Below are positions 1-64,000 of a stretch of DNA of 64,000 bases, piece by piece. The position numbers and the translations under genes are program-made. Below the pieces are notes generated by a model that worked only from the letters and a program-made list of their open reading frames with translations, had not been told where the DNA came from and did not search any database. Origin of the DNA: Acidobacteria bacterium 28-1 (GTDB lineage: Bacteria > Acidobacteriota > Blastocatellia > Pyrinomonadales > Pyrinomonadaceae); assembly GCA_002050365.1 (NCBI GenBank), contig MWYZ01000038.1, forward strand, positions 1 through 64,000, in the 5' to 3' direction. The stretch's first letter is position 1, and every line of letters starts with the position of its first letter.

Positions 1-60
1 GGAGATGTAAGTGTAGTAATATATTTAGTTGACCAGCACTAATAGTCCCAAGGCTTGACC
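1..60 (+). rRNA. rrl: 23S ribosomal RNA, 3' end (partial)
   Basis: Terminal segment 'ttgaccagcactaatagtcccaaggcttgacc' resembles the conserved 23S 3' end and is followed by a 5S gene. Confidence 0.85.
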
Positions 61-150
61 ATAAAATTTACTGACTAGCAAATTTTATTTTCAAATTACA
101 ATGCGTATTTGATTATCTATTTTCAGTTGTCATTTTGATATTTACCAGTT

Positions 151-268
<118 letters not shown>

Positions 269-279
269 TATTTTAACGA

Positions 280-316
280 AAAGCCCGTTCTTATTTGAAT
301 GGGCTTTTTTGTTTTT
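280..316 (+). terminator. Rho-independent terminator of the rRNA operon
   Basis: aaaagcccgttc ttatttgaatgggctttttt: stem AAAGCCC...GGGCTTT followed by a T-run. Confidence 0.8.
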
Positions 317-561
317 CAAATTTTGTTGGTATTAAGATTCAGTTAAGGAGTTTAGGATAATACCTAAAACGGAACCTACAAAGCCACCAGAGGTTATTAA
401 ATGAAAGTAAAATTGAATAGGCGGATTAATAACATATATTGTTGTAAATAAACTTCGTGTCTTTCTAACTTCCTTTGTCAAAGATAAATGCAGTCTCTGC
501 CTCGCTGTCCCAATTCGTCAAATCTGTTAAATAATAATTATTACTTTTGCACTAATCTCAG

Positions 562-2679
562 CTATATTTTTTTTGGGGGAATGGAAAAGATAAGCCTGAA
601 TTCTGACGGATTGAAAGCGGCGATGATGCTGGCGCGGCGAATACCGAGTGGCAAATCATTTTGAAAACTTCCCAAATCAAAAGCCGTTTCAAAATCTTTC
701 CAACGACGATTGAGCAAACGGTATATTTCCTCTTCCGAAAACTGCCAGTCGGTTTCGGAAAACGCTCCCGCTATTTCGACAAAAAACTCATTGTGTTCAA
801 CGATTATCAGGTTCCTTTCCGTTTCCAACAGTTCGCCCAACGCTTTGCCGTAGACTTCGCCCGCGTTGTGAAACAGCAAAAATCTCTTTTCCGAATCGTT
901 TTCCGTTTGAACAGACACTAGCGGCATCGCGCCCGTTTCATCGGCAGCAGGAAAGCATAATTCGTTTGCCAACGCTTTGGTCAACGCGGCGGATTTGACG
1001 CGCCAATTCCATTTTTGATGCGGTTGGCGGACGTTTTCCGTCTTTGTTTCGGCGCGGGTCAGGATTTTGCGCCCGTTTGTCGAAGTTACGCGGCGGGCGT
1101 GTCCGCCCATCAGAAAAGTGCTTCCGGCGGGCAATTTGGAATCGAGAAACCCGACGCGCCTGCCGGTCATATCGTCAATCACGACCGCCCTTTCATTTGT
1201 TCCCGACATATTGCTGTAAAGCGCGCGTTCTTCGTAAAGTTTTTCCCAGATTTCGCCGGCTTGCAACTGTTTTCCGCCGCGCATTGCCGGTCGGAAAAAG
1301 TCTTTTTCAATCAGATGCTCGACGATTTTTTCGTATTGATGTTTGTCTATCAACGGTTCGCCGTTGGGCGTGATGAAAAGTCCGAAAGCGTGTTCGGGGT
1401 TGAGTTCGCTGTGCGTCGTTTGTTTCAAATAAGAGCAAAGCTGCTGGACGACAACCGACGGGCGAAACGCCAAGCCGTTGTCCGATGCGAGCAGCGCAGA
1501 CGTTTCCGCACTGGAATTTTTGGCGGCGCGAATAAAAACTTGAAAAACGGCTTCTTCGGTCGGCGTTCGATAAAAACAGGCGACGCGGGTGCGCCTTGTG
1601 CGGCGATTACCGCGCCCGATGCGTTGGAGAAACGAGCCTAAATTGTCCGGTGCGCCGACGAGCAAAATTAAATCAACGTCGCCGATGTCAATTCCGAGTT
1701 CGAGCGTCGAAGTGGCGAAACACAAAGCCGCGCCGGTGCGGGCGAAATTTTCTTCCGCTTGACGGCGGATATTCGCGCTCAAATTGGCGTGATGAACCAA
1801 AACTTCATCGCCGAAGGGCGCACTGCCGCGCAGTAAATTTACCCACTCTTCACATTCCGCCCGTTTTTGACAAAAAGCCAAAACTTTTTTTACCTCACGC
1901 GCTTTGAACGTCGCAAAAAATTCGCGCAAAGATTCCGCGCCGCGCATCTCGAAAAGTTTCGCGTCAATTTCGCGCTGCCCGTCGGTTTGAATTAAAACAG
2001 GATTGGCAAAGTATTTGGCGGCGATGCTCGCGGGATTGTGCATCGTCGCCGACAGAGCGCAAAACTGAACTTCAGCGGTCGCCGCATCGCCTTTTGTAAA
2101 AGCATATTCACGAAGCCGCCGCAGGCGATTGAGCAAAATCCGCAGTTGGTCGCCGCGCGGCGTGTTGTCGTAAAGATGCAGTTCGTCCAAAACGACGGCG
2201 GACACGTCGCGCAGCATCTTCGGGCGATTTGCCAGCAGTGAATCAAGCGATTCGGGCGTGGTGATGAGAAATTCCGGCGGGCGCGTCGGTTTCAAGGCGG
2301 GTTCGTCGCCCGTTTTGACCGCCAAGCTGATTGCCATCTTTTTTAACGGCTGTTCGATGCGCCGCGCAATATCTCTCGCTAAAGCCCGCGTCGGCACAAG
2401 ATACAAAAATTTGACGGTTGCAGTTTGTTTTTGTGAATTGGTTTTGAATCGCCGCTGTTGAAAGCGTTCGAGAATCGGAGCTAAAGCCGCTTCGGTTTTG
2501 CCGCTCGCCGTCGCCGCCGCCAAAACGCAATTTTCCCCGCTCAACAACGGCTCAAGCGCAAGTTCCTGAATCGCGGTCAAGCGTCCGAAACGCGACAAAA
2601 AAGCGTCGAATGTATGCGACAGTTTTTCGATTGCAGATTTTGGATTTCGGATTTCGGATTTTATATTTCCGTTGTGCAT
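562..2679 (-). CDS. Lhr-like DEAD/DEAH-box SF2 helicase (BrxHI-like)
   Basis: Translation has ATASGKTEAALAP (motif I), VLDELHLYD (motif II), CALSATM (motif III), QRIGRGNRRTRRTR (motif VI). The first ~18 aa come from a low-complexity repeat, so the true start may be internal. Confidence 0.85.
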   Translation of the reverse strand: MHNGNIKSEIRNPKSAIEKLSHTFDAFLSRFGRLTAIQELALEPLLSGENCVLAAATASGKTEAALAPILERFQQRRFKTNSQKQTATVKFLYLVPTRALARDIARRIEQPLKKMAISLAVKTGDEPALKPTRPPEFLITTPESLDSLLANRPKMLRDVSAVVLDELHLYDNTPRGDQLRILLNRLRRLREYAFTKGDAATAEVQFCALSATMHNPASIAAKYFANPVLIQTDGQREIDAKLFEMRGAESLREFFATFKAREVKKVLAFCQKRAECEEWVNLLRGSAPFGDEVLVHHANLSANIRRQAEENFARTGAALCFATSTLELGIDIGDVDLILLVGAPDNLGSFLQRIGRGNRRTRRTRVACFYRTPTEEAVFQVFIRAAKNSSAETSALLASDNGLAFRPSVVVQQLCSYLKQTTHSELNPEHAFGLFITPNGEPLIDKHQYEKIVEHLIEKDFFRPAMRGGKQLQAGEIWEKLYEERALYSNMSGTNERAVVIDDMTGRRVGFLDSKLPAGSTFLMGGHARRVTSTNGRKILTRAETKTENVRQPHQKWNWRVKSAALTKALANELCFPAADETGAMPLVSVQTENDSEKRFLLFHNAGEVYGKALGELLETERNLIIVEHNEFFVEIAGAFSETDWQFSEEEIYRLLNRRWKDFETAFDLGSFQNDLPLGIRRASIIAAFNPSEFRLIFSIPPKKI

Positions 2680-2690
2680 TAGCGTTTAAT

Positions 2691-3167
2691 CTATAATTGT
2701 TTTCCAAAAGCATCAATCAGACATTCAAAAAATTCGATGGGCGAAGCAATCCGCAAGTTTATTGTTTCGGCTACTTTGTCGGTAAAATGGTCGCGGTTTT
2801 TCGTGATTATCCAATCCGGTTGGCTGTCAATCGCCGCTAAGATAACCGGCACATCCGAAGCGTGCCGGATGAGGTGGCGGTTTTGCTTTATCCGTTCTTT
2901 ATCTGTTAAAGGAACGCGCATTGGACGGGCTAATTTGATAAAGCCTTGATAGTCGGCAATTAAAGATTCTGTTTGTTTCTCACCGAATCTGTCAATAAAT
3001 TTTAACAAATTATGCTTTACTTCCAGTCGCACGATTTCCGGCAAAACGAGACGACAGGTTTTGGCGGCACACAAAGCTAAAACGGCTTTGCTTTGCCCGA
3101 ATCGGCTGACCAGTCCATCTGTAATAACATTACTGTCGGTAAGAAGCTTAGGCGCGAAAGTGTTCAT
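2691..3167 (-). CDS. PIN-domain ribonuclease toxin
   Basis: LLTDSNVITDGL N-terminal acidic motif, conserved internal E, C-terminal DWIITKNRDHF; abuts an AbrB-like gene. Confidence 0.75.
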   Translation of the reverse strand: MNTFAPKLLTDSNVITDGLVSRFGQSKAVLALCAAKTCRLVLPEIVRLEVKHNLLKFIDRFGEKQTESLIADYQGFIKLARPMRVPLTDKERIKQNRHLIRHASDVPVILAAIDSQPDWIITKNRDHFTDKVAETINLRIASPIEFFECLIDAFGKQL

Positions 3168-3497
3168 TTACAGTTCGGACTCGTTTTCAGCCAAATCGGG
3201 ATAATGTTCGCGGAAAACCTCGCGGCGCGTTTCCGGCAGAGTGTTGAGTAATTCCTCAGTTCTAACCCCGGCTTTTTGCAATGTCTGTTCAATCCGTTCG
3301 CAAAGCGCGTTGAATTTCTCCATCTCCGGCAACAACAAAAGACTGTTGCCGATTTTTAAGATGGCAATCGGTGAACCGGCTTCCAAACTTTGTTCATCCC
3401 GAAATTCTTTTGGCAAAACAAGCTGTCCCTTCTCGGATAACCTTCCGGTCATCAGATATTGAACAAAGTTCATTTCATTTTTGACATTTGTGTTCAT
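3168..3497 (-). CDS. AbrB/MazE-family antitoxin-like protein
   Basis: GRLSEKGQLVLPKEFRDEQSLEAGSPIAILKIGNSLLLLP matches a SpoVT-AbrB pattern; directly upstream of the PIN gene. Confidence 0.75.
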   Translation of the reverse strand: MNTNVKNEMNFVQYLMTGRLSEKGQLVLPKEFRDEQSLEAGSPIAILKIGNSLLLLPEMEKFNALCERIEQTLQKAGVRTEELLNTLPETRREVFREHYPDLAENESEL

Positions 3498-3630
3498 TTT
3501 TAATCTCCTAGTAGTAATTTCCTACGCAAATAATCTTATAATACTTTTGTAGAAAAAACAATCTTTGTAGAGTTTCTAAACCAAACCCTAAATTACTTTG
3601 GGTATGCTGTCCAAAATTCTCTAACATCAA

Positions 3631-5040
3631 TCACAATAACGCCCGCCGTAGTTCGGCGACGGCTTGGCTGGCGTTGAAATCTTTATGCGCGTAGCAGAGG
3701 TCGAATATCTCAACTGACAGGCGTATGACCTGGCGGAGATTTATCAAATTGTTGTCAAGGCATTCCAGCAAACCTTGCGCGACATCGAGAAATTGCCCGT
3801 TGTTATCGTAGTTGTAAGATTGGCGATGCAGTACGTAAAGCCGCGTCATCAGTTCGTCAAGTGCGGCGGGCGGCAGGTATTTTTTTAATTGTAAAATTTG
3901 TCCTTCGTCCAGGGTGCGCTGGTAATCGAAAGTGTTTGCCGACGGCGTAACGGCGAAAAGCAACAGCAAATGGCTGTTGTCTTTGAGCCGGAACGGGTGC
4001 GAATGATATTGATGCTGTAAATCGTTTTCGCCGATTCGCCCATTTTCGCCGAGCGCGGTGTAAATCAGAGCCTTGAAAAAATTGTCGGCGCGTTCCTGCC
4101 CGCGTTGGTTGAGCAGGCTGTAATGTTCGGATTCGTCAATAAAAACAGCGAGTCCGGCGTAGCCCGCCTGCGTAGCCAGCCAGCCCCAGCCGTTGAGTAA
4201 ATAACAATATTGGTCGGCGGCGGTGGTCAATTGCGAGAGCGATTTTATCTTGAATTCTTTGCTCTTAAACGCGGCATTTCGGCGCACGTCGCTGATGAAA
4301 ACTTTTTCGCCCGACATCCAATCAACCAACTCATCCAAAGCGTTATCCGGCGTGTCGCGCATCAGCAAATAATTATGCAGAGCCGTGGCAAAAAATGTTT
4401 CTCTGATGCTGTCCTGAATTTCGGAATAATTCGGCTGGGCGATGATTTTTTCAAGTAACGGCGTGAGTCCGACTTCCGCCGAATCGGGAAAACGCAGCGA
4501 ACGCATCAAGGAGAGATAAATGCGTTGCGGACGATTCGGCGGGACTTCGCGCAAGTCCAGACTTGTCGTGGCGATGATAAAATTATTCGCCAGAGCCTCT
4601 TGCGCCGCCAATTCGAAAAAATGACTTTTGCCCGCGCCGTATTCGCCCAACACGACGCGCACATCTCCACCGTGTTCTTTCGTATTCGCAAACGCACGCT
4701 GCAAACTCTCTTTTTCATCATCAAGTCTGACACTCAATTCGCGGATGCGTTTCGCTGGAACAAGCCCGTAACGCAAGGCTTCAATCGTCCGCCGCGCTTC
4801 AATTCGTCCGGCTTCTTCGGGCGTGAACGTCTTTTCCGGGCGCGGAGCGATAAAAGATTTCGGCGCGGACGGCGTTTCAGTTTCGGCGGTTTGCAAAACC
4901 GACAGCATCCCGCTCGGCACAACCGCCCGGATGCCGTTATCAAAACGCACGACCGAATCGCGTCCGGCGTTGCGTAATTCCAACACCTGCCCGCGCCCGA
5001 AAAGCGGATGATTTACAATTGCTCCAATCATATTTTCCAA
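3631..5040 (-). CDS. BrxC/BrxD-like (DUF2791-like) P-loop ATPase with N-terminal Tudor-like segment
   Basis: Walker A VLGEYGAGKSHFFEL, Walker B GLAVFIDESEHYS; N-terminus IVNHPLFGRGQVLELRNAGRDSVVRFDNGIRAVVPSGMLSVL. Confidence 0.75.
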   Translation of the reverse strand: MENMIGAIVNHPLFGRGQVLELRNAGRDSVVRFDNGIRAVVPSGMLSVLQTAETETPSAPKSFIAPRPEKTFTPEEAGRIEARRTIEALRYGLVPAKRIRELSVRLDDEKESLQRAFANTKEHGGDVRVVLGEYGAGKSHFFELAAQEALANNFIIATTSLDLREVPPNRPQRIYLSLMRSLRFPDSAEVGLTPLLEKIIAQPNYSEIQDSIRETFFATALHNYLLMRDTPDNALDELVDWMSGEKVFISDVRRNAAFKSKEFKIKSLSQLTTAADQYCYLLNGWGWLATQAGYAGLAVFIDESEHYSLLNQRGQERADNFFKALIYTALGENGRIGENDLQHQYHSHPFRLKDNSHLLLLFAVTPSANTFDYQRTLDEGQILQLKKYLPPAALDELMTRLYVLHRQSYNYDNNGQFLDVAQGLLECLDNNLINLRQVIRLSVEIFDLCYAHKDFNASQAVAELRRALL

Positions 5041-5250
5041 ACTGCGAAAATCTCCTTATTAATAATTTCGAGCGAATCCGGTGCTAAATATTCAACCACT
5101 TCGGACGCCCGCCCCTGAAAGGGACGAATTTAACGGCAATTGTTCGACGCTTTCAGCGTCGGATTGAATTTTTCAACCTGACGACGGGTTGCACCCGTCG
5201 CTATCAAATCTGTCCGCTTCGCGGACTTTTAAGTAAATCTCCACAATTTC

Positions 5251-6534
5251 TTAATATTCGCCTGTTTCCGTTCGTCCGAGTTGTTCCGTAACATCGCGCA
5301 GAACGCCGTTGAGATTGTCTTCTTCGTAAATGTGTTCGCCCGAAACACGCTGTTCGGTCAGCATTGTTACCAACGATTTTACAAAATGGCGGCGATGACT
5401 GGTCGAAAGCAAAGACGCGCATCCGGCGGCGAGCGCGGCGATATTTTCGCGCTGCAATTCGTGATTGAAATTCATCTGGTAAGCCGTTTCATAAACGCCT
5501 AAAAGTTTTTCGCCGATTAAGCGCAGCAATTCTTCGCCCGGATAATCGAGATGGTCGAGGCTGATTTGGACGCTGAACGGATTTTGGCGCGAAAACTTAA
5601 CCTTTGAACTGATGCGCTGGCTTAACGCTTCGTAATTCGGAGCGATATTTGTTACGAAATAAGGCGGCACGGCATAGACAAAAAGTGCGGACGGCAGACT
5701 TTCACCGGCGCAGCGGTCAATTACTTCGCGCAGATTGTCGCAGGCGACTTTTTCCGTGCGCGACGAGCCGATGCTGACCATTCGGTCGCCTTCGTCAAAC
5801 AGCAAAACCAAACCCGCGTAACCGAGTTCGTGAACCGCTTGCGCCAGCGATCGCATCATCTTAAACGCGACCGTTTTATCGAGTTTTTCCGTGATGCTGA
5901 ACGCCCGCACATCTTTCAAAGCAACACTCTCGCCGCGCAGCCAAGCTCCAATCAGACGTTTATTTGCCTCGTTTTCTTCGGCGACAGCGCGAAAATAATA
6001 ATAAATCGCGTGGCGAAACGAAGGACTTTCGATGTTGAAACGCAAAACCGTGTCGAGCCACAAATTAACGCGCACATCCAGACCGACGCTTGTTTTCGGG
6101 TTTTCCACGCCGAGTGTTTTCAAAGTTTGAAAAAAATGATTTTCTAGAAATGCTTCCAGCCCGCTGGTGTCCGCGCTGTCCGCATTCGGCGAATGATAAA
6201 TCAGATTGCCCGCGACGGCTTGATAGACTTTCAGTTGATTATCGTAAGGACATTCTTTCGGGCTGAGTTCGGTGCGGCTGACAACGTAACCGAGTTCCCA
6301 AGCCAAATCACGCAGGCGATAAAGAAAATGCGATTTACCGCTTCCGTATTCGCCGACAACCAGCTTAAAACTCGAACCGCCGTCGCGCAGATAGCCGCCT
6401 AAATATTCATCTTTCAGCGTCCCCAAAATCGAATCAATCCCGACCGTGTAAGCCTCTAAATTGCGGGCGGGCGGAATGCCCGATTCGCCGAGTTTGCGGA
6501 TAATATGCTGCGCTTCGGTCTGCGTCAAAGCCAT
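5251..6534 (-). CDS. BrxC/BrxD-like (DUF2791-like) P-loop ATPase
   Basis: Walker A VVGEYGSGKSHFLYRLRDLA, Walker B GLVLLFDEGDRM. Start set to MALTQTEAQ because an AAGGAGA-type RBS precedes 6534; the track ORF extends to 6624. Confidence 0.77.
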   Translation of the reverse strand: MALTQTEAQHIIRKLGESGIPPARNLEAYTVGIDSILGTLKDEYLGGYLRDGGSSFKLVVGEYGSGKSHFLYRLRDLAWELGYVVSRTELSPKECPYDNQLKVYQAVAGNLIYHSPNADSADTSGLEAFLENHFFQTLKTLGVENPKTSVGLDVRVNLWLDTVLRFNIESPSFRHAIYYYFRAVAEENEANKRLIGAWLRGESVALKDVRAFSITEKLDKTVAFKMMRSLAQAVHELGYAGLVLLFDEGDRMVSIGSSRTEKVACDNLREVIDRCAGESLPSALFVYAVPPYFVTNIAPNYEALSQRISSKVKFSRQNPFSVQISLDHLDYPGEELLRLIGEKLLGVYETAYQMNFNHELQRENIAALAAGCASLLSTSHRRHFVKSLVTMLTEQRVSGEHIYEEDNLNGVLRDVTEQLGRTETGEY

Positions 6535-6689
6535 TTTTGATTCTCCTTGATATTTATCCACGAAATTACACGAAGGTTTTACGAAGGTTTTTTGAAATTT
6601 CCAAATCTGATAAAACCATTTCAATTCTGATTTTCAAACAAGAAAATGTTTAATTATCTTTTCTTCGTGTAACTTCGTGGATAAATATC

Positions 6690-7559
6690 TTACTTTTCTT
6701 TCGTAAAATATAAATGCTGGATAAACTGTCCTTCGTTTGCGTCCGTCGCCAAAAACATCGCGCGGGCTGAATCGCTGCCGACATCAATCGTCGCCGTGCC
6801 TAAATTCAAGCGATGACCTTGATACATCATATTTTGTGAACGGCGCAGTTGCATCATATCGTGAGCAAAATGCGTCTTCGGGTAATCGGTAAATTTCTGT
6901 TTCGACGGCGTTTTACGAAACGAAGCGGGCTGCCGAACCATAATCAATTCACGATAGCAATCAACAATTATCGTACGCGTTCCCACCGGTTTATCCGACA
7001 ATTTTAAAACGCGGTTGTAAGCCTCGAACAACTCGCCGAGCAGCGCGTTCAAATCAACATTGCGCTCGCAGATTTCGCGGCGGGCGCGTTCATATGCGGA
7101 AACGACCTGCTCGACATTCAGCTTGATTTTTTTGTCCGTTACCGGCTGCCGCGAAAAAGTCATATCAACCTGTTTGCGCCGCATATCAACTTTTATAATG
7201 AACAATTCGGCAATCAATTCGGACGCGGAACTGCCGCCGAGAGCGATACCTTTTTCGCCGAACGCTTCGCGCAAATCTCTGGCAAAAGTGAATTCCAATT
7301 CAGAGAGATTTTCATCCGCAGTTTCTTTGAGTTTTTCGATTAACGATTGATAGTCGCCCGGCAGTTCCAATTCAGATGGCGGCGTCTCCAAAACGACACA
7401 CGCCTCAGCCAAAGCGACGGCGTTTTTATGCGGGTCTTTTAACGCTCGAACGGCGTTTTCCAAAGGCTTGATGACATTGTTTCGGAGCTTAACTTCGCCC
7501 GCTAAAATTTTGCGAACTTCGCTCAAATCCACACTCAAAATTTCCGTGTTTTCACTCAT
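6690..7559 (-). CDS. Uncharacterised helical protein, first gene of the ATPase/helicase cluster
   Basis: 289-aa ORF co-directional with the ATPase genes; no family recognised by eye. Confidence 0.75.
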   Translation of the reverse strand: MSENTEILSVDLSEVRKILAGEVKLRNNVIKPLENAVRALKDPHKNAVALAEACVVLETPPSELELPGDYQSLIEKLKETADENLSELEFTFARDLREAFGEKGIALGGSSASELIAELFIIKVDMRRKQVDMTFSRQPVTDKKIKLNVEQVVSAYERARREICERNVDLNALLGELFEAYNRVLKLSDKPVGTRTIIVDCYRELIMVRQPASFRKTPSKQKFTDYPKTHFAHDMMQLRRSQNMMYQGHRLNLGTATIDVGSDSARAMFLATDANEGQFIQHLYFTKEK

Positions 7560-7846
7560 TAAATTTCCTGTTCCTCGAATAGATAAATGTGTGTTTGAGG
7601 TTACAATAGTTCAAACGCTTTTTCAATAATACCGTTGAAACTTTGGGCGAAAACAGGAGATTTGAAAAACAGAATTGAAAGAAACCGGAGATTTTGCGTT
7701 AAAAGATTTCATTAGCGAATTCCGGTACTCGGAAATTTTAATTTTCGGATTGAGTTTTGAATCGGCAAACGGCTTCTAAAAGAAATTTTGGACAACACTT
7801 GCGCCCAAAGCTATAATCCAACCTAGCAAAGTTTATCTTAAATCCA

Positions 7847-10051
7847 ATGAATTTCGACCGATTTTTCAAACTCATCTCTTATGCCGTCGTCTTTTGCGGC
7901 TTTTTTTCATTGTTTGTTTCGGGCGGTGTCGGCGCAGTTTCGACTTTGCTTTTCGTTTCGGTTTTAATCGCCGCTTGGTTTTTGGAAGGCTCGCGTTGGC
8001 AGATTTCCGAACGGTTCGGAACTGTTTCGGTATTCATTGTCGTGCCGCTTTTTTATATTGACCGGAAATATCAGGTAACTGGTTTCAGCGGGAATGTTGC
8101 CGACCTTGCGGCAATGCTCGCTAAGATGATTTTGGTGCTGGCGGCGATAAAACTTTTGCAGCGAAAAGCTGAGCGCGATTGGTTATTTCTTTATCTGATG
8201 GCGTTTTTTGAAGTCTTGCTGGCGGCTGGTTTGAGCATCAGCCCGCTTTATCTGGCTTCTTTGATTTTGTATTTGCTGGTGACGATTTGCGCGATTGTTA
8301 CTTTTGAGATTAGAAAAACCTCCGCGTCAATCAACCGAAATTCAAATTATAAAAAGACTGAGAACAAGGAAAAAACTTTTGCAAAAATTCCGCTTGCCCG
8401 ATTGCCTCTGACGGCGATTAGTTTGCTCGTTTTAATTATCATTTTTGCCGCGCCTTTATTTTTCGCGCTGCCGCGTGTCGGCAGCGCGGGTTTGGGAAGC
8501 AATCAAAAAGGGCTTTCGAGCGTGACGGGTTTTTCCGATTCGGTTAGCTTGGGAGAAATCGGACAGCTTTTGCAAAACGACCAGATTGTGATGCGGGCGC
8601 GGATCGATAAAACGGATGGTAAAAATTTCGGTGCGCTACATTGGCGCGGAGTCGCGCTCGATACGTTTGATAATAAGCGTTGGAGCAAATCGAAAAAAGA
8701 TTTTCGAGAATCTTTCGTTAAACTCGAACGAGGATTTTTTTTGATTGATTATCCGGCGGCGAACACCGTTTCAACGGTTCAGACGATCTATCTCGAACCG
8801 ATTGATATGCCCGTTTTATTCGCACTGTCGCGTGCCGTTGCGGTCGAAGGCAGTTTTCCGTCCGAACCTTACAAAGATTCGGAACTTTATAAAGACTCGG
8901 AAGGCTCGATAACTTTTCAGCGCGGCGATCACGGGCGTTTGAGTTACAAGGTAAATTCCGATAGGTCCTTGCCGGACGTCAAAGATTTAAAATCCGACAA
9001 CGGAAATTATCCGTCGGAAGCAAAACGCTATTTACAGCTTCCCGAAAAACTTGACGAGCGAATCGTTGCTCTCGCCGCGCAAATCACCGAAAAACAGGCG
9101 AACCGCTACGACAAAGCAAAAGCTGTGGAAAATTATTTGCAAACGCAGTTCGGTTACACTTTAGAAATGAAAGCCAAAGGCGAAGAACCTTTGGCGGATT
9201 TTTTATTCAACGTCCGCGAAGGTCATTGCGAGTATTTTGCGACGGCGATGGCGATTATGCTGAGGACTCAAGGCATCGCCACGCGCGTCGTCAACGGTTT
9301 TCAGCAAGGCGAATACAACGAAACGGCGGATGTTTTCGTTGTCAAACAAAAAGACGCGCATTCTTGGGTGGAAGTTTATTTCCCGCGCGAAAACGCCTGG
9401 ATTCCGTTTGACCCGACGCCTTTCGCCGGACAAGACGGCGGCGCGGCGCAAACGGGAATTGTCGGAAAATTCAACCGTTATCTTGAAGCCCTCGAAACTT
9501 TTTGGATACAGTATTTCGTTTCTTACGACAATCAGGAACAACGTTCCTTGATGCGCTCGGTCAAAAACAGCTTCGCCGAATATCAAGCGAAAACTTCCGT
9601 CTGGTTGGGTGAAATGCAATATTACCTGTCGGATTGGTGGCGGGAAGTTCGCGGCGACAAAGGCTTGCAGGCGAGCGCGCGAGCCGTCGCGTTCGGCATC
9701 GGATATTTGCTGGCGGCAATTCTCGGAATAATTTTAATCGTTTGGCTTTATCGAAAAATCAGACGACTCGACGTTTGGCAGAGAATCTGCGCCTGGCTGA
9801 AATTCAGAAACGAAACGACGATTGTCGAATTTTACGAGCGGATGCAAAAGGTTTTGGCGAGCAAAGGTTTCACCCGCGCCGCGCATCAAACGCCTTTGGA
9901 ATTTGCCTTTGCATTAAATATGCCTGAAGCCGTTCGCATCACGGAAAAATATAACCGTGTGCGTTTCGGCGAGAAGAATTTGTCAAAAGATGAAGCAAAT
10001 GAGATTGAGAATTGGTTGAAAGAATTAGAAGTCAATCCAATCGGAAAATAA
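7847..10051 (+). CDS. TgpA-like transglutaminase-domain membrane protein (DUF3488/DUF4129 architecture)
   Basis: N-terminal TM helices, catalytic EGHCEYFATAMAIMLRTQGIATRVVNGF and DAHSWVEVYFP, C-terminal TM plus DUF4129-like tail. Confidence 0.9.
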   Translation: MNFDRFFKLISYAVVFCGFFSLFVSGGVGAVSTLLFVSVLIAAWFLEGSRWQISERFGTVSVFIVVPLFYIDRKYQVTGFSGNVADLAAMLAKMILVLAAIKLLQRKAERDWLFLYLMAFFEVLLAAGLSISPLYLASLILYLLVTICAIVTFEIRKTSASINRNSNYKKTENKEKTFAKIPLARLPLTAISLLVLIIIFAAPLFFALPRVGSAGLGSNQKGLSSVTGFSDSVSLGEIGQLLQNDQIVMRARIDKTDGKNFGALHWRGVALDTFDNKRWSKSKKDFRESFVKLERGFFLIDYPAANTVSTVQTIYLEPIDMPVLFALSRAVAVEGSFPSEPYKDSELYKDSEGSITFQRGDHGRLSYKVNSDRSLPDVKDLKSDNGNYPSEAKRYLQLPEKLDERIVALAAQITEKQANRYDKAKAVENYLQTQFGYTLEMKAKGEEPLADFLFNVREGHCEYFATAMAIMLRTQGIATRVVNGFQQGEYNETADVFVVKQKDAHSWVEVYFPRENAWIPFDPTPFAGQDGGAAQTGIVGKFNRYLEALETFWIQYFVSYDNQEQRSLMRSVKNSFAEYQAKTSVWLGEMQYYLSDWWREVRGDKGLQASARAVAFGIGYLLAAILGIILIVWLYRKIRRLDVWQRICAWLKFRNETTIVEFYERMQKVLASKGFTRAAHQTPLEFAFALNMPEAVRITEKYNRVRFGEKNLSKDEANEIENWLKELEVNPIGK

Positions 10052-10060
10052 ATTTCTTAA

Positions 10061-10237
10061 ATGAGTAAATTCTTTATAGTATCTATAGTGTTAATGATAA
10101 TCGGAGTGGGCTGTTTTGCCATCGCTGGATATTTTTATTGGAGATTGCAAGAAGTATTTGAATTACTTTCATATTATAGTTTAGAGGAACAGTACTACTC
10201 AAATCCAAGGATAGCGGCAGATGTTTGGAATTTGTAA
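10061..10237 (+). CDS. Small membrane protein (58 aa), hypothetical
   Basis: Manual ORF MSKFFIVSIVLMIIGVGCFAIAGYFYWRLQEVFELLSYYSLEEQYYSNPRIAADVWNL*, one predicted TM helix; the stop lies in a 7-bp repeat. Confidence 0.45.
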   Translation: MSKFFIVSIVLMIIGVGCFAIAGYFYWRLQEVFELLSYYSLEEQYYSNPRIAADVWNL

Positions 10238-10337
10238 TTTGGAATAATCAGATGTTCAATTATTGGTTTTGCTTCTTGGATTTTATCATTAATCTTTTTC
10301 TTGAGAAGAAGGAACACATAATTTTTAACAAACAGAA

Positions 10338-11687
10338 ATGAAAAAAGTAGGATTTGTCAGTCTCGGTTGTCCGAAGAATCTCGTTGATTCGGAAGTGATG
10401 ATGGGACAATTGAAAGCGGCTGGCTACGAAATTACGAATAACGCCGACGAAGCGGAAACCGTCGTGGTGAACACTTGCGGTTTTATCGAATCGGCGAAAG
10501 CCGAATCTATCGAAGCAATTCTCGAAGCGACCGGCGCAAAATGGAATGGCAAAACGCAGCGAGTCATCGTCGCCGGTTGTCTGGTCGAGCGTTACCGCGA
10601 CGATTTGATGAAGGAATTGCCTGAAGTTGACGCGTTTATCGGCACAAATGAAATCGGCAGAATTTTAGAAGCCGCCGATGAAACGAAGAACTTTAAAGAG
10701 CTGCCTTTGATGCCAATCGGCAACAAAACCACGACGTATCTTTACGATTTCGACACGCCGCGTTTTCGCGCCACCGAATCGCACACCGCATTTATCAAAA
10801 TCGCTGAAGGCTGCGACCGCCCGTGCGCGTTTTGTTCGATTCCTTCAATGCGCGGCTCGTTTCGCTCGCGCCGTTTCGGAAGCATCTTAAAAGAAGCCGA
10901 AGATTTGGCGAAACAGGGCGTAAAGGAAATCGTTTTAATCGCTCAGGACTCTTCGCGTTTCGGTGAAGATTTGGGCGAAATTGACGCGCTGGCAAAACTC
11001 GTCCGCGCTCTCGGCGAGATTGAAGATTTAGAATGGATTCGAGTGATGTATGCTTACCCGACGCATATTTCCGACGCTTTTCTCGAAGCGATTGCTGAAA
11101 CTCCGAAAGCCGTCAAATATCTCGATATGCCTTTGCAGCACGCTTCACGCAATGTCTTGAAAAATATGAAACGCGGCGGGACACGCGAAAGTTTAGAAAA
11201 ATTGATAAAAAGAGTGAGAGAAAAAGTTCCGAGTATCACAATCCGCACGACTTTCATCACGGGTTTTCCGGGCGAGACGGAAGAAGATTTTGAAGAATTG
11301 ATGGCGTTTGTGCGAAATTGCGAATTCGATAACGTCGGCGTGTTCACATATTCGGACGAAGAAGGAACGCCAGCTTGTTTATTGCCGAACAAGGTTGACG
11401 CGAAAACTGCGAAACGTCGCCGCGCAACTTTGATGAAAGAGCAGGCGAGAATCTCCAAACGAAAAAATCTGCAAAAGGTTGGAAATACATATAAAGTCCT
11501 TTTTGAAGGTCTCTCGCAGGAATCAGATTTGCTTTTTCAAGGTCGGCTCGAAGGACAAGCACAGGAAATTGATGGTTATATTTTAATCAACGATATGCCT
11601 GAAAATTTCGAGCCGAAAGTCGGCGCAATTTACGATGTCCGCATTTCAGAAGCTCACAATTATGATTTAATTGGTGAGATTGTGTGA
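10338..11687 (+). CDS. rimO: Ribosomal protein S12 methylthiotransferase RimO
   Basis: MKKVGFVSLGCPKNLVDSEVMMGQL, radical-SAM motif CDRPCAFCSIPSMRG, C-terminal TRAM domain. Confidence 0.96.
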   Translation: MKKVGFVSLGCPKNLVDSEVMMGQLKAAGYEITNNADEAETVVVNTCGFIESAKAESIEAILEATGAKWNGKTQRVIVAGCLVERYRDDLMKELPEVDAFIGTNEIGRILEAADETKNFKELPLMPIGNKTTTYLYDFDTPRFRATESHTAFIKIAEGCDRPCAFCSIPSMRGSFRSRRFGSILKEAEDLAKQGVKEIVLIAQDSSRFGEDLGEIDALAKLVRALGEIEDLEWIRVMYAYPTHISDAFLEAIAETPKAVKYLDMPLQHASRNVLKNMKRGGTRESLEKLIKRVREKVPSITIRTTFITGFPGETEEDFEELMAFVRNCEFDNVGVFTYSDEEGTPACLLPNKVDAKTAKRRRATLMKEQARISKRKNLQKVGNTYKVLFEGLSQESDLLFQGRLEGQAQEIDGYILINDMPENFEPKVGAIYDVRISEAHNYDLIGEIV

Positions 11688-11788
11688 AAAAATTAAGTTG
11701 AAGTTGATACTAGCAAAATTCCCAATAAACCAAGTCAAAGTTTAACGCTAAAATCATTTACCAATTTTCTTTCTATCTTTCTGCAAAC

Positions 11789-12340
11789 TCAAAATTTCGG
11801 TAGTGTTCCAATCTTGTAGTGTCGAAAAAGGTCGTCATTGAGATACAAAATCCTTTGCTGAATAATTTGCGAGTCAACTTTCCGAACAATACGCTTGATA
11901 AAAGCGTGAATTCTTATCATTGCGATTAGCAAATTGCCTCCAACAACAAATAACCGCCCTCCTAACAACAAAAATACTTTTTCGTTTAGCGACATTGCAC
12001 TATCCTGAACCAAAATAATTCCGAAAAGAATAAGTAACACCGTTGCCGAAATGAATAATCGTTTGAAACTTATATAGTAAGAAATCACTACGCTTTTTGA
12101 AGAAGGCAACACTTCAATATATCCACTATCAATTGGAACAAGGATATTCCAATTATGAACAAACCGAAAAGAGGCGACCCAGAAAGAGATTTTACTATCT
12201 TGAATCTGAATCTCACTAGCTTTAACAATCCGTAATTCCTCAGACATTTCTGTGAGAAATCGCTTTTGGTAGTTAATAATATCTGATTGGTTGATATGAG
12301 TAATTTCGATTTTATTTCGGTAATCAAGCGGGAACATCAT
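11789..12340 (-). CDS. Hypothetical membrane protein
   Basis: 183-aa ORF with two hydrophobic segments. Confidence 0.45.
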   Translation of the reverse strand: MMFPLDYRNKIEITHINQSDIINYQKRFLTEMSEELRIVKASEIQIQDSKISFWVASFRFVHNWNILVPIDSGYIEVLPSSKSVVISYYISFKRLFISATVLLILFGIILVQDSAMSLNEKVFLLLGGRLFVVGGNLLIAMIRIHAFIKRIVRKVDSQIIQQRILYLNDDLFRHYKIGTLPKF

Positions 12341-12542
12341 TAACCTCTAATTAAGAGCAGAAGATAGCCAACTTTGTATTGAGATAAATTCTCTCTCATA
12401 TAAAGCGTCATCTTTGAGATGAATAAAGTATAGCATCACAAGATTAGAACATTACCAAAATTCGTTCCACTTTTCTTTGCTCGTTCAAATTGGTAAAATA
12501 GTCGTTTCGCAAATAGACGATAGTTTTACCCATTCAACACTA

Positions 12543-15446
12543 ATGAGCATTAAACACATTACCGTTCGCGGTGCGCGTCAGCATAATTTGAAAAACATCA
12601 ACGTCGAAATTCCGCGTGATTCGTTCACCGTTATTACCGGTTTGAGCGGTTCGGGGAAATCGAGTTTGGCTTTCGATACGATTTACGCCGAAGGTCAACG
12701 CCGTTATGTCGAATCTCTTTCGGCTTACGCGCGTCAATTTCTCGACCAATTGGAAAAGCCGGACGTTGATTCGGTTGAAGGACTTTCGCCCGCGATTTCG
12801 ATTGAGCAAAAGACGGTTTCGCGCTCGCCCCGTTCGACGGTCGGCACGGTGACGGAAATTTACGATTATCTGCGTCTGCTTTTTTCCTCAATCGGACAGC
12901 CGCACTGTCATCAATGCGATTTGCCGATAACGAGGCAGTCAACCGAGCAAATTGTCGCTAACATTTCAGATCTGCCCGAAGGCGAAAGAGTGATGATTCT
13001 TGCTCCCATTGTGCGCGGGCGCAAAGGCGAATTTAAGAAAGAACTCGAAAAGCTCCACAAAGACGGCTTTATACGCGCCCGAATTGACGGCGAACTGCGC
13101 GCGCTCGACGAAGAAATTAAGCTCGACAAGCGGAAAAATCACACGATTGAGGTCGTCGTTGACCGTCTTTTAATCAAAGAGGGCGTGAAGGAACGCTTGA
13201 GCGAATCGGTGAAAACCGCTTTGAAATTAACGGGCGGCGCGGTGCTTGTTTCGATTGTTGACGGCGAGGAAAAACTTTATTCTGAGAAAATGGCGTGCAT
13301 CAATTGCGGCATTAACATCGCCACTTTAGAACCGCGCTCGTTTTCTTTTAATTCAAATTACGGCGCGTGTAAAAAATGTCAGGGATTGGGAACGGTAATG
13401 GAAATCGTGGTAAGCAAAATCATTCCTGACGAAAGCATTAAAGTCGGAAAGCTCAAACTTTTAAATGATTCCGACAAGCAGGGCGGAAAGTTTTTGGAAG
13501 CGGCATTGCACGCGATTATCGAGAAATTTACCGATGAAGATAAACTCGGAAGTTGGGACGCGGATGAAAAAAAGGGTAAATCGAAATCAAAAGATAAAAC
13601 TTTGGACGAACTTTCATTTGCCGAACTTTCGGAAGAAATCCGCGATGCTTTTTGGAACGGCACGAAAAAACGTCTGACGTTTCGGCAGGGAAATTATCGT
13701 TATGAAGCCGAATGGAAAGGCGCGTTGCGGGCGATGCGCGAGCGGATGGAAAATCCGCCGTCGGAAAAAGTTCGCGTCGCGCTCGAAGAATTAGTTTCGC
13801 CCGTTGGGTGTCCGGTTTGCCACGGAAAGCGTTTGCTGCCCGAATCTTTGGCGGTCAAGGTTGGCGGTTTCGGGATTGCCGATTACGTCGGTTTGACGAT
13901 TGAAGAAGCGGTTAAAAAATTCGATGACATCACGCTCAGCGAGCGCGAAGAAAAAATCGCCGGGCTTGTTTTAAAGGAAATCCGCGAACGTCTGCGCTTT
14001 CTACAATCAGTCGGTTTGGATTATTTGACGATTGACCGCGCTTCGGCAACTTTATCGGGCGGCGAAGGTCAGCGCATTCGTCTGGCGACGCAAATCGGCT
14101 CGCAACTGCGCGGCGTTTTGTATGTTTTGGACGAGCCGTCAATCGGACTTCACGCGCGCGATAATCAAAGATTAATCGAAACTCTGCACGCCTTGAGAGA
14201 TTTGGGAAACACGGTTCTGGTCGTCGAACACGATGCTGAAACAATCGAAAAAGCCGATTACGTCGTGGATTTAGGTCCGCTTGCCGGAACTCACGGCGGC
14301 GAAGTCGTCGCTACCGGAACGCCCAAAGACATTGAGCAAAATAATAATTCGCTGACGGGCAAATATCTGTCGGGCGAATTAAATATCGAAGTTCCGGACT
14401 TGCGCCGATTGCCCAACGGCAACCGAATTACAGTCAAAGGCGCACGCGCTCACAACCTGAAAAACATAGACGTAACTTTTCCGCTCGGAGTTTTTACGGT
14501 CGTGACCGGCGTTTCCGGTTCGGGAAAATCAACTTTGGTCGAAGACATTCTATATCCTGCGCTTTACCGTCACGTTTATAAATCGGCGGTCGAGCCGCTC
14601 GAACACGATTCGATAAAAGGTTTGGAACTGGTTGATAAAATTATTGAAATTGACCAATCGCCAATTGGCAGAACGCCGCGTTCAAATCCGGCGACTTACA
14701 CTGGAGTTTTCACGCCGATCCGCGAACTTTACGCGATGTTGCCCGAATCGAGAGAACGCGGTTACAAAGCGGGAAGATTTTCGTTTAACGTCAAAGGCGG
14801 ACGCTGTGAAGCCTGCGACGGCGACGGAATAAAGCGCATCGAGATGAACTTTTTGCCCGACGTTTATGTGCTGTGCGATGTTTGCCGAGGCGCGCGTTAC
14901 AACCGCGAAACGCTTTCCGTGAAATATAAAGGTTTATCAATTGCCGACCTGCTCGACACGACGATTGAAGACGCTCTGCCGATTCTCGAAAATATTCCGC
15001 AAATCAAACAGAAACTGCAAACGCTCCTTGATGTCGGTTTGGGTTACATCAAAATCGGACAATCTTCGACGACACTTTCCGGCGGCGAAGCGCAGCGTAT
15101 CAAACTCGCCAAAGAATTATCAAAACGCGCCACGGGAAAAACGATTTATATTTTGGACGAGCCGACAACCGGACTTCATTTCGCCGACGTGCATAAATTA
15201 TTAGATGTTTTGCAGCGATTAGTTGACACAGGCAACACGGTTATTGTCATCGAACACAATTTGGACGTAATAAAATCCGCTGATTACGTGATTGATTTAG
15301 GACCCGAAGGCGGCGAAGGCGGCGGCAAAGTTGTAGCGACAGGCACGCCCGAAGAAGTTGCGAAAGTCAAAAAGTCGTATACAGGTCAAGCGTTGAAAAG
15401 TTTGCTGAATGGGCGTTTGAGTAAAAACGAAAATGGCAAAAATTAA
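12543..15446 (+). CDS. uvrA: Excinuclease ABC subunit UvrA
   Basis: [67 protein letters not shown]; zinc-finger cysteines; two ABC signatures. Start chosen at the conserved [17 protein letters not shown]. Confidence 0.97.
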
Positions 15447-15580
15447 TTTACGTTAAAATTTGTTTATGAGAACGCGAGAGGAAATGTTGGGTATATCTAT
15501 GCCTATTATCTTTTCCAAATCAATCACTCTTCTCTATCCCTGGTGGTGTCTTAATTCTGTGTTGCCAAAAATTCTCTCAC

Positions 15581-16321
15581 CTATTGTTTTTGAAAGCGGT
15601 CATATTCTTGTTTAACCGACTGGTAACAAGCGCAAGTAAAATCTTCTAGTCCTTCGCGGTCGGTGACGACAATATTTCCGCGCGAGTATTTGATATACCC
15701 GGTGCTTTGCAGTGCAATCGCGGACATTGTGACGCGCGCTCGATCTGCACCGAGCATAATTGCGAGAAATTCCTGCGTTAATTTCATTTCATCCGTTTCC
15801 GAGCGATCATGACAGATCAGCAGCCACCGCGATAACCTTTGATCGGTCGAATGCAGGCGATTGCACAGCGTGGTTTGACCAATTTGAATCATCAGCGCGT
15901 GCATAAAGCGCAACAATAAGTCATGTAACGCTCCGCCTCGCTTGAACTCTCGCCTGACGGCGGCGGTACTCATCCGCAATGCGCCGTCGGCAAGTTGAAT
16001 GATATTCTCGTTGGGCATCGAATCAACTCCCATTAATACATTGACGCCCGCCATCCCTTCACGACCAATCACGCCGGATTCGACGCTCTGACCGTCTGCT
16101 GTTATAGCGACAACCGAAATCACTGAGTTGTTTGGAAAATAAACGTATTCAATCGGTTCGTCGGGTCTGTAAAGAATTTGACCGTGAGGAAGTTTGACGG
16201 GCGTCAGGTCAGGCAGCAGCCGGTTGAAATCTTCTTCCGGCAGAGCGTTCAGAATATAATTTTTGGTTGAAAGACGCGATTGCGTTGAGGGATTTGAATT
16301 TTCGGGTATTGGTTTTCTCAT
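15581..16321 (-). CDS. Crp/Fnr-family transcriptional regulator
   Basis: Cyclic-nucleotide-binding-like N-terminus (HGQILYRPDEPIEYVYFPNNSVIS) and HTH C-terminus (LTQEFLAIMLGADRARVTMSA). Start MRKPIPEN; upstream extension possible. Confidence 0.85.
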   Translation of the reverse strand: MRKPIPENSNPSTQSRLSTKNYILNALPEEDFNRLLPDLTPVKLPHGQILYRPDEPIEYVYFPNNSVISVVAITADGQSVESGVIGREGMAGVNVLMGVDSMPNENIIQLADGALRMSTAAVRREFKRGGALHDLLLRFMHALMIQIGQTTLCNRLHSTDQRLSRWLLICHDRSETDEMKLTQEFLAIMLGADRARVTMSAIALQSTGYIKYSRGNIVVTDREGLEDFTCACYQSVKQEYDRFQKQ

Positions 16322-16650
16322 TGGTTTCCGGTTTGCGTGAATAAAGCAGACTGCACAAGGAAGGCGGCTGCAAAGCAAAATTCGATGTCGTGTGATGAAT
16401 TCTCAAAAGAACGATTAAACTCGCATCAAAATGAATATAAAACAATAAATAAAATTGTCCTATCGGAAAAGCGCCATTAGGTGCAAAAAAGGCATAAATA
16501 TACTTGACTCACCTTGTGTGCGACTCTGCAAAAAGTTGGAAACCTCCGTTGATGGAGCATTTCAATTCCACATTGGTTAAGTAAAAGATTCATCACCGCG
16601 AAATCGAAACTAAGAACCGCGTCCGTTTCAATTTTATTTCTCACAAATAG

Positions 16651-16690
16651 AACGGCTCAGAAAAAACTTACGCTTTTTCTGAGCCGTTGG
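16651..16690 (-). terminator. Strong rho-independent terminator hairpin
   Basis: aacggctcagaaaaaacttacgctttttctgagccgtt: near-perfect stem; possibly bidirectional. Confidence 0.75.
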
Positions 16691-16714
16691 TAAAACAATG
16701 TTACCTGATAATTT

Positions 16715-17080
16715 GATTTAGAAGGCGCGCAGTCCGTCAACCACGAAATCGCCCGGCTGACCGAATTGAATGCCGGAAAAAGTGTCGAAATTTGAACCGT
16801 TGAGCCAGCAGAAACTGTTGTTTGACGAGCGGTAAATGGCGATGTCCTATTTGCCATCGTCGTTGTAATCACCGCAGATCGGTTGGTAACTGATGCAAAC
16901 GATGTCAGTCCGAACGGTCAGCCGACTCTTCCACTGCCGCCGTTTTCTTGGATAAATCAAGTGCCGTTTCAACCGCCTACGAAGGGACGGTAAGCGGCGA
17001 AATCAGCTCGGCGGTCGCCGAGTAAATCGCCGACAACATAAAAGTCCGTGTCAAACTCGCCCCACTGCTGCGCCAAAATA
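16715..17080 (-). pseudogene. Decayed FG-GAP/VCBS-repeat gene fragment
   Basis: Minus-strand translation reads RRADFAAYRPFVGG*NGT... and GDYNDDGK*DIAIYRSSNNSFCWLNGSNFDTFSGIQFGQPGDFVVDGLRAF, with in-frame stops. Confidence 0.7.
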
Positions 17081-17084
17081 AGTA

Positions 17085-17885
17085 TCAGGGGTGGTGTTGC
17101 CGGATGAACGGCTGGATATTGTGCAACACTTGAACTGCCGTTAGCGGTTCGTCGAAGGCTTCGCTGACGGTCGTCGCCGGTAAGCCGGTCAGAGCGACTA
17201 AATTAATTCCGCCCTGAACGACGTTTTCTTCGCCGTCATAGACACCTTGAAAGATTGCCGGTATATTGCCGCGCTGGTTCAACGTAATCCAGCCTTTCAG
17301 TCCGGCAATGCGCCGCAGTTCGGATGCGTGGCGCGCTTCGGTCGAATGAAAACGCAGCGCGGTCGTCAACACGAAATCGTCCGACATTACGTTTCCGGCT
17401 TGTCCCTTGATGGCGCGCACTCCTTGATCCTCAAAGGTGCGACCGAGATTTAGAAACGATTGAAAGTTGCTGAACACGTCAGGCACGGCACCTCTGGCAG
17501 TAATATCGAAAAACGGCTTCGGAACCGCGTTGAATCCCAAAACGGTCAGAAAAAATTCGCGGTGTCCGACTTCGTTTAGGAGAATGCGCACAAAAACCTG
17601 GCGCAGCTCGTTCGGGATAAGACCGGGCGTGTTCAGACCGGTGCTGTAAAATTCGGTTTCCAGATACTCGGTGGTCAACGCCAGATTTAATGCCGCGATG
17701 ATTTGCGGCGGCAGCGGCTGGTTGAGCGGCGTTCGACCGTTTGTCGGGGTAAATAAGTCAGAATTTCCGGTTTGCTGCGCCGCGGCGGCACTGCTATTCA
17801 GATAGTGCGAATTATGAAACGCTTCCGGGTGTTCGCTTAGATTTTGAACGAGGGCTGAATTTACTTTATCAAATATGGTTTCCAT
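17085..17885 (-). CDS. Ferritin-like domain protein
   Basis: LTTEYLETEFYSTGL, NEVGHREFF, LRFHSTEARHASELRRI: paired ExxH-type helices. Confidence 0.8.
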   Translation of the reverse strand: METIFDKVNSALVQNLSEHPEAFHNSHYLNSSAAAAQQTGNSDLFTPTNGRTPLNQPLPPQIIAALNLALTTEYLETEFYSTGLNTPGLIPNELRQVFVRILLNEVGHREFFLTVLGFNAVPKPFFDITARGAVPDVFSNFQSFLNLGRTFEDQGVRAIKGQAGNVMSDDFVLTTALRFHSTEARHASELRRIAGLKGWITLNQRGNIPAIFQGVYDGEENVVQGGINLVALTGLPATTVSEAFDEPLTAVQVLHNIQPFIRQHHP

Positions 17886-17912
17886 CTTAATTTTTCTCCT
17901 GTTATTCGCCTG

Positions 17913-18647
17913 TTAGACGACAATTATTCTGGGCAATCCGCTGGCGTTAACCGTTACTGTTCGCGGAATAAACGGGCTGGCGATGGCAAGCACGGTCAGC
18001 GGGTCGAGCGCGAAATCATCTGGGTGCGGGGCGAAAAATCCGTTGCGCGGAATTCGCAAATCGCGGATGGCTGCCGCGTGCCGACCTTCGACCGAAACGA
18101 TTTTACCGGCAAGTGCCAAGATTTCTGGGCTGACAATCGCCTGTCCTGCTCCGTTGTAAGCTGACACACCGGTGTCTTCCAAATTCTGCGAAGTCGTCAG
18201 CACGCTGTCGCGGCTGTTGAAATCCACCAAGCTGAAATCAAACGCCGGCAGTTGCGGAATACCGTTCGCGCCGAGTATGGCTTTGAAGAATTCACGATGA
18301 ATAATCTCGTGGTCGCGCAAATCGGTCAGTATCTGGCGCTCTTCGGCGGTTGCTCCGGCGTAAAAATTGTTTGCCACGACGCGCGTGTAAAAGTTCGCTT
18401 CGAGTTGTTCCAAAAGGTAGGCGAAATTCATAATCCCGATGTCGCCGCTGCCCAGATTAATCGTTGTCTGCTGCTGCCGGTTGGTCGCCGCCGGATTGGA
18501 AAACGCCGTCGCCTGATTTGCGCTGCCCAGGGCGAGAGCGGCGATGCCTGCGCCGCCGAGTTTAAGAAACATTCGGCGGTCGTTGAGATTAGCCTTGCGA
18601 GCGCTATCAATCTCATCATTTTTATTTGAATTTGTATTGTCCGACAT
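17913..18647 (-). CDS. Ferritin-like domain protein with TAT-like signal
   Basis: NDRRMFLKLGGAGIAALALG leader; LEQLEANFYTRV, DHEIIHREFFKAILG, SVEGRHAAAIRDL. Confidence 0.82.
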   Translation of the reverse strand: MSDNTNSNKNDEIDSARKANLNDRRMFLKLGGAGIAALALGSANQATAFSNPAATNRQQQTTINLGSGDIGIMNFAYLLEQLEANFYTRVVANNFYAGATAEERQILTDLRDHEIIHREFFKAILGANGIPQLPAFDFSLVDFNSRDSVLTTSQNLEDTGVSAYNGAGQAIVSPEILALAGKIVSVEGRHAAAIRDLRIPRNGFFAPHPDDFALDPLTVLAIASPFIPRTVTVNASGLPRIIVV

Positions 18648-19091
18648 TTATAAATCTCCTTCTAATTAAATTAGCGTTTAGTATTTTTACTGAATGTTAT
18701 TAAAAAGATTAATTTGTTGATAAGCGGATTTTCCCCTAAGGTGCTGTGATAACTATTTTCCTGCCGGCAACACCAAATTAAAATACTGCTTGTATCTCTT
18801 AATCTCTTGGAAAAATGCAGGCTTAATACGCAATATAAAAAGCTTGCCCACGGCTTTGCACCCAAATGTTAAATAACTCAAATTTAAAAATTGGAACTGT
18901 AATAATTTATACTTAGCGGATTATCTCCGTCTGTTGCGGGCGCAACATACAGGAGTTTTTATTTCAGCTAATTTAGTTATCAAGCCATTGAATTAAAATT
19001 GAGTGCCTTGTCCTAATTTGCACTCGGGTTGTGCGCTCGCATTACCAAAATTTGATGGCGGCTTTTATCAGAGAACAAGGGGAACGAGGGG

Positions 19092-19130
19092 AAATAAAGA
19101 TGAGTTGAAGTTAAGCTCATCTTTATTTTT
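19092..19130 (+). terminator. Stem-loop terminator
   Basis: aaataaagatgag ttgaagttaag ctcatctttattttt. Confidence 0.65.
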
Positions 19131-19363
19131 CATTGCAAATATGCCGATTGCGGTTTTTACCTTTGGCATTGTGAGTATTTACTGATAAAAAGTTCAGTGT
19201 ATGAAGGTGATTTTATTTTCGTTGTATTACATCAAACTGCGGTTAAGTGTCCTGCTCGGTATTCACAAAACTGTTAATCCGGTGAGTCTTAAATGGCGGT
19301 GGAAGGATTGGAACTACAATTATAAATCGCGCCGCCGCCACCGATAAAAGCGCTTCACTAATT

Positions 19364-19669
19364 TTGGAACGGAAAACAATGGAATTACCGGCGTATCAAA
19401 CGAATCTAAGCAGCGAGTCTTCGGCGATTCTTCAAAGAATCGGCAAAACCGATAAAACTGCCGTCAAAGATTGCATTGACACTTACGGAAATTTGGTCTG
19501 GGCATTGGCGAGAAAATATACCGACTCGCTGGAAGAAGCGGAAGCCGCAACCCAAGAGATATTTCTCGATATTTGGCGGTATGCAGGACGTTGCGACTCA
19601 ACCAAGTTTGATGAGGTTACTTTTATTTTTCTCATTGCTCGTCGCCGATTGATTATAAGATTGCAATAA
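19364..19669 (+). CDS. Truncated ECF-type RNA polymerase sigma factor (region 2 only)
   Basis: VKDCIDTYGNLVWALARKYTDSLEEAEAATQEIFLDIWRYAGRCDSTKFDEVTFIFLIARRRLIIRLQ*: sigma region 2; no region 4 in the ORF. Confidence 0.7.
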   Translation: MERKTMELPAYQTNLSSESSAILQRIGKTDKTAVKDCIDTYGNLVWALARKYTDSLEEAEAATQEIFLDIWRYAGRCDSTKFDEVTFIFLIARRRLIIRLQ

Positions 19670-19854
19670 TTATTCGGTATCTTGAGAACAACTCACTGTT
19701 GGGACATCACCCTATCCCTATATTATTCACTTTCTAAAAGAGATTTGAGAACGGTAAAAGGTTAGCAAGCGAGGCAGTAATTTAGTGAAAAGTGAAAAAT
19801 GAGAAAGAATGTAAAAGCAAGAATTTTCACTTTTGCTTTTTTGCCTTTCACTTT

Positions 19855-20610
19855 TCATTTTTCACTTTTTGAAATTGCTTCAATCATTTCTCCAACGGCT
19901 TGATTTAGACCGACAAAGATTGAGCGCGAGATGATGTTGTGTCCGATGTTGAATTCAGTAATTTCGGGAATCGCGGCGAGCGCGCCAACGTTTCGATAAG
20001 TCAAACCGTGTCCGGCGGCAACGATTAAACCTGAGCTTTTTGCAAACCGTGCAGCGTTTTTTATCCGCTCGATTTCCTGCGCGGCACGCTCTGCGCCTTC
20101 GCCGTGGGAAGATTTTGCGCCTATGGTCAGTTCGGCATATTCCGCCGTGCAAAGTTCGACTTGTTGTGCGCCCACGCCTTTTGCTGCTTCGATTTGCTCG
20201 GTGTCCGGATCAATAAAAAGACTGACGAAAATTCCCGCGTCCTTTAATTTTTGCGCCGCGTTTTGCACGTTTGAGAAATTATTTATGACGTCGAGTCCGC
20301 CTTCGGTCGTTATTTCGTTTGGATTTTCTGCAACTAGCGAAACTGCGTCGGGTTTTGTTCTGACGGCAATTGCCAGCATTTCTTCGGTCGCCGCCATTTC
20401 GACATTCAAATAAGTCGTAACGACTTCGCGGAGAAGTAAAATATCTTTGTCCTGAATATGCCTGCGGTCGCCGCGCAAGTGAACCGTGATGCCGTTGGCA
20501 CCGGCTTGTTCGCTGACGACAGCCGCCGCGATGATGCTCGGCTCAATGGTTTTTCTGGCTTCTCTAACGGTGGCTACGTGGTCAATGTTGACATTTAATT
20601 TTGCGGGCAT
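19855..20610 (-). CDS. pdxJ: Pyridoxine 5'-phosphate synthase
   Basis: LNVNIDHVATVREARKT, GITVHLRGDRRHIQDKD, GHGLTYRNVGALAAIPEITEFNIGHNIISRSIFVGL. Confidence 0.97.
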   Translation of the reverse strand: MPAKLNVNIDHVATVREARKTIEPSIIAAAVVSEQAGANGITVHLRGDRRHIQDKDILLLREVVTTYLNVEMAATEEMLAIAVRTKPDAVSLVAENPNEITTEGGLDVINNFSNVQNAAQKLKDAGIFVSLFIDPDTEQIEAAKGVGAQQVELCTAEYAELTIGAKSSHGEGAERAAQEIERIKNAARFAKSSGLIVAAGHGLTYRNVGALAAIPEITEFNIGHNIISRSIFVGLNQAVGEMIEAISKSEK

Positions 20611-20714
20611 TGTTTAATAACGATATTTAAATATACTTTTTCATAATCTTTTAGGCTTCGTGCGTTGCAGGCTTTTTAATTTCTTAAAAAGCCTGCGGAA
20701 ATCTTTCTCTTATT

Positions 20715-22226
20715 TTAAGGCACAAAAGCGTTCGGCACAGGTTTGTCGTTTGTCGTACCAAAAGCTACGCCCGTAAAGCCCGCCGTGCTTCTTTGCAGAT
20801 ACCATGCTCCATCACGGAATACCGCTAAGTCTGCTTTCCCGTCGCCGTCGTAATCTGCCGGTGCTGGCACATCCGTCGTGATCCCAAACTGGATTCCTGC
20901 AAAACCCGCTGTCGAACGATTCAAATACCACGTCCCGTTCGACGGACGAAACACCGCCACATCCGCTTTCCCGTCACCGTCGTAATCTGCCGGCACTGGT
21001 CGGTCTGCCGTTTCACCGAACTGTATCCCGATGAATCCCTGACTGCTTCTCAAGATATACCATTCGCCGTTTCGATACACTGCATAATCAGCCTTGCCGT
21101 CGCCGTCGTAATCTGCCACCACGGGTTTATCACCGTTTTGTCCGAACTGCACGAAACTGAATTGATTAGTCAGTAAATTCAACACATACCACGTGCCGCT
21201 CGATGGACGGAAGACAGCTAGTTCCGCTCGTCCGTCGTTGTTAAAGTCAGCAGGCTGCGGAATATCTTCAGCAGTTCCAAAGCCGATGGCAGTAAAGCCT
21301 GCCAGTGAACGATTCAGATACCACGTGCCTGAGCGATACACGGCGACATCGGTTTTGCCGTCGCCGTCGTAATCGGCAGGCACGATTTTATCGCCCGCTT
21401 GACCGAACGCGATACCGGTGAAACCATTCATTGATTGGTTGATATACCATCCGCCATCCGACGGTCGGAAAACAGAAACGTCTGATCTACCGTCTCCGTC
21501 AAAGTCAAAAACTCGACGTGGTGTTGATGTAATCCCAGTTACGATAATGTCATCAATACCGATCCATTCATCATTCCCAACCGCATTGACCGTCATTATT
21601 CTTATCTCTAGTGATATGTGACCGTTGGCGAGAGGCGGTAGAATTACATCAATCGGCGTCACCTGCGTGGCTGTCCCGCCTTGTGTCGCGTCGGCGATAT
21701 ACGCTTCTGGAACGTCCGTAAAAGGTCCTGTTTCGTCCTCGCGGTAGCGGAACTGCACGGCGACTTGCTGCACGGCGTCATTGACCGTGCTTAAGTCACG
21801 CACATTAGCTCTAAACCTGATGTTGGTTAGTCCACGCGAGTCGACTAACACGTTAATATACGGCGCGTGTGCCGTGTCCGAACCTTTCAGCGCAATGGTC
21901 GGATTGGCTATCTCAAATTCAGCTACTCCACCCTCGACCAAAGCATCCGGATTCGTCTGATTAGCCTTAACATTGAGGATCAGCGATTCAGGCAAAACAG
22001 TGCGGGCATTGGTTCCGGGGACAACTGGTGTGTCAGCTCCTGAATAACCTCTGACTCCTAACTCTCCGCTGACGCTCCAAATATTGTCGGTGGTAATGAG
22101 GTTCGTATTTGTCCAATCAATGGAATAGGGAATTGGATTGTGCGCAAGAGCAATTATGCTAACAATCAAAATGAGGAAGAGGCTCAAAATAAAAGCGTAT
22201 TTCTGTTTCTTCAAAATCATTCTCAT
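20715..22226 (-). CDS. Secreted FG-GAP/VCBS-repeat protein
   Basis: Signal peptide plus repeated DYDGDGKADVAVFRPSNGTWYLNRSTAGF units. Confidence 0.85.
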   Translation of the reverse strand: MRMILKKQKYAFILSLFLILIVSIIALAHNPIPYSIDWTNTNLITTDNIWSVSGELGVRGYSGADTPVVPGTNARTVLPESLILNVKANQTNPDALVEGGVAEFEIANPTIALKGSDTAHAPYINVLVDSRGLTNIRFRANVRDLSTVNDAVQQVAVQFRYREDETGPFTDVPEAYIADATQGGTATQVTPIDVILPPLANGHISLEIRIMTVNAVGNDEWIGIDDIIVTGITSTPRRVFDFDGDGRSDVSVFRPSDGGWYINQSMNGFTGIAFGQAGDKIVPADYDGDGKTDVAVYRSGTWYLNRSLAGFTAIGFGTAEDIPQPADFNNDGRAELAVFRPSSGTWYVLNLLTNQFSFVQFGQNGDKPVVADYDGDGKADYAVYRNGEWYILRSSQGFIGIQFGETADRPVPADYDGDGKADVAVFRPSNGTWYLNRSTAGFAGIQFGITTDVPAPADYDGDGKADLAVFRDGAWYLQRSTAGFTGVAFGTTNDKPVPNAFVP

Positions 22227-22537
22227 CTGGAAATCTCCTAAAATGTATAAAATTTGAATTTAGAGCAAAGATACTGGTGTTGAAAAAAGGAAAGAGATGA
22301 GTATCCGCAGAAATATGCTTTGCCTGGTGAACAATAAAGATAATACAAAAAACTACATGAGAAGCAGTACTTTTGAGTTACTAACTTTTTCCTCAATTTT
22401 GCAAGTATCGGATTTGTAAATAAATCTTAAAATTTAGCAGAAATAAAGTCAAACGAGTTCATACTTGACCGCGTAACCTGTACTCCAAAATAAACTTTGA
22501 CCTCTGAGGCTTTAGTGGGATTTGTTTCGCAAAAAAT

Positions 22538-23332
22538 TTATTTATCATAAACTCCGCGTTTCGCATTTTTGCGGATTTGCCGCACTTCGCCGAACATTCT
22601 TTGACTGTCGCGGAAAACGCTCACCTTCGTTCCCTCGCAATGATTCCAGCGCACCGGAATTTCCTTAAGTCGCAATCCTTTGAGGTTTGCCACATATAAA
22701 AATTCGACATCAAAGCCGAAACGGTCAACTGTCATCACGTCGAGCAGCGGACGGAATTTGTGCATATTGAATGCCTTAAAGCCGCATTGCGTATCCCAAA
22801 ACGCCAAGCCCGTCAAAGTTTTGACGATTAAATTAAAAACTTTCCCGCCTTGCTCGCGCCGCCACGGCTGATGCACGCCGATAAGATTTCTGTTGAGGGC
22901 GCGTGAGCCGAAGGTTACGTCAAACTTATCTTCCCGAATCGGTTCGACGAGTTTCGGCAGTTCGGAAATCGGCGTTGATAAATCTGCGTCGGAAAAAACG
23001 GCGATGTCGGCGTTGGCAGCCAGTAAACCTGTTCTCACCGCGTAACCTTTCCCGCGATTCACTTCGTAATGGATAACTTTTGTTGCAATGTCGGGAAACT
23101 CCGCGCCGGCTTTTTCGCTTGTTTCGGCGGTTTGGTCGGTTGATCCGTCGTCTACGATTATCAATTCGGCGGACAGATTTTGATGCTTAATGTAATCGAG
23201 AATTTTTGCGATAGATGCGCCGATTCGCGCGCGCTCGTCAAAAGCCGGAATGATAATGGAAATTGCAGGTTTCATCTGGCAAAAAGCTAATATTAGATTT
23301 TTGTTGTTTAAAAGTAAATTGCTATCAAACAT
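22538..23332 (-). CDS. Family 2 glycosyltransferase (dolichyl-phosphate glucosyl/mannosyl transferase-like)
   Basis: ISIIIPAFDERARIGASI, IIVDDGSTDQTAE, NRGKGYAVRTGLLAA, FSDADLSTP. True start probably MKPAISIIIPA. Confidence 0.88.
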   Translation of the reverse strand: MFDSNLLLNNKNLILAFCQMKPAISIIIPAFDERARIGASIAKILDYIKHQNLSAELIIVDDGSTDQTAETSEKAGAEFPDIATKVIHYEVNRGKGYAVRTGLLAANADIAVFSDADLSTPISELPKLVEPIREDKFDVTFGSRALNRNLIGVHQPWRREQGGKVFNLIVKTLTGLAFWDTQCGFKAFNMHKFRPLLDVMTVDRFGFDVEFLYVANLKGLRLKEIPVRWNHCEGTKVSVFRDSQRMFGEVRQIRKNAKRGVYDK

Positions 23333-23493
23333 AAATTTTTTTTAGTTTGGTAATTTTGATGAACACTCATCGTTTTAGGATAAAATAGAGACAATCTATC
23401 AAAAAATCCAAAAATAAATTTGACCGACAACCGAAGATTAACTTTCGGCAACCAATTTGTGCTATATTTTTAGAAGTTTGGAGCGCAAGAATA

Positions 23494-25122
23494 ATGAGCA
23501 AAAAGTTAAGCATTATCGCTATTGTTTTGGTTATCGTCGGCGCGATTGCGGGCGGAATTTTCGGCAGGCTGCCAATGACATCTTCGGCTGATACGTCTAT
23601 GACGCGGGAAAAAGTCGTCGCCGATTACCGCGAAGCACTTGCCGTGATTGACGGTAATTACGTTGATAAAATTGACCACGAAAAAGTGTCGGAAAGTTCG
23701 ATTCAAGGAATGTTATACACGCTCGACCCGCATTCGGCGTTTTTCACCCGCGACGAATTTCGCAAACTTTACGAAGACCAACAATCGCAATTCTACGGCA
23801 TCGGTGTTTCGATTCTGCAGCACCGCGACGGCGTTTACGTGCAGTCAATTATCCCGAACACGCCCGCCGACAAAGCCGGACTGCGTTACGGCGATCGGTT
23901 TGTGGAAATCGAAGGCAAAAGCGCAAAGGATTATTCGAGCGCGGAGGTTTCCAAAAACGTGCGCGGCGAACGCGGAACTTCTGTCAATATAAAAATCGGA
24001 CGCGCCGGCGTTGAAAAGCCGCTCGAATTTAATATCGTCCGCGGCGGCGTTCCGCTTCCGTCAATCCGTAATTATTTTATGCTCCGCGACACGGTTGGTT
24101 ATGTCGGTTTTACGGGCGGATTTCAGGAAACCAGTGCTGAGGAACTCGACGAAGCGATTGCCGAATTGAAAAAACAAGGAATGAAAAGTTTGATTCTGGA
24201 TTTGCGCGGAAATCCGGGCGGACTGCTTCCGCAAGCCATCGAAGTTGTCAGCAGGTTTGTTCCGCGCGGTCAAACCGTCGTCTCGGTAAAAGGTCGTTCG
24301 CGCTATGCGCAATCGCAGGAATTACCCGCCGTCGGTGATAAGACGGAAAATTTGCCGCTGGTCGTGATGATAAACGGCGGCTCGGCTTCGGCTTCGGAAA
24401 TTGTCGCGGGCGCAATTCAGGATTACGGACGCGGCATCATCGTCGGCACGGACAGTTTCGGCAAAGGTCTCGTTCAGAGAGTTTTTCCCTTGCCGTTCGG
24501 TACGGGCTTGACGTTGACGACGGCGCGTTATTACACGCCGTTTGGACGTTCTCTGCAAAAAGATTATTCGAGCGGTTCGATTTACGATTATTATACGAAT
24601 CACGACGGAAATGAAGAAACGACTGATGCGAAACCAAAACCGGTCGGAAGCCCTGTAAAAACGGCGGGCGGAAGAATCTTCAACAGCGGACGCGGCATTG
24701 AGCCGGATTTGAAAGCACCGCCACTCGCACCAACGCCGCTGCGCTTCCGTATCAACGACGCAGCGTTTTATTTCGTGCGTCAACTCGTCGCCGGACAAAT
24801 CAAAGCATTTGAAAACTTTAAGGTTGACAAGCAAAATTATATTCAAACGATTGAACCAAATGATTTGCAGATAAGCGATAAAATGCTCGAAGCGTTTCGC
24901 GCTTTCGTAGTAAATGATAAGGAAAATGGTTTATCGTCGGAGAACATTAACAGTCAGATTGATTACGCCAGAGCGCGTTTGAGGGAAGAACTGGCGACCG
25001 CTAATTATTCAACGGAAGCCGGATACCAGGTCTGGTTGGAACAAGACCCACAGGTTTTAAAAGCGATTGACGCAATTCCCGAAGCGCGAAAATTGTTGGG
25101 AAGTTATACAGCAAACAAGTAA
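23494..25122 (+). CDS. S41-family C-terminal processing peptidase (CtpA-like)
   Basis: PDZ segment GIGVSILQHRDGVYVQSIIPNTPADKAGLRYGD and catalytic GGSASASEIVAGAIQDYGRGIIVGTDSFGKGLVQ. Confidence 0.94.
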   Translation: MSKKLSIIAIVLVIVGAIAGGIFGRLPMTSSADTSMTREKVVADYREALAVIDGNYVDKIDHEKVSESSIQGMLYTLDPHSAFFTRDEFRKLYEDQQSQFYGIGVSILQHRDGVYVQSIIPNTPADKAGLRYGDRFVEIEGKSAKDYSSAEVSKNVRGERGTSVNIKIGRAGVEKPLEFNIVRGGVPLPSIRNYFMLRDTVGYVGFTGGFQETSAEELDEAIAELKKQGMKSLILDLRGNPGGLLPQAIEVVSRFVPRGQTVVSVKGRSRYAQSQELPAVGDKTENLPLVVMINGGSASASEIVAGAIQDYGRGIIVGTDSFGKGLVQRVFPLPFGTGLTLTTARYYTPFGRSLQKDYSSGSIYDYYTNHDGNEETTDAKPKPVGSPVKTAGGRIFNSGRGIEPDLKAPPLAPTPLRFRINDAAFYFVRQLVAGQIKAFENFKVDKQNYIQTIEPNDLQISDKMLEAFRAFVVNDKENGLSSENINSQIDYARARLREELATANYSTEAGYQVWLEQDPQVLKAIDAIPEARKLLGSYTANK

Positions 25123-25200
25123 AAGTGAGAGGTGAGAAGTGAGAAATGAGAAATGAGAAGTTTTTGCGGCAACCATTTCTCATTTCTCACTTTTCATTTC

Positions 25201-26475
25201 TCACGTAATAAAATACTTCGCTAATCCGCATAAACCACCGCCGATAACGACAATCAAAACATCAATCTTAAAAAAGTAGAGCGCGATGAAAGATAAAATA
25301 GCCAAGCCGAGCGCGAAAACTTCAACTTGCATATTCGGAAAAACGACCGCCCAACCGAACATCAAAGCTAAATTCAAAATTACGCCGACGACCGCCGCCG
25401 TAACTCCCGAAAGCGCGGAATTGAGCTTTTGATTGTGGCGCAGTCGTTCGATATACGGCGCACCGGCAAAAATAAATAAAAATGAGGGCAAAAATGTTGC
25501 GTAAGTTGCAAGCAGTCCGGAGGTAACCGCGCTTAGAGTTTGATTGGCAAAAGCCGGATTGTTCCAACCGGTCATAAATCCGACAAATTGCAAAACCATA
25601 ATGAGCGGTCCGGGCGTGGTTTCCGCCAGAGCCAAACCGTCAACCGATTGCGCCGCCGTTATCCAGCCCGCGCTGACCACCGCTTGATTGACATACGCTA
25701 AAACCGCATACGCGCCGCCAAAAGTTACGAACGCGGCTTGTGTGAAAAATAGATAAGTTTCGGTAAGAAGATTGTTTGAGCCGCCGAAAATCAACAGCAA
25801 AATAAAAGGTAAAAGCCAGAGCAAGAAAAAAATTAAAAGTATTTTGAAAAAGCGATTTTTAATTTTCGGTTTTTGGTCTTCAATTATTTCAAATTGCTCA
25901 TTCGCCTTTGAACTTTGAACTTTGAACTTTGAACTTAAAATTCCCAAAACCGCCGCGCCTAAAACTATTAATGGAAACGGCACGTAAAAAAAGTAAATTG
26001 AGACGAATGCTAACGCGGAAATGACTATGTGCCACCACGTTTTGAAAGCCTTTTTCGCAATTTTGAAAACGGCTTCGACGACAATTGCCACGACGACCGC
26101 TTTAAATCCGTCGAAAATCGCGCTTACTTCAGGCAGATTTCCGTAAGCCGCGTAGATGTATGAAAGAATAAACAGGAAAAAGATTGACGGAATGACGAAA
26201 AATGCACCAGCGACGATGCCGCCCTTAATGCCGTGAAGCCGCCAGCCGATATAAGTGGCGAGTTGCTGCGCTTCCGGTCCGGGCAGAATCATACAGTAAT
26301 TGAGCGCGTGTAGAAAATCGTCTTGGTCAATCCATTTTTTATTTTCGACCAATTCGCGCTGCATGATGGCGATTTGTCCGGCAGGACCGCCAAAGGAAAT
26401 AAAACCGAGTTTGAGCCAAAAGCGAAACGCTTCACCGAATAAAATTTGTCCTTCTTCCCGCGTTTTTTCGCTCAC
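25201..26475 (-). CDS. chrA: ChrA-family chromate transporter
   Basis: [60 protein letters not shown]; two CHR halves. Confidence 0.93.
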
Positions 26476-26514
26476 AAAATTTTCTCTTATTTTGAGTGAA
26501 TCAATAATCTCTAA

Positions 26515-27534
26515 TTAATGAACTTGCTTATCCGAAGGGAGCGCAATCCTAAGAACAGGCTTCCCGTTAACATTTTCGAGTGGAAGATAAACGCGATGCG
26601 TTGTGCTGTCAACGGCCACGGTATGAGCGTTGGCGGCGTAGAAGCCGCTTCCGACCTTTTCCAACGCATCCTTTTTTTCATCAAAGATGGTCAGAATGCC
26701 GCTTTCGGCGGAAACATAGAGCCGTCCTAAATCAGAATCGAAAGCAAGCACATCGGGGTCGTCGCCGACTGAATAAATCGCCAGTAGTTTTTTCTTTGAC
26801 AAATCGAACATTGCCAGCTTCGCATTTCCTTCACAGGCGGCGAAGGCATATCGGTTTTTTCCGTCTATCAGCAAACCGTGACTGTCTTCGCAACCCGCGA
26901 GCGGATAGTTTCCCACTACTTTGTCGGTTTGCGGGTCAATTTCAATTATCTGATTAAGCTGGTGAACGGCGACGAAAATGCGGTCTGAAACAATGTCGTA
27001 TTGAGTGTTTCCGGCGGGCGCATTAAGAGAAACAGTCGTTACGACATTGTTAGTTTGAGCGTCAATCACCGTGTCGGATTTTCCGCGCAAATTGGAAACA
27101 TAGAGTTTCTTTTCTTTGACGGCGTAGGCGATGCCGTCGGGATAATCTCCGGTCGGGACACGCGCTATGACTTTCAAAGTTTGGTCGTCAATGACCGCTA
27201 GTTCGTTCGTGCCGGTCGCCGACGCATAAACGCGATGCATTTCCGGTATTGCCAGGACGCCGTGGACGTGCTTTAAGTTTTTGACATCGCCGATAATTTT
27301 TTGAGTTTTGGTATCGAAAACGGTCATCATATCGTCGCCTAGATGCGCGATATAGAGCCTGCCGCTGTCGGCATCAAAGCTCTGGTAATCAAGCCGCGTC
27401 GCCTTTCCGGTCAAGGAAATATCCGAAACTAATTGCAGAGGCATTTTTGGCTGTTGTGCCTGAGCGCAGTTAATACTGAGCGACGCAAAAACCAAAGCGA
27501 ACGCCAATCTCAAAAACGTAAATTTGCTTTTCAT
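26515..27534 (-). CDS. Secreted YVTN-type beta-propeller protein
   Basis: Signal peptide and repeated blade units (VFDTKTQKIIGDVKNL, VIDDQTLKVIARVPTGDYPDGIAY). Confidence 0.82.
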   Translation of the reverse strand: MKSKFTFLRLAFALVFASLSINCAQAQQPKMPLQLVSDISLTGKATRLDYQSFDADSGRLYIAHLGDDMMTVFDTKTQKIIGDVKNLKHVHGVLAIPEMHRVYASATGTNELAVIDDQTLKVIARVPTGDYPDGIAYAVKEKKLYVSNLRGKSDTVIDAQTNNVVTTVSLNAPAGNTQYDIVSDRIFVAVHQLNQIIEIDPQTDKVVGNYPLAGCEDSHGLLIDGKNRYAFAACEGNAKLAMFDLSKKKLLAIYSVGDDPDVLAFDSDLGRLYVSAESGILTIFDEKKDALEKVGSGFYAANAHTVAVDSTTHRVYLPLENVNGKPVLRIALPSDKQVH

Positions 27535-27641
27535 TTTCTTAAACTCCTTTGGTTAATTTATCTTCCTTTAACAATAAACTGTCAAGCAAGTTTTGAGAGT
27601 CTTTTACCGAAGGGTAGAATTGAAACAAGGAGCAAAAGATT

Positions 27642-28355
27642 ATGAACAAAATTACACGACGAGAAGCGATTGGCGGAATGTTGGCGACGGGCGCGGGTGT
27701 TTTGGCTTTTAATGAAACAGGCAATGCTCAAACGGAGAATTTGCCGATGGCTTTTCGCGGAACGCATCAGCCGAAACCTCTGCCGTTTGACGCGGCGAAA
27801 TTGAAAGGCATTTCGGAAAAACTTATTAAGTCGCATTGGGAAAATAATTATATCGGCTCGGTCAAAGCCTTGAACGTTATTGAACAAAGGCTTGCTGCAA
27901 TGCTGAAAGAAAAAGATTTGCCTGCATATTTGTATGGCGATTTGAAGCGTGAAGAATTGATTCGGACCGGTTCCGTTGTCTTGCACGAACAATACTTTGC
28001 CAATCTCGGCGGCAACGGCAGAGCCGACGGGAAGGCTTTGAAACTAATTGAGAAATGGTTCGGCAGTTATGAACAATGGGAAAATGAATTTAAGAAAACG
28101 GCAAACGCGCTTTCGGGCGGTTCGGGCTGGACGATTTTGGCTTTCAATCTGCACACCAAAGAAGCTCATAACTATTGGGCTGCAGACCACGCGCATAATT
28201 CGCCGTTTTCCGTTCCGCTGCTTCTTCTGGATATGTATGAACATTCGTATCAAATGGATTATGGCTCGGCGGCGGCGAAATACATTGATGTATTTATGCA
28301 AAACGTGAATTGGGAAGAAGTCAATCGGCGCGTGGAAACATCAGCGAATTACTAA
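27642..28355 (+). CDS. Fe/Mn superoxide dismutase-family protein with TAT-like signal
   Basis: [14 protein letters not shown] leader; metal-site-like [29 protein letters not shown]. Confidence 0.85.
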
Positions 28356-28522
28356 ACTTGAATTAGATAAATTAAGGGGTTAATCTTAAAACGATTTAGG
28401 AATTATTATAAATCTACTTTTTTAAGCAATCTGTCGTTAATCTTCAAAACTTGTCGGTGGCGGGAGAATTTATTTTGGAGTTAAGATTTTGCAGTTGGAT
28501 TTATATCTTGACTCGTTGATTT

Positions 28523-29620
28523 ATGTATAAACAAATTGGCATTATCACCGGCGGCGGTGATGCGCCCGGCTTAAACGCGGTAATTCGCGCGGCGGTTCGC
28601 ACAGCGGTCAAAGAATTCGGGATAAAATGCGTCGGCATCGAGGACAGTTTTGAAGGTCTGACCGGCGAGACGCAAACCATGAAACTTACAACCAGAAGCG
28701 TGAGTGGAATTTTGCCGCGCGGCGGAACGATGCTCGGTACACGCAATTCGGGAAGTTTTTGCTGTTTTGAGGACGGCAAGGTAATTTTCCCCGATGAAAC
28801 GGTTAAAGCGGCGATTGAAAATTTAAAAAAACTCGAAATCGAAGCGCTCGTCGTCATCGGCGGCGACGGAACTCTGGCAATCGCGCAGGAATTTTACAAG
28901 CGCGGCATTCCGGTCATCGGCGTTCCGAAAACGATTGACAATGATTTAGCCGCGACCGAATTGACATTCGGATTTATGACGGCAATTGATATTGCCACCG
29001 AAGCTCTCGACCGACTTCACACGACCGCCGCGTCGCACGACCGCGTAATGATTTTGGAAGTAATGGGCAGACATACGGGTTGGATTGCACTTCACGCCGG
29101 GCTTGCCGGAAGCGCGGATATTATTTTAATTCCCGAAATTCCTTATTCGTTCGAGTCAATGGTGCAAAAAATCTTTTCACGCGAAAAAAGCGGCTCGCGT
29201 TTTACAAATATTGTCGTAGCGGAAGGCGCAACCGAAATCGGTAAATCGGAAATTTACAAGTCGGTGGGCGACCGTAAAACCGCGCCGCGTCTTGGCGGTG
29301 TCGGCGATTACATCGGTCAAAAAATTGAAGAGATGACCGGCAAAGAAGCCCGCTGTGTCGTGCTTGGACATCTTCAACGCGGCGGCAGTCCGAACGCCTT
29401 CGACCGTATGCTCGGAACGAGTTTCGGTGCGTGCGCGGTTCGCGCTCTAGCAAACGGAGAAGCGGGAAAAATGGTAGCTTTAAAAGCCGGAGAAATAGTT
29501 AATGTTCCACTTTCCGATGCAATTGCCAATATAAAAACCGTTGCATCAGACGGACAACTTATCCGCACGGCGCGTGATATTGGAATTTCTTTTGCCGCGC
29601 CGAAAGAATCAAGATTATAA
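28523..29620 (+). CDS. pfkA: ATP/PPi-dependent 6-phosphofructokinase
   Basis: GIITGGGDAPGLNAVIR, VVIGGDGTLAIAQEF, PKTIDNDLAATELTFGF, EVMGRHTGWIAL, LGHLQRGGSPNAFDR. Confidence 0.95.
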   Translation: MYKQIGIITGGGDAPGLNAVIRAAVRTAVKEFGIKCVGIEDSFEGLTGETQTMKLTTRSVSGILPRGGTMLGTRNSGSFCCFEDGKVIFPDETVKAAIENLKKLEIEALVVIGGDGTLAIAQEFYKRGIPVIGVPKTIDNDLAATELTFGFMTAIDIATEALDRLHTTAASHDRVMILEVMGRHTGWIALHAGLAGSADIILIPEIPYSFESMVQKIFSREKSGSRFTNIVVAEGATEIGKSEIYKSVGDRKTAPRLGGVGDYIGQKIEEMTGKEARCVVLGHLQRGGSPNAFDRMLGTSFGACAVRALANGEAGKMVALKAGEIVNVPLSDAIANIKTVASDGQLIRTARDIGISFAAPKESRL

Positions 29621-29703
29621 TGTGAGTTCAAAGTTCAGAGTTCAAGGTTCAAAGTAACTTAATAACCTTGAACTTTGAACTTTGAAGTTTGAACTTTTTA
29701 TTT

Positions 29704-30177
29704 ATGGAAGAAATAAGAAAAAAAATACAAGCGCAATTGTCGGAGCTTGAAAACGAGCTGCGGTTTAAGTTGCCGAAGGAAATTCAAAAAGCGCGTGAGT
29801 TTGGCGATTTGAAGGAAAATGCCGAATACAAAGCTGCTGTGGAGCGTCAGAAAATGGTAATGGCGCGGGTGGTTCAATTAAGCCAGCGTTTAAGCGAAGT
29901 CGAAGCAATTGATTTATCAAAGATTCCGACCGACAGCGCGGCTTACGGCTCAAAGGTTGTTCTATACGACCTCGACAGCGAAGAAGACATTACTTACCGT
30001 CTTGTTTCGTCAGAAGAAAGCGACCCTGAAAACGGTTTGATTTCAACGGTTTCGCCCATTGGTCAGAGTTTGATGGGCAAAGAGGAAGGAGACGAAGTAA
30101 AGGTTAAAACGCCGAAAGGCTGGCGCAATTTCGAGATTAAAAGATTGTTAACAATTCATGAACAAGGAGAAAAGTAA
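29704..30177 (+). CDS. greA: Transcription elongation factor GreA
   Basis: REFGDLKENAEYKAAVERQ motif and C-terminal SPIGQSLMGKEEGDEVKVKTPKGWRNFEI. Start set at MEEIRKK. Confidence 0.93.
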   Translation: MEEIRKKIQAQLSELENELRFKLPKEIQKAREFGDLKENAEYKAAVERQKMVMARVVQLSQRLSEVEAIDLSKIPTDSAAYGSKVVLYDLDSEEDITYRLVSSEESDPENGLISTVSPIGQSLMGKEEGDEVKVKTPKGWRNFEIKRLLTIHEQGEK

Positions 30178-30275
30178 AAAGGAAAAGTAAAAGGGCAAGA
30201 GTGAAAACCGTTTAGTTCATCGAAATTGTAACAAGTGACAAGTTCTTTACTTTTTGCCTTTTTACTTGCGAAGCA

Positions 30276-30494
30276 GTGTTTGGGCTATTGATAGACAAAT
30301 ACCCGAAAGAGACGCGCGAAAAACTGCGGAAATTACCGGCGTTAGCTTCGCGCGGCGCAGTCGTCATAAAATCTCTGGCGGCTTGTTTTGATTTGTTAGT
30401 AGTGATTATTAGTTTTGCTTCGGTTAGTGCATTGTTTATTTGCCTTTTCGTGGTTCTATTGGCCGCATTTTGGAGCTATTCTACTTTGGCGTAA
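30276..30494 (+). CDS. Hypothetical membrane protein
   Basis: 72-aa ORF with one long hydrophobic stretch. Confidence 0.35.
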   Translation: MFGLLIDKYPKETREKLRKLPALASRGAVVIKSLAACFDLLVVIISFASVSALFICLFVVLLAAFWSYSTLA

Positions 30495-30841
30495 CATTAA
30501 TAATCTTGTTCAACGGGGTGTTAGTCTAATCTTCTGATCCGGTATATTTATCACGATAACCACAATTATAAGTATAAGGATAATCATAAAAAGAGGTATT
30601 AAAATTCTAATACTCCAATCTTTTCCAAATTGATTTTTAATAGAGTTTTTTAATTTTCGCTTAAAAGTCTTTGTCTTGTTAATTTTACGTCCCTTTGATT
30701 GCATAATGTAAATAAAATTCCCTAATTTAACTAAATGGTAAACCTTCTTTTTCTCATTTTGCAACTTTTTATTTCTAAAGGCGTGTCTTTAATCGAAAGG
30801 CAGGTGGGTAACTCCTTTCATTATACTTTAGTACTCCTAAA

Positions 30842-30882
30842 AGAAAAGCCGTGAGTTCTGACGCTCACGGCTTTTCTTTTTT
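30842..30882. terminator. Bidirectional stem-loop terminator
   Basis: agaaaagccgtgag ttctgacg ctcacggcttttct. Confidence 0.8.
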
Positions 30883-30985
30883 CTGATTATTGATTTACTT
30901 TAATTTTAGATTGTAAAGTTAAATTTTTATGCTTTTCAATAAAACATCTATAAATTTTGAGAGATTGATCATCGCCAAACCAAAT

Positions 30986-31507
30986 TTAAGTAATGTTGTT
31001 TTCGAGCCACTCTTTCAATTTGTCAAAGTTCTCTGTTGTATAATGGGAAGGCTCACTGTTTGTCATAATTTTTACGCGCGTAAGACTTGGTTCAGCTAAA
31101 ATGAGTATTTCCCAGTAATCATCTGCGTTTCGTTTATAAAATTGAAGACGGGTGGAGCTTGTATCTGATAACAAATCAAATCCTTTTTCTTGGAGTAGAT
31201 ATACAATGATTGTGGTAGTTGGCGGCAATCCCGGCGCAGGATTTGCGCCCGACAACCAAGCACCATATTTGAGAGGTTCAGACGAACGCCTTGTTATCAA
31301 ATAACCTTCACGTTTCCGTTGGTGTCGGCGGCTCAAATACAAAAGCGTGGTCAGTTTTTCTTGGCGGAAATAACAATACAAATGTTTTATTTGGGTTTGG
31401 CGCATTTGAAGATGCGGCGAGTATTTATGCGGGACGCAATAATTATCCAGCCTATCAACTAAATTATAATCAGCACGCCGCCTAATAAGGACTTTTGCAT
31501 TTTTCAA
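30986..31507 (-). CDS. Hypothetical protein; N-terminal half may be spurious
   Basis: 173-aa ORF; the C-terminal part (DDYWEILILAEPSLTRVKIMTNSEP...) looks protein-like. Confidence 0.3.
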   Translation of the reverse strand: MKNAKVLIRRRADYNLVDRLDNYCVPHKYSPHLQMRQTQIKHLYCYFRQEKLTTLLYLSRRHQRKREGYLITRRSSEPLKYGAWLSGANPAPGLPPTTTIIVYLLQEKGFDLLSDTSSTRLQFYKRNADDYWEILILAEPSLTRVKIMTNSEPSHYTTENFDKLKEWLENNIT

Positions 31508-31646
31508 ATATGTATCTGAAAATATAGCTGTTATGTGTTAGTTTCGAGTGTTACCGAGTGAACACAGTTTTATTATCCACTGTATAGTACTCTATAATAC
31601 CTTGTAACTGTTGGCAAATTAAGACTTATATGTTTGGAGCAAGCAT
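31490..31646 (+). repeat. Left copy of ~157/160-bp direct repeat (attL; exact 24-bp core 31623-31646)
   Basis: Aligns with 44082-44241 at roughly 88% by eye; the core gacttatatgtttggagcaagcat is identical. Confidence 0.9.
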
Positions 31647-31765
31647 AAGACATTCTCTTTTGTAATGCTTCAAGCCTTTTATTATCTATTAGTTACAAGC
31701 CTTAGAAACGTCTCTAAAATTGAGATGTATCTAATAATGTAGCCATTCGGCTGCAAAATCCGCTT

Positions 31766-32821
31766 TTAGACTGCTTTTGCGAACTTTCTGTTTTCCATTT
31801 TCTTAATGGCATCCGCTTTATAACTTTCCGACGGGTGAGCATACCGGGAAATTGTCTTTAATCCGCTATGACCTAGAATCTGCGACAAGGTAAGCAAATC
31901 AACTCCATTCTCGACGGCACGGCTGGCGAATGTATGACGGCAATCGTAAAGCCGGAAATTCATCTTCAATCGCTCCATTGTCCGAATGTGCATCTTGTCT
32001 ATCGTTTCGGTTGCAGCGCGGAAATCTTCGTCGTTTTGCGGAAATAAGTTTTCACCTTTGAATCTTTGCAGACGACCTTTAAGAACCGCGCTTGCCTTTG
32101 CGGAAAGATGAACTTGCCTCAAACTCGCTTTTGTTTTGCCCTTTGTAATTTTCAAAAAACCTTGATTAAGAAAAACTTCGCTTCGTTTTATTCGATAAAT
32201 TTCACCGCATCGCATACCACTTTGAAGCATTAAAATTGCCACGTCTTGAAGCGGCTGCGGAGCTGCAAGCAAGTAAACCTTTTCTTCGTCGTCTGTTAAA
32301 ACGTGAAAATCCGCGTCATTCTCTTTTAACAGCTTGACGTTTTGCGCTGGATTATTACGCAAGACATCTTCATTTACCAACCTTTTGAAAATCTTCTTTA
32401 GCGTAATCAATTCACGGTTGACCGTGCCGCGTGTGATTTTGTCCTTTGTCTTTCTCGACGTTTGACCGCTTCGCCAAACGACGAACTTTTCAACGTCTTT
32501 CGCTTCGATTGCATCCGTTTTCTTTTTTCCGAAAAATTCAGTCAAAACTTGAACCGCGAACCGCTCGCGCCGTTCGGTTGTCTGTTCGGCGTGGCTAACC
32601 ATTGACCACTTGAGAAAATCACTCGCGGCGGCGGCGAATGTCGGCGCATCTTTCTTCGGCTTGATGCCGATGCGCCCTAACGCTAATTCGTGCCGGAAAG
32701 CCGCTTCAATCGTCAAAGCATCGCGCTTATTCGAGCATTTTGTTGATTGCTGGACAAGCGAGCCGTCAAAGGTGAATTTCATCCAAAAAAACTTTGAATT
32801 TTCGCGTTTATATAAACTCAT
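31766..32821 (-). CDS. Tyrosine recombinase/integrase
   Basis: Catalytic motifs SGMRCGEIYR, RLYDCRHTFASRA, LGHSGLKTISRYAH. Confidence 0.95.
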   Translation of the reverse strand: MSLYKRENSKFFWMKFTFDGSLVQQSTKCSNKRDALTIEAAFRHELALGRIGIKPKKDAPTFAAAASDFLKWSMVSHAEQTTERRERFAVQVLTEFFGKKKTDAIEAKDVEKFVVWRSGQTSRKTKDKITRGTVNRELITLKKIFKRLVNEDVLRNNPAQNVKLLKENDADFHVLTDDEEKVYLLAAPQPLQDVAILMLQSGMRCGEIYRIKRSEVFLNQGFLKITKGKTKASLRQVHLSAKASAVLKGRLQRFKGENLFPQNDEDFRAATETIDKMHIRTMERLKMNFRLYDCRHTFASRAVENGVDLLTLSQILGHSGLKTISRYAHPSESYKADAIKKMENRKFAKAV

Positions 32822-33581
32822 TATTTTTGCTCCTTTTTGTAGACTTTGCTGTTCCTTCTTTTATAAGTTCCCGGTTTGCTTCGCGCTTGGCTTTTCTTTC
32901 GGCTTTTTCTTCCGGCGTTAAATTGCGATAACGGCGCGTTCTTAAAATGCCAAAACACGGAGCAGAGCAAGTTTTTGATTCTTCGCGTTTTGCCCAAAAG
33001 ACGCGATTGCAAATCTCACAGGCTCGCAGCCTATCAAGATTTATAGTGCTGATTAATTCTAAAAAAACCGGGAGACTTGCTCTAAATTCACCGTCTTTTT
33101 CTGTAATTGGAATCGAAATTTCCAAGCTAGGTTTGTGCCAGGAAGAGTTTTCTGTTTTTTTCTTTTTTTCAGACACCCTGTCAATCACTAATTTAATATT
33201 TTTGCGTGTTTGGTAAATTTCTTCGTAAGTGATAATTACAGCGTCCAATAAAGCCTTGTATCGCCGCCTATCTAAATCGTTGTTCGACTCCGCCGACTTA
33301 TTAAACCAACAGTTGAATATATTTGTTTTGGCTTCTCTGTCGAAGTCTTTGAAACATTCATCAAAAATATCAGACCACAAATCTACGTCAGTTTTTTGTT
33401 CTTGTAACAACCATTCATTGGTGAATGCTTCTATCACCTTGCCCGCGTTAGGCATATCAGCATCAGGCGGAACTAAATTAACCATTTTAAGAATAGCAGC
33501 CAGTTCTGGCAGACATTTATACTTTGCCCTTGATTTCTTTTCCGTTTGTTGCAAGCCTTCACTCTTTTTCTTTTTAGGCAT
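32808..33581 (-). CDS. Hypothetical protein with C-terminal CGNR-like zinc finger
   Basis: RLRACEICNRVFWAKREESKTCSAPCFGILRTRRYRNLTPEEKA. Confidence 0.6.
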   Translation of the reverse strand: MPKKKKSEGLQQTEKKSRAKYKCLPELAAILKMVNLVPPDADMPNAGKVIEAFTNEWLLQEQKTDVDLWSDIFDECFKDFDREAKTNIFNCWFNKSAESNNDLDRRRYKALLDAVIITYEEIYQTRKNIKLVIDRVSEKKKKTENSSWHKPSLEISIPITEKDGEFRASLPVFLELISTINLDRLRACEICNRVFWAKREESKTCSAPCFGILRTRRYRNLTPEEKAERKAKREANRELIKEGTAKSTKRSKNNEFI

Positions 33582-33768
33582 ATTTTTGAAACCGTGTAAC
33601 GCTTAATTGCTACATTGTGTTTATTAAAAGTTACATTTCCTATAACGCTTACTCGACATTTTTTGCTTGATAAATTAAAACAAGTTTTTTGTTGCAAATA
33701 GCACACTAGATAACGTAGCATAGCCTTAACTTGTTAGCAAGTAAAAGTAACACAAGGAGTGAAATAAA

Positions 33769-34002
33769 ATGAATTTGAATGTTATGGAGAGAAACCAAAT
33801 GACGCAATCAAACGTTACAAATAATAAATTTGCGTATTCAGTTGAAGAAATCAGCGAACAAACCACGCTTTCAAAAGCCTTTCTGCGAAACGAGATTCGC
33901 GCCGGACATTTAAAAGCAAATCGTTTCGGACGGCGTGTTTTAGTGCTGTCTGAAAATTTACAGAATTATTTAAAAAAAGGAGAAATCGAAGATGCAAAAT
34001 GA
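33769..34002 (+). CDS. Excisionase-family helix-turn-helix protein
   Basis: FAYSVEEISEQTTLSKAFLRNEIRAGHLKANRFGRRVLVLSENLQNYL. Confidence 0.75.
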   Translation: MNLNVMERNQMTQSNVTNNKFAYSVEEISEQTTLSKAFLRNEIRAGHLKANRFGRRVLVLSENLQNYLKKGEIEDAK

Positions 34003-34264
34003 AAAAGCCGTCGCGACAAACAACGGCTTCAATAAAATAAACAAACAATTAACTATGACAAATTCTACACAAAAAACAGAAATAAAGCAATCGAAATTAA
34101 ACTTCGGCAATCCGCCGGAAATAATAATTTGTTTTGCTTGCCATCGCGAAAGGGAATTTGACGGATACATTTTCCGTCTCGTTCGCGTGTGCGCCGATTG
34201 CCGAACCGAAAGCGAGGTTTTGATAACCCGAAAACGATTTGAGCGGCGGAGGGCAAGCAAATGA
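33992..34264 (+). CDS. Small zinc-ribbon-like hypothetical protein
   Basis: ICFACHREREFDGYIFRLVRVCADCRTE; overlaps neighbours in a tight gene string. Confidence 0.5.
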   Translation: MQNEKAVATNNGFNKINKQLTMTNSTQKTEIKQSKLNFGNPPEIIICFACHREREFDGYIFRLVRVCADCRTESEVLITRKRFERRRASK

Positions 34265-36621
34265 ATCAAATTTTAGAACACGCAAGAAAATATCATCGGC
34301 GAGGCTGGCAGCCTTTGCCAATCGCTTACGGCTCAAAAAACCCGAACTTTTCCGGCTGGCAGAAATTTCAAACCACCGAAGCGGATTTGCCTAACCATTT
34401 CAACGTCGCGGCTCAAAACATTGGAGTTTTGCTGCACAACGGCTTGACGGATGTTGATTTGGACTCGCCTGAAGCGGTCAAGATTGCCGATTACTTTTTA
34501 CCGCCGACCGACGCTGTTTTCGGACGCGCAAGCAAAATGCGTTCGCATCGAATTTTCAAATGCAAAGGCGCGGCGTTTGAGAAATTCAATAATCCGTTTC
34601 TTGTAAGTTCTAAAGACGAGAAGGAACGAAAAAACGCTTGCATTGTCGAGATTCGCACGGGCAACGGACTGCAAACAGTCTTTCCCGGCTCGACGCACTC
34701 AAGCGGCGAAGTTGTCGAATGGCACACGGACGGCGAACCGCTTCAAGTTGACGCTCAAAACTTGCGCCGGGCGGTTGCTCTGATGGCTTCAGCGTGCCTT
34801 ATTTCCACGTTTTGGCGCGGTGGTGTGCGGCAAGATTTAACAATGGCGGTGGGCGGTGCATTACTGCGAAACGGCTTTGATGTGCCGCAGGTGAAAAAAT
34901 TTATCAAAGCAATTTGTTTTGCGGCAAGCGATGAAGAAACCGCCGACCGATTGAAAGCAGTGGACGCAACGGCGCAAAAATTAAAGAGCGGTAAAAATGT
35001 TTACGGCTTTCCCAAACTTGCCGAATTGACGGACAACAAACTTGTTGAAAACGTTTGTAAATGGCTTCAAATTGAAAGCAGACAAGACGGCGAACCCGTT
35101 CACCAAACCGACGCGCCCGCCGAATTTACAGGCGAACCGAAACCGCTCGATTTAACTTTGAAACCAGTTGAACCGCTTGACGATGATTGCCTGCCGAAAG
35201 TGCTTGTTGATTGGTTGAGACCAGCTTCAAAAGTTATCGGATGTCCGTTTGATTTTCTCGTTTTATCGGCGGTGATTATGGTTGGGAGTATTATCGGCTC
35301 ACGGCTTCGCGTGAAACCTTTGCGCCATTCGGATTGGTTTGTAGTTCCTAACCTTTACGGCGGATGCGTCGGTTTGCCGTCCACAAAGAAAACGCCCGCG
35401 CTCGACGAAACTCGCAAACCGATTTTGGAATTACAGGCGAAAGCCCGTAAAGAGTTTTCGGATAAAATAAAAGATTTTGTGATTGAAGCGAAATGTTACG
35501 AACGGGATACAGCCGCAGTTTATAAAGAAAAACTAGGATTGACGGAAACAAAAGGGAAAATCAATTCGTTGACCGAACCCAACACGCCTGTTTTGAAGCG
35601 TTACGAAACCAACGATATAACCACGCCGAAGCTCGCGCAATTTCTTTCCGAAAATCCGATTGGTTTATTACAAAACCGCGATGAATTAGTTGGTTGGTTT
35701 AAATCGCTTGAAGCAGATTACGACCTCAACGCCCGGTCATTTATTTTGGAAGTTTGGAAAGGCGCGATTGCTTACGAACTGGCTAGAGTTGGAAACGGTG
35801 AAATTCAAATCACATCGGGAACGCTTTCGATTATCGGCGGAATTCAACCGTCAAAGCTGCAACGATACATCTCGGAAGCCTACTCATTCGACAATTCGGA
35901 CGGCTTGCCGCAGCGTTTTTTGTTCGCATACCCCGACACAAGCAAACGAAGCGAAAAGCCGACACAACCCGATTATGACGCAATGAGAGACGGCTATTCG
36001 GCGGTGAATCGGTTATGCAAAAAACTTGCCGAATTTGATTTTAGCGGAAAAGTAATCGGCGCGAATGGTGACATATTTCAAATCGTCAAATTTAACGCCG
36101 AAGCTCAAGCCGTAGTTGACGAATGGCAAGCCGACACGGAAGCCGAAGCCGAAACCCTGCAAGTTGAAGATGAAGCATTTTCGGCATATCTCTACAAAAT
36201 GCCGAAAAGCTGCTTTGCCATCGCTTTAATTTTCCACTGTCTTGAACATATCAACGATGCCGCGTTCCCGGACGAAATGACAATCGAAACCACTTTGCGA
36301 GCGATTGCTTACACGGAAATTTTAATCACACACGCCCGGCGTGTTTTTGCGCTCGGCGAAAATCAAATCTTTTCTTTGGCGCAAATCCTAATCGGCAAAA
36401 TCAAAAAAGGCGAACTTGAGCAAGGTTTTACCGCTTACGAAATCAAACGTAAGCAGTGGAGCGGACTGAAAACGCCTGACACGATAAAAGACGTTATCGT
36501 TTTGTTAATTGATTACGGCTATTTGCTGGAATTGCCGACAAGCGGCGAACCCGGCAGACCAACAATAAAATACGCCTTTCATCCTTCATTGGAAACGGAG
36601 AAAAAAGATGAAGTGGAATAA
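34261..36621 (+). CDS. Prim-Pol (bifunctional primase/polymerase N-terminal) plus DUF3987-like replication protein
   Basis: N-terminus RRGWQPLPIAYGSKNPNFSGWQKF...NIGVLLHNGLTDVDLDSPEA; C-terminal region NIYGG/PSTKKTP, RDELVGWFKSL, LSIIGGIQPSKL typical of DUF3987. Confidence 0.85.
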   Translation: MNQILEHARKYHRRGWQPLPIAYGSKNPNFSGWQKFQTTEADLPNHFNVAAQNIGVLLHNGLTDVDLDSPEAVKIADYFLPPTDAVFGRASKMRSHRIFKCKGAAFEKFNNPFLVSSKDEKERKNACIVEIRTGNGLQTVFPGSTHSSGEVVEWHTDGEPLQVDAQNLRRAVALMASACLISTFWRGGVRQDLTMAVGGALLRNGFDVPQVKKFIKAICFAASDEETADRLKAVDATAQKLKSGKNVYGFPKLAELTDNKLVENVCKWLQIESRQDGEPVHQTDAPAEFTGEPKPLDLTLKPVEPLDDDCLPKVLVDWLRPASKVIGCPFDFLVLSAVIMVGSIIGSRLRVKPLRHSDWFVVPNLYGGCVGLPSTKKTPALDETRKPILELQAKARKEFSDKIKDFVIEAKCYERDTAAVYKEKLGLTETKGKINSLTEPNTPVLKRYETNDITTPKLAQFLSENPIGLLQNRDELVGWFKSLEADYDLNARSFILEVWKGAIAYELARVGNGEIQITSGTLSIIGGIQPSKLQRYISEAYSFDNSDGLPQRFLFAYPDTSKRSEKPTQPDYDAMRDGYSAVNRLCKKLAEFDFSGKVIGANGDIFQIVKFNAEAQAVVDEWQADTEAEAETLQVEDEAFSAYLYKMPKSCFAIALIFHCLEHINDAAFPDEMTIETTLRAIAYTEILITHARRVFALGENQIFSLAQILIGKIKKGELEQGFTAYEIKRKQWSGLKTPDTIKDVIVLLIDYGYLLELPTSGEPGRPTIKYAFHPSLETEKKDEVE

Positions 36622-37174
36622 CCGATTGAAATCAGTATTAACCAAACCCGAAGAAAGCGTTTTTTCGGGAGAATGTCTAGAAACGCAACTGCGAATAACT
36701 GCGGAAACTCCGCTTAAGTTAGTTTCCGCAGTTATTCGCAGTGACGAGTTTAGACATTTTCCCAAAAACAACTATGAACTTGCAGACATCAAAAGCGAAA
36801 AACTTCACGAAGTCTTAAACCGATTTATCGAAAGCGGAATCACATTTGACGTTTCCGCCGACGATTTTCAAATCATTGACCGGGCGCAAATCTTGAAGGC
36901 TTCGGACAAGGAATTTCTCAAACTGAACGGCGCGGCAATTCTCTGCCAACTTCAACAATCGCTTTTGATGAAACACTTGTTTTCACATTCGCCGGAACAG
37001 TTTGAAGATTTTTGTTTTGAGATAATGGAACGGGAATCTCTAAACTCACCACTGCGAATAACTGACAAAACTCGATTCGAGATTTACTTTGAAGCGGTGG
37101 AAAGCGTCACGCGCAAGTGGTTTGCGGGTTTGCTTGGTGAAGAGTTAGACCCGGTATCGGATTTTATAAACTAA
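36608..37174 (+). CDS. Hypothetical protein encoded across iteron-like repeats
   Basis: 188-aa ORF overlapping the primase stop; contains the three DNA repeats. Confidence 0.55.
   Translation: MKWNNRLKSVLTKPEESVFSGECLETQLRITAETPLKLVSAVIRSDEFRHFPKNNYELADIKSEKLHEVLNRFIESGITFDVSADDFQIIDRAQILKASDKEFLKLNGAAILCQLQQSLLMKHLFSHSPEQFEDFCFEIMERESLNSPLRITDKTRFEIYFEAVESVTRKWFAGLLGEELDPVSDFIN
36673..36757. repeat. Inverted pair of iteron-like repeats
   Basis: ACTGCGAATAACTGCGGAAACT (36688-36709) and its exact reverse complement (36721-36742), plus outer ATGTCTA/TAGACAT. Confidence 0.9.
37036..37072 (+). repeat. Third iteron-like repeat copy
   Basis: tctctaaactcaccACTGCGAATAACTGacaAAACT matches the repeat unit and the flank of the inverted pair. 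Confidence 0.8.
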
Positions 37175-37262
37175 AAGGCATAGCAAGGGCAGCCTTTGAC
37201 AATAAAAACGCGCCATAGGACGCGCAAAAATCAGGAAAATTAAACAAACAGGAGAAAATACT

Positions 37263-37613
37263 ATGAATTTTAACAATGAACTAATAAAAGACAAAAACGA
37301 ATTTGCCCGCGTCGTTCGCAAAATACAAGCATCCGGGATTACTGATGACGAAGAAATCAGCGAAATAATAGTGCGTGATTACCGGCATCTTTTTCGCGAA
37401 CTAAACGAACTCGAAAAGGAAAAAGCCGCTCACCAAGCGGAAACCTCTCTAATTGAGAAGGTTGTGGCGGAATCTAACCGGGAAAGTATCGAAGAAAAAG
37501 GGCATCCGGCTTTTGTGTGCCAGCGTATTGACGGCGTGAAGCAATTCAGACTATACGACGCTCTTACACAGGCAGAGATTGCCGAACTCAAAACAAACGG
37601 AATAATTCTTTAG
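37263..37613 (+). CDS. Hypothetical protein (mobile element)
   Basis: 116-aa ORF following aggagaaaatact RBS. Confidence 0.55.
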   Translation: MNFNNELIKDKNEFARVVRKIQASGITDDEEISEIIVRDYRHLFRELNELEKEKAAHQAETSLIEKVVAESNRESIEEKGHPAFVCQRIDGVKQFRLYDALTQAEIAELKTNGIIL

Positions 37614-37615
37614 TT

Positions 37616-37813
37616 ATGCAAAAAACAAACGCAAAATACACGCTAATGCTTCACAATAATCGGCATTTAATCATCAAGACATCCGAAAACGGCAACCCGC
37701 ACGTGATTGCCGAATGTTACCTTGAGCAAACAGCCGCTCAAATCTGCCAACTTTTAACAGATGCGGCGGACGCTGATTTAACTCCGGAAAATAACCAAAC
37801 AGAGCGGAAATAA
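37616..37813 (+). CDS. Hypothetical protein
   Basis: 65-aa ORF, closely spaced. Confidence 0.4.
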   Translation: MQKTNAKYTLMLHNNRHLIIKTSENGNPHVIAECYLEQTAAQICQLLTDAADADLTPENNQTERK

Positions 37814-37849
37814 CCGAAACGATAGAAATTTAGAGATTTTGATAGATAT

Positions 37850-38206
37850 ATGCCAAAACAAGCGAACAAAGAAAAAATACTGATTGCATTGATTGAAACA
37901 CCTTCAATCCGTGAAGCGTCAAAAAAATCCGGCATCGGCGAAGCGACCATTTACCGATATTTACAGGATAAGGATTTTCTTGCCGAATACCGAAACGCCC
38001 GAAGGCAAACGGTTGAATCGGCAATCGCACAGATGCAAAGCGCGGCATCCGAAGCGGTTGAAAGGTTAAAGGAACTGCAATACTGCGAAAATCCGGCGGT
38101 TGCGGCTCGATGCGCTCAAATTATTTTTGAAAATTCCATTAAAGGAATGGAAACGACCGATATTTTACAAAGATTGGAGATGCTGGAAAATGAACATTTT
38201 AAATAG
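37850..38206 (+). CDS. Terminase small-subunit-like HTH protein
   Basis: KILIALIETPSIREASKKSGIGEATIYRYLQDKDFLAEYRNARRQTVESAIAQMQSAASEAVERL: N-terminal HTH plus helical region typical of TerS-like proteins. Confidence 0.6.
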   Translation: MPKQANKEKILIALIETPSIREASKKSGIGEATIYRYLQDKDFLAEYRNARRQTVESAIAQMQSAASEAVERLKELQYCENPAVAARCAQIIFENSIKGMETTDILQRLEMLENEHFK

Positions 38207-38405
38207 ATTGAAGAAAATCGAAAACCAAATAACCGAAAACGATTCTGAATTTTGCGCGTGTCAGAAGCAAGCCGCGTTTAGAATTATCGAAACGCCGGAA
38301 GATGATGTTGAAGATTCAACCGCCATCTGTGCGGCGTGCCTCAAACCGCACGGCGAACCGATACACGCCGCTTTTAATATAAAGACAATCGGAGAAACTA
38401 AATGA
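38190..38405 (+). CDS. Small Cys-containing protein, paralogue 1
   Basis: MNILNRLKKIENQITENDSEFCACQKQ...ICAACLKPHGEPIHAAF; start at 38190 overlapping the TerS-like stop. Confidence 0.6.
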   Translation: MNILNRLKKIENQITENDSEFCACQKQAAFRIIETPEDDVEDSTAICAACLKPHGEPIHAAFNIKTIGETK

Positions 38406-38677
38406 ATATTTTGAACAGGCTAAAAAAACTCGAAAGTGAAGTAATTGGCGATTCAACCTTCTGCGATTGCAACGGGACGGAGCAGAAGGTTGAATTTCAG
38501 AAGCGCACTGTCGAATACGATGCTTACGCAACGGGCGTTTACGTGGCGTATCAAAATTCCGAAACGGCAAAAAAACTTGGGCTTGAAACGCCAAACGAAC
38601 CGCCGACAGTAGAGAATTGTCCGGCGTGCGGCAAACCGATAAACAAGCGCGTGATAATTCTCGAACTTATTAAATGA
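38402..38677 (+). CDS. Small Cys-containing protein, paralogue 2
   Basis: MNILNRLKKLESEVIGDSTFCDCNGTEQ...CPACGKPINKRVIILELIK; same N-terminus as the previous ORF. Confidence 0.6.
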   Translation: MNILNRLKKLESEVIGDSTFCDCNGTEQKVEFQKRTVEYDAYATGVYVAYQNSETAKKLGLETPNEPPTVENCPACGKPINKRVIILELIK

Positions 38678-38871
38678 AAATGGAGAAAATAAATATGAAC
38701 GACAAAATAACGAAAAACGAAGAACATTTCAACGAAATTCGCCGAAAAAAAGAGGCGGAAAACGAGGAAAAGCGTAGCCAAACAAAACGGCGGCTTGAAT
38801 CTGAATTTAACCGCCCGGATAACAATGTGATTGAAAAATTTAGAGGAGAAAATAATGAAAAAATTAGCTGA
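38674..38871 (+). CDS. Hypothetical charged protein
   Basis: 65-aa ORF in the overlapping gene string. Confidence 0.4.
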   Translation: MKMEKINMNDKITKNEEHFNEIRRKKEAENEEKRSQTKRRLESEFNRPDNNVIEKFRGENNEKIS

Positions 38872-39490
38872 AATAAAAAAAGGACTTGATTCGACTAACG
38901 CGAGAATTGCCGAACTCGAAACCGAGCTTAACAAGCAAACGGCGACCTTTGAAGCCACTCAAACGGCGTTCATCGCAGGCAAGGCGAATTTGCCCGCGCT
39001 TCACACCGAACAATCGAAATTATCGCTCCTCACGCAAGCGATTGAATCGTTAGAAGCAACTGCAAACGAATTGCGGACTACTTTTAACGAAGTCACGGCA
39101 GCCGAAACGCGGACTGCTTTAATCGAATCGGCAAGGGTAGCCGGGCGATGTGCCGAAACTCTTTTTGATGAAGCACTCGCTGACAGGCGCGAGCTGGATG
39201 ACGCAATCGGCGAACTTGCCGAAAAGTTCACCGACAGGATGCTTGAATTTCACGCGAAACGAAAATCATATTTGAAGTCACGCGGACAGCTTGAGCCGAC
39301 CACAAAAATTCCCGAAATTTCCGACGATGCTATCCTGCTGCTCGAAAAAAACCACCTAAATTTTCCGTCGATTCGATTCGGTTTGAGCTTTCAAGCGGCT
39401 TGCGAAGTAATTGAAAAAGAGCGGGAAAAATCAGAATTAGCCAAACGCCAAGCCGAAAAAGCGCGGCAAATGTCGTCCGGCAGATATTAA
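38855..39490 (+). CDS. Hypothetical coiled-coil protein
   Basis: MKKLAEIKKGLDSTNARIAELETELNKQTATFEA; start set at 38855 after aggagaaaata. Confidence 0.55.
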   Translation: MKKLAEIKKGLDSTNARIAELETELNKQTATFEATQTAFIAGKANLPALHTEQSKLSLLTQAIESLEATANELRTTFNEVTAAETRTALIESARVAGRCAETLFDEALADRRELDDAIGELAEKFTDRMLEFHAKRKSYLKSRGQLEPTTKIPEISDDAILLLEKNHLNFPSIRFGLSFQAACEVIEKEREKSELAKRQAEKARQMSSGRY

Positions 39491-39492
39491 AT

Positions 39493-39569
39493 CGGCGGGC
39501 TGGAGTGTTTCTCCGTCTCACATACCGCCGACTTTGGCGGGCGCGGCTGCCAAAGCTCGCCCGCCAAAG
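39493..39569. repeat. Tandem GC-rich hairpins
   Basis: CGGCGG...CCGCCG (39493-39498/39525-39530) enclosing GGAG/CTCC, then CTTTGGCGGGCG/CGCCCGCCAAAG (39532-39543/39558-39569). Confidence 0.75.
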
Positions 39570-39742
39570 CTAACCAAAAAACCTGCTAAAACCAGCTAAA
39601 ACCGCCGAAAATCACCCCTCGCCAAAAAAAGCCGTGAGCGTTAAACTTGCGACTTTTGGTGTTGCGAGTTATTATTCACGAACGTCAAAGGCTGATTGCT
39701 TCAAAAACTAAAAAGGCTAATCAGATTTGGAAACTATTAAAA

Positions 39743-40231
39743 ATGAAAAACCTAAATAAATCAGTTTATGTAGCAATTTGTGTTTTAGCCGTTACTCTCG
39801 GATGCAAGCAGGCAAAAGTCGACAATGATGCCGCGCCGGTCGCTAGCCAACCGATAAATACTTCTACATCAGCAAACACAGTAGAAAGTGTCAGCACAAT
39901 TAAATGGAGTGATTACGACAATGTTTATAACATCAAAAGCGAATCTACCGATATGCAGAAAGAAGCCTTATGGAAACGCTTTGAAGGGCAAACGGTAACT
40001 TGGCAAGGCACTGTCTCGGAATTCAGCGAAGGCATGCTCGGCGGATATTTGATTAGTATCGAAATGAATCCCGATACACCGACCGGCGACATTATTTTAA
40101 CGCTCAAGGAAAATCAGAAAGAAAAGGTGGCGAGTTTAACCAAAGGAGAGAAAATCTCATTTGTCGGCAAGCTAAAAACTCACGGTGGCGCGACGCTGCC
40201 GCTTTTGATGGATGAGGGTGAGATAAAATAA
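39743..40231 (+). CDS. Lipoprotein with OB-fold-like domain
   Basis: Lipobox VLAVTLGC; FEGQTVTWQGTVSEFSEGMLGGYLISIEMN...KGEKISFVGKL. Start at MKNLNKSVY. Confidence 0.6.
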   Translation: MKNLNKSVYVAICVLAVTLGCKQAKVDNDAAPVASQPINTSTSANTVESVSTIKWSDYDNVYNIKSESTDMQKEALWKRFEGQTVTWQGTVSEFSEGMLGGYLISIEMNPDTPTGDIILTLKENQKEKVASLTKGEKISFVGKLKTHGGATLPLLMDEGEIK

Positions 40232-40584
40232 ATCATTTAATTTATATATGTGAGAGTAATAGGATTGAGAGATACAAATACTTTCACCAACAAAGAAAAA
40301 GGGCTGTGATTAAAAATCATCCTTTTTTTTCTTCAATAATTTAACCCTTACCAATGGAGTATGCCTGATTTTCATAGCTTCCTATAAACTATACCTATTG
40401 AGACATTACAAAAACGTGTCTTAAATAGTGTCTCAACAGGATTTTCTCATAACGTCTAAAAGGTTTTAAGACAAGTCCCGGACAATTGTTTAGTTCTTTA
40501 TCCTGTGCGTGCGCCACGCTTACGATATGTTTTTTGTGCAATTTGTAGATTACGAAAACACGCGTGCGAGCGTGGCGCAAATCA

Positions 40585-40618
40585 AAAGCCGTGAGTAACA
40601 TCACGGCTCTTCTATTTT
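40585..40618. terminator. Stem-loop terminator
   Basis: aaaagccgtgagtaacatcacggctctt. Confidence 0.6.
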
Positions 40619-40890
40619 CCTTAGTATGGAGGTAGCTGCCCGCGCCCTCACGTCCAATGATTTGTTAGCTTGCATCTTTATTTTCACCACGCACTTCAGC
40701 AACATCATACTTTCGATTGTATGTGCCGCGCCAAGCACGAACATAAATATCTTGACACGACTTATCAAGCCAATCCCAACCCGACACTAGTTGGGACAAC
40801 ATTGAAAAACGGTTTGCTCTTTCGATTTATACTTAGCAATCTTGCTGACGATGAAAGAGTTTGAGATTTGGTCAGAAGGCAACAAAGGTT

Positions 40891-41733
40891 CTACGGTGTT
40901 CGGATAGTATCCTCCGGCGCGTTGTGGTATTCGTTCAGACATTTGTCGAGTGGTTCGCCGTTCTTATGAATACAATCACAGAAATTTTCACCGGCTTTGA
41001 TTTTGCTACTGTCTTTAAATTGTCTGTTACATTGCGCTAAAGTGTTGCGGGGCTTAATGCTGTAAAGACTTGGAATGCCCACGACACAAACGACAACGGC
41101 GGCAAACACTCCGGCAAAGAAAAGTGTCGGGAATTTATCGTTAAGAAGCTGTTTGAAAAAAATGCGGAAACGCGCATAAAGTAAGCGTATTCCGTGCCGG
41201 GAAAAGACGGCACGCTGACCCGCGCTTTCTTGAGTTTGAACATCGCTTTCAAGGCTTTTCCGGTTTGTTGTGTCATTGGCATTTGCCTGACGATTAAACG
41301 GAAGAATGTATTTCCATTTCTCGTAATTCCAGCCGAGCAGATACAAATTCGCCAGCACCATTAAAGGCGCGGTAAAAAGCGAGCCGTCAAAACGCAGCGC
41401 ATACGTCAGAATACAAATATTTAGGATAATCGGAAAATAAAGAAACGCGCCGAGCGTCACCGTGCGCGGTATCAACAGCAGAATCGCCGCCGTCACCTGC
41501 ACCACGCCGATAAATGTGTAGTAATAACCCGTATGGTGCAACGCTTCCAAATAATGCCCCATCGGGTGATTAACGGATAAGCCGCTGGCGAACCGCTCGT
41601 CCATAATTTTGACCATCCCCGAAGGGAAAAATCCGGCTGCCAAAGCCAGACGACAAAAAATAGAAAAAAGCCAAAGCCATCTGTTTTCCTTTGCCTGCAA
41701 ATGAAGTCGGTCAAGTGTCGAGGCAATACTCAT
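40891..41733 (-). CDS. DoxX-like membrane protein
   Basis: CRLALAAGFFPSGMVKIMDERF, YYYTFIGVVQVTAAILLLIPRTVTLGAFLYFPIILNICILTYALRF. Confidence 0.7.
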   Translation of the reverse strand: MSIASTLDRLHLQAKENRWLWLFSIFCRLALAAGFFPSGMVKIMDERFASGLSVNHPMGHYLEALHHTGYYYTFIGVVQVTAAILLLIPRTVTLGAFLYFPIILNICILTYALRFDGSLFTAPLMVLANLYLLGWNYEKWKYILPFNRQANANDTTNRKSLESDVQTQESAGQRAVFSRHGIRLLYARFRIFFKQLLNDKFPTLFFAGVFAAVVVCVVGIPSLYSIKPRNTLAQCNRQFKDSSKIKAGENFCDCIHKNGEPLDKCLNEYHNAPEDTIRTP

Positions 41734-41825
41734 AAATGTTTAGAACGTAATTACTCGGAAAAAAGTTTTCAAATAAAACAGCGTCGTTCGCTTTCCAAAC
41801 AGAAGCAAACTGTTTCCATTCGGAA

Positions 41826-41866
41826 AAAGCCGCAAGTTTTAACGCTTGCGGCTTTCTATTTTTTTA
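41826..41866. terminator. Stem-loop terminator
   Basis: aaaaagccgcaag ttttaacg cttgcggctttctattttt. Confidence 0.7.
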
Positions 41867-41994
41867 CATAAAGGTTGTTTTACCAATACATAACATTTCG
41901 TGCTATTTCAGCATTGCACTCTTCTAAAGTTCCGCGAAAAGTTTCGCGGCTGTATAAATAAATCGAATAGCTGCCATCTCTATTTCGTTCAATT

Positions 41995-42714
41995 TCAACT
42001 GTTTTTCTCATTTTTCACCTCCGCCTTTTTCATTTCCTCGAGATTGAACAGAACACTTTCAGGGGAACGCCAATCGCTTGGAGTGTCGGAAAGCTCGTCT
42101 GCCATCACATTAAATAACTGTGTCGGCATCGCGTCGTTTTTCATCACAGATGATATTTGACTTGCAAGTAATCTTAAATCACCGTCGCGGGTCGCGTCTG
42201 AATTTTCGCCGATAAGCTGCAAAGTGTCTTCGGCAAGTGTTTTTGGTTTCGGTTGTTCGGGTTGTGTTTGGGCTTCCGGCGCGGGCGCGTCGTTCAGGCT
42301 GTCGGCTTCTATTGGCGTTTCTAATTCAATGCCGTGTTCGTCTAAGCCTCTTTCGGCAAGAAGGGCTTTTTCCCAATTTCGTTTGTCTTCGTCGTGCTTC
42401 ATTGTCCAGGTGAAAAGATACTCTTTCAAATCTGCTATAAAATCCGGCACGTCAAAATTCTTATGTCTGATTGAAAGCATTTCAAAAAGTTCTAAAAAAT
42501 GCCCGTGTCCCCACTCACCATTATATTCAGTAACAACACTTGAGCCAGTCGTAACCGATAAAATATCACCGATTAAGGCTTTTGCGCGGTCAAGCGTTTT
42601 TACTTTGAAGTCATACGCTTTTGCGTCGTCGTCCAAAGTTATCAATAGTTTTTGATAACTCGTTAATTCTTTATTTTCCGTTTTGTTTGTTTTTGTTGTA
42701 TTATTTTCTCTCAT
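41995..42714 (-). CDS. Hypothetical protein (mobile element)
   Basis: 239-aa ORF with a plausible RBS (aaaggag upstream). Confidence 0.55.
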   Translation of the reverse strand: MRENNTTKTNKTENKELTSYQKLLITLDDDAKAYDFKVKTLDRAKALIGDILSVTTGSSVVTEYNGEWGHGHFLELFEMLSIRHKNFDVPDFIADLKEYLFTWTMKHDEDKRNWEKALLAERGLDEHGIELETPIEADSLNDAPAPEAQTQPEQPKPKTLAEDTLQLIGENSDATRDGDLRLLASQISSVMKNDAMPTQLFNVMADELSDTPSDWRSPESVLFNLEEMKKAEVKNEKNS

Positions 42715-42794
42715 TGTTAGAAACTCCTTTTAATTTTTAATAATTGATCGGAAAGAAGGGCTTAGTTTGCTGATACTTCCTAAGCCTTTCGTTT

Positions 42795-43196
42795 TTAGTT
42801 GATTCTTATGCCCGCTATGCGCTCCGCTTTGACTTGAACCGTCGGCTTGAGATACGGGATTTCTTCGGCTTGAACCGTCGCATCTTCCGTTTCCAGATAA
42901 AGCCGAATCAATCGAGCGGCGGCACGGTGGAAACACGGGCTGCCTTGCTCAAATGCGCGGCACTGGCAGACTCCGTTTGACGTGTAGATGTTATTGCTCT
43001 TCTGGCTCCAGATGAGCAGGGATTTGTCCGCTTCCTGCCAAGTCATAAAGACGTTTTCTTCAATCTCGACGACGGCTTTGGCAATGGCGCGAATCCAACG
43101 TGTCTTTGTTTTCGCGTCGGTTACGGTCTGCTCAACCTTGCTCAATGAATCGGCGATAACTTTTCCGAATCTGTCTTTGTTTTCGATTTGTAACAT
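42795..43196 (-). CDS. SWIM-type zinc-finger protein
   Basis: CQCRAFEQGSPCFHRAAARLI fits CxCx(n)CxH. Confidence 0.65.
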   Translation of the reverse strand: MLQIENKDRFGKVIADSLSKVEQTVTDAKTKTRWIRAIAKAVVEIEENVFMTWQEADKSLLIWSQKSNNIYTSNGVCQCRAFEQGSPCFHRAAARLIRLYLETEDATVQAEEIPYLKPTVQVKAERIAGIRIN

Positions 43197-43250
43197 TTTA
43201 GTTTTACTCCTTTGGTTTAGATTTAGTTAATAACTTAACTTTCTAAAGTA

Positions 43251-43299
43251 TAGCGAAGTCGCTAGTGTCTGTCAAGTTAATAATAGCGAACTTGCTAGT
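43251..43299. promoter_or_regulatory. Paired operator-like dyads in a divergent intergenic region
   Basis: tagcgaagtcgctagt (43251-43266) and tagcgaacttgctagt (43284-43299), 14/16 identical, 33 bp apart. Confidence 0.6.
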
Positions 43300-43327
43300 T
43301 TTTTGGAAATAATTTATAATCGTTTGG

Positions 43328-43528
43328 ATGGCGAATAAAAAAGGAAAATTATTAAGCGTAAAAGATGCCGCCGCCGCGTTGGATTTGTCGGAGCAAAGAA
43401 TCAAACAGTTGATTTATGAAGGAAGGTTGTGGGCTGAAAAAATCGGCAACCAGTGGATTATTGTTGAATCGGATTTAGAAGCCGTCAGAGACCGGCAGAC
43501 CGGCAGACCGGCAAAGGAAAAGAAATGA
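43328..43528 (+). CDS. Excisionase-family helix-turn-helix protein
   Basis: LLSVKDAAAALDLSEQRIKQLIYEGRLWAEKIGNQWIIVESDLEAV. Confidence 0.72.
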   Translation: MANKKGKLLSVKDAAAALDLSEQRIKQLIYEGRLWAEKIGNQWIIVESDLEAVRDRQTGRPAKEKK

Positions 43529-43989
43529 AATACTTACTCTCTCTAATCTTTATATTCGTTTTTGCTTTTTCTGCGTTTGCGCAAACCGAAAACACAACAA
43601 AAGCGACAATCGAAAACAAAGCCGTTGTTTATGTTTATGCGCCTTCAGCAACCACCACACTCGTTAGAGTTTCAAAGCCCGTATTTCTTGACGATAAAGA
43701 AATAGCGGACGTTCGACCGGAAAAGTATTTTATTGCTCTAGTTGACCCTGGCAAGCATAGCTTTCGGATGAAAAACAAGAAATATGGCGGTATTGTGATG
43801 GATTTTGAAGCGGGAAAAACTTACTACATACGAATCAATTGGTCAACAGGCAATATTGTTCGCCCGACAGGTATGTCAAAAATTGAAACGGAAAGTGGTG
43901 AGTTCGACATTAAACAATTGAGTCCGGTTAAAGCGGAGAATATCAAAGAAAAATCAATTGCTTTTACCGCATTACCTAGCTCGCACTAA
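43525..43989 (+). CDS. DUF2846-like secreted protein
   Basis: Signal peptide; KYFIALVDPGKHSFRMKNKKYGGIVMDFEAGKTYYIRI. Confidence 0.6.
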   Translation: MKYLLSLIFIFVFAFSAFAQTENTTKATIENKAVVYVYAPSATTTLVRVSKPVFLDDKEIADVRPEKYFIALVDPGKHSFRMKNKKYGGIVMDFEAGKTYYIRINWSTGNIVRPTGMSKIETESGEFDIKQLSPVKAENIKEKSIAFTALPSSH

Positions 43990-43994
43990 AAAGA

Positions 43995-44030
43995 AAAACG
44001 GCTTGAGTATCAATCAAGCCGTCTCTTCCA
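43995..44030 (+). terminator. Stem-loop terminator
   Basis: acggcttgagtatcaatcaagccgt. Confidence 0.65.
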
Positions 44031-44081
44031 GTTCTTTGAAAACTGAATATGTATTAAACAAGCAAAAGTAGTCTATCAAAA

Positions 44082-44241
44082 GACTTTTGCATTTTTCAAG
44101 CCTGTATCTGAAAATGTAGCTGGTATGTGCTAGTTTCGAGTGTTACCGAGTGAACACAGTTTAATAATTATTCACTGTATAACACTCTATCGCATCTTGT
44201 AACTGTTGGTAAAAAAGGACTTATATGTTTGGAGCAAGCAT
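44082..44241 (+). repeat. Right copy of direct repeat (attR; exact 24-bp core 44218-44241)
   Basis: See left copy; the core overlaps the start codon of the 44225 gene. Confidence 0.9.
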
Positions 44242-44863
44242 CGGACGCGGAGCAATGCGAATCATCGACGCAATGGTACGCTGGCTGGCGTTTGGCGGAA
44301 TCAGTCCAAACATTTTAACGGTTATCGGCGTAACGATAAATGTCGGGTGCGGCGTGCTGTTCGGTTTCGGCGAATTTTTCTGGGCGGGAATTGTCTTAAT
44401 CGTCGCTAATCTATTTGATATGTTGGACGGGAATGTGGCGCGGCTTTCGGGCAGAGTTACGCGTTTCGGCGGCTTTCTCGATTCGTCGCTCGACCGTCTT
44501 TCAGATATGGTGGCGTTTTTGGGCATAATAATTTTTTACGCCAGCAATACGCCGCAGCATTCGCTTTTGAATGTAACTTCTGCCGGTATCGGATTGATTG
44601 GCTCGGTAATGGTCAGCTATACAACAGCGCGTTCCGAAGGTTTCGGTGTAAAAGCGAATGTCGGGTTTTTGCAGCGACCTGAAAGAATTGTTTTGCTGAT
44701 AATCGGTGCGCTTTCAACCGTGCCGAATTCAAATTCGTTTTTCGCCAATCGAATGCCGCAGGTGCTTTGGGTTTTGGCAATCGGCTCGCTTTGGACGTTT
44801 ATTCATCGGATGTTTTTCATCTGGAAAGAACTCAGAAAGATGGAGACGGTAAAGGCTGAGTAG
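44225..44863 (+). CDS. CDP-alcohol phosphatidyltransferase family protein
   Basis: Signature-like LFDMLDGNVARLSGRVTRFGGFLDSSLDRLSDM (DGx2ARx8Gx3Dx3D). Confidence 0.92.
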   Translation: MFGASIGRGAMRIIDAMVRWLAFGGISPNILTVIGVTINVGCGVLFGFGEFFWAGIVLIVANLFDMLDGNVARLSGRVTRFGGFLDSSLDRLSDMVAFLGIIIFYASNTPQHSLLNVTSAGIGLIGSVMVSYTTARSEGFGVKANVGFLQRPERIVLLIIGALSTVPNSNSFFANRMPQVLWVLAIGSLWTFIHRMFFIWKELRKMETVKAE

Positions 44864-44915
44864 ACAACGGCAGTTGGCAGGGAAAAATCGCTGACTGCAT
44901 TCTGCCAACTGCTTT

Positions 44916-45356
44916 ATGGAATGGATTTCAGGAATTTGGGAATGGCTCGCACGGTTTTGGGAATCGCTCACGTGGGGCGGAATTGCGTTCGGTTCAATTG
45001 CTATCGTGTTGTCAGCCGCCATGGGCTATGTAGCAGTCATTCTAGTGATGGTTAAAATTCCAGCCGATTATTTCAGCCCGCATTATTCGCCCGCATCGGC
45101 GAAAAATCAATCCTTTTTCATTCGTTGGGGCGCGGTGGTTTTCAAGAATTTTATCGGTCTTCTGCTGATTCTCGTCGGCATTGCAATGATTTTCGGACCC
45201 GGACCCGGACTTTTAACGATTCTGCTCGGCTTGATTATGATGGATATTCCGGGCAAGCGTCCGCTCGAAGCAAATATTATTAAACGTCCGGCGGTTTTGT
45301 CGGCGGTCAACAACTTACGCGCCAAATATAACAAATCGCCTTTGATTATGGATTAA
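44916..45356 (+). CDS. PGPGW-family putative transmembrane protein
   Basis: FGPGPGLLTILLGLIMMDIPGKRPLE with flanking TM helices. Confidence 0.7.
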   Translation: MEWISGIWEWLARFWESLTWGGIAFGSIAIVLSAAMGYVAVILVMVKIPADYFSPHYSPASAKNQSFFIRWGAVVFKNFIGLLLILVGIAMIFGPGPGLLTILLGLIMMDIPGKRPLEANIIKRPAVLSAVNNLRAKYNKSPLIMD

Positions 45357-45359
45357 ACA

Positions 45360-45527
45360 ATGAGATTATTCGATTTGTTTAAAGAGAAAAAAAAAGCGAA
45401 TTTGGATGTCCGGCGGCGCGAATTTTTGCATTCAAAAGGCAGGATTACCGACGGTACAATCATTGGCTGGATAATGGATAATTTATTGGTTTTAGTTTCC
45501 ATTATCCATTATCCATTTTTCATTTAA
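45360..45527 (+). CDS. Short hypothetical ORF whose C-terminus is made of a repeat
   Basis: Manual translation MRLFDLFKEKKKANLDVRRREFLHSKGRITDGTIIGWIMDNLLVLVSIIHYPFFI*. Confidence 0.4.
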   Translation: MRLFDLFKEKKKANLDVRRREFLHSKGRITDGTIIGWIMDNLLVLVSIIHYPFFI

Positions 45528-45533
45528 TCGCTT

Positions 45534-47042
45534 ATGTTTCAAAAAATTCTAATTGCTAATCGCGGAGAAATCGCCTGTCGTGTAATTCGCGCCTGCCGCG
45601 ATATGAATATCAAAAACGTCGCCGTTTATTCGGAAGCCGACCGTGACGCGCTTCACGTCCGAATGGCGGACGAGGCGTATCTTATCGGTGCGCCGCCTTC
45701 GAACGAAAGCTATCTGCACGGCGAGAAAATTATTGAAACAGCCAAAAAATCAGGCGCGGAAGCGATTCATCCGGGTTACGGTTTTCTTTCGGAGAATGCT
45801 GATTTTGTCCGCGAAGCAACTAGGCAAGGAATTACATTTATCGGACCGTCGCCGGAAGCGATGGACTCAATGGGAGGAAAAATCAGCGCGAGAAAAATTG
45901 CGATTGACGCTGATGTTCCCGTCGTTCCGGGAACGACCGAGCCGCTCGAATCTTTTGAAGAAGCGCAAAAAATCGCGGCGGAAGTCGGATATCCGATTAT
46001 GCTCAAAGCGGCGGCGGGCGGCGGCGGAAAAGGAATGCGTTTCGTCCAGAGCGCGGACGATTTGAAATCCGCGTATGAAACGTCGCGCGGCGAAGCACTC
46101 GCCTCTTTCAGCAACGACGAAGTTTATATCGAAAAAGCCGTCCTGCGTCCGCGTCACGTCGAAATTCAAGTTTTTTCAGATAAATACGGAAATTATGTTC
46201 ACTTAGGTGAGCGCGAATGTTCCATACAACGTCGCCATCAAAAAGTCATTGAGGAATGCCCGTCACCAATTAACTCGGCAGAACTTCGTGCAAAAATGGG
46301 TGAAAGTGCGATAAAGGTCGCGAAAGCGGTCAATTACGTGGGCGCGGGAACCGTTGAATTTCTCGTTTCGGATGAAACGCGCGAATTTTATTTTTTAGAA
46401 ATGAACACGCGCCTTCAAGTCGAGCATCCGGTGACGGAACTCGTCACGGGCATTGACCTAGTGCGCGAGCAAATTCTGGTTGCCTTTGGCGAAAAATTAT
46501 CTTTCACGCAAGGTGAAATCGAATGGAAAAATCACGCCATCGAATGTCGCGTTTATGCTGAAGACCCGGATAATAATTTTCTGCCGTCGCCGGGAAAAAT
46601 TACCAGATTGAGAATTCCGCAAGGAAACGGTGTCCGCGATGACGGCGGCGTTTATGAAGGCGCGGAGGTCTCGATTTATTACGACCCGATGATTTCCAAA
46701 CTTGCTGTTTTCGGCAGAACACGCGCGGAGGCGATAGACCGCATGCGGCGGGCTTTGCAGGAATATGAAGTCGGCGGCATCAAAACCACTCTGCCATTTT
46801 TCCGCGAAATTGTTGAAGACGAGGAATTTATTGCCGGAAATCTCGACACAGGTTTTATTACGCGCTTTAATGAACGTAAGAAGGCAAAAGACCCGGACGA
46901 AACAGCCCGTGATTTGGCTTTGATAGCTTCGGCTTTGGCTTTTTCAGACAGACAAAAAACAGTTTCAAGCGAAGCGCAGACTCAAACCGCAAGCCATTGG
47001 GCAACAATCGGAAGAATGGCTTTACACGCAAATCGTTTGTAA
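45534..47042 (+). CDS. accC: Biotin carboxylase (acetyl-CoA carboxylase subunit)
   Basis: MFQKILIANRGEIACRVIRACRD, KAAAGGGGKGMRFV, FLEMNTRLQVEHPVTELVTGIDLV. Confidence 0.95.
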   Translation: MFQKILIANRGEIACRVIRACRDMNIKNVAVYSEADRDALHVRMADEAYLIGAPPSNESYLHGEKIIETAKKSGAEAIHPGYGFLSENADFVREATRQGITFIGPSPEAMDSMGGKISARKIAIDADVPVVPGTTEPLESFEEAQKIAAEVGYPIMLKAAAGGGGKGMRFVQSADDLKSAYETSRGEALASFSNDEVYIEKAVLRPRHVEIQVFSDKYGNYVHLGERECSIQRRHQKVIEECPSPINSAELRAKMGESAIKVAKAVNYVGAGTVEFLVSDETREFYFLEMNTRLQVEHPVTELVTGIDLVREQILVAFGEKLSFTQGEIEWKNHAIECRVYAEDPDNNFLPSPGKITRLRIPQGNGVRDDGGVYEGAEVSIYYDPMISKLAVFGRTRAEAIDRMRRALQEYEVGGIKTTLPFFREIVEDEEFIAGNLDTGFITRFNERKKAKDPDETARDLALIASALAFSDRQKTVSSEAQTQTASHWATIGRMALHANRL

Positions 47043-47208
47043 AACGGTGGTATGAACAGTGTTTTCCAGCGCAAATTGATTCATATCAGCCTAAAGAATG
47101 AAGAAAGGAAATAGCAATTTGCGAAAGAGACTCGCTTGTGAAGGTAATTGATTATTACTCAATGGTTTTTGCTGAAATGTGGTTATTAAATTAGGATAGG
47201 GAAAAATT

Positions 47209-47418
47209 ATGGAAGAATTACTGAAACAATTGATGGGAAAAAAAGTTGACATTTCTTGCGGCACAAACGCGATTTTCAGCGGCGAAGTGGTTGATATAAA
47301 AGGCGGCATTTTGTATCTGCGCGATGACGAAGAACGAGTGGCTTATGTTTCGATTGAAAGAGTGGCGATTGTTTGGGAAGTAAAGGAACAGCAGACTCGT
47401 CCGGGTTTCGTAAGTTAA
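47209..47418 (+). CDS. MM0924-like small protein
   Basis: LMGKKVDISCGTNAIFSGEVVDIKGGILYLRDDEERVAYVSIERVAIVWEV; Sm-like beta-rich pattern. Confidence 0.65.
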   Translation: MEELLKQLMGKKVDISCGTNAIFSGEVVDIKGGILYLRDDEERVAYVSIERVAIVWEVKEQQTRPGFVS

Positions 47419-47484
47419 CTTTTAATTTTTTAATTTAACGCGAGAAAATTTGAAGAAATCCGCATTCAAAGTTTTTCTAAGTTT

Positions 47485-48123
47485 TTATTTTTCCGCTGCT
47501 AACCGCCGAAAACCGACAATGCGTTTTGCCCAATAACCGTCAAATCTTGAATATGTAACGCCCTGGCTCGAAGAAGCGTGGTAAAAGCCGCTTTCGTCAA
47601 AGACGATGCCGATGTGTCCGAGTTTGTTGAAAAAGACGAGCGTTCCGAATTTATATCTGTCCGCGCCGTCAACCTCAACCGAATTTTGCCAAAGCGCTTT
47701 TGCGCTCGAGCGTTCGAAATTAAAGCCTGCATCATAGAAAACGCTCCACACAAGTCCCGAACAATCAAAAGCATTTGGTCCCGTCGAGCCGTAACGATAG
47801 GGAATACCCGCGCGAATCTGAATCGCTCTCAATAACTTTTGATTGAAAGACGCGCTGTAACTTTTCATTGCAGAAGGGATTGGTAAAGAATTAAGCGGTT
47901 GCGAAGAACCTGTTTTTTTTACAAGTGTGGGCGGCTTTTGAGTGATAACGATTTGGTTGGTTAATGTCGGTCTCTTTGAATTTTGGCTGGGCGGCTGATT
48001 TATCGGTCGAGATTCGGTCGGCTGATTCGGAACGACTCTCGATCGTTGCTGAGAAAAAGCGGCGGCGGAAAAAATCAACACGATTGATGCGGAAAAACAC
48101 AAAGACTTACAAAAATTCATCAA
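47485..48123 (-). CDS. NlpC/P60-family cell-wall peptidase
   Basis: YRYGSTGPNAFDCSGLVWSVFYDAGF, GTLVFFNKLGHIGIVFDESGFYHASS. Confidence 0.88.
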   Translation of the reverse strand: MMNFCKSLCFSASIVLIFSAAAFSQQRSRVVPNQPTESRPINQPPSQNSKRPTLTNQIVITQKPPTLVKKTGSSQPLNSLPIPSAMKSYSASFNQKLLRAIQIRAGIPYRYGSTGPNAFDCSGLVWSVFYDAGFNFERSSAKALWQNSVEVDGADRYKFGTLVFFNKLGHIGIVFDESGFYHASSSQGVTYSRFDGYWAKRIVGFRRLAAEK

Positions 48124-48557
48124 GCAAAAACTCCAAATTTTTAAATTTGTTAAGGGAAAGTTTCGGTGCCAAGCAGAAATGATTTCCGCCCTAATTTAAA
48201 AACAGTTAAAACAATAATTATTTCTGAAAATCTTTAACGAAGACTTTTTGTAAAAGTAAATTGTTGGATTATTATTTAACTAAGAACTGGTAAATTGTTG
48301 CTTAAATAACCGAAAAATGCAAATTGAAAATTCATTACAATTAGAAACAGATTTATTTAAGCAAATTTTACGATTGGGTTTTGATAAAACGACGGGCAAA
48401 AACAAGTCAGATACTAAAGAAATACTTTTTGATTGAATTTTAGAATCCAATCAAAAAGTCCCGCCATCTCTTCTCCGCTTTGCCTATCTTCCGAGTTGTT
48501 CTCGAATAATTTGAGACACTCTTAATGAATGACAGCTTCCAAATATTTTATGAAACA

Positions 48558-48586
48558 AAAAGGAGCGTGTTTATTCACGCTCCCAA
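48558..48586 (-). terminator. Stem-loop terminator downstream of the peptidase gene
   Basis: ggagcgtgtttattcacgctcc. Confidence 0.7.
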
Positions 48587-48610
48587 GAAATTTGTAATTT
48601 CAAAATTACT

Positions 48611-48886
48611 TTATGCTGAGTAATTAAAATTGAGGAACAAATGCGTTCGGAAACTGAAATATCCCGTCTCGGCAAGCGTGGCATTTATTCCCGTAGTGGT
48701 CACATTTGTTGCACTGACTACCGTCAATGATTGCAACCCAGCTCCGGCGTTCACATGGTTAACCGCCACCGAGCCCGATCCGCTTGACACTCCAAAGGAA
48801 ACGATACCACCTGGGAATAGGTCTCCCTCAGTCACCGTCGTGAATGGGGTGCAAATCTGCGATTTCGGAGTTGGCGTCGGCGTTGG
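48611..48886 (-). pseudogene. C-terminal domain cut off from the S8 peptidase by an in-frame stop
   Basis: Same frame as the 48887-51115 ORF: ...FPTP*PTPTPTPKSQICTPFTTVTEGDLFPGGIVSFGVSS...; stop TAA at 48889-48887. Confidence 0.7.
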
Positions 48887-51115
48887 TTAAGGTGTCGGAA
48901 ATGACGCAACACCGCTTGCTACCAGCGCATAATCAGCGTCAATCACGTCAGTTTCCGCGCGTGCGTCTTGCACCAATTCCGCTGCGGTTACTTCTATCGT
49001 CCAATTTCCCCCTTCCGGAGTTTGTATAAACACATTTTCTACCGTGTCCACAATGTTTGCTGTGCCGCCGGGAGTTGACCACATTCCGCCGCCCACACCG
49101 AGACCATTGTTGCCGTGATAAACGTCGCCGTTCGGAGCGGTAACTTTCAGCGACAAATCGTTTATTCGCGCTCTGGTGGCTGACGGACTGCCCATCGGGT
49201 CGGCGTAAACCATCGTTATTTTGAGCGGGTCGGTGCTGCCCGATGCAACCGTTACCGTATAAGACGTGGTTTGCAGATTCGTCAGCACGTCGGCTTCGTT
49301 GACAATCAACATTCGATCGCGAAGGTTGTAAAGATTTGTTAAATCGGCTCGTCCGAAACCCTGCCGAACACGCGTTATGTTCGTTCCGGGAATCGTCATA
49401 TCCCATTGAATGGCGGTATTAATCATTACGGCTTTGGCGGTTGTCATATGCGGTGCGCTTTCAAAAACAGTTGCGCCGGTCGGATTGCCGAAAATGCCGT
49501 TGTGCCACATTTGAAAGAAAATACCGAAATGTCCAGCAGTAATCGGTGTCGCCGAACTCGTGCCGTTAAAACCTGCCGTGTAAGCGGTGGTTGAGCTGCT
49601 GGTAGTGGTGAAGATATTGTCGTAAAAATGAGCCAGCTCCGGTTTGAGTCGCCCGTCAGCAGCCGGTCCGACGCTCGCACCTGTCCAACGGTCGTCGGTT
49701 AAAGTTGCAGTGTTGTAATGGGTGATGCCGCCGATGGAAACGACGTTTTTCGCCCACGCTTGCGGACGTGATTGTTGATTGCCGGAGTTGCTTTGCGAAT
49801 TGAGCAGAACGAAATCGTTGATAAATAGAATATCGTCCATCTCCGCGGAAATAGTGTTATACGCCGTCGTCAACGAACTGCCCCAACTGTTTGATTGATA
49901 AACTGCTCTATACGGCTTTTGTTTAAGTTCGGCAGTGTGCGTGTAACGGTTGCCGCCGACATAATTGTTATAGCTCGCCATGATGCCTTGCGCTTCTGGC
50001 AACATTCCGCGTCCTTGCGGATTTGCCGTGCCGCGTCCGAAATTGATGCCGTAGGTCGCCGTACCATGACTGTCAACGCCAAACGTGCCGTGCAGAAGCG
50101 GAGCTAAACCCGAATTAAAATCGACGTGGGTAGTCAGGAAACCACCGTCCATCACTTCAGCCCGAACGCCTTCACCTCTAAAGCCGAGCGTTGTTTCGAT
50201 AAAATTCGCGCCGCCGATGGCTCGCACAATATCCATATCCGGTTCGGGTGCGCTCCACCGGTCAATAAATAAAACATCCGTTTCATCTGCTAAAGCGAGC
50301 AGTTGCCCAGCCGTCAGCGTGGCTTCCATTCTGAAACCTTCCTTAATTATTAATTCAACTTTGCCGCCGAGCGTCTGAATGCGCTGGGCGAGTTTGCCCT
50401 GCATAAATTGTCCGCGTTCCAAAACCATAATGTTGTAACGCATCGTTGGTAAGCTATCATTCGCTAAACCTTGACGCAGATATTCTTCGAGTTTATAAGC
50501 CGGTTGATACCGTCCGACCCACCGCACATACGGCAGATTCTCCACCGATTGTTTGGTTTCACCATCCATTTTGACAAGGTAAGAATGATTCGGCAGATAA
50601 ATATAAGTTTTGCCGCCTAAAGCCTGAATCGCATCGCTGTATTCTTTGAGCGGCTGCGTCACAAACTGGACGATATAAGTGTTCTCGGCATCGGCACTGT
50701 TTTTCGCCGTCAAAGCATCGGTCGTCGTCGGAACTTCCACCAAGGGGTCGAAGTTCGCATACCGCAGAAGCATTTCGTAAGAAGTTTCTTGAGTTTTTAC
50801 AATCGTCTTGCCATCCAAACTAATGGCGTAAAACGGCGATTTGCTTCCGCTTTGGCCTTCTTCCTGCCAAGTGAAGACTTTTGTATTTGATTGCGGCAAT
50901 TCTATTACTCGTGCATCGGTAATTGCCCGCGCCGAGCGGTAAAACGTGCCTAATTCGCCCGCGCTCATCGCAAATTGATTATTCTCCTGATTGATTTTCA
51001 ACTCCATCGGTTGATTGGCACGGGCAGTATTCATTGTTTGAAGAACGACAATCATCAAAAGCATCACGGCTAAAGATAAAAAAAACCATCGGTTCGATTT
51101 TCGGATATATTTCAT
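48887..51115 (-). CDS. Subtilisin-like S8 serine peptidase
   Basis: AEVMDGGFLTTHVDF (Asp), HGTFGVDSHGTATYGINFG (His), AGFNGTSSATPITAGHFG (Ser). Confidence 0.88.
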   Translation of the reverse strand: MKYIRKSNRWFFLSLAVMLLMIVVLQTMNTARANQPMELKINQENNQFAMSAGELGTFYRSARAITDARVIELPQSNTKVFTWQEEGQSGSKSPFYAISLDGKTIVKTQETSYEMLLRYANFDPLVEVPTTTDALTAKNSADAENTYIVQFVTQPLKEYSDAIQALGGKTYIYLPNHSYLVKMDGETKQSVENLPYVRWVGRYQPAYKLEEYLRQGLANDSLPTMRYNIMVLERGQFMQGKLAQRIQTLGGKVELIIKEGFRMEATLTAGQLLALADETDVLFIDRWSAPEPDMDIVRAIGGANFIETTLGFRGEGVRAEVMDGGFLTTHVDFNSGLAPLLHGTFGVDSHGTATYGINFGRGTANPQGRGMLPEAQGIMASYNNYVGGNRYTHTAELKQKPYRAVYQSNSWGSSLTTAYNTISAEMDDILFINDFVLLNSQSNSGNQQSRPQAWAKNVVSIGGITHYNTATLTDDRWTGASVGPAADGRLKPELAHFYDNIFTTTSSSTTAYTAGFNGTSSATPITAGHFGIFFQMWHNGIFGNPTGATVFESAPHMTTAKAVMINTAIQWDMTIPGTNITRVRQGFGRADLTNLYNLRDRMLIVNEADVLTNLQTTSYTVTVASGSTDPLKITMVYADPMGSPSATRARINDLSLKVTAPNGDVYHGNNGLGVGGGMWSTPGGTANIVDTVENVFIQTPEGGNWTIEVTAAELVQDARAETDVIDADYALVASGVASFPTP

Positions 51116-51430
51116 TTTTTATTTCCTATAATTTATTTCGCTGTTGGCAAGCGATTGAAAGAATAAGTTTTCCACCTTTATTCTTTGAGCCTCATTTGAA
51201 TTAACTTTGCACGCACAAAGTCCGTTTAACAAATAAAAATGTGTATTCAAGCGTTATATCGAAATTGGCACTTCAAATTTTATTTGTTTCAGAAAATAAT
51301 ACTTCGCTTCTTTTTGAGATTTGTTTCGAGTATTCGAGTTAAAGATGAATAAATGTTACGACATTTTCCCTATTTTCGTAAAGCGAAAAAAGCAAAATAT
51401 CAAATTATTTTAGCTTGCATCAAATCACAA

Positions 51431-51458
51431 ATAAAAAGACGGTCAAAGCCGTCTTACC
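51431..51458. terminator. Stem-loop terminator
   Basis: aaaaagacggtcaaagccgtctta. Confidence 0.6.
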
Positions 51459-51484
51459 TAACTATTCAAAATTTCATAATAAAG

Positions 51485-51841
51485 TTATGCTGAAAACGAA
51501 GTTCCGCAACCGCAGCCGCCAGTCGCATTTGGGTTTTCAAACGTAAAACCAGAACCCATCATATTCGATGTGTAATCAACTTGTATACCATTTAAATATT
51601 GTGCGCTGAACATATCTACAAAAAGGCGCACGCCTTCCTGTTCGACGATAAAATCGCCGGTTTTCGATTCTTCTTCGATGTTCAAACTATATTGAAAACC
51701 CGAACAACCGCCCGGCACGACTCTAACGCGAAGTCCCGCCGTTTCCGGCAAATCCTCTTCACTCGTCATAAACGTTTTAATTTCTTTCGCCGCGTTCGGC
51801 GTTACCTTGATTTCAACCGATGGTGCTGCAACTGCTGACAT
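51485..51841 (-). CDS. Iron-sulfur cluster insertion protein (ErpA/IscA/HesB family)
   Basis: LRVRVVPGGCSGFQYSLNIEEE...NATGGCGCGTSFS. Confidence 0.93.
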   Translation of the reverse strand: MSAVAAPSVEIKVTPNAAKEIKTFMTSEEDLPETAGLRVRVVPGGCSGFQYSLNIEEESKTGDFIVEQEGVRLFVDMFSAQYLNGIQVDYTSNMMGSGFTFENPNATGGCGCGTSFSA

Positions 51842-51902
51842 TTTTATAATCTCCTTATCAATAATTTCAAAGGATTCGGCTGAAGGCGAATCCTTACTTT
51901 AA

Positions 51903-52095
51903 TGTCAATTTTACACGGACAATTTGAAAAGCACAAGCTAAAAATCGGCGCGGCTGCCGGCATCGCAACGCGGGGCAAAATCGAAAAATTATTTGCTCCG
52001 GCAGTCAGCGTGTTGCACCGGACGGCAAGATCGACTTTTTTGTCGCGGTTAAAATCGCCAACGGTCATAAATGCCGGCGAATTAGTCACGATCAC
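51903..52095 (-). pseudogene. FG-GAP/VCBS repeat fragment
   Basis: VIVTNSPAFMTVGDFNRDKKVDLAVRCNTLTAGANNFSILPRVAMPAAAPIF, without a full gene around it. Confidence 0.55.
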
Positions 52096-52126
52096 GGAAA
52101 ATGTCTTCTGTTTTCTGTCTTCTGCC

Positions 52127-53557
52127 TTACACCATAAATCCCAAATCCGAACCGCTAAAACTATTAATATTTGGGAAGACGAGCGGAATGTCGTTTTGGG
52201 AAAGCCCGAACCAACGCGCTAACGTGGCGGCATATTGTTCGACCGACACTGACGGAATCAACCTGCCGCGTGTTTCGGCATCGTCGGGTCCGGCGTTGAC
52301 TAAAGTCGGAAAAATTGTTCCGTTAGCCGTCGGTCTGCCGTAGAAATTTCCGCCGAGAACCGAGCCGCCCAACACGAGATGATGTCCGCCCCAAGCGTGG
52401 TCTGTGCCAACGCCCGAACCCGAACCCGACGGGTTTAGCGTCCGGTTAAAATCGCTCATCGTAAAAGTCGTTACGTCCGCCGAAATTCCTTGCGCCACCG
52501 TTTCATCGTAAAACGCCTTCAACGCTTGGCTAACTTGCGTCCATAAACTCGCGTGATTCGTCAACTGATTGCCGTGCGTGTCGAAACCGCCTAGTTGGAC
52601 GTAGAAAACTTGACGGCTCATATTCAGTTGAGAGCGAAACTTCATCAATTTTGCCACTTGCTGGAGCTGATTGCCGAGTGAGGTATTCGGAAATGTCACG
52701 GTCAATGCCGGGTCGCTGCTCAGTTGCTGGCTGACGTTGATTGCCTGCTGCGTTAAAGTGCTGGCAGCTTGCGTCAACGTATAATTCAAATCGGCTTGCC
52801 GGATATTGTTCATCGCCGTGCGCCGTGCAAAATCATCGGTTGCCGTGCCGAATCCGTTCAAAGTCAAAAGTTGATTGAGCGGTGTCGGCGCGGGCGCGAC
52901 GATGAGCGGCGTTGAATTATTGCCGACGGCAAAAACATTTGCGCCGCTCGACAATTGGCTAATCATCGGGATCGCCGCGCCGCCGTTCTGATTTGCCGTG
53001 CGGTCTGAAAGCCGTCCGCCCCAGCCGGTCGGCGAACTGTAGTTGGAAATCGCGGTTTTAAATTGTTCGACTTGGTTTGTGTGCGAAAATAGCTGCATCG
53101 GACGCGCCGCGCCGGATTGATATTGCGCTCTGGTGAGCGTCTGCATTAACGTTCCAACGTTACAGACGACGGCAAGTTTATTTTGTCCCCAAAGCGTGTG
53201 CAAATCGGTCATACTCGGATGAAAACCGTAAGTCTGACCGCTCAAAGAAGCGGGTGAAATTGAAAGCAGACTGCTGCGGGCAATTGCCAAACCTTGCGAT
53301 TGCCGCGCCGCCGCATATTGCCCGTAACCCGCGTCGTAATTCGGAATAACCGTATTGTTGCTGTCATTACCGCCCGCCAGAAAAACGCAGACGAGAGCTT
53401 TGTAATTGCCGCCGCTCGCGTTATCAGTTTCCTTATCCTGCGCGAGCGCGTTGATTAAACCGAAATGACGCATCTGCGTCGCCAATGCCGCCATACTCAA
53501 AGCCCGGCAGGATGTTTTTAAGAATTCTCTTCTATCTTTCATAACTGTAATACTCAA
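52127..53557 (-). CDS. DUF1501-domain protein
   Basis: RREFLKTSCRALSMAAL leader; ALVCVFLAGGNDSNNTVIPN; QLGGFDTHGNQ; SDFNRTLNPSGSGSGVGTDHAWGGHHLVLGG. Confidence 0.92.
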   Translation of the reverse strand: MSITVMKDRREFLKTSCRALSMAALATQMRHFGLINALAQDKETDNASGGNYKALVCVFLAGGNDSNNTVIPNYDAGYGQYAAARQSQGLAIARSSLLSISPASLSGQTYGFHPSMTDLHTLWGQNKLAVVCNVGTLMQTLTRAQYQSGAARPMQLFSHTNQVEQFKTAISNYSSPTGWGGRLSDRTANQNGGAAIPMISQLSSGANVFAVGNNSTPLIVAPAPTPLNQLLTLNGFGTATDDFARRTAMNNIRQADLNYTLTQAASTLTQQAINVSQQLSSDPALTVTFPNTSLGNQLQQVAKLMKFRSQLNMSRQVFYVQLGGFDTHGNQLTNHASLWTQVSQALKAFYDETVAQGISADVTTFTMSDFNRTLNPSGSGSGVGTDHAWGGHHLVLGGSVLGGNFYGRPTANGTIFPTLVNAGPDDAETRGRLIPSVSVEQYAATLARWFGLSQNDIPLVFPNINSFSGSDLGFMV

Positions 53558-53584
53558 AAAATTTGTTTTAATAAACTCCGATGC

Positions 53585-54544
53585 CTATCTATAGGGCATA
53601 TTCGGAACGGGAACGTCGTCCGGACTACCGAATTGGATACCGATTAAAGTTTCAAAATCAGCCCCTAAGATATACCAATATTGATTACTTGGACGATAGA
53701 CGGCGATGTTTGCACCGCCGATATTATCGTAATCTGCCGGAACGGGAATATCAGTTCCCGTTCCGAAGTTATACGCGCTGACGGTTTGGTATGTGTCAAA
53801 ATTGCTTTCCCAGATATACCAAGTGCCGGTACTCGGTCGAAACACAGCTAAATCTGTTATTCCGTCGTCATTATAATCTTCCGGGACTATACGGTCTCCA
53901 GTTGCGCCAAATCGGTAGACAGCGGGAACGTCGCCATCTTTTAACAAATACCAAGTGCCGTTAACCGGTCGATAAACAGCCAGATTGAGACCGCCTTGTA
54001 AAGTATAAAATCCCGGAACAGGTATATCTCCGCTTGTTCCCCAGAATTTAGTCGTTAGAGTGTTATTCGAACTATTAAGAATGAACCATGCGCCATTTCT
54101 AAACACGGCTATATCAGCTTTTTGGTCATTATCGTAGTCCATCGAAACAGGACGGTCAGTGCTGATGCCAAATTGAGTTGATTGAAATGTATTTCCGTAA
54201 TCGCCGGAAATATACCAAAAGGAATTACCGGGTCGCCAGACGGCAATATTACACACAGCCGGGTCAAGGTAAAATTGTGGAACAGGTATATCGCCGGCTG
54301 TTCCAAAGGTAAAAGATGCTTCTCTTTCTCTGGAACTAAAAAGTATTCGCCAGGTTCCGTTATTATATAAAGACAAGTCGGCTTTTTGGTCGCCGTCAAA
54401 ATCATATGGCGTCCGATTGGGAAAATTATTTTTTAAATCCGGTTGAGCAGATGACTCGCACAAATATACCTGAAACAACATTATCAACAGATAAATAGTC
54501 ATGTAAATTGCTTTAACCAACCGACGAGATTTACTATTTTTCAC
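53585..54544 (-). CDS. Secreted FG-GAP/VCBS-repeat protein
   Basis: Repeats such as DYNDDGITDLAVFRPSTGTWYIWESN and DYDNDQKADIAVFRNGAWFIL. Confidence 0.82.
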   Translation of the reverse strand: MKNSKSRRLVKAIYMTIYLLIMLFQVYLCESSAQPDLKNNFPNRTPYDFDGDQKADLSLYNNGTWRILFSSREREASFTFGTAGDIPVPQFYLDPAVCNIAVWRPGNSFWYISGDYGNTFQSTQFGISTDRPVSMDYDNDQKADIAVFRNGAWFILNSSNNTLTTKFWGTSGDIPVPGFYTLQGGLNLAVYRPVNGTWYLLKDGDVPAVYRFGATGDRIVPEDYNDDGITDLAVFRPSTGTWYIWESNFDTYQTVSAYNFGTGTDIPVPADYDNIGGANIAVYRPSNQYWYILGADFETLIGIQFGSPDDVPVPNMPYR

Positions 54545-54588
54545 ATATTCTCCCCGAATATAAATTCCGTTTGTCTTTGTACAAAAAA

Positions 54589-56802
54589 TTATCTCAACAC
54601 TTGGTATTGTGACGAAGTAGTAATCAAATAAATCACCGTTTGCGTTCGCCGGAGCGGATTATTTGACGCAACGGCTTGGACGGCGGTTAAAATTTCGTTT
54701 CGGACGACGGGCGACATCGCGCCGTGCATCAATTCCCGGTTGAGCGTGTCAACCAGTAATGTTCCGGTTAAATCGGACTGTGCCAAAGTCAGGTAGCGAG
54801 TCAGATTAACTCTCGTTCCGCAAGGGATTTGATTCTGAGTTATTGTCTGATTCTGAATTATCGTAATGCCGGTTGCTCCGTTCGTTCCGGGTCCAAACAT
54901 TTGATGAATAAAATTCGGGCGTTTTAAAGCCGTGCCGGTTGTCAAAATAGCAAATTCCGGCGCGAACAAATTAGTGTTCGGCAAAGTATAATCGAGCGAG
55001 TAATAATTAAACACCGACGGCGGATTAAAAACGTCCTGGTCAAGCGCAATTGTCACACCGTTGATAACGCCGTCGCTCAATCCGTTACAATTTGCTGGCG
55101 CACCAATGTTTGCTGTTGGTGAAAACGGACGCAAAACATTTGTCACAAACAACACCGGCTCTTTCAAATGTCCGTAGTCGGGATCGCTTTTGTTGTTGCC
55201 GCGGGCTTCCGGATCAAGCAGAATTGCGCGAATGACTCGTCCCAGATTGCCGCGGTCAATACCGCCGCCCAATTGGTCGTTAAAAACGTCGGCGACTCGT
55301 TTAACATAGGCTGAGGTCGGATTGCTGGTAACGAATTGCTGAATTAAAAGTTTACTGATAAAAGGCGCAACATTCGGATGATAAAAGATATTATCCAACG
55401 CCGCTTCAAAATCCTGCTCGCCGGTCTGTCCGGCGGGAATCGTCGAAACTGCTCCCGGATAACTCAAAATCTGTTTCGCCGTTTGATCGTGATTCGCCGC
55501 TCTAAGCAGCATCGGGTCTTTAAAGTTAGGCGTTCCCTGAGTCCGATTCGGACAAACTGCCGTATCTTCACAAAAACTCCAGCCGGTGAAAACTTTGGTA
55601 AAACCGTTGACGGTTGCCTGATCGTAAGTCGGAATGCGATTGCCCTGCGAATCGAGCATCGGGGTTCCGTCCGGGTTGAGCATATCCAGACCGATGCTGA
55701 ATAATTGCAAAATTTCGCGGGCATAATTTTCGTTCGGACTCTGGCGCGTGCTGATTGCCATATCCAGATAGTTGCCCATCGCCGGGTTTAATGTGATGTC
55801 TTTGAGCAAATCGCGATAATTGCCGAAAGCGTGCCGGTCGAGGACTTGCAAATACGGAAGCATACGGCTCGGCTGAACGGTTTCGCGTCCCGACACGACG
55901 AAGATCTGGTGCAACGCCCACGCTGCGCGTCGCCGCAACTGCTGGTCTTCGCCGTAGAGAGCTTCGCGGAAAAACCAATTCTGGAGCGGGTACATCGAGT
56001 AATTGTCGCGTTGACAAATCACGTCGCACGTGCTCGGAATAGCCACCGGTTGAAGCTGCAAATTCGGGTAAGGAAACGTTGAAAAACGCAATCCATTATT
56101 GGCATCACGCTTTTGTTCCATCTGTTGAAAAATCCAGGTCGAATAGCTTGTGCGCCGCAGTTGATTTTCGAGCGTCGCATTCGGTCCGAACGTCGCTTGC
56201 TCCATAAACCGCACGCGGTCGCCCGTAAATGGCAAGCCGACCGAATCAATCTGCTCAATACGCGGCGGTCTGTCAGGCATCGGAGTCGGTTGTGCGCCCT
56301 CGTCGTCTTTAAGTCCGTCGCCTTCGTGTCCGATGGCGACGCGCACCCGATTACTCGCCATACCGCGCCAGTTGACGCGAAGCAAAACATCGCCCACATC
56401 GCCCATTCCGCTGTGCAGTTTTAAGGTCAAAGCATAAACCCATTTGCGCTCGGCGGTTGGCGCGAGCGAAACGATTTGGAGCGGATAGCGATAATGTCGT
56501 CCGTCTTCCGCGTCGGCGCGAAAAGCGGTCATGCCTTCGTCGGACAATAATTCGATGTTGGTAATGAAAACAGTAATGCGCGTTTTCGCGCCCGGCTGGA
56601 AAACGTGAGTGGTTGAATTGAGTCCTTGCCTCATCGAAACGGCGGTCAAAGCCCGCGTCGAATTCGCTTGGCTGATAACAATCGGGGCGGCATCAATGTT
56701 TTCTTCAGCCAAAACTGTCGAAACGCTTAAAGCCAAACAAAACAAACCGCCGAGCAGCACTAACGAGCGCAAGCGGGGGCGATTATTGAATTCAGACGAC
56801 AT
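54589..56802 (-). CDS. DUF1800-domain protein
   Basis: FMEQATFGPN, LRRRAAWALHQIFVVSG, NENYAREILQLFSIGLDMLNPDG, EPVLFVTNVLRPF; partner of DUF1501. Confidence 0.9.
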   Translation of the reverse strand: MSSEFNNRPRLRSLVLLGGLFCLALSVSTVLAEENIDAAPIVISQANSTRALTAVSMRQGLNSTTHVFQPGAKTRITVFITNIELLSDEGMTAFRADAEDGRHYRYPLQIVSLAPTAERKWVYALTLKLHSGMGDVGDVLLRVNWRGMASNRVRVAIGHEGDGLKDDEGAQPTPMPDRPPRIEQIDSVGLPFTGDRVRFMEQATFGPNATLENQLRRTSYSTWIFQQMEQKRDANNGLRFSTFPYPNLQLQPVAIPSTCDVICQRDNYSMYPLQNWFFREALYGEDQQLRRRAAWALHQIFVVSGRETVQPSRMLPYLQVLDRHAFGNYRDLLKDITLNPAMGNYLDMAISTRQSPNENYAREILQLFSIGLDMLNPDGTPMLDSQGNRIPTYDQATVNGFTKVFTGWSFCEDTAVCPNRTQGTPNFKDPMLLRAANHDQTAKQILSYPGAVSTIPAGQTGEQDFEAALDNIFYHPNVAPFISKLLIQQFVTSNPTSAYVKRVADVFNDQLGGGIDRGNLGRVIRAILLDPEARGNNKSDPDYGHLKEPVLFVTNVLRPFSPTANIGAPANCNGLSDGVINGVTIALDQDVFNPPSVFNYYSLDYTLPNTNLFAPEFAILTTGTALKRPNFIHQMFGPGTNGATGITIIQNQTITQNQIPCGTRVNLTRYLTLAQSDLTGTLLVDTLNRELMHGAMSPVVRNEILTAVQAVASNNPLRRTQTVIYLITTSSQYQVLR

Positions 56803-57351
56803 TTAAAGTTCCTCCTCCTAAAATTTACATTTTGAACGACATCGTAAATTTGAGAACCGGTTAATTTTGTTTTACGCTTTGAAACGATTTACTACAGACA
56901 TTTCCGAATGAATAGTCAAAAATAGCATCAAAAAATCGTCGGCGAACGTGACCTTACAATCACAAATGTAAGAAAAAAATTCTAATGAGATATGCCGATT
57001 TGATATTAAAATAGTATAATAGAAGTAATTTTTATAACTCTTTTTTAAAAAAAAAGCAAATTTTTTCGATAAAAGTCTTGACCAAATTAAAAAAAAGGGA
57101 TAATAATTCTCCGATAACACTTTTTTTAATTTACATTTATGCCAATCTAATTTGATGTTTGTCGCACCTCAAGCGTAAGTAGTCTACCAAAATTAAGAGA
57201 AGGTTTAGAGTCTAAACTTTAGTTTGCCTTCACTCAATAGAAAATATGATAAATCGCCGACTCTGAACTTTATTATTGAATTTTTAGCCAAACTTAATTT
57301 TGCTCGCTTACTTAATTTCGAGCATTTGTAATTGGTTTTAAGGGAAAGTCA

Positions 57352-60300
57352 ATGAAAAAAAAATCTCCTACCGTTTTCGTTCGCAGTCCGAACATATTTG
57401 TGTTGTGTTTCGCATTTTTAATTGCGCTCGGTTTGCTTGCCGCCCAGTTTCGTCCAGTTGCGGTCAACGCACAGCCGGACGAAGCGAGTCCGACGAGCGT
57501 TCAATTCAACGAAAACTTTGACGGCGTAACTGCGCCGCAGCTTCCTATTGGCTGGACGACTGCTGTAACCGGAACAACTGCGCTGCCATTTGCTACCGTA
57601 ACAAACCGACCGGATACGCCGCCGAACTCGGTTTATACAAACGACCCGGCTATTATCAGCAGTTCCGAAATCGTGTCGCCATCCGTCAGAATCGGCAGCA
57701 ATTTGCCCAAACTAATTTTCCGCCACGCCTTCAACACTGAAAGCGGATTTGACGGCGGAGTTTTGGAAATAAAAATCGGAAATGGTAATTTTCAAGATAT
57801 TCTCGCGGCGGGCGGTAGTTTTCAAACGGGTGCTTACCGTGTTGAGCCTCTCAGGAGTGATTTTGAAAATCCGCTTGGCGGGCGGCGTGCTTGGACCGGA
57901 TTAAGCGCCGGAAGCGTTGCAAACCCGACTTTCATTACAACCGAGATTAATCTCCCGGTTGCCGCTTATCGTCAATTGGTGCAATTTCGCTGGCGACACG
58001 GCTCGGACAGAGTCTTTGCGGCTGAGGGAGTGAGTGGTTGGTGGATTGACACAATTCAAGTAACAAACGATATTTCCGGCGAGAATAACAACGCGATTAC
58101 AATTCCGTTTACCGGTTTGACTTCGCCTTATCCTTCGGAAATAAACATCGCCAATCTGGACGGATTGGTCAAGGGCGTTCAAGTCAATTTAAAAAACTTC
58201 AATCATACGTCGCCCGATGATGTTGATTTAATGCTGGTCGCTCCGAACGGACGAAAAGTCATTCTGATGTCGGATGTCGGCGGAACAAATCCGGTCAGCA
58301 ATCTTAATTTGTCTTTCGATGACACGGCAACCGCTTCGCTGCCTGACGACGACGCGATTGTTGACGGCAGCTATAAACCGACGAACTTTGAGCCGAACGA
58401 TGATTTTCCTTTACCCGCGCCGCAAGGCGAACCGACCGGCGCAATGCTCGCTGCTTTTAACGGCTCGAATCCCAACGGCGCGTGGAAGCTGTTTCTGGTT
58501 GACGACGATTACGGAAATAATATCGCAAATGCCGGAAATATTTCCGGCGGCTGGAACATTGTCATCCAAACATCAACTAATTTAATCAACATTCCGACCA
58601 TCGGCGCGGCAGAACCGTATCCATCGCAAGTTACAATTAGCGGTTTGCAAGGCTCGGTAACAAAAGCCGTCGTAACCTTGAAAAATTTCAGTCATCTCGC
58701 GCCGGACGATGTTGATGTCCTGCTCGTCGCGCCGAACGGACGCAGAATCGTTTTGATGTCGGATGTCGGCGGCAATACGGAGGTCGGCGGGCTGAATTTG
58801 GTTTTCGATGATGCCGCCGCAAATTCACTACCTGATGATGAGCCGCTTGTTTCGGGAACCTATAAGCCGACGAATTTTGAAACAGATGATGTTTTTCCCG
58901 CACCTGCGCCGACCGGCGCACCGACGGCAACAACACTTGACGCTCTTAACGGTTCGCCCGCCAACGGCGTTTGGAAACTTTACGTCGTGGACGATAACGG
59001 CGAAAACTTTGGAAGCGTGGCGGAGGGTTTTAGCCTTGATTTAACGACTTCGACTTCTGCCTGCGCGTTCACGATTACACCGACCGGACAGGGTTTTCCA
59101 ATAACCGGCGGAACGGGCAGTTTTACCGTTAATATGCCGTCGGGCTGTCCGTGGACAGCTTCGACTAATTCGAATTTTGTCAACATCACTTCGGGCGCCA
59201 GCGGCGAAGGCATCGGCACAATCAATTTTACCGTCCAGCCGAATATGATTGGCGGACGCACCGGTTCGATAGTCGTAACGAACGGCGTTTTCTCGCAGAC
59301 ATTTTTGATTCAGCAGCCGTCGGGCTGTCCGTTCGCTTTGGGAAATAGCGTGCAGAATGTTTCCGCGAGCGGCGGAACGGGGACAATTTCCGTTACCGCC
59401 GGTGCGGCGTGCGTTTATCAAGCGGCGAGCAACGTCCCTTGGATTCAAATCACGAGCGCATCGCAAACCGGCAACGGCACGGTAACTTTCACCGTTTTGC
59501 CGAACCCGACGACGGTTTTGCGGAGCGGCACAATCACCATCGGAGCAAGAACCTTCACCGTAAATCAAGCGGCTGGCTCAAACGCGCGGCGATTCGATTT
59601 TGACGGCGACGGCAAAGCCGACGTTTCCATATTCCGTCCGTCAAACGGCACTTGGTATATTTTGAACAGCCAAAACAATGCTTTGTCGGCGGCGCAATTC
59701 GGCATCTCCACCGACAAACTTGTTCCGGCTGATTACGACGGCGACGGACGAACCGACTTTGCCGTTTTCCGCAACGGAACTTGGTATTTGCTCAGAAGTA
59801 ATTTAGGTTTCACGGCAGTGGAGTTCGGCGCGGCAAGCGATGTTCCCGTCGCAGGCGATTACGACGGCGACGGTAAAGCCGACATTGCCGTGTGGCGACC
59901 GGCGGACGGAAATTGGTACGTCATTCGGAGCAGTAACAACAATTTGCAAGCGACAATTTTCGGCGCGGTGACTGACAAACCTGTTCCCTCTGATTACGAC
60001 GGCGACGGCAAAACGGACATCGCGGTTTATCGCGGGGGCGCAAACGCGACTTGGTTTGCCTTACAAAGCGGTAATAATTCGGTTGTCAACCGCCCGTTCG
60101 GAACGAGCGGCGATATTGCCGTTCCCGCCGATTTTGACGGTGACGGGCGCGACGATTTTGCGGTTTTCCGTCCGTCGAACGGCACTTGGTATTTTGTTTC
60201 AAACGATCAAACAGGCAATTTCGGCGCAAGACAATTCGGCGCGGCGGGCGACATTCCGGCGGCGGCTGATTACAACGGCGACGGACGCGCCGACATCGCT

Positions 60301-60414
60301 GTGTTTCGTTCGGGAATCTGGTATATTTTGCTGCTCGGCAGTGAAATCGTCCGCTCGGAACAATTTGGTTTAGCAAGTGATGCGCCAGTTCCGGCGGCTT
60401 ACAACCGGCAGTAA
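57352..60414 (+). CDS. Large secreted protein: two P-domains, two BACON-like domains, FG-GAP/VCBS repeats
   Basis: Two copies of VTLKNFSHLAPDDVDVLLVAPNGRRIVLMSDVGG; two CxF...GG(T)GxxxV...SGCPW-type BACON units; C-terminal DYDGDGKADIAVWRPADGNWY repeats. Confidence 0.88.
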   Translation: MKKKSPTVFVRSPNIFVLCFAFLIALGLLAAQFRPVAVNAQPDEASPTSVQFNENFDGVTAPQLPIGWTTAVTGTTALPFATVTNRPDTPPNSVYTNDPAIISSSEIVSPSVRIGSNLPKLIFRHAFNTESGFDGGVLEIKIGNGNFQDILAAGGSFQTGAYRVEPLRSDFENPLGGRRAWTGLSAGSVANPTFITTEINLPVAAYRQLVQFRWRHGSDRVFAAEGVSGWWIDTIQVTNDISGENNNAITIPFTGLTSPYPSEINIANLDGLVKGVQVNLKNFNHTSPDDVDLMLVAPNGRKVILMSDVGGTNPVSNLNLSFDDTATASLPDDDAIVDGSYKPTNFEPNDDFPLPAPQGEPTGAMLAAFNGSNPNGAWKLFLVDDDYGNNIANAGNISGGWNIVIQTSTNLINIPTIGAAEPYPSQVTISGLQGSVTKAVVTLKNFSHLAPDDVDVLLVAPNGRRIVLMSDVGGNTEVGGLNLVFDDAAANSLPDDEPLVSGTYKPTNFETDDVFPAPAPTGAPTATTLDALNGSPANGVWKLYVVDDNGENFGSVAEGFSLDLTTSTSACAFTITPTGQGFPITGGTGSFTVNMPSGCPWTASTNSNFVNITSGASGEGIGTINFTVQPNMIGGRTGSIVVTNGVFSQTFLIQQPSGCPFALGNSVQNVSASGGTGTISVTAGAACVYQAASNVPWIQITSASQTGNGTVTFTVLPNPTTVLRSGTITIGARTFTVNQAAGSNARRFDFDGDGKADVSIFRPSNGTWYILNSQNNALSAAQFGISTDKLVPADYDGDGRTDFAVFRNGTWYLLRSNLGFTAVEFGAASDVPVAGDYDGDGKADIAVWRPADGNWYVIRSSNNNLQATIFGAVTDKPVPSDYDGDGKTDIAVYRGGANATWFALQSGNNSVVNRPFGTSGDIAVPADFDGDGRDDFAVFRPSNGTWYFVSNDQTGNFGARQFGAAGDIPAAADYNGDGRADIAVFRSGIWYILLLGSEIVRSEQFGLASDAPVPAAYNRQ

Positions 60415-60528
60415 TTTGGTATGAAGAAATTAACAGGATAAACGAGATAAACAGGATAGAAAATTTAGTAGCAAAATTCTTTTCTTAATTCTGTAAGTCC
60501 TGTCTATCCTGTTACATTTTGCGTTGAG

Positions 60529-61617
60529 CTATTTTGCCCGCGACATAATCACGAGTTCCGGTTTCATCGCTTCGATGGAAATTTGCCTGGCTACTTCTTC
60601 AGCAACGGTGCGAAACGCTTTTGATTGCGGCGAATCGGGATTGGCAATGACAACGGGAACGCCCGCGTCTCCGCCTTCGCGCACTTCCATTCCAAGCGGA
60701 ACTTCGCCCAAAAGCCTTATGTTATATTCGTCGGCGAGTTGCTGTCCGCCGCCAGTCCCGAAAATAGCGTAGCGTTTGTCCGGCATATCGGGCGGCACGA
60801 AATACGACATATTTTCGATGACACCGAGAACCGGAATCGAAACCTGCTCAAACATTTTCAAAGCGCGACGCACGTCCGAGAGCGAAACCGCTTGTGGAGT
60901 CGTGACAAGAACCGCGCCTTGCACGGGAACGAGTTGCGCCAGAGATAATTGAACGTCGCCGGTTCCGGGCGGCATATCAACGATTAAATAATCGAGTTCG
61001 CCCCAATCAACATCAGTCAAAAATTGACGGACAACGCCGTGCAGCATCGGACCGCGCAGAATCATCGGTTTGTCGGGCGGAACGAGAACCGCCATCGAAA
61101 TGATTTTTACGCCGTGTGCTTCAAGCGGAATCAGTTGATTATTTGGGGAAACTTGCGGCTGAATTTGTCCGATGCCAAGCATCATCGGCACATTCGGACC
61201 GTAGACATCCGCGTCCATCAAACCGACTTTCGCGCCGTCCAAAGATAAAGAAACCGCGAGATTAACCGCAACGGTTGATTTGCCGACACCGCCTTTGCCG
61301 CTGGAAACGGCGATGATATTTCTCACTCCGGGAATAGCGACATTGTTTGCCACGCCGCGACCTTTCGGCACGTCCGCGTCCATCGTGACATTAACCGTTT
61401 CAACGCCTTCAATTGCGCCGACGAGTTTTCGGGCTTCTTCTTCAAATGCTTCTTTAACCGGACACGCCGGCGTCGTCAAAACAATCCGAAATGAAACGTC
61501 ACCGTCGTTTATCGTCAAATCTTTGACGAAGCCGAGCGTTACGATGTCTTTGTGTAGATCGGGGTCAACAATATGGCTTAAAGCCTCTAAAACACTTTGT
61601 TCTGATAGTTGATTCAT
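60529..61617 (-). CDS. apbC: Mrp/ApbC/NBP35-family iron-sulfur carrier ATPase
   Basis: N-terminal MIP18-like domain, NIIAVSSGKGGVGKSTVAVNLAVSL, LIVDMPPGTGDVQLSLAQ. Confidence 0.95.
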   Translation of the reverse strand: MNQLSEQSVLEALSHIVDPDLHKDIVTLGFVKDLTINDGDVSFRIVLTTPACPVKEAFEEEARKLVGAIEGVETVNVTMDADVPKGRGVANNVAIPGVRNIIAVSSGKGGVGKSTVAVNLAVSLSLDGAKVGLMDADVYGPNVPMMLGIGQIQPQVSPNNQLIPLEAHGVKIISMAVLVPPDKPMILRGPMLHGVVRQFLTDVDWGELDYLIVDMPPGTGDVQLSLAQLVPVQGAVLVTTPQAVSLSDVRRALKMFEQVSIPVLGVIENMSYFVPPDMPDKRYAIFGTGGGQQLADEYNIRLLGEVPLGMEVREGGDAGVPVVIANPDSPQSKAFRTVAEEVARQISIEAMKPELVIMSRAK

Positions 61618-61635
61618 AAAATTTAATTCTAAAAT

Positions 61636-62319
61636 TTAGGCGCGAAGCAATGTTCGCAATTCTTCAATCCGCGATTCGGGTTCGCCGAAAGTTTCGCGGT
61701 AATCTTGAAAACTAAGACTGATAACTTCATGCGCTTCGTCGCGGGAATAAACGTGCGTTACCTCGAGCGCCCGCGGCGCGTCATTCGGCAGTTGTTTATA
61801 ACTCAAAAAATAATGCGTCAGCCGTTCAATCAAACCGCTCGGACAATCATTGATTTCCTCAAAATGTCCGAAAGCCGCGTCGTTATTTAAGACGGCAATA
61901 ATTTTATCGTCCGCTTCGCCGTGGTCGAGCAGGCGCAGACCGCCAATCGGTTTGGCGTTCATAAAAAAGTTGCTGCTCATAATCGTTTTTTCGGTCAGAA
62001 TGCAAATATCGAGCGGGTCGCCGTCGCCGACGATTCCTGTGCGTCCCGTTTTTTCCATACAAAATTGAGCAATGCGCGTCCCGCAATAAGTTTGCGGGAC
62101 GAAACCGTAAAGCGTCGGACATAGAGATGAAAACTTATGCGGACGGTCCAGCCGCAGATGTCCCGAAGGTTTGTCGAGTTCGTATTTGACGACATCGCGC
62201 GGCACGATTTCGACATAAGTATTGACGAGTTGCGGCGCGAGCAAACCGGGCGATACGCCGTGCCACGGGTGCGATTGAAACATCAGTGAAAGTAAGCGGG
62301 TTAATTCCTGTTTTTCCAT
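61636..62319 (-). CDS. Inorganic pyrophosphatase family protein
   Basis: VEIVPRDVVKYELDKPSGHLRLDRP, GDGDPLDICILTE, GGLRLLDHGEADDKIIAVL. Confidence 0.9.
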   Translation of the reverse strand: MEKQELTRLLSLMFQSHPWHGVSPGLLAPQLVNTYVEIVPRDVVKYELDKPSGHLRLDRPHKFSSLCPTLYGFVPQTYCGTRIAQFCMEKTGRTGIVGDGDPLDICILTEKTIMSSNFFMNAKPIGGLRLLDHGEADDKIIAVLNNDAAFGHFEEINDCPSGLIERLTHYFLSYKQLPNDAPRALEVTHVYSRDEAHEVISLSFQDYRETFGEPESRIEELRTLLRA

Positions 62320-62495
62320 AAACTTCTATTTCACAATAAACTTGCGAAGAAAGCAAAATCAGTTATTGAAACCTGCCGCTTGAGAGGCGGAAAGCAATCG
62401 CATATTATCAAATAAGGAACGTCGTTAACTTGACGGCAAACAATCAATGCCGCCCGTGATGACAGCGTTCGTTAATTGAACAAAAGCGAAGCTTT

Positions 62496-62987
62496 ATGAA
62501 GTTGAAATTATTATTCTTACTCATTTTTCTCATTGTTCCGACAATCGTTTCGGCGCAGAAAAAAGATTTAATCGGCTACCGGCACAAAGGCGTGATTTAC
62601 GGTGCAACCTTGCCGAACGGCGCGAAGGATTTAGGCGGCGGTTTGCTCTCGAACGAAAATTACGGCGTGTCGCGTTTTTCCAAAGGCAAAAAGTTTATGC
62701 TCTGGCTGGAAAAAATCACCGAGCGAGATGCAAGAGGCGTTCCGAGTTGGGAAGTCAGAGACGTTTTATCATTCGGTAAATTGAAAAAGAATCAGGAATT
62801 TCTTTTTTCTTATAGTTCGAGTTGTCTGCAAAACGGTAAAGAGAAGCTCGATTTAATCGTGCAGGCGGAATTTCTTTCAAAGGCGAAAACTTACAAAATA
62901 ATTCAGGCTTGGCGGGCAAATGTCAAACGAGAAAAGTTCGAGAAAATCTTAACCAAAGGAATTAAATGTGCTTACGTTGAGTCGTAA
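62496..62987 (+). CDS. Hypothetical secreted protein
   Basis: 163-aa ORF with an N-terminal signal peptide. Confidence 0.6.
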   Translation: MKLKLLFLLIFLIVPTIVSAQKKDLIGYRHKGVIYGATLPNGAKDLGGGLLSNENYGVSRFSKGKKFMLWLEKITERDARGVPSWEVRDVLSFGKLKKNQEFLFSYSSSCLQNGKEKLDLIVQAEFLSKAKTYKIIQAWRANVKREKFEKILTKGIKCAYVES

Positions 62988-62992
62988 AACTT

Positions 62993-63352
62993 ATGAATGA
63001 AATTTATTTCTACGGGCTTCCAGATTGCACGACTTGTCAAAAAGCGTTGCGCCGTTTGGATTATCATCGAGTTACAAACGTCAAAAAGCGAAATATCAAA
63101 GAAGAACCGCTCAGCCGTGCGGAAGTCGAACGATTAACGACGATGCTCGGCGGCGCGGAAAATCTTTTCTCGCGCCGCTCAATCAAATACCGCGAACTCG
63201 GCTTGCGCGATAAAACACTTTCCGACGCGGAAAAGCTCGATTTGATGACGAGCGACTTTACTTTTCTCAAGCGTCCGATTTTAACTGCGGGCGGCGAGGC
63301 AATCGCGGGCTTTTTCGAGAAGGAATACGACGAATTTTTTAGAAGAAAATGA
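62993..63352 (+). CDS. ArsC/Spx-family protein
   Basis: YFYGLPDCTTCQKALRRLDYHRV, RRSIKYRELGL, FLKRPILTAGGEAIAGF. Confidence 0.85.
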   Translation: MNEIYFYGLPDCTTCQKALRRLDYHRVTNVKKRNIKEEPLSRAEVERLTTMLGGAENLFSRRSIKYRELGLRDKTLSDAEKLDLMTSDFTFLKRPILTAGGEAIAGFFEKEYDEFFRRK

Positions 63353-64000
63353 ATACGAATTTATTAAATGAATATAATGTCGTGCGCGAAAACGCAATCG
63401 GTTTTTATGAGCGGAAACGCGGCTTGATTGAAATCTCGGGCAAGGAAGCCGTGCAGTTTTTGAACGGTTTGATTACAAATGACGCGGCGAAACTTGAAGA
63501 GAATCAACAAATGCTCGCGGCATTTCCGAACGCGCAAGGTCGTTTGTTAGCGGTTGTGCGCGTTTTAAGATTGGGCGATAAATTTTTGTTTGAAACCGAA
63601 GCTGAAACTTATGAGAAGATTTTGAAAAATCTGCAACGCTTCACTTTCGCGGGCGACTTTTTCGTTGAAGATTTATCCAGTGATTTCAGGTATTTTGAAA
63701 TCACAGATTCTAAATTTCAAATTTCAAATCATGATTTTATCACGTTTCAAAACAACTTCGGCGTGAATGTTTTTGTCCCGCAAACATCGGTGGAAGATTT
63801 TTTGAGCGAATTGAAAAATAAAAACGCCGTTGAAATTTCCGACGAGCTTTATGAAATTCTGCGAATCGAAAATGGCATTCCAAAATACGGTGTTGATGCG
63901 GACGAAACGACAATTGTTCCCGAACTCGGAATTGAAGGTTTAATCAGTTACAACAAAGGCTGTTACATCGGGCAGGAAATTATCGCGCGAATCCATTTTC
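63349..64000 (+). CDS. ygfZ: YgfZ/GcvT-family folate-binding protein (partial, runs off the window)
   Basis: LIEISGKEAVQFLNGLITNDAAKL...AAFPNAQGRLLAVVRVLR...ELGIEGLISYNKGCYIGQEIIARI (KGCYxGQE motif). Confidence 0.9.
   Translation, partial: MNTNLLNEYNVVRENAIGFYERKRGLIEISGKEAVQFLNGLITNDAAKLEENQQMLAAFPNAQGRLLAVVRVLRLGDKFLFETEAETYEKILKNLQRFTFAGDFFVEDLSSDFRYFEITDSKFQISNHDFITFQNNFGVNVFVPQTSVEDFLSELKNKNAVEISDELYEILRIENGIPKYGVDADETTIVPELGIEGLISYNKGCYIGQEIIARIHF

Follow-up and report, generated by a model that had tools for sequence, protein, structure and literature searches.

A conserved and apparently undescribed four-gene set that joins two DUF2791 ATPases, a BrxHI/Lhr-like helicase and an orphan protein

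Four genes in the window, a 64,000-nucleotide stretch of a contig from Acidobacteria bacterium 28-1, form a conserved set that is co-inherited and whose members co-occur even when they are unlinked. They encode an orphan protein, two distinct ATPases of the DUF2791 family (A and B) and an SF2 helicase of the BrxHI/Lhr-like kind. The sequence-only reading had proposed this combination, with its fixed orphan, as a new system, and it does prove to be a conserved and apparently undescribed set, no account of it having been found in the open-access literature among papers on PF10923, BrxD or Shango. The four genes look inherited like ordinary chromosomal genes, and their role may lie in defence or in DNA maintenance; for the window-type lineage we lean slightly towards dispensable chromosomal genome maintenance, with anti-invader defence as a close second.

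The locus occupies positions 562-7559, where the gene coordinates and motifs read from the letters were all verified, including DELH and QRIGRGNRR in the product of 562-2679, GEYGSGKSH and LVLLFDEGD in ATPase A, and GEYGAGKSH and LAVFIDESE in ATPase B. Its features are as follows.

562-2679, minus strand: helicase gene (SF2, 705 aa), the last gene of the operon
2691-3167, minus strand: PIN toxin gene, with a PF13470 match exceeding the cut-off
3168-3497, minus strand: AbrB/MazE-type antitoxin gene (Pfam MazE 24.6 bits, cut-off 24.7)
3631-5031, minus strand: ATPase B gene (466 aa, PF10923)
4891-5031, minus strand: putative Tudor domain of ATPase B, residues 1-47, VNHPLFGRGQVLELRNAGRDSVVRFDNGIRAVVPSGMLSVL
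5251-6534, minus strand: ATPase A gene (427 aa, PF10923)
6549-6575 and 6663-6689: arms of a 27-nt inverted repeat with 96% arm identity, from a repeat search
6690-7559, minus strand: orphan gene (289 aa), the first gene of the operon

The start of ATPase A was set at the ATG at 6534 from an alignment of relatives, which lack the over-extension that would begin at the TTG at 6624, and that of ATPase B was placed at the ATG at 5031. The inverted repeat (6549-6689) bridges the gap between the orphan and ATPase A genes.

The gene order orphan-ATPase A-ATPase B-helicase recurs in about 30 contiguous loci, the window included, which belong to Acidobacteriota, Ca. Stahlbacteria and two plasmids; an order common to several phyla far exceeds chance linkage. 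Moreover, when the helicase is not adjacent it is encoded elsewhere in the same genome (six of six cases, E<=1e-123), a non-adjacent orphan is likewise present elsewhere (G141, G532 and G518), and in several genomes the components are scattered over the chromosome. ATPase A was found in 13 of the 14 orphan-bearing genomes of the window's class, the contig of the fourteenth stopping inside the orphan. The distance matrices of the four proteins correlate strongly (Mantel r 0.89-0.98) and the trees of ATPases A and B mirror one another, tests that speak to co-inheritance and not to physical contact. The AbrB/PIN pair was seen in the window locus only; it is absent at the other four-gene loci and therefore lies outside the conserved module, as a local insertion between ATPase B and the helicase, and it was ruled out as a component of the system. 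Unrelated toxin-antitoxin pairs occupy the same slot in other genera of the family; pairs of this kind were seen within the operon in three genera.

Presence in Acidobacteriota is patchy (13 of 162 genomes of the class, 14 of 396 of the phylum). Of 66 genera of relatives, 14 have an orphan homologue; others occur in WOR-3/Stahlbacteria, and two plasmids carry distant ones. Vertical inheritance marks the operon of Stahlbacteria, which keeps a fixed syntenic locus in eight genomes whose neighbour proteins diverge down to ~50% identity. Among 200 genomes of Pseudomonadota, the best ATPase A match reached 91 bits against >300 in true members. Separately, L061 was rejected as a family member, its match being weak (E 1.6e-9) and its genome lacking a PF10923 gene.

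ATPases A and B are ATP-driven ring-type motors that fall within DUF2791 (PF10923, BrxC_BrxD), as had been supposed, with 161 and 105 bits against a curated cut-off of 22.2. Their Walker motifs (GEYGSGKSH and LLFDEGD in A, GEYGAGKSH and FIDESE in B) are intact, and the Walker residues of ATPase B are invariant across 29 sequences. ATPase A scores 123.5 bits with the PADLOC model of BrxD and 103 with that of SngB, and in the tree A and B each form a clade of their own, apart from both. The AF2 model of ATPase B finds its best PDB matches among ORC/Cdc6 subunits (E 7.5e-5), with other AAA+ proteins close behind, and the fold is predicted to be of the ORC/Cdc6 type of AAA+. In this protein, the AAA+ part of PF10923 is preceded by an N-terminal beta-barrel, modelled with five strands, in which P9, G12 and G14 are invariant among the 29 sequences and H8, R20, V28 and F30 are conserved in 27-28 of them. 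The barrel is probably a PcrA/UvrD-like Tudor domain, although the sequence match is weak: PF21196 (PcrA_UvrD_tudor) is matched below threshold (E 0.02-0.03, 15 bits against a cut-off of 23.9), as are CarD RID (E 0.06) and the UvrD Tudor domain 7egt (E 0.03). Besides these weak profile matches, the likeness includes a VxHPxFGxGxV..VxF pattern with which ATPase B begins; however, the Tudor domain of PcrA/UvrD, which docks RNA polymerase and UvrB (PMC8318588), is C-terminal on an SF1 helicase, whereas the putative one of ATPase B is N-terminal on an AAA+ protein.

The helicase, in which Pfam finds DEAD and Helicase_C and nothing else, scores 235 bits with BrxHI and 211 with SngC in PADLOC and is assigned by sequence to the BrxHI/SngC/Lhr-like group of SF2. 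In the tree, the helicases of the module group together as the sister clade of BrxHI+SngC, and the unlinked helicases nest inside this module group. The orphan family has no match in Pfam, NCBIfam or PADLOC, and its AF2 model, confident as it is (pLDDT 93.8), has none in PDB or BFVD, which speaks against a known fold. The model comprises a long N-terminal helical hairpin (residues 2-40 and 70-102), a small beta-sheet (107-135) and a C-terminal helix-strand part (170-287) that is compatible with a winged helix, as read from secondary structure and with no support from fold searches. The orphan alignment holds no conserved set of D, E, H, K or C residues, which argues against an enzyme.

These parts suggest that the products of the four genes work as a single multisubunit machine that remodels DNA at the expense of ATP, a non-nucleolytic helicase loaded by AAA+ proteins, to which we give about an even chance, with maintenance slightly favoured as its task. 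ATPases A and B, two ORC/Cdc6-like AAA+ proteins, would form an assembly around DNA that loads the Lhr/BrxHI-type helicase or gates it, while the orphan, with its coiled coil and winged-helix-like end, would position the complex on DNA. Through its Tudor-like domain, ATPase B could dock the complex on a partner, which might be RNA polymerase or, as with PcrA/UvrD, some other protein bound to DNA, and the helicase would then translocate and strip or unwind nucleoprotein without cleavage; no nuclease or methylase domain was recognised in the four proteins. We infer recruitment, as we do complex formation, loading and substrate, these last three by analogy.

As to what such a machine is for, it may be, in the window-type lineage, a resident chromosomal DNA-maintenance machine, a Tudor-docked, AAA+-loaded helicase that clears nucleoprotein roadblocks and is not immune, a suggestion that we make tentatively and consider rather more doubtful than probable. 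A system of innate defence against phages or plasmids is quite possible too, if somewhat short of an even chance. In this case, the orphan or the Tudor part would recognise invading nucleoprotein, A and B would load the helicase, and the helicase would destroy or silence the replication intermediates of the invader; the host or the accompanying toxin-antitoxin pairs would provide a nuclease or toxin. The nearest kin of the ATPases and helicase, BrxD-BrxHI and SngB-SngC, are defence components, and the helicases SngC, BrxHI, DruE and DpdJ make up a clade associated with defence (PMC12278908). A diverged subtype (II) is found once on a conjugative plasmid, where it immediately follows a complete type-2 BREX, and once near a DndH/HerA-like gene (L062), and another diverged-subtype locus is on a plasmid with an AbiEii pair. 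The cultivable Desulfomonile tiedjei and Aulosira laxa are carriers of the plasmid subtype. Toxin-antitoxin pairs within the operon, together with the methylase/Mrr and Fic genes that adjoin the module in two Stahlbacteria genomes, point the same way, and defence accounts for the patchiness in Acidobacteriota and for the plasmid subtype linked to BREX no less well than maintenance does. Nevertheless, the defence role, which the sequence-only reading had suggested alongside DNA processing, is not established. Defence genes are not clearly in excess among the chromosomal neighbours in Acidobacteriota and Stahlbacteria: among the families listed, up to 25, the two neighbour sets of 104 and 121 proteins yielded few PADLOC families, mostly generic, in a tally of families, not of matched proteins, that had the 39 other window proteins as its control. 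Against defence also stand the fixed, vertically transmitted locus of Stahlbacteria, the dispersal of components over the chromosome in several genomes, the lack of a recognised nuclease domain, the absence of the window-type orphan from all of 72,556 plasmids, and the failure of narrow search patterns to find ATPase A in phage records or IMG/VR contigs.

It is very improbable that the module is a minimal or degenerate type-2 BREX or Shango from which other parts were lost. The pairing of a PF10923 ATPase with a BrxHI/SngC-like helicase could be read in this way, as could the name 'BREX system ATP-binding domain-containing' given by NCBI to the module ATPases of Desulfomonile; but A and B remain far under the cut-off of the BrxD equivalog NF033438 of NCBIfam (124.5 and 76.5 against 350 bits), both ATPases and the helicase lie in clades apart from BrxD/BrxHI and SngB/SngC, and Aulosira has the module together with a complete BREX that possesses a BrxD and a BrxHI of its own. 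A likeness of the orphan to SngA or TerB was rejected (hhalign probability 0.4% against SngA). The window genome contains no PglZ (PF08665), no TerB_N and no PF10923 gene beyond A and B, therefore no BrxC of that family, and no BREX component was found among the 39 other window proteins; thus, the module is neither BREX nor Shango, and the view that it matches no named system and is self-contained holds in this genome, the orphan bringing no conserved catalytic residue set. The PglZ of Stahlbacteria was rejected as a link to BREX, since it is a stand-alone protein of 505-547 aa that lies hundreds of kb away in G507 and G575, the genomes where the distance is comparable by contig position. The supposed independence from DNA modification stands for the window lineage; one Stahlbacteria locus adjoins an Mrr domain and a methylase of the N6/N4 kind. 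A chance neighbourhood of unrelated genes, of which the mid-operon AbrB/PIN pair is indeed an example, is practically negligible for the four-gene set, being refuted by the cross-phylum order, the unlinked co-occurrence and the co-varying distances.

If maintenance is its role, the module would be a cellular cousin, by common descent, of the ATPase-helicase pairs of type-2 BREX and Shango, and its normal substrate would explain the work of BrxD-BrxHI. A helicase clade regarded as 'defined by antiphage functions' (PMC12278908) would then have a cellular branch. An immune role would instead make the module a defence system that is not yet listed and that occurs in about a third of the genomes sampled from a whole phylum. 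In addition, with four parts, no recognised nuclease or methylase, a subunit of unmatched fold and a stable chromosomal home, it gives a simpler preparation for finding out how BrxD-type ATPases act on BrxHI-type helicases.

Among known systems, the Ter-linked DUF2791 neighbourhoods, reportedly described by Anantharaman et al. in 2012, resemble the module in that a DUF2791 ATPase and an SF2 helicase share an operon, and differ from it in the TerB_N domain that the window genome lacks. The BrxD-BrxHI dyad of type-2 BREX, a tight one in which BrxD perhaps loads BrxHI (PMC12839542), likewise has a PF10923 AAA+ gene adjoining a BrxHI/Lhr-like SF2 helicase; unlike it, the module contains a pair of distinct ATPases, one of which bears a Tudor-like domain at its N-terminus, and, unlike type-2 BREX as a whole, it has its own orphan, no PglW, PglX, PglY or PglZ, and separate ATPase and helicase clades. 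Shango (SngABC) also combines an ATPase, an SngC-type helicase and a third protein in an operon of three to four genes (PMC10250203; L109, L113). However, SngA is a large TerB_N-type protein that is not homologous to the orphan, Shango has one ATPase only, the ATPases and helicase of the module fall in clades of their own, and Shango typically resides on plasmids or in hotspots. Judged by these sequence relationships, the module would represent a third, unnamed lineage of BrxD-BrxHI-type ATPase-helicase pairs, besides type-2 BREX and Shango.

The minus-strand genes that the sequence-only reading had placed at 562-7559 are all present with the coordinates and motifs it gave them, and alignments moved the start of ATPase A to ATG 6534 (427 aa) and that of ATPase B to ATG 5031 (466 aa). 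Both ATPases are indeed of the DUF2791 type, matching Pfam PF10923 (formerly DUF2791, BrxC_BrxD) at 161 bits (A) and 105 bits (B) against a cut-off of 22.2 bits, and the helicase belongs to the BrxHI/SngC/Lhr-like group. The 289-aa orphan that opens the module (6690-7559) matched no family in Pfam, NCBIfam or PADLOC. The spacer that separates the orphan from ATPase A contains a 27-nt inverted repeat (arms 6549-6575 and 6663-6689, 96% complementary). Elsewhere in the window, translations read by eye show an integrase-like gene of phage type (31766-32821) and, at 34261-36621, a gene resembling a primase/polymerase; 31766-36621 is possibly a small integrated element.

The proposed conserved association of orphan, ATPase A, ATPase B and helicase was borne out by a neighbourhood survey, which recovered 30 contiguous loci including that of the window; no description of this four-gene set was found in open-licence papers. 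The same gene order is repeated in eight further genomes of the window's class, in four divergent members of the phylum and the Acidobacteriota locus L062, in 14 members of the phylum to which Candidatus Stahlbacteria belongs, and on two plasmids. Among the surveyed genomes, many of which are incomplete MAGs, the orphan turned up in 16 of 145 relatives and in 14 of the phylum's 396 genomes, and the ATPase A profile matched in 40 of the 120 genomes sampled from the Stahlbacteria phylum. Both genomes of one divergent family carry a SEC-C motif protein directly after the helicase (L030:3424-5205, 593 aa; L058:1877-3625, 582 aa). At a variant locus (L063:5528-10243), the orphan is very diverged and three PF10923 ATPases separate it from the helicase; the genome additionally carries a TerB_N protein and further PF10923 genes. 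At L029:9523-10387, orphan residues 1-167 are joined to ATPase A residues 337-457, both truncated, with ATPase B and helicase intact, reflecting either a deletion or an assembly join.

ATPase A is present in 13 of the 14 orphan genomes of the window's class, the 14th being represented by a contig that breaks off within the orphan. Six genomes have the helicase away from the ATPases, and it was found elsewhere in all of them (6/6, E<=1e-123), the separation not being certain in G542, where the ATPase contig stops inside ATPase B; these unlinked helicases fall within the module helicase clade. The orphan is separated from the ATPase pair in G141, G532 and G518, and none was found in G546 and G597, both searched owing to weak ATPase matches. 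Moreover, pairwise distances of the four proteins correlate (r 0.89-0.98, 25 loci), and the ATPase A and ATPase B trees are mirror images of each other.

The ATPase B-helicase junction holds three unrelated, co-directional toxin-antitoxin-type pairs in three genera of one family, and is empty in other members; the pair of the window is missing from other loci. Insertions and flanking genes are as follows:
Window, 2691-3497, minus strand: AbrB/PIN pair in the ATPase B-helicase slot
L018, 5306-6017, co-directional: small gene and PIN toxin in the same slot
L020, 9074-9935, co-directional: TacA and GNAT toxin in the same slot
L088, 5678-6052, and L067, 3604-4491: N6/N4 methylase and Mrr restriction domain at contig ends of G483, a Stahlbacteria genome

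In G483, the DNA methylase follows the orphan up to the contig end and the Mrr domain precedes ATPase A on a separate contig, and the two are possibly one MTase-Mrr gene split across contigs. In G542, orphan and ATPase A flank a Fic protein and a generic methyltransferase. Stand-alone PglZ-domain proteins (505-547 aa), possibly PorX-like, occur in all eight genomes searched from the Stahlbacteria phylum (including L118-L120).

The two ATPases are homologues of one another (hhalign 99.8%) with conserved Walker A and Walker B residues, and the ATPase B model (pLDDT 86.7) finds its best PDB matches among ORC/Cdc6 AAA+ proteins. ATPase B begins with a conserved VxHPxFGxGxV...VxF segment, modelled as a five-strand barrel, whose matches to the PcrA/UvrD Tudor domain (E 0.02-0.03), the CarD/TRCF domain (E 0.06) and the UvrD Tudor structure 7egt (E 0.03) are all sub-threshold and concur. 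In PcrA/UvrD, the Tudor domain serves for docking on RNA polymerase and UvrB (PMC8318588). The model of the orphan, though confident (pLDDT 93.8, pTM 0.82), has no significant fold match in the PDB or among viral folds. Since almost every residue conserved in the orphan is hydrophobic, glycine or aromatic, an enzyme is disfavoured; from secondary structure, we read its C-terminal end as winged-helix-like.

A diverged form of the same four genes, subtype II, lacks the Tudor-like domain and is carried by Aulosira laxa plasmid3, Desulfomonile tiedjei pDESTI.01 and L062; its orphans are homologous to that of the window (hhalign 97.8%, E 8.8e-13). In Aulosira, the module comes immediately after a complete type-2 BREX, which has a separate BrxD and BrxHI; a DndH/HerA-like gene lies near the L062 module, and an AbiEii toxin pair is also present on pDESTI.01. 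These contexts are the best evidence linking the module to defence, to which its kinship with defence systems, its patchy occurrence in Acidobacteriota and the toxin-antitoxin pairs within the operon also point. However, PADLOC matches listed for neighbours of chromosomal modules (104 in Acidobacteriota, 121 in Stahlbacteria) comprise few, mostly generic families, in a qualitative comparison by families, not proteins, with 39 window proteins as control. In eight Stahlbacteria genomes, moreover, the module adjoins the same glycosyltransferase/epimerase genes, diverged to ~50% identity, and its distances follow those of three neighbours (r 0.80-0.97; a fourth, with a paralogue matched in three genomes, gives 0.43-0.53). 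The window-type orphan was found on none of 72,556 plasmids, and ATPase A in no phage record searched. For the window-type module, we lean slightly, and by a narrow margin, towards maintenance rather than defence.

In type-2 BREX, the BrxD ATPase and BrxHI helicase form a tight dyad with BrxD as proposed loader (PMC12839542), and Shango (PMC10250203) combines a TerB protein with a single ATPase and a single helicase. In the trees, ATPase A and ATPase B stand apart from BrxD/SngB, and the module helicases form a clade sister to BrxHI and SngC together. Comparison of the two ruled out the orphan as SngA, and the window's genome has no PglZ or TerB_N, its PF10923 matches being A and B only. Given the separate clades, an orphan that is not SngA and a genome without PglZ or TerB_N, the module belongs to neither BREX nor Shango. 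With both it shares a pairing of ATPase and helicase, and by analogy it would work like a BrxD-BrxHI or SngB-SngC pair. Shango has one ATPase and the module two.
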